Of a stretch of 20,116 nt of DNA, positions 1 through 20,116 are shown one piece after another. The notes below the pieces were generated by a model. It was not told where the DNA came from, ran no database searches, and was given only the letters and a program-made list of their open reading frames with translations. Source of the stretch: a virus. The stretch lies in IMG/VR virus record IMGVR_UViG_3300032116_001653, positions 1 to 20,116 of that record. The stretch is one strand, 5' to 3'. Position numbers and translations under genes: made by a program. Position 1 is the stretch's first letter. Each line of letters opens with the position of its first letter.

Positions 1-261
1 ATTAACCTCGCAAGAGGTGACAGAGCAAAACTTCTACTAGAGGACGAACTTCTGGTAGAAATGCTGAAAAAGATTGAGGATGATTGTTACCGTGAGATTC
101 GGGCCTCCAAGTTAATGGAGGGTCCTATCAGAGAGCAAGCGTATTTGCTCCTGACCACGGTAGATATTCTGCGATCTAAGCTGCGCTCTGTCATGGATAC
201 GGGAAAAATGGCAGAAGTGGCTTTAGCAAGAACTCGTGGTCGTCCCCGTAAGAATCCATAA
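1..261 (+). CDS. Hypothetical phage head-region protein, 5'-partial, with AT-hook-like C-terminus
   Basis: The frame is open from the first base of the window, so the gene starts upstream; the methionine at 61 is probably internal. The 86 visible residues look mostly helical and charged (ELLVEMLKKIEDDCYREI). They end in a basic tail, RTRGRPRKNP, which contains the RGRP core of an AT-hook, a minor-groove DNA-binding motif. The gene ends 18 nt before the scaffolding gene, so it probably lies between the portal and scaffold genes of the head operon. I do not recognise the family. A DNA-contacting role is inference from the tail motif alone, and a small accessory head protein is equally possible. 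Confidence 0.7.
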   Translation: MNLARGDRAKLLLEDELLVEMLKKIEDDCYREIRASKLMEGPIREQAYLLLTTVDILRSKLRSVMDTGKMAEVALARTRGRPRKNP

Positions 262-279
262 ATCATTTAAGAGGTAAAT

Positions 280-1266
280 ATGTCCGATAACGCACAAGCA
301 GTCGGTTCGATTACAGTAAACCAAGCAGCACAGAGCTTTGCATCCATGCTAGACACTCAAGAGGGTGTTGACACTGGTGCAGAGGTGCAACCGGAGGAGG
401 AGCAATCCGAATCTGAGTCTGAAGAGGTGGAATCTGCGGAGCCGCAAGATGAAGCAGAAGAACCCTCCGAGGAAGTAGAAGGCGAAGACGAAGAAGTCGA
501 AGAACCAGCCCCCAAGGACGAGAAGTTTGTTGTCAAAGTTGATGGCAAAGAAATCGAAGTCCCAAAGGAAGAGCTGATCCGAGGCTATCAACGTGAAGCT
601 GACTACACACGGAAAACGCAGAAACTAGCAGAAGAGCGCAAACTTGTGGAGTCTGAGTTTCAGCAAGTACGTGGAGAGCGTGAGCAATATGCTCAGATAT
701 TGGGGCAATTACAGCAAAAATTGCAGGAGTTTGAACCACCAGAGCCCGATTGGAATCGCTTAGAAGTTGAAGACCCGACTGAATATGCCCGTCAATGGAC
801 ATCACATCAGCGCCGTCAGCAGCAAAAATATGCGATTCAAGCCGAGCAGATGCGGTTACAACAATTGCAACAAGCTGAAGCACAAAAGCAAATCCAATCT
901 GTTTTGGCTGAAGAAGCCGCAGCTTTGAAGAAGAAAATTCCAGAGTGGAGTTCTCCTGAGAAAGCAAAAGCAGAAGGAAAGGCTTTGTTGGAATACGGTC
1001 AGAGCATGGGCTTTTCCGAGCAGGAACTGAACGGCATTACTGATTCACGGGCATTGCTTGCACTCCATAAGGCGTGGAAGTATGACCAGATGATGAGTAA
1101 ACGTCCAGAACTCCAGGCGAAGATTAAAAAAGCACCACGTATGGCAACTCCAGGTTCAGCAGGTAGCGTGAGTTCCAAGTCTGGTGATATTAATAACGCA
1201 AAAAAACGTCTTGCACAGACCGGAAGCGTCAGAGATGCCGCATCCCTTTTTGAAAAGTTTATCTGA
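280..1266 (+). CDS. Scaffolding protein (head assembly)
   Basis: This 328-aa protein sits directly before the major capsid gene, where scaffolds normally lie. Residues about 30-80 are strongly acidic (runs such as EEEQSESESEEVESAEPQDE). Residues about 83-105 carry the motif VKVDGKEIEVPKEELIRGYQ, and a long Gln/Glu-rich predicted coiled coil follows to about residue 220. The C-terminus is basic, then ends in a short helix (DAASLFEKFI) of the sort scaffolds use to contact capsid subunits. Scaffolds template procapsid assembly and leave before or during DNA packaging. The start follows an AGAGGT ribosome-binding site. Family assignment rests on composition, the conserved internal motif and position. 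Confidence 0.88.
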   Translation: MSDNAQAVGSITVNQAAQSFASMLDTQEGVDTGAEVQPEEEQSESESEEVESAEPQDEAEEPSEEVEGEDEEVEEPAPKDEKFVVKVDGKEIEVPKEELIRGYQREADYTRKTQKLAEERKLVESEFQQVRGEREQYAQILGQLQQKLQEFEPPEPDWNRLEVEDPTEYARQWTSHQRRQQQKYAIQAEQMRLQQLQQAEAQKQIQSVLAEEAAALKKKIPEWSSPEKAKAEGKALLEYGQSMGFSEQELNGITDSRALLALHKAWKYDQMMSKRPELQAKIKKAPRMATPGSAGSVSSKSGDINNAKKRLAQTGSVRDAASLFEKFI

Positions 1267-1275
1267 GGATTTATC

Positions 1276-2256
1276 ATGGCAGCAATTACCAACACCTATA
1301 CCCGATATGACGCTAAAGGCATTCGGGAAGACCTCTCCAACGTGATCTACCAGATCTCGCCAGAAGAGACACCATTCATGAGCAACATTGGTCGTGAAAA
1401 CGTTACCAATACTTTCTTTGAGTGGCAAACGGACGACCTCGCATCTGCGGTTACTACTAACGCTCAGATCGAAGGCGACGACATCACCACCTTCACAGCC
1501 GCAACTCCTACAGTTCGTTTGGGCAACTACACCCAGATCAGCCGCAAGGACGTGATCATCGCTGGCACTTTGGAAGCCGTTGACAAAGCTGGTCGCCGTA
1601 GCGAACTGAGCTATCAAATGGCTAAGAAGTCTGCCGAGATCAAGCGTGACATGGAAGCCACAATGTTGGCTAACCAAGCCGCTGCTGCTGGCGACAATTC
1701 CACAGCCCGTAAAACTGGTGCGTTGTTGGCTTTCTTGAAGACCAACACCAACGAGGGTACAGGCGGTGGCGATCCTTCTTACACAACCATCCCCACTGAT
1801 GACCGTACAGATGCCACTGCTGGCGACCTGCGTTCGTTCAGCGAAGTGTTGTTGAAGGACGTTATCCAGAAGGTCTGGACACAAGGCGGCTCTCCTTCCA
1901 TCGTTATGGCTGGTCCTGTCAACAAGCAGAACCTGTCTAAGATGGCTGGCATTGCTGGTCAGCGTTTCAACGTGCAAGGTCCTAAGCCATCGACCATCAT
2001 CGGTGCTGCTGACATCTACGTTTCCGACTTTGGTAACGTGAGCATTGTTGCTAACCGCTTCCAGCGTGAGCGTGACGTGTTTGTGCTTGATCCTGAATAC
2101 GCAAGCGTTGCCTTCCTGCGTCCTTTCCAGACAGTCGAACTCGCCAAGACAGGTGACGCTGAGAAGCGCATGCTGTTGGTTGAGTGGGGCTTGAAGGTTA
2201 AGAACGAGAAGGCCCACGGCGCTATCTATGACCTGAATAGCACAATTCAGTCCTAA
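1276..2256 (+). CDS. Major capsid protein, SU10/DUF5309-like
   Basis: This 326-aa protein has the features of the SU10-type major head protein family (DUF5309): an N-terminal segment on the pattern EDLSNVIYQISPEETPFMSN, a domain with TNTFFEWQTDDLA, and RLGNYTQISRKDVIIAGTLE followed by a long helix (ELSYQMAKKSAEIKRDMEA). The C-terminal half contains the DVFVLDPEYASVAFLRPFQ stretch typical of the family. It should form the HK97-fold capsid shell. A GAGGA ribosome-binding site precedes the ATG, 9 nt after the scaffold stop. Codon use looks different from its neighbours, with many C-ending codons and AAG/GAC/ATC, as expected for the most highly expressed late gene. A strong terminator follows directly. 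Confidence 0.95.
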   Translation: MAAITNTYTRYDAKGIREDLSNVIYQISPEETPFMSNIGRENVTNTFFEWQTDDLASAVTTNAQIEGDDITTFTAATPTVRLGNYTQISRKDVIIAGTLEAVDKAGRRSELSYQMAKKSAEIKRDMEATMLANQAAAAGDNSTARKTGALLAFLKTNTNEGTGGGDPSYTTIPTDDRTDATAGDLRSFSEVLLKDVIQKVWTQGGSPSIVMAGPVNKQNLSKMAGIAGQRFNVQGPKPSTIIGAADIYVSDFGNVSIVANRFQRERDVFVLDPEYASVAFLRPFQTVELAKTGDAEKRMLLVEWGLKVKNEKAHGAIYDLNSTIQS

Positions 2257-2258
2257 TC

Positions 2259-2291
2259 AAAAAGGGTGGGCTAAATACCCACCCTTTTTTT
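2259..2291 (+). terminator. Rho-independent terminator after the capsid gene
   Basis: A perfect 12-bp inverted repeat (AAAAAGGGTGGG with CCCACCCTTTTT) surrounds a 7-nt loop. The run of seven T at 2285-2291 overlaps the end of the 3' arm. It begins 3 nt after the capsid stop codon, so it should limit readthrough from the highly expressed head genes into the tail genes. No promoter is recognisable in the 13 nt between it and the next ATG. Confidence 0.93.
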
Positions 2292-2304
2292 ATCCACTAC
2301 GATC

Positions 2305-2619
2305 ATGACAACCAAAATCTTTGACTTTGATCCCATCATGGGAACAAAAAAGCTGTGGCACTATGACGATGCTACAGATGAAGCGGTGATTGAGACAATC
2401 ATCGATGTGTCGAATATCGTTGCTGACAACAAACAGAAATTTAATTCGTTTGATGAGAAAGCAAATTGGAATGGAGATCTGCACCACGTTGCATCCATCC
2501 CTATGGCTCTTTACTATCAAATGAAAGCAGAAGGCAAACTTGATGACCAAGCTTATATGAAGCGCTGGCTCAACGACCCTGACAACCGAGCATTTCGCAC
2601 ACGACCTGGAGAAGTTTAA
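2305..2619 (+). CDS. Hypothetical small phage protein between capsid and glycosyltransferase genes
   Basis: This 104-aa soluble protein (begins MTTKIFDFDPIMGTKKLWHY) has no signal peptide or membrane segment. The first half looks beta-rich and the second helical (SIPMALYYQMKAEGKLDDQA followed by YMKRWLNDPDNRAFRTRPG). The C-terminal part, with a conserved-looking LNDPDNRAFRTRPG, is the kind of small protein found next to the capsid gene in podophages, but I cannot name the family. It begins 13 nt after the terminator without a clear Shine-Dalgarno sequence. Its stop overlaps the next start as TAATG, so it is translationally coupled to the glycosyltransferase. An in-frame ATG at 2338 is an alternative start, also without a good ribosome-binding site. 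Confidence 0.8.
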   Translation: MTTKIFDFDPIMGTKKLWHYDDATDEAVIETIIDVSNIVADNKQKFNSFDEKANWNGDLHHVASIPMALYYQMKAEGKLDDQAYMKRWLNDPDNRAFRTRPGEV

Positions 2620-3284
2620 TGGACAGTAAGACCATTGGGGTTTTAATCCCAACACGGGACTTTGTTAACGCTGGATTTGCCTATGATCTGGCACGTTTGG
2701 TTGGTTTTACGGTGGGTACATCTCACCACAAGGTAGTTTTGTACACAAGCTCTGGCACTTTGTTGTCAGCACAACGTCAGGATTTGGCTAAATCAGCCAT
2801 TGAAGCTGGTTGTACTCATACGCTGTGGCTTGACAGCGATATGCGGTTTCCCAAGGACACCATCATCCGTCTGTTGAAGCACGATACAGGCATTGTTTGC
2901 GCTAACTATGCAAAGCGTAGATTTCCTACTGAACCTATTGCGGTAAGGAAAAATACGGAAGATGAGGATGCCAAAGTCATTCAGAGGGTATATACTGAAG
3001 ACCATTCAACCGGATTGGTTGATGTAGATTACTGCGGTATGGGTGTAATGCTCGTCAAAGCCGAGGTCTACAAGACAATGGAATATCCTTGGTTTGCTAT
3101 CCCTTGGGTTCCAAATGCACAAGACTACATGGGCGAAGATGTCTGGTTTTGTCGCAGAGCCGCTGAGAACGGCACAAAAACATATATCGACCAAGATCTC
3201 TCAAAAGAGGTACATCACATTGGTTCGTTTGAATTCAAGCATGAACACACAATAGCGTGTAGGGATGTAGAAAATGGCACTTGA
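2619..3284 (+). CDS. GT-A fold glycosyltransferase (family 2-like)
   Basis: This 221-aa protein has the order of a GT-A glycosyltransferase. An N-terminal Rossmann-like strand with nucleotide-binding character (IGVLIPTRD, residues 6-14) is followed by helices and then LWLDSDMRFP, with the metal-binding DxD at D72/D74. Further on come CANYAKRR, a CGMGVMLVK acceptor-side segment, GEDVWFCRRA with an ED pair at 173-174, and HHIG at 199-202. The family transfers sugars from nucleotide-sugar donors. In a phage head/tail operon the target may be a virion protein or host surface glycan, but nothing in the sequence fixes this. It overlaps both neighbours (TAATG upstream, 11 nt downstream). Confidence 0.85.
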   Translation: MDSKTIGVLIPTRDFVNAGFAYDLARLVGFTVGTSHHKVVLYTSSGTLLSAQRQDLAKSAIEAGCTHTLWLDSDMRFPKDTIIRLLKHDTGIVCANYAKRRFPTEPIAVRKNTEDEDAKVIQRVYTEDHSTGLVDVDYCGMGVMLVKAEVYKTMEYPWFAIPWVPNAQDYMGEDVWFCRRAAENGTKTYIDQDLSKEVHHIGSFEFKHEHTIACRDVENGT

Positions 3285-3894
3285 CACATACGCAGAGTTG
3301 AAATCAACCGTAGCGGATTATCTAAACCGGAGTGATCTGACATCAGTCATTCCTGGTTTTATTGCTCTTGCTGAGGCTAAGTTCAACCGTAAACTGCGTC
3401 TGCGTCAAATGATCAAACGTGCAGAAGGACAAATCGAAACGTCCTTCTTTGCATATCCTTCTGATTGGTTGCAAGCCAAAGAGTTTCAACTGAACACAGA
3501 TCCTATTGTTCGACTGAAGTTTGTCACTGAAGCTTACGGTGACGAACTCAAAGCCACAAGCTTTATGGCTGCTGGGCAACCACTGTATTACACAATCACT
3601 GGTAGCCAGCTAGAGTTCATTCCTTCCCCAGACACAACATACTCCGCAGAGCTTACGTATTATGCTAAGATTCCTGCGCTGAGTGATTCAAACACAAGCA
3701 ACTGGCTATTGCTTTACGCCCCAGACTTGTACTTGTACGGAGCTTTGTTAGAAGCTACGCCGTACCTAAAAGACGATGAACGTGTTGCTATTTGGGGGCA
3801 GTTATATGCCAACTCATTGGGCGACATTGAAGTAGCAGATCAAAGGGCTTCTGTTTCTTCAACTCCTATTGTCCGTGCCCGATCATTGGGGTAA
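3274..3894 (+). CDS. Head-tail adaptor protein (SU10 adaptor-like)
   Basis: This 206-aa protein starts with a helical hairpin (TYAELKSTVADYLNRSDLTS, then IPGFIALAEAKFNRKLRLRQM). A beta-rich insertion with YPSDWLQAKEF and LYYTITGSQLEFIPSP follows, then a helical return (LYLYGALLEATPYLKDDERV, AIWGQLYANSLGDIEVADQR). This is the hallmark arrangement of podophage adaptor proteins such as that of SU10, which form the dodecameric ring under the portal and link it to the tail nozzle. The start overlaps the end of the glycosyltransferase gene by 11 nt. The SU10-like capsid protein upstream supports the call. Confidence 0.85.
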   Translation: MALDTYAELKSTVADYLNRSDLTSVIPGFIALAEAKFNRKLRLRQMIKRAEGQIETSFFAYPSDWLQAKEFQLNTDPIVRLKFVTEAYGDELKATSFMAAGQPLYYTITGSQLEFIPSPDTTYSAELTYYAKIPALSDSNTSNWLLLYAPDLYLYGALLEATPYLKDDERVAIWGQLYANSLGDIEVADQRASVSSTPIVRARSLG

Positions 3895-3897
3895 TAA

Positions 3898-4293
3898 ATG
3901 TCATCTTTTACAAATTACACAGAGAACCTTGCTCTGACTTGGTTGTTTACAACATCGTCAGCAACTCGTCCAACTGCTTGGTTTGTGGGTTTGTTTACTG
4001 CTGCACCTAGCGACACAGGTGGTGGCACTGAGGTGTCTGGTAGTGGATATGCTCGTAAAGCCACAGGAACGATTTCCGGTAGTGGTACAGCAACAACCTT
4101 TACCAATGCCGCAGCTATTGAATTTGATGCTGCTTCTGGTGGTAATTGGGGAACAATTGGTTGGGCAGCAATCTTTGATGCTTCTACTGGTGGCAACATG
4201 ATTGCATGGGCTCCATTGACCACTGCTAAGGCAATTAATGACGGAGATATCTTCCGCATTCCTGCAAACAGCCTGTCTATCACATTGAGCTGA
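3898..4293 (+). CDS. Small beta-rich tail protein of the 'GLFTAAPSDTGGGTEVSG' type
   Basis: This 131-aa protein carries a motif common in small phage tail or appendage proteins: an aromatic strand WFVGLFTAAPSDTGGGTEVS, then GSGYARKATGT, an AAAIEFDAASGGNWGTIGWA segment and a closing strand (IFRIPANSLSITLS). The whole protein looks beta-structured, with no membrane segment. Its place at the head of the fibre cassette suggests a decoration or tail-fibre accessory protein; that role is inferred. A GGGGT ribosome-binding site precedes the ATG, three nt after the adaptor stop, and the next gene starts one nt after its stop. Confidence 0.75.
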   Translation: MSSFTNYTENLALTWLFTTSSATRPTAWFVGLFTAAPSDTGGGTEVSGSGYARKATGTISGSGTATTFTNAAAIEFDAASGGNWGTIGWAAIFDASTGGNMIAWAPLTTAKAINDGDIFRIPANSLSITLS

Positions 4294-4294
4294 T

Positions 4295-4726
4295 ATGGCT
4301 GCTTACGGGCGTGGTGATTACGGCATAGGTCGTTACTCCATTGGAGCGTACTCAGGTGCGCTTGCAATAGAGGCAACATCTACCGTAACCATCACTGGAG
4401 ACAAGATAAAAGATGCTCAGTTTGAGATTTCCTCAACTAGCTCAGTCTCCGTAGATGCGGTAAGGATTTCTACTTCATCGATTTCGATTGCCAGTAACTC
4501 AGAAATGACAGTTGCTGGTGGCTTGGATGCTGTTGGTAATGTTGTCATAGTTAGCGAAAGCAACTTGAGCATTCAATACAATCGCAAACGTCCAGGCGAA
4601 GTAATAATGATTGATGTTTCTAGTGTTGTAATCAATGCTAGAAAGAAATGGGAAACAGAGGTTGATGTGTCTGAATCATGGACTGTGATTCAAGACAATT
4701 CAACAAGTTGGACTAATGTCTCTTAG
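4295..4726 (+). CDS. Hypothetical beta-repeat virion protein
   Basis: This 143-aa protein has an N-terminal Gly/Tyr segment ([18 protein letters not shown]) followed by alternating Ser/Thr/Val stretches ([20 protein letters not shown] and similar). These read like a repeated beta-strand stack from about residue 25 to 85. The C-terminal part has [20 protein letters not shown] and a Trp-containing end. I do not recognise a family. Position between two probable tail appendage genes and the beta-repeat composition suggest a structural tail or fibre-tip role. The start is one base after the preceding stop (TGA-t-ATG), so expression is probably coupled. Confidence 0.68.
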
Positions 4727-4734
4727 GGGTAAAC

Positions 4735-5523
4735 ATGGCTGATACAAACACCACCAATCTAAACTTAGTTAAGCCTGAAGTTGGTGCATCTACTGACACT
4801 TGGGGCGGCAAGATCAATGATGATCTAGACGCGATTGATGCTTTGTTTGATTCCGGTCCAGTACTGAAACTGAACAAGGGTGGTACTGGTGCATCAACAG
4901 CATCAGCAGCACGTACAAACCTTGGTGCTACCACTCTTGGTGCGAATCTGTTTACTGTGTCAAACCCTGGTGCAGTTACTTTCCCACGGTTCAACGCAGA
5001 TAACACTGTTTCATCTTTGGGTGCATCAGATTACCGTACAGCGATTGGTGCTGGTGTTGGTGATGTCACACTCAATGGATCACAAACCCTTACCAACAAG
5101 ACGATTACGTTTGCTGACAACACTCTGACTGGCGTGGTTGGAACAACTGCCACACAGACTCTCACTAACAAAACTATTGAAAACGGCACGTTCACCAACG
5201 GATACACAGAAGAAACTGTGACTGCCAACACTGGAACTGCATACACCATTGATCTTGCGAATGGCTCTGTTCAGTATCTTACATTGACAGGCAACTGCAC
5301 ATATACCTTCCCAACGCCAGTGGCTGGTCGTTCGTTTATCTTGATCCAGAAACAAGATGGAACAGGTTCACGCACAGTCACATGGCCTGCGTCTGTTGAT
5401 TGGCCTAGCGCAACTGCGCCAACGCTGACCGCCACTGCAAACCGAGTTGACAAATTCATTTTCACAGCCATTGATGGTTCTAACTGGCTTGGCAGTGTTG
5501 CTGGTCAGAATTACACCGTGTGA
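4735..5523 (+). CDS. Tail fibre protein with TLTNKTI repeats
   Basis: This 262-aa protein begins with the pattern [28 protein letters not shown] and [20 protein letters not shown]. These segments are very common at the attachment or shaft end of phage tail fibres. It then has two copies of Q-TLTNKTI (about residues 120-126 and 143-149), a motif recurrent in trimeric fibre shafts. The C-terminal part ([20 protein letters not shown] to the end) resembles a beta-sandwich tip with [18 protein letters not shown]. It probably binds host surface structures or is a secondary fibre. A strong AGGGGT ribosome-binding site lies before the ATG. Confidence 0.88.
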
Positions 5524-5531
5524 GGTAACTG

Positions 5532-7271
5532 ATGTTTAGTTCAAATACTTCTGGTGAAACTGGATCTCCACTCGATGGACTGCCTGCGCTTTACGCGCCG
5601 GGACGGCAAGGAGATCAAGCCCAAGCTGGCGGGTCATTCCAAATAACAGATGAATTTTCTTGGGTGGTTCCATCTGGCGTTACGCAGATTAGCGCCCTTT
5701 GTATTGGTGGCGGAGGTGGCGGTGCAAGCGGCGATTCGATTGCAGATTGGGGTGGTGGTGGCGGGGGTGGTGGCGCTCTAACGTATGCAACCATTTCTGT
5801 TACCCCTGGAGAAACGCTAACCATTGGTGTTGGTGCAGGTGGGCTGCAAACAATTAGCGGTGGTGATTCATACATAAAGAGATCAGCCACAGATTTACTA
5901 CGCGCAGGCGGCGGGGCTGGAGGCCGAAATAATTCGAGCAGCGGAACTGGTGGCGCAGGTGGCAGTAAAGGATCGTATTCTGGCGGCAATGGCGGCAGTG
6001 GAGGCGCTCCAGTATCTGGCAGAGAAGGAGGCGGCGGGGGTGGAGGCGCTGGCGGTTACTCAGGTGATGGTGGTGCAGGCGGCAATTCAAATGGAACCAA
6101 TGGATCTGTCGGCTCGTCAGGCTCTGGCGGTGCTGGCGGTGGTGGCGGTGCAGGCGCTTCTGGAGGAATGCCAACTGACCTTAGATATGGTAATGGCGGA
6201 CAAGGCGGTGGAGTAAACCCATACGGCTCAGGCTCGTCAGGCTCTGGCGGTGCTGGTGGCGTCGAGGCCGTAAGTTATCCGCAAGGAGGCGGTGGAGGTT
6301 CTGGTGGAACAACTGGCGCGAATGGTTCGCAATTTACAACAAACAACGGGCCAGATAGCACTGCTATGTTTGGTGGTGGTGGCGGCGGTGGCTATGGTGA
6401 TGACGTTTATGGCAACTCTAACGGTCAACCCGGCGCACCGGGGTGTGTGCGTATTGTCATCGGTGCAAACAAGTACCCATCCAGTACTTCTGAAAACACA
6501 AATGAGGCAAGCATTACAACAACCGGCTCTGGCACTTGGACAGTTCCATCAGGAGTGACTTCTGTTTCTGTTGTTTGTATTGGTGGCGGTGGTGGAAGCC
6601 AGAGAACCGATAATGCTGCTGTTTCTGGAGGCGGCGGCGGCGTTCGTTACTACAACAATCTTGCTGTTACGCCGGGAGCAACAATTAACCTGACTGTCGG
6701 TGCTGGCGGTACTGCCGGAACGGGGGGCGGACAGGGCGGCAACGGCGGTAACACATGGTTTGATGGAACATCAATTGCAAATGCGTCTGTTTACGCGCAA
6801 GGTGGACTTGGAAGCGGAACCGGCGGAACTGGATCGACCGTTAGCGGCTCCATAGGCGGCGGAAACGGTGGCAATCAAGGATCGTCTGACTCCACCTATG
6901 CCGGAGGCGGGGGCGGCGGTGGAGGTTACTCTGGCAATGGCGGAAATGGTTCTGGTACATCCACAAACGCAGCAGGCGCAGGCGCTGGCGGCGGTGGTGG
7001 TGGTGGTTCTCGCGGCACAGCTGTCTCTGGTGGCGGTGGCGGGGTAGGTCTTTATCCCGGAATAAATGGCGCTGGAGGCAATGCAGCCGCAGCGGCAGGC
7101 GGAGCAGGCTCTGGAGCAAAATTTAATGGAAACACCCCAGTTGGGGCGGCTTATGGCGGTGGTGCTGGTGGAAATGACAGTACTAATGGAACTGGCTCTG
7201 CTGGCGGTCAAGGCGCAATTCGCATCATCTGGCCCGGTACTCGCACCTTCCCCAGCATGGCAGGCAAATAA
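5532..7271 (+). CDS. Glycine-rich duplicated tail protein (candidate adhesin)
   Basis: This 579-aa protein is dominated by glycine, with Gly runs broken by Ser, Ala, Asn and Tyr. It contains two copies of one unit. Each opens with W-VPSGVT followed by a beta strand and CIGGGGG (about residues 36-60 and 335-360). Each then has a V-TPG-T segment leading to VGAGG, a long polyglycine body, and a closing strand (CVRIVIG; AIRIIWPGTR). The family resembles phage glycine-rich tail domains. Polyglycine bodies of this type form packed helix bundles in the T4-like S16 adhesin, so a distal receptor-binding role is plausible but inferred. A GAGGT ribosome-binding site precedes it. The DNA is internally repetitive and more GC-rich than its surroundings. 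Confidence 0.87.
   Translation: MFSSNTSGETGSPLDGLPALYAPGRQGDQAQAGGSFQITDEFSWVVPSGVTQISALCIGGGGGGASGDSIADWGGGGGGGGALTYATISVTPGETLTIGVGAGGLQTISGGDSYIKRSATDLLRAGGGAGGRNNSSSGTGGAGGSKGSYSGGNGGSGGAPVSGREGGGGGGGAGGYSGDGGAGGNSNGTNGSVGSSGSGGAGGGGGAGASGGMPTDLRYGNGGQGGGVNPYGSGSSGSGGAGGVEAVSYPQGGGGGSGGTTGANGSQFTTNNGPDSTAMFGGGGGGGYGDDVYGNSNGQPGAPGCVRIVIGANKYPSSTSENTNEASITTTGSGTWTVPSGVTSVSVVCIGGGGGSQRTDNAAVSGGGGGVRYYNNLAVTPGATINLTVGAGGTAGTGGGQGGNGGNTWFDGTSIANASVYAQGGLGSGTGGTGSTVSGSIGGGNGGNQGSSDSTYAGGGGGGGGYSGNGGNGSGTSTNAAGAGAGGGGGGGSRGTAVSGGGGGVGLYPGINGAGGNAAAAAGGAGSGAKFNGNTPVGAAYGGGAGGNDSTNGTGSAGGQGAIRIIWPGTRTFPSMAGK
6111..6256 (+). repeat. 26-bp direct repeat inside the glycine-rich gene
   Basis: An exact 26-bp sequence starting GGCTCGTCAGGCTCTGGCGG occurs at 6111-6136 and again at 6231-6256, exactly 120 bp apart and therefore in frame (40 codons). 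It encodes a Gly/Ser/Ala segment of the first polyglycine body. Recombination between the copies would remove or add 40 residues without breaking the frame. Confidence 0.85.
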
Positions 7272-7284
7272 TCAGGAGTAAATC

Positions 7285-7743
7285 ATGTTTGCAAGAATCG
7301 AAAACAATCAAGTGGCAGAGTATCCGCTGACAGAAAGCGCAATCAAAATGCGTTTTCCAAATACATCATTTCCGACAAACTTTGTCGCAGCACTTCCAGA
7401 TGGGTATGTGCGTGTGCAGCCATCAAGCCAGCCTGCCGAAGACGAGTTGAAAATCATCACACAAAGCCAGCCAGTATTGGTCGATGGCATTTGGACCCAG
7501 ACATGGGTGCAGTCTGACAAGTACACAGCCGAGGAACTTGTCGCCTTCAACGCAAAGAAAGACTTAGACAAACGGCAAGAGGTGCGCGATGTCCGCAACT
7601 CAAAGCTGGCAAAGTCTGATTGGACACAGGTTGCTGATGCTCCAGTGGATCAAGCTGCCTGGGCTACATATCGTCAAGCCTTGCGTGACATTACTGGTCA
7701 ACAAGGTTTCCCCTGGACTGTTAACTGGCCTGAAACACCATGA
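7285..7743 (+). CDS. Tail-fibre assembly chaperone-like protein
   Basis: This 152-aa protein has a variable N-terminal half (FARIENNQVAEYPLTESAIK) and a C-terminal segment with the arrangement of phage tail assembly chaperones (Phage_tail_APC-like): RNSKLAKSDWTQVADAPVDQ, then AWATYRQALRDITGQQGFPW and a final WPETP. In related phages this module lies right after a fibre or adhesin gene and helps fold or attach it, which fits its place after the glycine-rich protein. An AGGAGT ribosome-binding site precedes the ATG. It overlaps the next gene by 4 nt (ATGA). Confidence 0.83.
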   Translation: MFARIENNQVAEYPLTESAIKMRFPNTSFPTNFVAALPDGYVRVQPSSQPAEDELKIITQSQPVLVDGIWTQTWVQSDKYTAEELVAFNAKKDLDKRQEVRDVRNSKLAKSDWTQVADAPVDQAAWATYRQALRDITGQQGFPWTVNWPETP

Positions 7744-7964
7744 GCGATGTAAGTCATGAGCAAATATATGATCGACTAGTTGCTGTTGAGAGCAAGGTTG
7801 ATCGAATTGATGCCAACACAAAAGGTCTTGTAGAGGCTATAGATGCCATGCAAGGTGCTGTCAAAGTTTTAGGTTGGGTTGCTTCTGCTGCCAAGCCTAT
7901 TCTTTGGATTGGTGGTTTGGTGGTGGCTGCTGGTGCTGTATGGCAAAGCTTGATTAAAAAGTAA
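7740..7964 (+). CDS. Small XhlA-like membrane protein (haemolysin/holin accessory type)
   Basis: This 74-aa protein has an N-terminal amphipathic coiled-coil helix (EQIYDRLVAVESKVDRIDAN, then TKGLVEAIDAMQGAVK) and one C-terminal membrane helix (KPILWIGGLVVAAGAVWQSL) ending in KK. This is the architecture of XhlA-type proteins, which can assist holins at the membrane. Here it sits among tail genes, about 9.5 kb from the main lysis block, so a lysis role is uncertain; a membrane-targeting or entry function is also possible. It is translationally coupled to both neighbours: ATGA at its start, and its TAA shares a base with the next ATG. Confidence 0.75.
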   Translation: MSDVSHEQIYDRLVAVESKVDRIDANTKGLVEAIDAMQGAVKVLGWVASAAKPILWIGGLVVAAGAVWQSLIKK

Positions 7965-8620
7965 TGGCTAACAAAAAACAACAACTAGACAACCCCGCCT
8001 TGCCTTCTTTAGGCTTGTCAGGCCCTGTCTATTCTCAGAATGTGCAGAATCAAAATAATGCAGTTTTGAGGTTGTTTTTTACCAAGCTGGTCAACATTAT
8101 TGGCTCCGTGATTGGTCCTAGAGGAAGTAAGTTCCTTAATACACCTCATGGGGCTTTTCAGGACTCTACAGATCAAACTGCTGCCAACACTACAACAGCT
8201 TATGCTGTGACGTTCAACACTACAGACTTTTCTAATGGTGTAACGATGGTGAGCAACAGTAGGATTACTGTGGCTGATTCTGGTATCTGGAACTTGCAGT
8301 TTTCTTTCCAGTTCAAAAACGCTGGCAATGATGGACAGGATATTGATATTTGGTTCAAAAAGAACAATGTCAACATTGACAACAGCAACAGCCGATTCCA
8401 CATCCCAGCTAGAAAGTCATCTGGAGATCCCAGCCACTTGGTTGCAGCCATGAATTTTTTTGTGAGCATGGTAGACAACGACTATGTTGAAATCATGTGG
8501 CTAACAACCAGCACTGATGTAAGCTTGGAGCAGTTCCCAACTAGCACAAGCCCAACAAGACCAGCAGTGCCATCAGCAATTGCTACCATGACGTTTGTGT
8601 CTAACCTGCCAACCCAATAA
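7964..8620 (+). CDS. Putative C1q/TNF-like beta-sandwich tail protein
   Basis: This 218-aa protein has a short N-terminal tether with a helix (NNAVLRLFFTKLVNIIGSVI). From about residue 60 a beta-sandwich pattern follows: GAFQDSTDQTAANTTTAYAV, NTTDFSNGV, RITVADSGIWNLQFSFQFKN, DIDIWFKKNNVNIDNSNSRF and FFVSMVDNDYVEIMW. The order 'time-trace' strand, ADSGIWNLQFSFQF and a late DNDYVEIMW strand resembles C1q/TNF-like jelly-roll tips found on phage fibres. It probably belongs to the virion surface, perhaps as a fibre tip. No strong ribosome-binding site is seen; coupling to the upstream gene is likely. Confidence 0.75.
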   Translation: MANKKQQLDNPALPSLGLSGPVYSQNVQNQNNAVLRLFFTKLVNIIGSVIGPRGSKFLNTPHGAFQDSTDQTAANTTTAYAVTFNTTDFSNGVTMVSNSRITVADSGIWNLQFSFQFKNAGNDGQDIDIWFKKNNVNIDNSNSRFHIPARKSSGDPSHLVAAMNFFVSMVDNDYVEIMWLTTSTDVSLEQFPTSTSPTRPAVPSAIATMTFVSNLPTQ

Positions 8621-8626
8621 AACATC

Positions 8627-10102
8627 ATGGCCTACATCCCACTTCAAATACCTCCAGGTGTCTACAAGAACGGTACTGAATACCAATCTAAAGGACGCTG
8701 GAACGACTCCAATCTGGTTCGGTGGTACGAGGGTACTCTAAGGCCTGTTGGTGGCTGGAGAAAGCGTTCTACGACTCAGCTAAGTGGATCTGCTCGTGGT
8801 CTGCTTAACTGGCGTGATAACTCCAACAATAGACGTATCGCAATTGGTACACATACACACCTTTATGCAATGAACGAAGGTGGATCTGTTTTTGACATTT
8901 CCCCTAACGATTTGGTTGCTGGTGATGCCAATGCTGTACTCAAGATTGGTTATGGATACGGTACATACGGCAACTATGCTTACGGTGTAGCTCGTCCTGA
9001 TCTTGGTCAATACACTCCTGCCACTACCTGGAGCATGGATACATTTGGTCAATATCTGGTTGCTTGTTCTTCAAAGGATGGACGATTGCTTGAGTGGCAG
9101 TTGAATACGAGTACTGATGCTGCTCCTATTACCAATGCCCCAACAAGCTGTACAGGTCTGATTGTTACCCAAGAGCGATTTATCTTTGCTTTGGGTGCAA
9201 GTGGCAATCCTCGTAAAGTTGCTTGGTGTGATCAAGAAAACAACACCATTTGGACTCCTGCCGCAACAAACCAAGCTGGTGACTTTGAGTTGACCACCAT
9301 TGGCTCCTTGATGTGTGCCAAAAGGGTTCGTGGTTCAACCATCTTGTTTACAGACATTGATGTCCATACAGCAACATACATTGGGCCACCATTTATTTAT
9401 AGTTTTGAGCGTGTTGGTACAGGCTGTGGTGTTATTTCAAAGCAAGCTGTTGCTGCTACTGATAATGCCTGTATTTGGATGTCTGGTTCAGGTTTCTGGA
9501 TTTATGATGGTTTTGTAAAGCCTTTGCCTTCTGATGTTGGTGATTATGTGTTTACCAACCTAAATCACACTCAATCTTCCAAGGTTTACTGCGTTCATAA
9601 CTCATCTTTTGGTGAGATCTGGTGGTTCTACCCAAGTGCTGGTTCAAACGAGGTGGACTCTTACGTGTCCTACAACTACCGTGAAACCCATTGGGCTATC
9701 GGTACTTTGGCTCGTACTTGCGGTACTGATCGTGGAATCTTCTCAAACCCACTGATGATGTCTACAGACGGTTATCTGTATGAGCATGAGGTAGGGTTTA
9801 ACTACGACTCACAGAGTGTCTTTGCTGAGTCTGGTCCTGTTGAATTGGGTGCTGGTGACAGATTGATGAGTCTTACTGGACTTATTCCTGATGAAAAGAC
9901 TGTTGGCAATGTCCAAGCCCGTCTAAGCACCAAGTTTTACCCCAATTCTGTGGAATATAACCACGGACCATATTCAATGAGTTCACCAACATCTGTACGT
10001 GTTACTGGACGACAAGTGGCTGTAAAGATTGAGGGTGTTGATCTAACTGATTGGCGAGTAGGTGTTATTCGTTTTGATGGCAAGCCTGGAAGTATGCGCT
10101 GA
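8627..10102 (+). CDS. Tail nozzle / stabilisation-like protein (beta-propeller type)
   Basis: This 491-aa protein starts with the typical entry YIPLQIPPGVYKNGTEYQSK, then GRWNDSNLVRWYEGTLRPVG and GWRKRS. A long series of beta-rich repeats follows (GTHTHLYAMNEGG, RFIFALGASGNPRKVAWCDQ, YVSYNYRETHWAIGTLARTC). This matches the tail tube/nozzle proteins of podophages (functional counterparts of T7 gp12 and P22 gp10), which sit below the adaptor ring and form the DNA channel with beta-propeller-like domains. The C-terminal VRVTGRQVAVKIEGVDLTDW looks like a final beta domain. The next gene overlaps as TGATG. The placement is by architecture and context, not exact family match. Confidence 0.82.
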   Translation: MAYIPLQIPPGVYKNGTEYQSKGRWNDSNLVRWYEGTLRPVGGWRKRSTTQLSGSARGLLNWRDNSNNRRIAIGTHTHLYAMNEGGSVFDISPNDLVAGDANAVLKIGYGYGTYGNYAYGVARPDLGQYTPATTWSMDTFGQYLVACSSKDGRLLEWQLNTSTDAAPITNAPTSCTGLIVTQERFIFALGASGNPRKVAWCDQENNTIWTPAATNQAGDFELTTIGSLMCAKRVRGSTILFTDIDVHTATYIGPPFIYSFERVGTGCGVISKQAVAATDNACIWMSGSGFWIYDGFVKPLPSDVGDYVFTNLNHTQSSKVYCVHNSSFGEIWWFYPSAGSNEVDSYVSYNYRETHWAIGTLARTCGTDRGIFSNPLMMSTDGYLYEHEVGFNYDSQSVFAESGPVELGAGDRLMSLTGLIPDEKTVGNVQARLSTKFYPNSVEYNHGPYSMSSPTSVRVTGRQVAVKIEGVDLTDWRVGVIRFDGKPGSMR

Positions 10103-10503
10103 TGGATTATGAGAAGTACAAGCTCAATGGTGAACTACCACTATGGGCTGTGCTTTTCCAAAAAGTAGAGAAAATACTTGAACCTGCCTTAGAATACGAT
10201 AACACCTATAACATTCAAGATGTAGCAGATTGCATCTCAGATGGTTCAATGCAGCTATGGCCTACTAATAACAGTGCTGTAGTGACGCAAGTGCAAAACT
10301 TTCCAAGGATGAAGGTGTTGCACATTTTTTTGGCTGGTGGCAATCTAGAGGAACTAGAAACGCTAACCCCCCATATTCAGAAGTTCGCTGAATACATGGG
10401 ATGCCGCAAGATCACCTTAACAGGGCGTAAAGGCTGGTCAAGAACTTTTGTCACTAAATTCAACATGAAGCCAACACATTATTGGCTTTCAACGGAGGTG
10501 TAA
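10102..10503 (+). CDS. GNAT-like phage protein of unknown target
   Basis: This 133-aa soluble protein has an order reminiscent of the GNAT acyltransferase core: a strand VLHIFLAGGNLEELETLTPH, then a helix IQKFAEYMGCRKITLTGRKG and the GRKGWSRTFVTKFNMKP segment. The canonical acetyl-CoA loop (R/Q-xx-G-x-G/A) is not clearly visible, so it may be a degenerate or non-catalytic member. Such small proteins lie just before the internal-protein genes in many podophages. It begins one base into the nozzle stop (TGATG). The end of the gene overlaps the spacer with the ribosome-binding site of the next gene (GGAGGT at 10494-10499). Confidence 0.72.
   Translation: MDYEKYKLNGELPLWAVLFQKVEKILEPALEYDNTYNIQDVADCISDGSMQLWPTNNSAVVTQVQNFPRMKVLHIFLAGGNLEELETLTPHIQKFAEYMGCRKITLTGRKGWSRTFVTKFNMKPTHYWLSTEV
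10494..10499 (+). promoter_or_regulatory. Ribosome-binding site that sets the start at 10506
   Basis: GGAGGT lies 6 nt before ATG at 10506. A longer reading of the same frame would start at a TTG at 10482, inside the previous gene and without a ribosome-binding site. The GGAGGT therefore supports the ATG. Confidence 0.85.
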
Positions 10504-10505
10504 TT

Positions 10506-12386
10506 ATGTCTGGTGGTAGCAGCCAAAGTACGCAGCAGCTTGATCCTGCAATGCGTGATGCGTTTCTTGGAAACGTAACCCGAGCAACAGGTGTCGCTGA
10601 AGGATTGCAAGCCCGACAGTTTGCTGATTTCAACCAAGATCAAGCAACAGCAGCCAACATCTACCGTCAATTTGCTGATCCAAATAGTCAGCAAATGCGT
10701 CAACTTAATACTTCTGCTAATTTGGCAACAACTGCTGGCTTGTATCGTCCGCAAAACGTAGTTGCACAAAATTATGCTGGTGCAACAGTAGATCCTGCTG
10801 CTTTGGCTGCTCAACAAGGCTATAACGCTGCAACTGGTCAGTTTGCCTCTGCTGGTCCTGCTGCTACTGCTGCTGCTCAAGGCTATCAGGCTGCTCAGTT
10901 TGGTGGTCAAACTGCTGGTCCAGCAGAACGTGCACAAGCTGCTGCTTTGGCTAGAGGTGACATTCGTGATGTTGCTGCTCAACAGATTGAAGCTGAAAGA
11001 ATTGCTGCTGCTCAAGCCAATCGTTTAGGTGTTCGTGATGTTGCTGCTGCTGGTGTCAGTGGTGCTCAAGTGGCTTCTGAGGCTTTGGGACAGATTGCTC
11101 CACAGGCTCGTCAGAATGTTCGTGATATTCAGGCTCAATCCTTCCTGAACCAGAACATTCAGCAGTACATGAATCCATTTACTCAGGCTGTTACTGAGCA
11201 AAGCTTGAGGGATTTGGAGCGTTCACGACAGTTGCAACAACAGCAAACTGCTGCACAAGCCACTGCTGCAAGGGCTTTTGGCGGATCTCGTCAGGGTGTT
11301 GCTGAAGCCGAAACTAACCGTGCTTTTGGTGAGAATGCTGCTCGTTTGGTTGCACAACAAAATGCTGCCGCCTTTCAAGCTGCCCAACAAGCTTCTGAGG
11401 CTGATCTTGCTCGTGCAATGCAAGCTCAACAGCTTAACCAAGCCCAAGATGCTGCTACTACTCAACAAGCTTTGCAGTTGGCTGGTCAGTTTGGTCTTGC
11501 TAACCAAGATGCTGCTTTACGTGCTGCTCTTGCCAATCAAGGTGTAGATACTCAGTTTGGCCTTACAAATGCTCAACTTGAGCAACAAGCTCGTTTGGCT
11601 AATCAGTCTACTGGTTTGGCTGCATCACAAGCCAACCAGGATGCCGCTTTGAGGGCTGCTCTTGCCAACCAAAGCGTTGACTTGAATGTTGGTCAGTTGA
11701 ACACACAGAATGCTCAACAAGCTGCCTTGGCTAACGCTGCTGCTGCTAACCAGATGGCTCAGTTCAATGCTGGTAACTTGCAACAAGCTGGATTGTCTAA
11801 TCAGCAAGCTTTGAACCAAGCAGGTCAATTCGGTAGTGCTGCTGCTAACCAAGCTGCTTTGGCTAATGCTGCTGCCATGAATCAGATGGGTCAATTCAAT
11901 GCTGGTAATCAGCAAGCAATGGCTCTGGCTAACTTGGCTGCTCAGAACCAAGCTGCTCAGTTTGGTGCTTCTGCTTTCAACCAAGCAGGTTTGGCTAACC
12001 AAGCAGCTATCAATGCCCGTGCTGCTCAACAAGCGGGTTTGACGCAACAAGCTGGCTTGACCAATGCTGCTAACTTCTTGCAAGCTAACTTGGCTAACCA
12101 ACAAGCTGGTCTGTCTGCAAACCAACAGCGTTTAGGTGCTTCTGGTCAACTTGCAAACATTGCTGGTCAAGGTCAACAGATGGGCTTTGCTGGTGCTCAG
12201 AACTTGGCAAATATCGGTGCTATTCAACAGCAGTTCTCACAACAACAGTTGGATGCAATCCGCAATCTGCCACTGGAGCAGCAACAGATCATCAACCAAG
12301 CATTGGGCCTCAATGTTGGTGGTGGTTCTGGTATGCAGCAGCAATCTACTTCACGCCAAGGTTTGCTTGGTGTTCTCGGCTTGTAA
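10506..12386 (+). CDS. Ala/Gln/Asn-rich putative internal virion protein with 11-residue repeats
   Basis: This 626-aa protein is very rich in Ala, Gln and Asn. The N-terminal part (SGGSSQSTQQLDPAMRDAFL) is followed by helical stretches; SFLNQNIQQYMNPFTQAVTE and ARAFGGSRQGVAEAE lie before residue 280. From residue 333 to 541 it consists of 19 successive 11-residue units, each usually starting with Asn, without any insertion or deletion. Eleven-residue periodicity usually means a long right-handed (hendecad) helical coil. Together with the two genes that follow, the size, composition and position match podophage internal (ejection) proteins that leave the head with the DNA; this role is inferred. 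Nothing suggests an enzyme. The start is ATG 10506, chosen for its GGAGGT ribosome-binding site. Confidence 0.85.
   Translation: MSGGSSQSTQQLDPAMRDAFLGNVTRATGVAEGLQARQFADFNQDQATAANIYRQFADPNSQQMRQLNTSANLATTAGLYRPQNVVAQNYAGATVDPAALAAQQGYNAATGQFASAGPAATAAAQGYQAAQFGGQTAGPAERAQAAALARGDIRDVAAQQIEAERIAAAQANRLGVRDVAAAGVSGAQVASEALGQIAPQARQNVRDIQAQSFLNQNIQQYMNPFTQAVTEQSLRDLERSRQLQQQQTAAQATAARAFGGSRQGVAEAETNRAFGENAARLVAQQNAAAFQAAQQASEADLARAMQAQQLNQAQDAATTQQALQLAGQFGLANQDAALRAALANQGVDTQFGLTNAQLEQQARLANQSTGLAASQANQDAALRAALANQSVDLNVGQLNTQNAQQAALANAAAANQMAQFNAGNLQQAGLSNQQALNQAGQFGSAAANQAALANAAAMNQMGQFNAGNQQAMALANLAAQNQAAQFGASAFNQAGLANQAAINARAAQQAGLTQQAGLTNAANFLQANLANQQAGLSANQQRLGASGQLANIAGQGQQMGFAGAQNLANIGAIQQQFSQQQLDAIRNLPLEQQQIINQALGLNVGGGSGMQQQSTSRQGLLGVLGL
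11502..12128 (+). repeat. 19 tandem 33-bp (11-codon) units, partly with 66-bp super-period
   Basis: Starting from NQDAALRAALA at 11502, every 33 bp encodes a related 11-residue unit, 19 units in phase to 12128. Sixteen of 19 units begin with Asn. The NQDAALRAALA unit itself recurs exactly 132 bp later (11634). In units 3-15 (11568-11996) the tenth residue alternates strictly between Leu and Gln, giving a 22-residue (66-bp) super-repeat. Copies are diverged at DNA level. Confidence 0.9.
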
Positions 12387-12395
12387 GGAGTTTTT

Positions 12396-13946
12396 ATGCC
12401 TATCAATTTTGGCTTATTGTCAAACGCTGCTCTTACTGGTCTTGGAGAACAGGAAAGGGCAGATCTTCAAAAGCAAGCTACTACTCAGTTCTTGCTTGGC
12501 TCCTTGTTGAGCAATGATCCTGCAATGGGTCTGCGTTCTGCTCTGAGTGTTCCTGAGCAATACAGCACTGCTCAAAGAGCTATTACAGAGGCACAAGAGA
12601 AAAAGCGTCAACGTGCTGAAGTCTCTAGTTTTCTAGAGCAATACGCACCAACACCAATGCAAGCAGGTCAACGTGCTTTAGGGCAAGAGGGTAGAGGACC
12701 AACAATTAGTGCCGCTCAGAATCAGCAAAACATTTTGAATGCGCCAATTGATTTCCAAAGGGCTTTAACTGATTCTTTGCGTTTGGCTGGCAATCCTGCT
12801 CAACCTCAAATCCGAGAAACTTTGACCGCATTGCAGCCTAAATTCCAAGGTGATTTGCGAGTCGATGCAAGTGGAAGGGTTGTTGGCTCCTTGCCAACCA
12901 CCAAGGATGGCATTCAAAGCCAATTTAATCCGCAGACAGGTATGTATTCTGCCAACCCTGTGCAGAACTATATGCTGTCGCAAATTCTGACAAGAGCGCC
13001 AGAAACTTCTGCAAACACGATGCTTGGCGTAAATCCTGATGGATCTATTCAGCAAATGGCTATTCCAGGTGCAGCACAAGCAGTTAGCACAATTGAAGGT
13101 GCTAGGGCAGTTGGTCAGGCACAAGGGCAAGTTGAACAAGTCATTGGGGCTGATGGCAGGACTTATTTTGTTCCTCGATCTTCATTGCTTAATCAGCCAA
13201 CTAGTCAAGGTGCTGGTCAGCCTACAACTCCTCAAGTTGGTCCTGCTGGTGCAGTTTCTAAGATCTCTCCTCAGCAAGAAGCAATCAATCGTGCTGCTTC
13301 TGAGCGATACAACGAGTTCACCAAGACCTCTTTGGATAAGGCAATGACTGTCGGTGACCGTACACGTTCTGCTGAGTTCTTGTACAACGCTGCCGAACAA
13401 CTTGACCCCAACAAGGCAACTGAGTTTTTGTCGAGTGCTGCATCGTACATTCGTGCGATTCCAGGTGTTGGTGACAAGTTTGATTCTTTTGTTGGCAACG
13501 TTAATATGTTCAACAAAACTCGCTCTGAGGGCGTTCTTAAGGGCTTGGAGAGCATTAAGGGTAACGCTAACGCATTTGAAGGCGGTATTGTTGATAGAGC
13601 CACCACTGGTGTGTCAGATCCTAAGTTTGTTACCAAGTACTTGTCTGCTCTTGAGATTGCTTCTGCTGCTAAAGACGAAGCTCGTCAACGATTCTTGGAT
13701 AACTACACTGGTGATCCAAAGAATGTGTTTACTGCATGGGCTAACTCTCCTGACAACCCAAGGATCTACAACCATCCAAAGGTCAATCAGTTCTTGACTG
13801 AGCAAGTTCAATCTTGGCAGCGTTCTGGTGCTGCTCCAGGCACTGCTCCAGTAATGCCAGCAGGTTTTACAGCAGGTCGTAGCAAGTCAACTGGTGCAGT
13901 CCAGATCAGGAAGCCCGATGGTTCTATTTTCGTAGTAGGTCAGTAA
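12396..13946 (+). CDS. Putative internal virion (ejection) protein, family not recognised
   Basis: This 516-aa protein has an N-terminal helical region (ALTGLGEQERADLQKQATTQ; LGSLLSNDPAMGLRSALSV) and a low-complexity Gln/Ala/Pro-rich middle (about residues 70-300). The conserved-looking helical C-terminal domain runs from about 310 to 480 (TRSAEFLYNAAEQLDPNKAT, ASYIRAIPGVGDKFDSFVGN, TKYLSALEIASAAKDEARQR). The end has a small beta tail (GAVQIRKPDGSIFVVG). It lies between the repeat protein and the transglycosylase protein, the usual place of podophage internal core proteins. The AAGGAG ribosome-binding site is strong, and the stop overlaps the next ATG as TAATG. I cannot name the family. Confidence 0.8.
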   Translation: MPINFGLLSNAALTGLGEQERADLQKQATTQFLLGSLLSNDPAMGLRSALSVPEQYSTAQRAITEAQEKKRQRAEVSSFLEQYAPTPMQAGQRALGQEGRGPTISAAQNQQNILNAPIDFQRALTDSLRLAGNPAQPQIRETLTALQPKFQGDLRVDASGRVVGSLPTTKDGIQSQFNPQTGMYSANPVQNYMLSQILTRAPETSANTMLGVNPDGSIQQMAIPGAAQAVSTIEGARAVGQAQGQVEQVIGADGRTYFVPRSSLLNQPTSQGAGQPTTPQVGPAGAVSKISPQQEAINRAASERYNEFTKTSLDKAMTVGDRTRSAEFLYNAAEQLDPNKATEFLSSAASYIRAIPGVGDKFDSFVGNVNMFNKTRSEGVLKGLESIKGNANAFEGGIVDRATTGVSDPKFVTKYLSALEIASAAKDEARQRFLDNYTGDPKNVFTAWANSPDNPRIYNHPKVNQFLTEQVQSWQRSGAAPGTAPVMPAGFTAGRSKSTGAVQIRKPDGSIFVVGQ

Positions 13947-16132
13947 TGGCAACTAAAGACGAAATCTTTGCATTCGCTGCTCAAGAGGCAGAGCGCCAAG
14001 GGGTTCCTCTGTCTTTGGTGCAAGGCGTTATTGAAGCTGAGTCTGGTGGCAGGTTTGATGCTCGTGGTCCTAAAACACGATCAGGAGACACTGCTTTCGG
14101 CCCAATGCAGTTGATGGCAAATACAGCCAAAGAACTTGGCGTTAATCGCATGGATTGGGCAGACAACATCCGTGGTGGCGTGAAGTATCTTGGTCAACTC
14201 AGCCAACGATTCAACTCTCCTGAGTTGGTTCTTGCTGCCTACAACGCTGGTCCTGGTAATGTCGAAAGATATGGTGGTGTTCCACCATTCAAAGAAACCC
14301 AAAACTATGTGAAGAAGGTTCAAAACTTTATGTCTAAAACCACAGACGATGATTTTGTTCCATTTGAACAAGCACCTCAGCAGACAAGACAAGCTACTCA
14401 AGCACCAGCACCTGCTCAACAGGCAACTGATGACTTTGTTCCGTTTTCTGCTGCTCCTGCTCCAAAGCAAACCCAAACCCGTCAGACTCCTAACGTCACC
14501 AACATTGTTGACAGCGTAAGAGAGCAAGCCAATCAACCTCCTAGCCAGTTCTTGCAAGACGTTCGTGCAAGTTTTAACCCTATGGATGTGTTGCGTGGTC
14601 AAACCACCACTGGTCAACTGGCAATGGGTGCTGGTAATTTGATCAACACAGGCATTCAGAATGTCTTGGGTAGTCTTGGCTTCTCAGACGAGTACTTGGG
14701 AAGAACCCGTACTCCACCTGCTCCTGCTGCTCCTACTCAGTCAATTAGTGACATCCTTACTGGAGTTGCTAGAACGGCTCAGGATCGTCCTGGACTGCTT
14801 GTTGGTAGTCTTGGTACTGCCATGCTTGATCCACTCAACCTAGCCCTTCCTGGTGGCATTCAGCGTACATTGGCTTCTGCTACACCTAGGGCTGTTGCTC
14901 AAGCTGCTCCTCGTACTGTTGCTGCTGCTCAAAATATAGGCACTGCTGGTACTGCTGGTGCTATTACTTCTGGTGCTGCTCAGTTGGCAAACACAGGGAC
15001 TATCAATCCTGCTCAGTTGGCTAATGAAGCTGCTGCTGGTGCTTTGTTGTCTGCTCCTGTTGCTGCTGTAGGTGCTGTTACAACACCTCGTCAGGTAGCT
15101 CCTTTGACGCAACAACAACAAGTTGCTCAACAGGCTATCCAGCAAGGTGCAACACTGCCTCCTTCACAGGTCAATCCTACGATCTTGAATCGTTTGCTTG
15201 AGGGTTTTTCTGGCAAACAACAGACAAGTCAGGTTGCATCCATCAAGAATCAGGAAGTCATCAATGCTCAGGCTCGTAAGTCCTTGGGACTTGCTCCTGA
15301 TACACCGATTACTCCTCAAGTTTTGAATGAATACCGCAATGTTAAAGGTCAGGCATACGATGCTTTGAGAGCAAATCCTGCCTATTACACAGACCGTCAA
15401 TTCATTGGCGATGTCAACAAGCGTATAGCTGAATTGCAGAAGATTGGCAGCACTACTGATGTTCGTGCTGAGATCAATATCTTAAATGGCCTAAAACAGC
15501 TTAGGTTTGATGGCGATGGTTTGGTTGAGCAAATCAAAAGGTTGCGAGGTGATGCTGAAACAAACTTATCATCTGGCGATGCAAGAAGCATAAGCTTGGG
15601 AAGAGCGCAAAAGTTTGCTTCTCAACAACTTGAAGATCTCGCAGAACGTAACCTGCAAAACTTCAACCAACCAGATGTCATGAAGAACTTCAAGCAAGCT
15701 CGTCAGGACATTGCTAAGAGCTACACCATTGAGAAATCATTGAATGCAGCTACTGGTGACGTATCTGGTGCTAAGTTGGGTCAACGTGCTGCTGCTGGCA
15801 GGATTGTTCCTTCTGAGTTACAAGCTCTATCCAATGCTGCTGCTGCCTTCCCAAATGCTTTCCAAAACGTAGCAAGGGTTGGTAGTGTTCCGGTTATCAG
15901 CCCACTTGATGTTGGTGCTGCTGGTGTTGCTGCTGCTAGTGCCAGTAACCCTGCTTTGTTGGCAACTGTTGCTGGTCGTCCATTGGTTAGGTCAGCAATT
16001 ACAAGTTCACCATTCCAAAGTAGGATGCTGCCAAACACTCAGCAACAAGTTCCAGGCTTGCTGAACAGGATTACCACCGATCCATTGGCAAACTACGGTA
16101 TTGGAATGCTGCCTCAGTACGGTGTGCAATGA
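13946..16132 (+). CDS. Internal virion protein with N-terminal lytic transglycosylase domain
   Basis: This 728-aa protein begins with a soluble lytic transglycosylase (SLT) domain at residues about 5-125. VIEAESGG carries the catalytic glutamate (E32, followed by S33). FGPMQLM (51-57) matches the G-MQLMP motif, and LAAYNAGPGNVERYGG (96-111) is the Y-AGPG-V motif. The domain cuts peptidoglycan glycan strands so that DNA can pass the cell wall at infection. After it come linkers with two DDFVPF motifs, then Pro/Gln/Ala-rich and helical regions to the C terminus, consistent with an ejected channel protein such as T7 gp16. It overlaps both neighbours (TAATG upstream, ATGA downstream). Confidence 0.93.
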   Translation: MATKDEIFAFAAQEAERQGVPLSLVQGVIEAESGGRFDARGPKTRSGDTAFGPMQLMANTAKELGVNRMDWADNIRGGVKYLGQLSQRFNSPELVLAAYNAGPGNVERYGGVPPFKETQNYVKKVQNFMSKTTDDDFVPFEQAPQQTRQATQAPAPAQQATDDFVPFSAAPAPKQTQTRQTPNVTNIVDSVREQANQPPSQFLQDVRASFNPMDVLRGQTTTGQLAMGAGNLINTGIQNVLGSLGFSDEYLGRTRTPPAPAAPTQSISDILTGVARTAQDRPGLLVGSLGTAMLDPLNLALPGGIQRTLASATPRAVAQAAPRTVAAAQNIGTAGTAGAITSGAAQLANTGTINPAQLANEAAAGALLSAPVAAVGAVTTPRQVAPLTQQQQVAQQAIQQGATLPPSQVNPTILNRLLEGFSGKQQTSQVASIKNQEVINAQARKSLGLAPDTPITPQVLNEYRNVKGQAYDALRANPAYYTDRQFIGDVNKRIAELQKIGSTTDVRAEINILNGLKQLRFDGDGLVEQIKRLRGDAETNLSSGDARSISLGRAQKFASQQLEDLAERNLQNFNQPDVMKNFKQARQDIAKSYTIEKSLNAATGDVSGAKLGQRAAAGRIVPSELQALSNAAAAFPNAFQNVARVGSVPVISPLDVGAAGVAAASASNPALLATVAGRPLVRSAITSSPFQSRMLPNTQQQVPGLLNRITTDPLANYGIGMLPQYGVQ

Positions 16133-16221
16133 AAGATCTTGCTGTTGCCATTCTTGGAGCAGCAGTTCTTATAGGGTTCATTCTCTATTGCATCCGTATC
16201 TTCATTTGGGCATTTTTATGA
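16129..16221 (+). CDS. 30-aa micro membrane peptide
   Basis: This 30-codon gene starts with ATG overlapping the previous stop (ATGA) and ends with TGA overlapping the next ATG. The product is almost a single membrane helix: MKDLAVAILGAAVLIGF, then ILYCIRIFIWAFL. It has one positive charge inside the helix (R24) and one negative charge near the N terminus. It has no recognisable family. The exact ATGA coupling on both sides and its hydrophobic, compact composition suggest a real gene rather than a chance frame. A membrane or lysis-accessory role is inferred from the neighbours only. Confidence 0.62.
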   Translation: MKDLAVAILGAAVLIGFILYCIRIFIWAFL

Positions 16222-16298
16222 GAATTAAATTTGCCATTGGTATTGTTGTGGTGTGGTGGCTTCTTCAGGTCGCCCTAGTAGTATTAAGGGGGATGTAA
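16218..16298 (+). CDS. 26-aa micro membrane peptide
   Basis: This 26-codon gene begins in the stop of the previous peptide gene (ATGA) and ends in TAA overlapping the next ATG (TAATG). The product is a positively charged N-terminus (MRIK), one hydrophobic helix (FAIGIVVVWWLLQVALVVL) and a short basic tail (RGM). The WW pair sits in the middle of the helix. No family is recognisable. Together with the preceding 30-aa peptide it forms a pair of tiny membrane proteins just before the lysis block; a role as holin partner or membrane modifier is possible but unproven. Confidence 0.6.
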   Translation: MRIKFAIGIVVVWWLLQVALVVLRGM

Positions 16299-16786
16299 TG
16301 TTGGATCCAGTGACAGCGTTAGCCGCAGTGAATACTGCCGTTAACATGATTAAGAAAGCATCAGCAACAGTTGATAACGTAGCAAGTCTTGGTCCTTTGA
16401 TCGGCAAGTATTTTGATGCCAAACATACTGCCACCAAAGCAGCTAGAGAGGCCAAGAGGTCCGGTGGTTCCAACATGGGTAAAGCCATTGAGATTGAATT
16501 GGCTATCAAGGCTCAGAAGGATTTTGAGGTCGAGTTAAAAAATCTGTTTTTTTCTACCAATAACATGGATGTCTGGAATCAGATCCAGGTCCGTGTGATG
16601 GAGATGAACAAAGAAGACCGGGAAGAAGAGCGTAGAGAAGCTGCTCGTGCTGCAAATGCTGCCAAGAAACGCAAGGAAATGATCGAGTTGGGCGTTGGTA
16701 TCACGCTGATTACGGTTATCGCTGTCATCATCATGTACCTTGTTTTTGAGGTAATCGCTTACTGCTCCTCTGTTGGGTGCGGCTAA
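16298..16786 (+). CDS. Helical protein with C-terminal membrane anchor
   Basis: This 162-aa protein begins with a helical segment (LDPVTALAAVNTAVNMIKKA). A Lys/Arg-rich region then runs to about 120 (AIKAQKDFEVELKNLFF, MNKEDREEERREAARAANAA, KKRKE). The C terminus is one membrane helix at about 130-155 (GVGITLITVIAVIIMYLVFE) with a short outer tail containing two Cys (YCSSVGCG). This plan, a helical cytoplasmic part with a C-terminal anchor, is common in marine and freshwater phages before the lysis genes, and its function is unknown to me. The ATG at 16298 has an AAGGGGG ribosome-binding site; a GTG at 16253 would extend it into the preceding gene, and is not preferred. Confidence 0.77.
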   Translation: MLDPVTALAAVNTAVNMIKKASATVDNVASLGPLIGKYFDAKHTATKAAREAKRSGGSNMGKAIEIELAIKAQKDFEVELKNLFFSTNNMDVWNQIQVRVMEMNKEDREEERREAARAANAAKKRKEMIELGVGITLITVIAVIIMYLVFEVIAYCSSVGCG

Positions 16787-16787
16787 T

Positions 16788-16946
16788 GTGGACAAGTGGA
16801 AAGAAGTCAAAGATGGTTTTGACCAGTGGCTCAAAATCAGTTGCTATCTCGCCTTCATATGGGTGGGATTTGACTTGCTTCAGTACCTGCCTGTTTACAT
16901 TGCAGAGCGAATCATTGAAGCAGCACTGGAGTATCTAGGCATATGA
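16788..16946 (+). CDS. 52-aa single-TM protein with GTG start
   Basis: This 52-codon gene begins with GTG, one nt after the preceding stop, and ends in TGA overlapping the next ATG (ATGA). The product has a charged helix (MDKWKEVKDGFDQW), a hydrophobic stretch (ISCYLAFIWVGFDLLQYLPV) that probably spans the membrane, and a second short amphipathic helix (YIAERIIEAALEYLGI). A competing ATG frame at 16786 gives a Ser-rich product with no membrane helix and is less plausible. No family recognised. It belongs to the small-membrane-protein run before the lysis genes. Confidence 0.65.
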   Translation: MDKWKEVKDGFDQWLKISCYLAFIWVGFDLLQYLPVYIAERIIEAALEYLGI

Positions 16947-17116
16947 AAGTCGAAATGCATCAAAGGCACCTGAAAGAACTGCAAGAGCGTTCTCGGCTGA
17001 TCAATGAACAGAACTTGAAGCGTTTGCAATTGAATGCTCAACAAACAAAAGAGCATAACGTCAAGCTAATCGAAGCAAGTAAGGCCCAACAACACATTGT
17101 GGATGTACGTGCATGA
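16943..17116 (+). CDS. 57-aa charged helical protein
   Basis: This short gene overlaps both neighbours by 4 nt (ATGA). The product is one long, highly charged, Gln-rich helix (VEMHQRHLKELQERSRLINE, QNLKRLQLNAQQTKEHN), with no membrane segment or Cys. It looks like a coiled-coil adaptor. No family recognised. Its reading frame is fully coding-like and fills the gap between the membrane protein and the lipoprotein gene exactly, which supports it being a real gene. Function is unknown. Confidence 0.65.
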   Translation: MKVEMHQRHLKELQERSRLINEQNLKRLQLNAQQTKEHNVKLIEASKAQQHIVDVRA

Positions 17117-17325
17117 AATACTTATTGTTGGTTACTTTCATTTTTCTTGCTGGTTGTGATAACACATATCGCTATGCTTGCCAGAACCCTGACAACTTCC
17201 ACAAGCCTGAATGCCAAAAGCCTCGTTGCTTGTTCACTCAAGACTGTCCAGAATATCTAGTAGCACCTATCTTGGAGAAACAAATTGACGCAACCAAATC
17301 TTCTAATGAAGCACCTAAGCAGTGA
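17113..17325 (+). CDS. Small phage lipoprotein, Cys-rich
   Basis: This 70-aa protein has a classic lipoprotein signal: MK, hydrophobic core LLLVTFIFL, then LAGC with lipid-carrying Cys15. The mature part is Tyr/Pro/Cys-rich (DNTYRYACQNPDNFHKPECQ, KPRCLFTQDCPEYL), with four further Cys that could form two disulphide bonds. Small lipoproteins of this YRYPCQ-type are common in aquatic phages near the lysis genes; their function is not known to me. Superinfection exclusion or outer-membrane destabilisation are possibilities. It is coupled to the previous gene (ATGA); its end overlaps the next gene by 20 nt. Confidence 0.82.
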   Translation: MKYLLLVTFIFLAGCDNTYRYACQNPDNFHKPECQKPRCLFTQDCPEYLVAPILEKQIDATKSSNEAPKQ

Positions 17326-17791
17326 AGAAATTGAGGTAAGGGTCTGGGGTTTCGTGGTCATCATGATCACGTTAATCCTTGCTGGTATCGTTGCTGCCCT
17401 GCTGTACTCTGTGACATTTGTCACACAGCCGATCAAGTCAATGGCTCCGATTGATCAGGCATACACCAAGATGCTGAACGACATTGTTCTGCTAATCGTT
17501 GGTGGAATTGGAGGTATTGTTGGTAAACGTGCTGTATCTGGTGCTGCCAAGATGATGACACCACCGACTCCTACGCCTCCTACTACATACAACGTAGCAC
17601 CACAACCTGCTCCACAGCCTTACATTGCACAAGCCAGTTCTGCAATGCCTAACTTCAACTGGATGGGGTACAAGAATCCTGAGTTGGACGAAACATGGAC
17701 ACCTGGACCACCTCCAACAACTCCACCTGAGCATCAAGAGCCTGAAGAGGATCGTGCAGAGATTGCACTTGCTCGTAAGGAAGCGATATGA
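17306..17791 (+). CDS. Putative holin with two TM segments and Pro-rich tail
   Basis: This 161-aa protein starts with a short charged segment (MKHLSSEEIEVRVW). It has a first membrane helix (GFVVIMITLILAGIVAALLY, about residues 16-37) and a second one near 60-75 (IVLLIVGGIGGIVG). A long Pro/Thr-rich tail (TPPTPTPPTTYNVAPQPAPQ) and an acidic C terminus follow. Two closely spaced TM helices just before Rz/Rz1 and the endolysin make a class-II-like holin the best reading, which would open the inner membrane at lysis. The tail is unusually long for a holin. ATG 17306 is preferred over a TTG at 17285; neither has a strong ribosome-binding site. Confidence 0.7.
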   Translation: MKHLSSEEIEVRVWGFVVIMITLILAGIVAALLYSVTFVTQPIKSMAPIDQAYTKMLNDIVLLIVGGIGGIVGKRAVSGAAKMMTPPTPTPPTTYNVAPQPAPQPYIAQASSAMPNFNWMGYKNPELDETWTPGPPPTTPPEHQEPEEDRAEIALARKEAI

Positions 17792-18300
17792 CATCCATCC
17801 AACGCACAGCCCTAGCAGTGTTCTTGGTCCTGCTTGTGATCTTTGGGGTCTACAAGTGGGGTTATGGACGAGGCTGGGGTGATCGTGATGTTGAGATGCA
17901 AGCAGAGATTGCCAAGAAGAATGAAGAAGCTCGTGAAAAAGAGCAATCAATGGTCAAGGCTATTGCTGACAAAGAAACTGAACTGAGAAAGGCCAACGAT
18001 GTTGTCTCTCAAAAACAAACTGATCTTAATAAGCTCATTTCTGCTGGCAGGGTGCGGCTCCCCTCCGCAAGTTGCGTACAAGCCACCCCAAATCCCCCCG
18101 TTGCCACCGGAGATAGGAACGAAACGCCAAGCCAACCTAACAGAGCGCCTGACCCAGATCCTGGTCCCAGCGAATCAGAACGCCAAACCCTCCAACTGAT
18201 AGCACAGATTGCAGCAGATGGTGACAGGGCAATCAATCAGCTAAACGCCTGTGTAGATGCGTACAACAATATGAGGAATATCATCAATGCTAACCAGTGA
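17788..18300 (+). CDS. Rz: i-spanin (Rz-like), inner membrane
   Basis: This 170-aa protein has one N-terminal membrane helix (TALAVFLVLLVIFGVYKWGY, about 7-26). It then has a long Lys/Glu-rich coiled coil (EIAKKNEEAREKEQSMVKAI, continuing to about residue 88), a Pro-rich linker (about 103-130) and a helical C-terminal part with a Cys (NACVDAYNNM). This is the plan of the inner-membrane spanin Rz. With its outer-membrane partner Rz1 it fuses the two host membranes at the last step of lysis. The partner gene lies in another frame inside it. It overlaps the upstream gene by 4 nt (ATGA) and the endolysin by 14 nt. Confidence 0.88.
   Translation: MTSIQRTALAVFLVLLVIFGVYKWGYGRGWGDRDVEMQAEIAKKNEEAREKEQSMVKAIADKETELRKANDVVSQKQTDLNKLISAGRVRLPSASCVQATPNPPVATGDRNETPSQPNRAPDPDPGPSESERQTLQLIAQIAADGDRAINQLNACVDAYNNMRNIINANQ
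17999..18199 (+). CDS. Rz1: o-spanin (Rz1-like) lipoprotein nested inside Rz in another frame
   Basis: This 66-aa lipoprotein lies entirely inside the Rz gene, in another frame, spanning Rz codons about 71-137. Its N-terminus, MLSLKNKLILISSFLLAGCG, has a lipobox with Cys19. The mature part is proline-rich (PPQVAYKPPQIPPLPPE), as expected for Rz1, followed by a basic/polar tail. An AAAGG ribosome-binding site lies 7 nt before the ATG. In lambda-like phages the Rz1 gene is similarly embedded. The product sits in the outer membrane and pairs with Rz across the periplasm. Confidence 0.9.
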   Translation: MLSLKNKLILISSFLLAGCGSPPQVAYKPPQIPPLPPEIGTKRQANLTERLTQILVPANQNAKPSN

Positions 18301-18901
18301 ACAACTCAAGCAACTGCATATTAGCCCTGAGTGGACTGATCCTTTGAATGCTACGTTTGAGCGATTCAACATCAGAACACCACGGCAGATGGCTGCATTC
18401 ATTGGTCAATGTGGTCATGAGAGTGCCAACTTCCGACTGTTGGAAGAGAACCTCAATTACCGTGCTGCAACGCTGTTAAAGCTGTTCCCACTGACAACTC
18501 GTAGAACATGGGGCTTTACACCAGAAGAAGCTGCCGCTTATGAAAGACAACCTAAGAAAATTGCAAACCGCATTTACGGTAACCGCATGGGCAATCGGGA
18601 CGAGGCTTCTGGTGATGGGTATCGTTTTCGTGGTCGTGGTTGCATCCAGTTGACAGGATCTGCAAACTACCACCATGCTGGCAAGGCTTTGGGTGTGGAC
18701 TTCATTATGGAACCGGACCTAGTTGCTACCCCTCAGTATGCTGCTTTGACTGCTGGATGGTTTTGGGACACCCATAAGTTAAATGCAATTGCTGAGTCTG
18801 GTAACAACTTGGCCCTGACCAAGAAAATCAATGGTGGCACTATCGGTTTGGATGACCGAATCAAGCACACCAATGAAGCCTTGGCATTGTTCCCAGGTTA
18901 A
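18287..18901 (+). CDS. Endolysin, GH19 chitinase-like muramidase
   Basis: This 204-aa protein has the glycoside hydrolase family 19 core: MAAFIGQCGHESANFRLLEE (about 35-54) with the general-acid Glu45 in HES and the second catalytic Glu54, then NLNYRA. GDGYRFRGRGCIQLTGSANY is the substrate-binding segment, followed by AGWFWDTHKLN and TKKINGG. In phages this fold cleaves peptidoglycan glycan strands. No signal peptide is seen, so it needs a holin. It overlaps Rz by 14 nt; a GAGGA ribosome-binding site lies 9 nt before the ATG. Its TAA shares the TTAA at 18898-18901 with the stop of the opposing gene. Confidence 0.95.
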   Translation: MLTSEQLKQLHISPEWTDPLNATFERFNIRTPRQMAAFIGQCGHESANFRLLEENLNYRAATLLKLFPLTTRRTWGFTPEEAAAYERQPKKIANRIYGNRMGNRDEASGDGYRFRGRGCIQLTGSANYHHAGKALGVDFIMEPDLVATPQYAALTAGWFWDTHKLNAIAESGNNLALTKKINGGTIGLDDRIKHTNEALALFPG

Positions 18902-19110
18902 GAGTCCTTGTACTCAAGCTCCAGAAGCAGTTCAAGGTAATGAATTGCTTTCTGGATGTCAGCAGCACCATTCTTCTCTCTGTGACGGGTAACGTATTTG
19001 ATGACGTTGCCTTCACAAAAACCTAGATTGTTGGCGTGAATGTAGACAATGGGTTGGATGCCTTTGTCCTTGTAGTGGCTGCCCAAAATTTGATAATCAA
19101 GAGCCGACAT
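18898..19110 (-). CDS. DUF3310 protein (phage nucleotide-metabolism associated, unknown)
   Basis: This 70-aa protein carries the DUF3310 pattern: HYKDKGIQPIVYIHANNLGF, CEGNVIKYVTRHREK, then GAADIQKAIHYLELLLELE. DUF3310 proteins occur in many phages with nucleotide-metabolism genes and are sometimes called 'nucleotide kinase-like', but activity is not established. The start at 19110 has a clear AAGGAG ribosome-binding site (19119-19124). A longer reading from 19161 runs into the homing endonuclease gene and is not preferred. It converges on the endolysin and shares the TTAA stop; its first 14 nt overlap the end of the HNH gene. Confidence 0.9.
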   Translation of the reverse strand: MSALDYQILGSHYKDKGIQPIVYIHANNLGFCEGNVIKYVTRHREKNGAADIQKAIHYLELLLELEYKDS

Positions 19111-19606
19111 GTTTCCAACTCCTTTTGTTTCGAATATGCCAAATAGCTCCGACAGAAACATTGAATTTTCTAGACAACTCGGTATGGCTTGTTGATGTGG
19201 TTAATGCCTCAATAACTTGTGATTCATTTAATTTGCAAGTGTTTACCTTGCTTCCATGCACCCATGTTTTATGCAATTTTGAATCGTTGCTGTTTTCTTT
19301 GGGTGTTCCCCATTTTAAATTTGAAGCGCTATTGTTTTGATTGTTTCCATCAAGATGTCTAACCACTTGTTTCGGTATTGGAGCACCATGCCAAACTTCA
19401 GCAATCAGCCTACAAACTCTAAACGCTTTTCTTTTCCCATTGTCCATATGCAAGATAACTCTTGCGTATCCGTCTTTATCCGTAGCTGGTTTTAACAACC
19501 TGCGCTCTGTTGGAGTTGGAGCAAAATTTCTGTACGGCTTCCATGATGCAACTTGACCATCAAAAGATACTTCATAACTTGATGCAAAAGGCACTTTTTT
19601 CCACAT
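19097..19606 (-). CDS. NUMOD4-HNH homing endonuclease with C-terminal HTH
   Basis: This 169-aa protein starts with a NUMOD4 domain (WKKVPFASSYEVSFDGQVAS, about 2-40, including the typical YEVS-DG-V-S pattern). An HNH nuclease core follows (DGYARVILHMDNGKRKAFRV, then VCRLIAEVWHG and VVRHLDGNNQNNSASNLKWG, with H84, N92 and N96, and T-KEN at 101-105). A C-terminal helix-turn-helix (about 125-165, KLNESQVIEALTTSTSHTEL) probably reads DNA. Such genes are mobile and cut an allele lacking them. Here it is a free-standing gene between a hairpin and DUF3310 and overlaps DUF3310 by 14 nt. An AAGGA ribosome-binding site precedes ATG 19606. No intron is visible. Confidence 0.9.
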   Translation of the reverse strand: MWKKVPFASSYEVSFDGQVASWKPYRNFAPTPTERRLLKPATDKDGYARVILHMDNGKRKAFRVCRLIAEVWHGAPIPKQVVRHLDGNNQNNSASNLKWGTPKENSNDSKLHKTWVHGSKVNTCKLNESQVIEALTTSTSHTELSRKFNVSVGAIWHIRNKRSWKHVGS

Positions 19607-19620
19607 AACATTTTCCTTGC

Positions 19621-19702
19621 AAAAAAAAGCCCACTAAGACAGTCTCGGGTTTTAACCGTGGGGAGACACCGCTAGTACGATGCAGACTGCCTTAATGGGC
19701 TT
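19621..19702 (-). terminator. Large hairpin with U-run, possible terminator or structured RNA
   Basis: Read on the (-) strand, a 19-bp stem (arms at plus 19627-19645 and 19684-19702, with two G-U pairs) closes a 38-nt apical region. A run of T at plus 19621-19628 follows on the 3' side. The apical loop can form two small inner hairpins (GTG-TCTCCC-CAC and GGT-TAAA-ACC). It lies between the stop of the MazG-like gene and the HNH gene. The U-run makes a terminator the simplest reading; the branched top is unusual for one. Confidence 0.7.
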
Positions 19703-19711
19703 ACTAGATAA

Positions 19712-19725
19712 CTGCTCCCCAGCAG
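19712..19725 (-). other. Small 5-bp hairpin after the MazG-like gene
   Basis: CTGCT, a four-base loop and AGCAG form a perfect 5-bp hairpin directly after the MazG-like stop and before the large hairpin. On the (-) strand it reads CTGCTGGGGAGCAG. No U-run follows, so its function is unknown; it could be part of the same RNA structure. Confidence 0.5.
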
Positions 19726-19733
19726 CCATAAAA

Positions 19734-20042
19734 TTATATGTCAGATTTTACAAAGATGCCTTCTGGTGACAGATGACCTTTTCGGTCTTTAATCTGCTCA
19801 TAGGCGTGCTCAAAACACTCTACAAGGTCCAAATCAGCAGTGGCACAACCCATCACAAGGGTAACGAGAATATCGCCGTATGCATCGATCATGGCCTCTC
19901 TGTCATTAGATGAGATTGCATCAAGCAGTTCTTGCACTTCTTCTTTTGTTTTCCAAGCTTGAGCCATTGGATTGCTGTTCTGGACAATGCCACGAGCTTC
20001 ACCCCATCTGATTACTTCCATTTCTACTTGTGCGTATGACAT
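19734..20042 (-). CDS. MazG-like nucleotide pyrophosphohydrolase
   Basis: This 102-aa protein has the MazG-fold helix pattern with the metal-binding motifs KTKEEVQELLDAISS (E34, E35, E38) and DAYGDILVTLV (D53, D57), then AYEQIKDRKGHLSPEG. The family hydrolyses nucleoside triphosphates and may help the phage control nucleotide pools or host stringent response. The ATG at 20042 has an AAAGGA ribosome-binding site (20048-20053); an upstream TTG at 20066 is less likely. It begins 2 nt after the preceding (-) gene's stop, so it is in an operon with it. No membrane segment. Confidence 0.85.
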   Translation of the reverse strand: MSYAQVEMEVIRWGEARGIVQNSNPMAQAWKTKEEVQELLDAISSNDREAMIDAYGDILVTLVMGCATADLDLVECFEHAYEQIKDRKGHLSPEGIFVKSDI

Positions 20043-20044
20043 GT

Positions 20045-20116
20045 TTATCCTTTGTGAAGCAACCAAACACGCAAGCCATTCTCTTCTTTGCGGGTTGAGA
20101 TAACTTTGCCTGGATA
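20045..20116 (-). CDS. 3'-partial gene, function not visible
   Basis: The last 23 codons of a gene enter the window on the (-) strand from the right edge and end in TAA at 20045-20047. The visible C-terminus is YPGKVISTRKEENGLRVWLL followed by HKG, which looks coding and possibly a beta-rich or nucleic-acid-binding end. It is two nt from the MazG-like start and carries that gene's ribosome-binding site (AAAGGA). Too little is visible to name a family. Confidence 0.6.
   Translation of the reverse strand, partial: YPGKVISTRKEENGLRVWLLHKG

Follow-up and report, generated by a model that had tools for sequence, protein, structure and literature searches.

Several kinds of phage-borne RNA resemble the element described here in some part of their plan. 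The P4 CI RNA and the P1 c4 antisense RNA are phage leaders that pair with their own complementary motif copies near a start site or terminator, and type III toxin-antitoxin loci (ToxIN) are built from a promoter, a pseudoknotted RNA, a terminator and an ORF; small RNAs with two covariation-supported pseudoknots are usually sophisticated regulators or binders. IsrK of the Gifsy-1 prophage is described as having its own promoter and as ending at a Rho-independent terminator, with read-through giving the mRNA of the ORF behind it and with the short form acting in trans on that read-through message (PMC4825925); its Rfam number, RF01394, is named in PMC4603805. For T-even phages, RNA structures or terminators near the starts of homing-endonuclease genes are described as limiting or timing expression, the ribosome-binding site (RBS) lying in a hairpin, and the examples given include I-TevI, mobE, segB, terminators inside mobE and segF, and seg43(25) (PMC2988022).

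The DNA analysed here is a viral stretch of 20,116 nucleotides (IMGVR_UViG_3300032116_001653, hereafter the window), in which an original prediction made from the letters alone had drawn attention to a large branched hairpin with a U-run next to a homing endonuclease gene. We interpret it as a member of a new phage sRNA family with its own promoter and a terminator made of a closing stem (P2) and a U-run, whose read-through form serves as a leader controlling the gene behind it, a reading to which we assign a probability of about 0.5. The features of the locus lie as follows:

about 19621-19729, minus strand: structured RNA element
19733..19738, minus strand: TATAAT, a -10 promoter-like hexamer, 6 nt 5' of the P1 stem
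19710..19727, minus strand: P1, small hairpin with loop (U)GGGG(A), its stem with compensatory changes
19715..19721, minus strand: PK1 5' strand, UGGGGAG, the P1 loop
19659..19665, minus strand: PK1 3' strand, CUCCCCA, the P3/P4 linker, anti-Shine-Dalgarno-like
19702..19707, minus strand: PK2 5' strand, CUAGUA, the P1/P2 linker
19672-19677, minus strand: PK2 3' strand, UACUAG, the loop of P3
19684..19700, minus strand: P2 closing stem, 5' strand (fold and covariation)
19629..19645, minus strand: P2 closing stem, 3' strand (fold and covariation)
19666..19683, minus strand: P3, inner hairpin
19646..19658, minus strand: P4, inner hairpin, with double-sided changes in 3 of 4 pairs
19621..19628, minus strand: U8 run, forming with P2 an intrinsic-terminator-like end (from sequence)
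19097..19606, minus strand: ORF of homing-endonuclease type (NUMOD4 / HNH_3), 169 aa, directly behind the U-run
19734..20066, minus strand: mazG, gene for a MazG-like pyrophosphohydrolase, upstream of the RNA
18898..19161, minus strand: DUF3310 gene, downstream, its open frame overlapping the end of the HNH gene
19107..19747, minus strand: inserted cassette, approximate (-10 box, RNA, terminator, HNH ORF), from empty-site comparison

The 5' end of the RNA is predicted near the base of P1. The remainder of the window belongs to a phage with a SU10-type capsid protein and an adaptor; a gene for a GH19-type endolysin lies at 18287-18901, convergent with the strand that bears mazG, the HNH gene and DUF3310.

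The large hairpin is genuine and all the parts first described for it are present: a 161-nt stretch folds at -60.2 kcal/mol, as against -40.0 +/- 3.6 kcal/mol in 200 shuffles (z -5.67), none of which (0/200) was as stable as the native fold. The family architecture, about 105 nt long, consists of the P1 hairpin, the P2 stem of 17 bp (19 bp with two further A-U pairs to the U-run, which RNAalifold includes) enclosing P3 and P4, and the U-run. The apical region of the stem is filled by two inner hairpins, as had been proposed, these being P3 and P4, and the small hairpin said to precede it is P1. Absent from that first description were both pseudoknots: in PK1 the P1 loop is complementary to the linker between P3 and P4, and in PK2 the linker between P1 and P2 is complementary to the loop of P3. 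The junction letters of this double-pseudoknot fold are invariant among the aligned members.

Pattern scans and covariance models yielded at least 36 distinct sequences including that of the window; their sources are contigs of uncultivated phages, one phage genome from a database and two assemblies of the order Burkholderiales. Two further contigs with the RNA were picked up by a two-part pattern, and core patterns led to at least 33 records of type A, one tight subfamily to which the window belongs; L096 and L127 of this type end inside the RNA, and L095 carries the window's own RNA sequence in a different contig. With a pattern whose loops and linkers were left free, at least 11 divergent records were obtained (five each of types B and C, plus L136), and models together with BLASTN added type D (a second copy in L135/L139, L166 and L175) and type E (L145 and L168). 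Two types occur together in the contigs of L096 (A and D), L124 (A and E) and L139 (B and D), with different pseudoknot letters. The pattern matches L110, L123 and L129-L131 were due to chance and were left out of all counts.

Against 50,697 phage and 72,556 plasmid records, BLASTN with the window's RNA returned chance matches only; types B and C had no match among the phage records, type E had only short matches of 24-31 bases, and type D matched a pair of Manatee Spring records that seem to represent the same phage, and no plasmid record. One of the Burkholderiales sources is a contig of a MAG (L125) and the other a genome of the same order, in which L145 lies. Among genomes, model R1 matched 2 of 399 in the order of G001, and model R2 matched one of two in the family of G058, one of 369 in the class of G001, one of 398 in the phylum and one of 399 in the order of G058, the matches always being G001 and G058 and the filters used there being stricter, at the cost of weak matches. 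In L175 (MW202544.1), at 8901-9143, the annotation places a hypothetical protein antisense to the type D RNA, and the clear plus-strand ORF behind the RNA, from about 9112, carries no annotation. Two contigs that bear the family RNA also have sub-threshold matches to int-alpA RNA (RF02996), at L133:2115-2190 and L102:1001-1072, with 29.6 and 29.2 bits against a cut-off of 35.8.

Covariation was judged by means of shuffle and slide controls, of which shuffling ignores the relatedness of the rows. In the 36 distinct rows of types A-E, window included, 97.0% of 1604 cells are paired, double changes occur in 30 of 45 pairs (17.5 when shuffled), and covariation reaches 0.424, compared with 0.133 in shuffled and at most 0.097 in slid controls, the alignments (A4 and A5) having been fitted to a nested-stem model that favours the nested stems. 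The pseudoknots lie outside the model used for alignment; counted alone, they are paired in 99.5% of 426 cells, with double changes in 7 of 12 pairs and a covariation of 0.347 (slid controls at most 0.108), and they are less distinct when the further pair types are taken alone, the value then being reached by 23 of 500 shuffles. Type A by itself (24 distinct rows) pairs in 96.6% of 912 cells, with 10 pairs doubly changed. Since the type A search patterns held some pseudoknot letters, only the searches by model and by the pattern free of loops and linkers test the pseudoknots freely.

All cells of PK1 are paired and four of its six pairs have changed on both sides, the letters across types being UGGGGA/UCCCCA, UUGGAG/CUCCAA, UUGGUG or UUGGCG/CGCCAA, UUGGUC/GACCAA and UUGACG/CGUCAA. 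For PK2, 99% of cells are paired and three of six pairs show both-side changes (CUAGUA/UACUAG, CUAGCA/UGCUAG, GAGUA/UACUC, GUAGUA/UACUAC and CGAGU/AUUCG); PK2 of L175 pairs by eye as CUCAGU/ACUGAG, which a misplaced gap, left uncorrected in the counts, hides. The fold and both pseudoknots are established by this computation.

These results bear on the plainest explanation, an ordinary though oversized intrinsic terminator behind mazG, for which P2 and U8 would suffice. It had been supposed at the outset that an ordinary terminator would conserve the closing stem around a random loop; compensatory changes preserve the inner hairpins, and loops and linkers alike are engaged in pseudoknots, so the loop is not random. 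The suspicion that a simple terminator does not need a hairpin of this size was well founded, given covarying P1, P3 and P4 and two pseudoknots. Covariation in all these elements, together with the invariant linkers, contradicts an ordinary terminator, and relatives lack the element behind mazG, the first covariance model having found it in only 1 of 79 mazG loci (L092, within the contig of member L108); we consider this explanation extremely improbable.

Of 35 distinct stretches upstream of P1, 27 contain a hexamer with at least five of the six TATAAT letters, in most cases placed exactly 6 nt from the stem; this level of agreement is reached by 1.6% of control 22-mers. The hexamer is missing in the three type C rows, no -35 element was established, and a generic promoter scanner did not list the -10 site of the window. 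An inverted repeat, TGTGACA...TGTCACA, stands just upstream of the type C RNA in L134 and L141, at the position of the -10 box in other types, and could be an operator. At the other end the aligned members have a run of T behind P2, which CG interrupts in L121; P2 and U8 form the stable stem and U-run of an intrinsic terminator, in an RNA whose remaining fold is conserved too. The signals have the anatomy of a separate small RNA, which would be transcribed and terminated on its own, and the fixed distance of the -10 box suggests an autonomous promoter-sRNA-terminator unit.

The DUF3310 motif lies close behind mazG in 55 of the 79 mazG loci, all on viral contigs, something else standing there in 23 and one being too short. 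When the window is compared with the empty sites of L050, L088 and L027, the foreign piece has its left limit at 19747 and its right limit at 19107-19125, so that -10 box, RNA, U-run and HNH gene constitute one block between mazG and DUF3310. Its insertion between genes that are adjacent in relatives makes it a free-standing HNH cassette, and the HNH ORF is a putative homing endonuclease, presumed capable of site-specific cleavage and homing. Its closest relatives (L002, 3001-3498, and L003, 764-1261) are 80% identical and overlap the start of DUF3310; they stand without the family RNA, another gene being located upstream. In type A, a mazG-like gene was seen by eye upstream of the RNA in 16 of 30 rows. 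The HNH ORF of L126 (RNA at 855-965) ends in ...MNKEGIFVKEQ, which is a mazG C-terminal tail, and the tail of the mazG upstream differs; this cassette seems to sit within the 3' end of mazG and to have brought a substitute end, resembling a homing scar.

The suggestion that the hairpin is the end of a mobile element holds insofar as the RNA rides in an inserted cassette. An end acting as DNA, whether as a cruciform or as a transposase site, would fit the position of the RNA at the left limit of the cassette, but its many G-U pairs would become A-C mismatches on the opposite strand, and the antisense strand reaches no more than 32.5 bits, against 65 to 122 bits for the sense strand of whole copies. 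Both observations point to function at the RNA level, not the DNA level, and this part of the suggestion has very little likelihood.

An ORF of HNH type follows the RNA in 30 of 30 readable type A records (L096, L127 and L099 are cut off), representatives having been named by Pfam or PHROGs and the others through BLASTP links or by eye; those of L097, L105 and L118 have no Pfam HNH match and were assigned by PHROGs or BLASTP. Together with that of L126, these three form a group of four that BLASTP at 1e-5 does not connect with the large HNH group. L105 and L106, whose HNH ORFs show no BLASTP match at 1e-5, have RNAs with 97.3% identity, which indicates that one RNA serves unrelated HNH genes. 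Elsewhere the RNA precedes a non-HNH ORF (L136), a DUF1376 ORF (L145, type E), an ORF shared by L166 and L175 of type D, replication-like by eye and with no Pfam match (tested for L166), or, in type C, an ORF with no Pfam match. Behind the type D copy of L135 come first an HNH gene and then one for DUF1376, as if the former had been inserted between the RNA and the latter. The original prediction that this could be a new structured RNA linked with the HNH gene was largely right, and in type A the two travel together in all readable records. The link is nevertheless not an exclusive one: non-HNH genes, too, stand behind types C, D and E, and the HNH genes of L002 and L003 do without the RNA.

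This pattern also weighs on the idea that the RNA is a partner of the HNH protein, guide-like or antitoxin-like, with the ratio of the two governed by the terminator. The succession of promoter, structured RNA, terminator and ORF is indeed reminiscent of type III toxin-antitoxin loci, and the HNH gene is constant in type A, but RNAs up to 97% identical accompany unrelated HNH families, close HNH relatives lack the RNA, the RNA also stands before non-HNH genes, and it contains no variable guide-like segment, which makes such a partnership highly unlikely.

The main rival to an sRNA-leader is a leader acting in cis only, an attenuator or riboswitch-like element whose pseudoknots bind a ligand, a protein or a nascent partner and so set termination at the U-run; the conditional terminator once proposed for this locus is possible. 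Such an element would account for the compact double-pseudoknot fold with its invariant junction letters, for the stem and U-run immediately 5' of the ORF and for the DUF1376 or replication-like genes behind types D and E. However, the analysis identified no alternative pairing that could serve as antiterminator, the helix to be opened is a nearly perfect one of 17 bp, and the genes that follow are diverse (HNH, DUF1376 and others); we regard it as somewhat unlikely. The GGA letters in the loops might alternatively suggest a CsrA/RsmA connection.

Returning to the sRNA-leader reading, a link to the following gene is found at its start site. Of 31 type A rows, among which L136 is included, 22 repeat the heptamer of the P1 loop in the leader, taken from the U-run to the start codon. 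The exact copy is missing in 9 of these 31; the window, L094, L100, L111, L113 and L118 have no copy, and L101, L104 and L116 have variants. A copy is present in 3 of 3 type B leaders, in type B letters that match the changed pseudoknot, and in none of the seven rows of types C, D and E. Among 768 other ORFs of type A contigs and 1332 ORFs of mazG loci, none has TGGGGAG in the 25 nt upstream, while TTGGAGG stands there in 6 and 11, respectively, and is not rare enough for the type B copy to be more than weaker evidence. As the copy in L136 precedes a non-HNH gene, it goes with the RNA and not with HNH. The PK1 linker could pair with either start-site copy, type A or B, and the change of this motif from type A to type B may have been a single evolutionary event.

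The same linker is the basis of another alternative, a trans-acting sRNA directed against host or other phage messages, to which the HNH gene would be a hitch-hiker. In types A and B the linker reads CUCCCCA or CCUCCAA, types C, D and E have the RNA without HNH, and there is a sub-threshold likeness to RF02278, the Betaproteobacteria toxic sRNA (23.2 bits, E 0.0067, for the window; 24.9 bits, E 0.44, for L106). These scores fall well under the Rfam cut-off of 50 bits, placing the RNA outside that family, the linker of other types (CCGCCAA, CGACCAA or CCGUCAA) is not anti-SD, it is occupied by PK1, and the motif precedes none of the 768 other ORFs of the same contigs. We judge this alternative unlikely.

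The -10 box, the U-run, the start-site motif copy and the HNH association are computational observations; that the RNA is transcribed and terminated, and that it probably controls the gene behind it, in whichever direction, is inferred from them. In the mechanism that we propose, a double-pseudoknot sRNA of about 105 nt would be transcribed from its own -10 promoter and ended at P2 and the U-run, while a minority of transcripts would read through into the following gene, here the HNH homing endonuclease, so that the RNA would exist as an sRNA in its own right and also as the leader of that gene's mRNA. The PK1-closing linker of types A and B is also complementary to the RBS of the following gene, which carries a hairpin copy of the P1 loop, and the start site could be switched by the sRNA in trans or by the leader itself. 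For the window, which has no start-site copy, only the sRNA and terminator part can be claimed. If the linker is held in PK1, it is not free to bind the start site, and two pseudoknots exceed the needs of a simple antisense RNA.

No Rfam 15 family (4227 families) matched the window at the gathering score, and nine other loci gave four weak matches, all under that score; among the open-licence papers retrieved, none describes the RNA by title or abstract. The RNA family is new with respect to these sources, and its proposed mode of action is of a known kind. More tentatively, with somewhat less than even confidence, we suggest a new class: an interchangeable promoter-RNA-terminator module, whose types coexist in one genome, which has been captured by unrelated homing endonucleases and replication genes and in which competition between the loop and the copied start-site loop sets expression. 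The family offers a testable route to how selfish endonucleases are restrained in phage and to the question of whether an existing RNA control module can be taken over by mobile genes. Its discovery further suggests that entire RNA families remain to be described in uncultivated phages.

Compared with known systems, the RNA differs in fold from the P4 CI and P1 c4 RNAs (C4, RF01695), a family which had no Rfam match in the window or the nine loci, and from ToxIN in having HNH proteins in place of a ToxN-like protein and no tandem RNA repeats seen. The 169-aa NUMOD4-HNH_3 protein, in place of an IscB-type RuvC-HNH protein, and the lack of an Rfam match in the window place it apart from HEARO and the IscB omegaRNA. 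With RF02278 it shares a likely host group and a UGUCUCC.C motif ahead of a hairpin-and-U-run terminator, but the match spans only the 3' part of the family RNA. The structures near T-even endonuclease genes are local hairpins, whereas here one pseudoknotted RNA is common to unrelated HNH and non-HNH genes. The isrK family had no gathering-score match in the window and none at E up to 10 in the RNA stretch or up to 5 in the nine loci, and the RNA differs from IsrK in its two covarying pseudoknots and in mostly preceding HNH genes. IsrK is nevertheless phage-borne and follows the same promoter-sRNA-terminator-read-through plan, from which, given gene order and signals, a shared mechanism may be surmised; it is this order of promoter, RNA, terminator and ORF, together with the shared motif, that favours a leader sRNA controlling the gene that follows.
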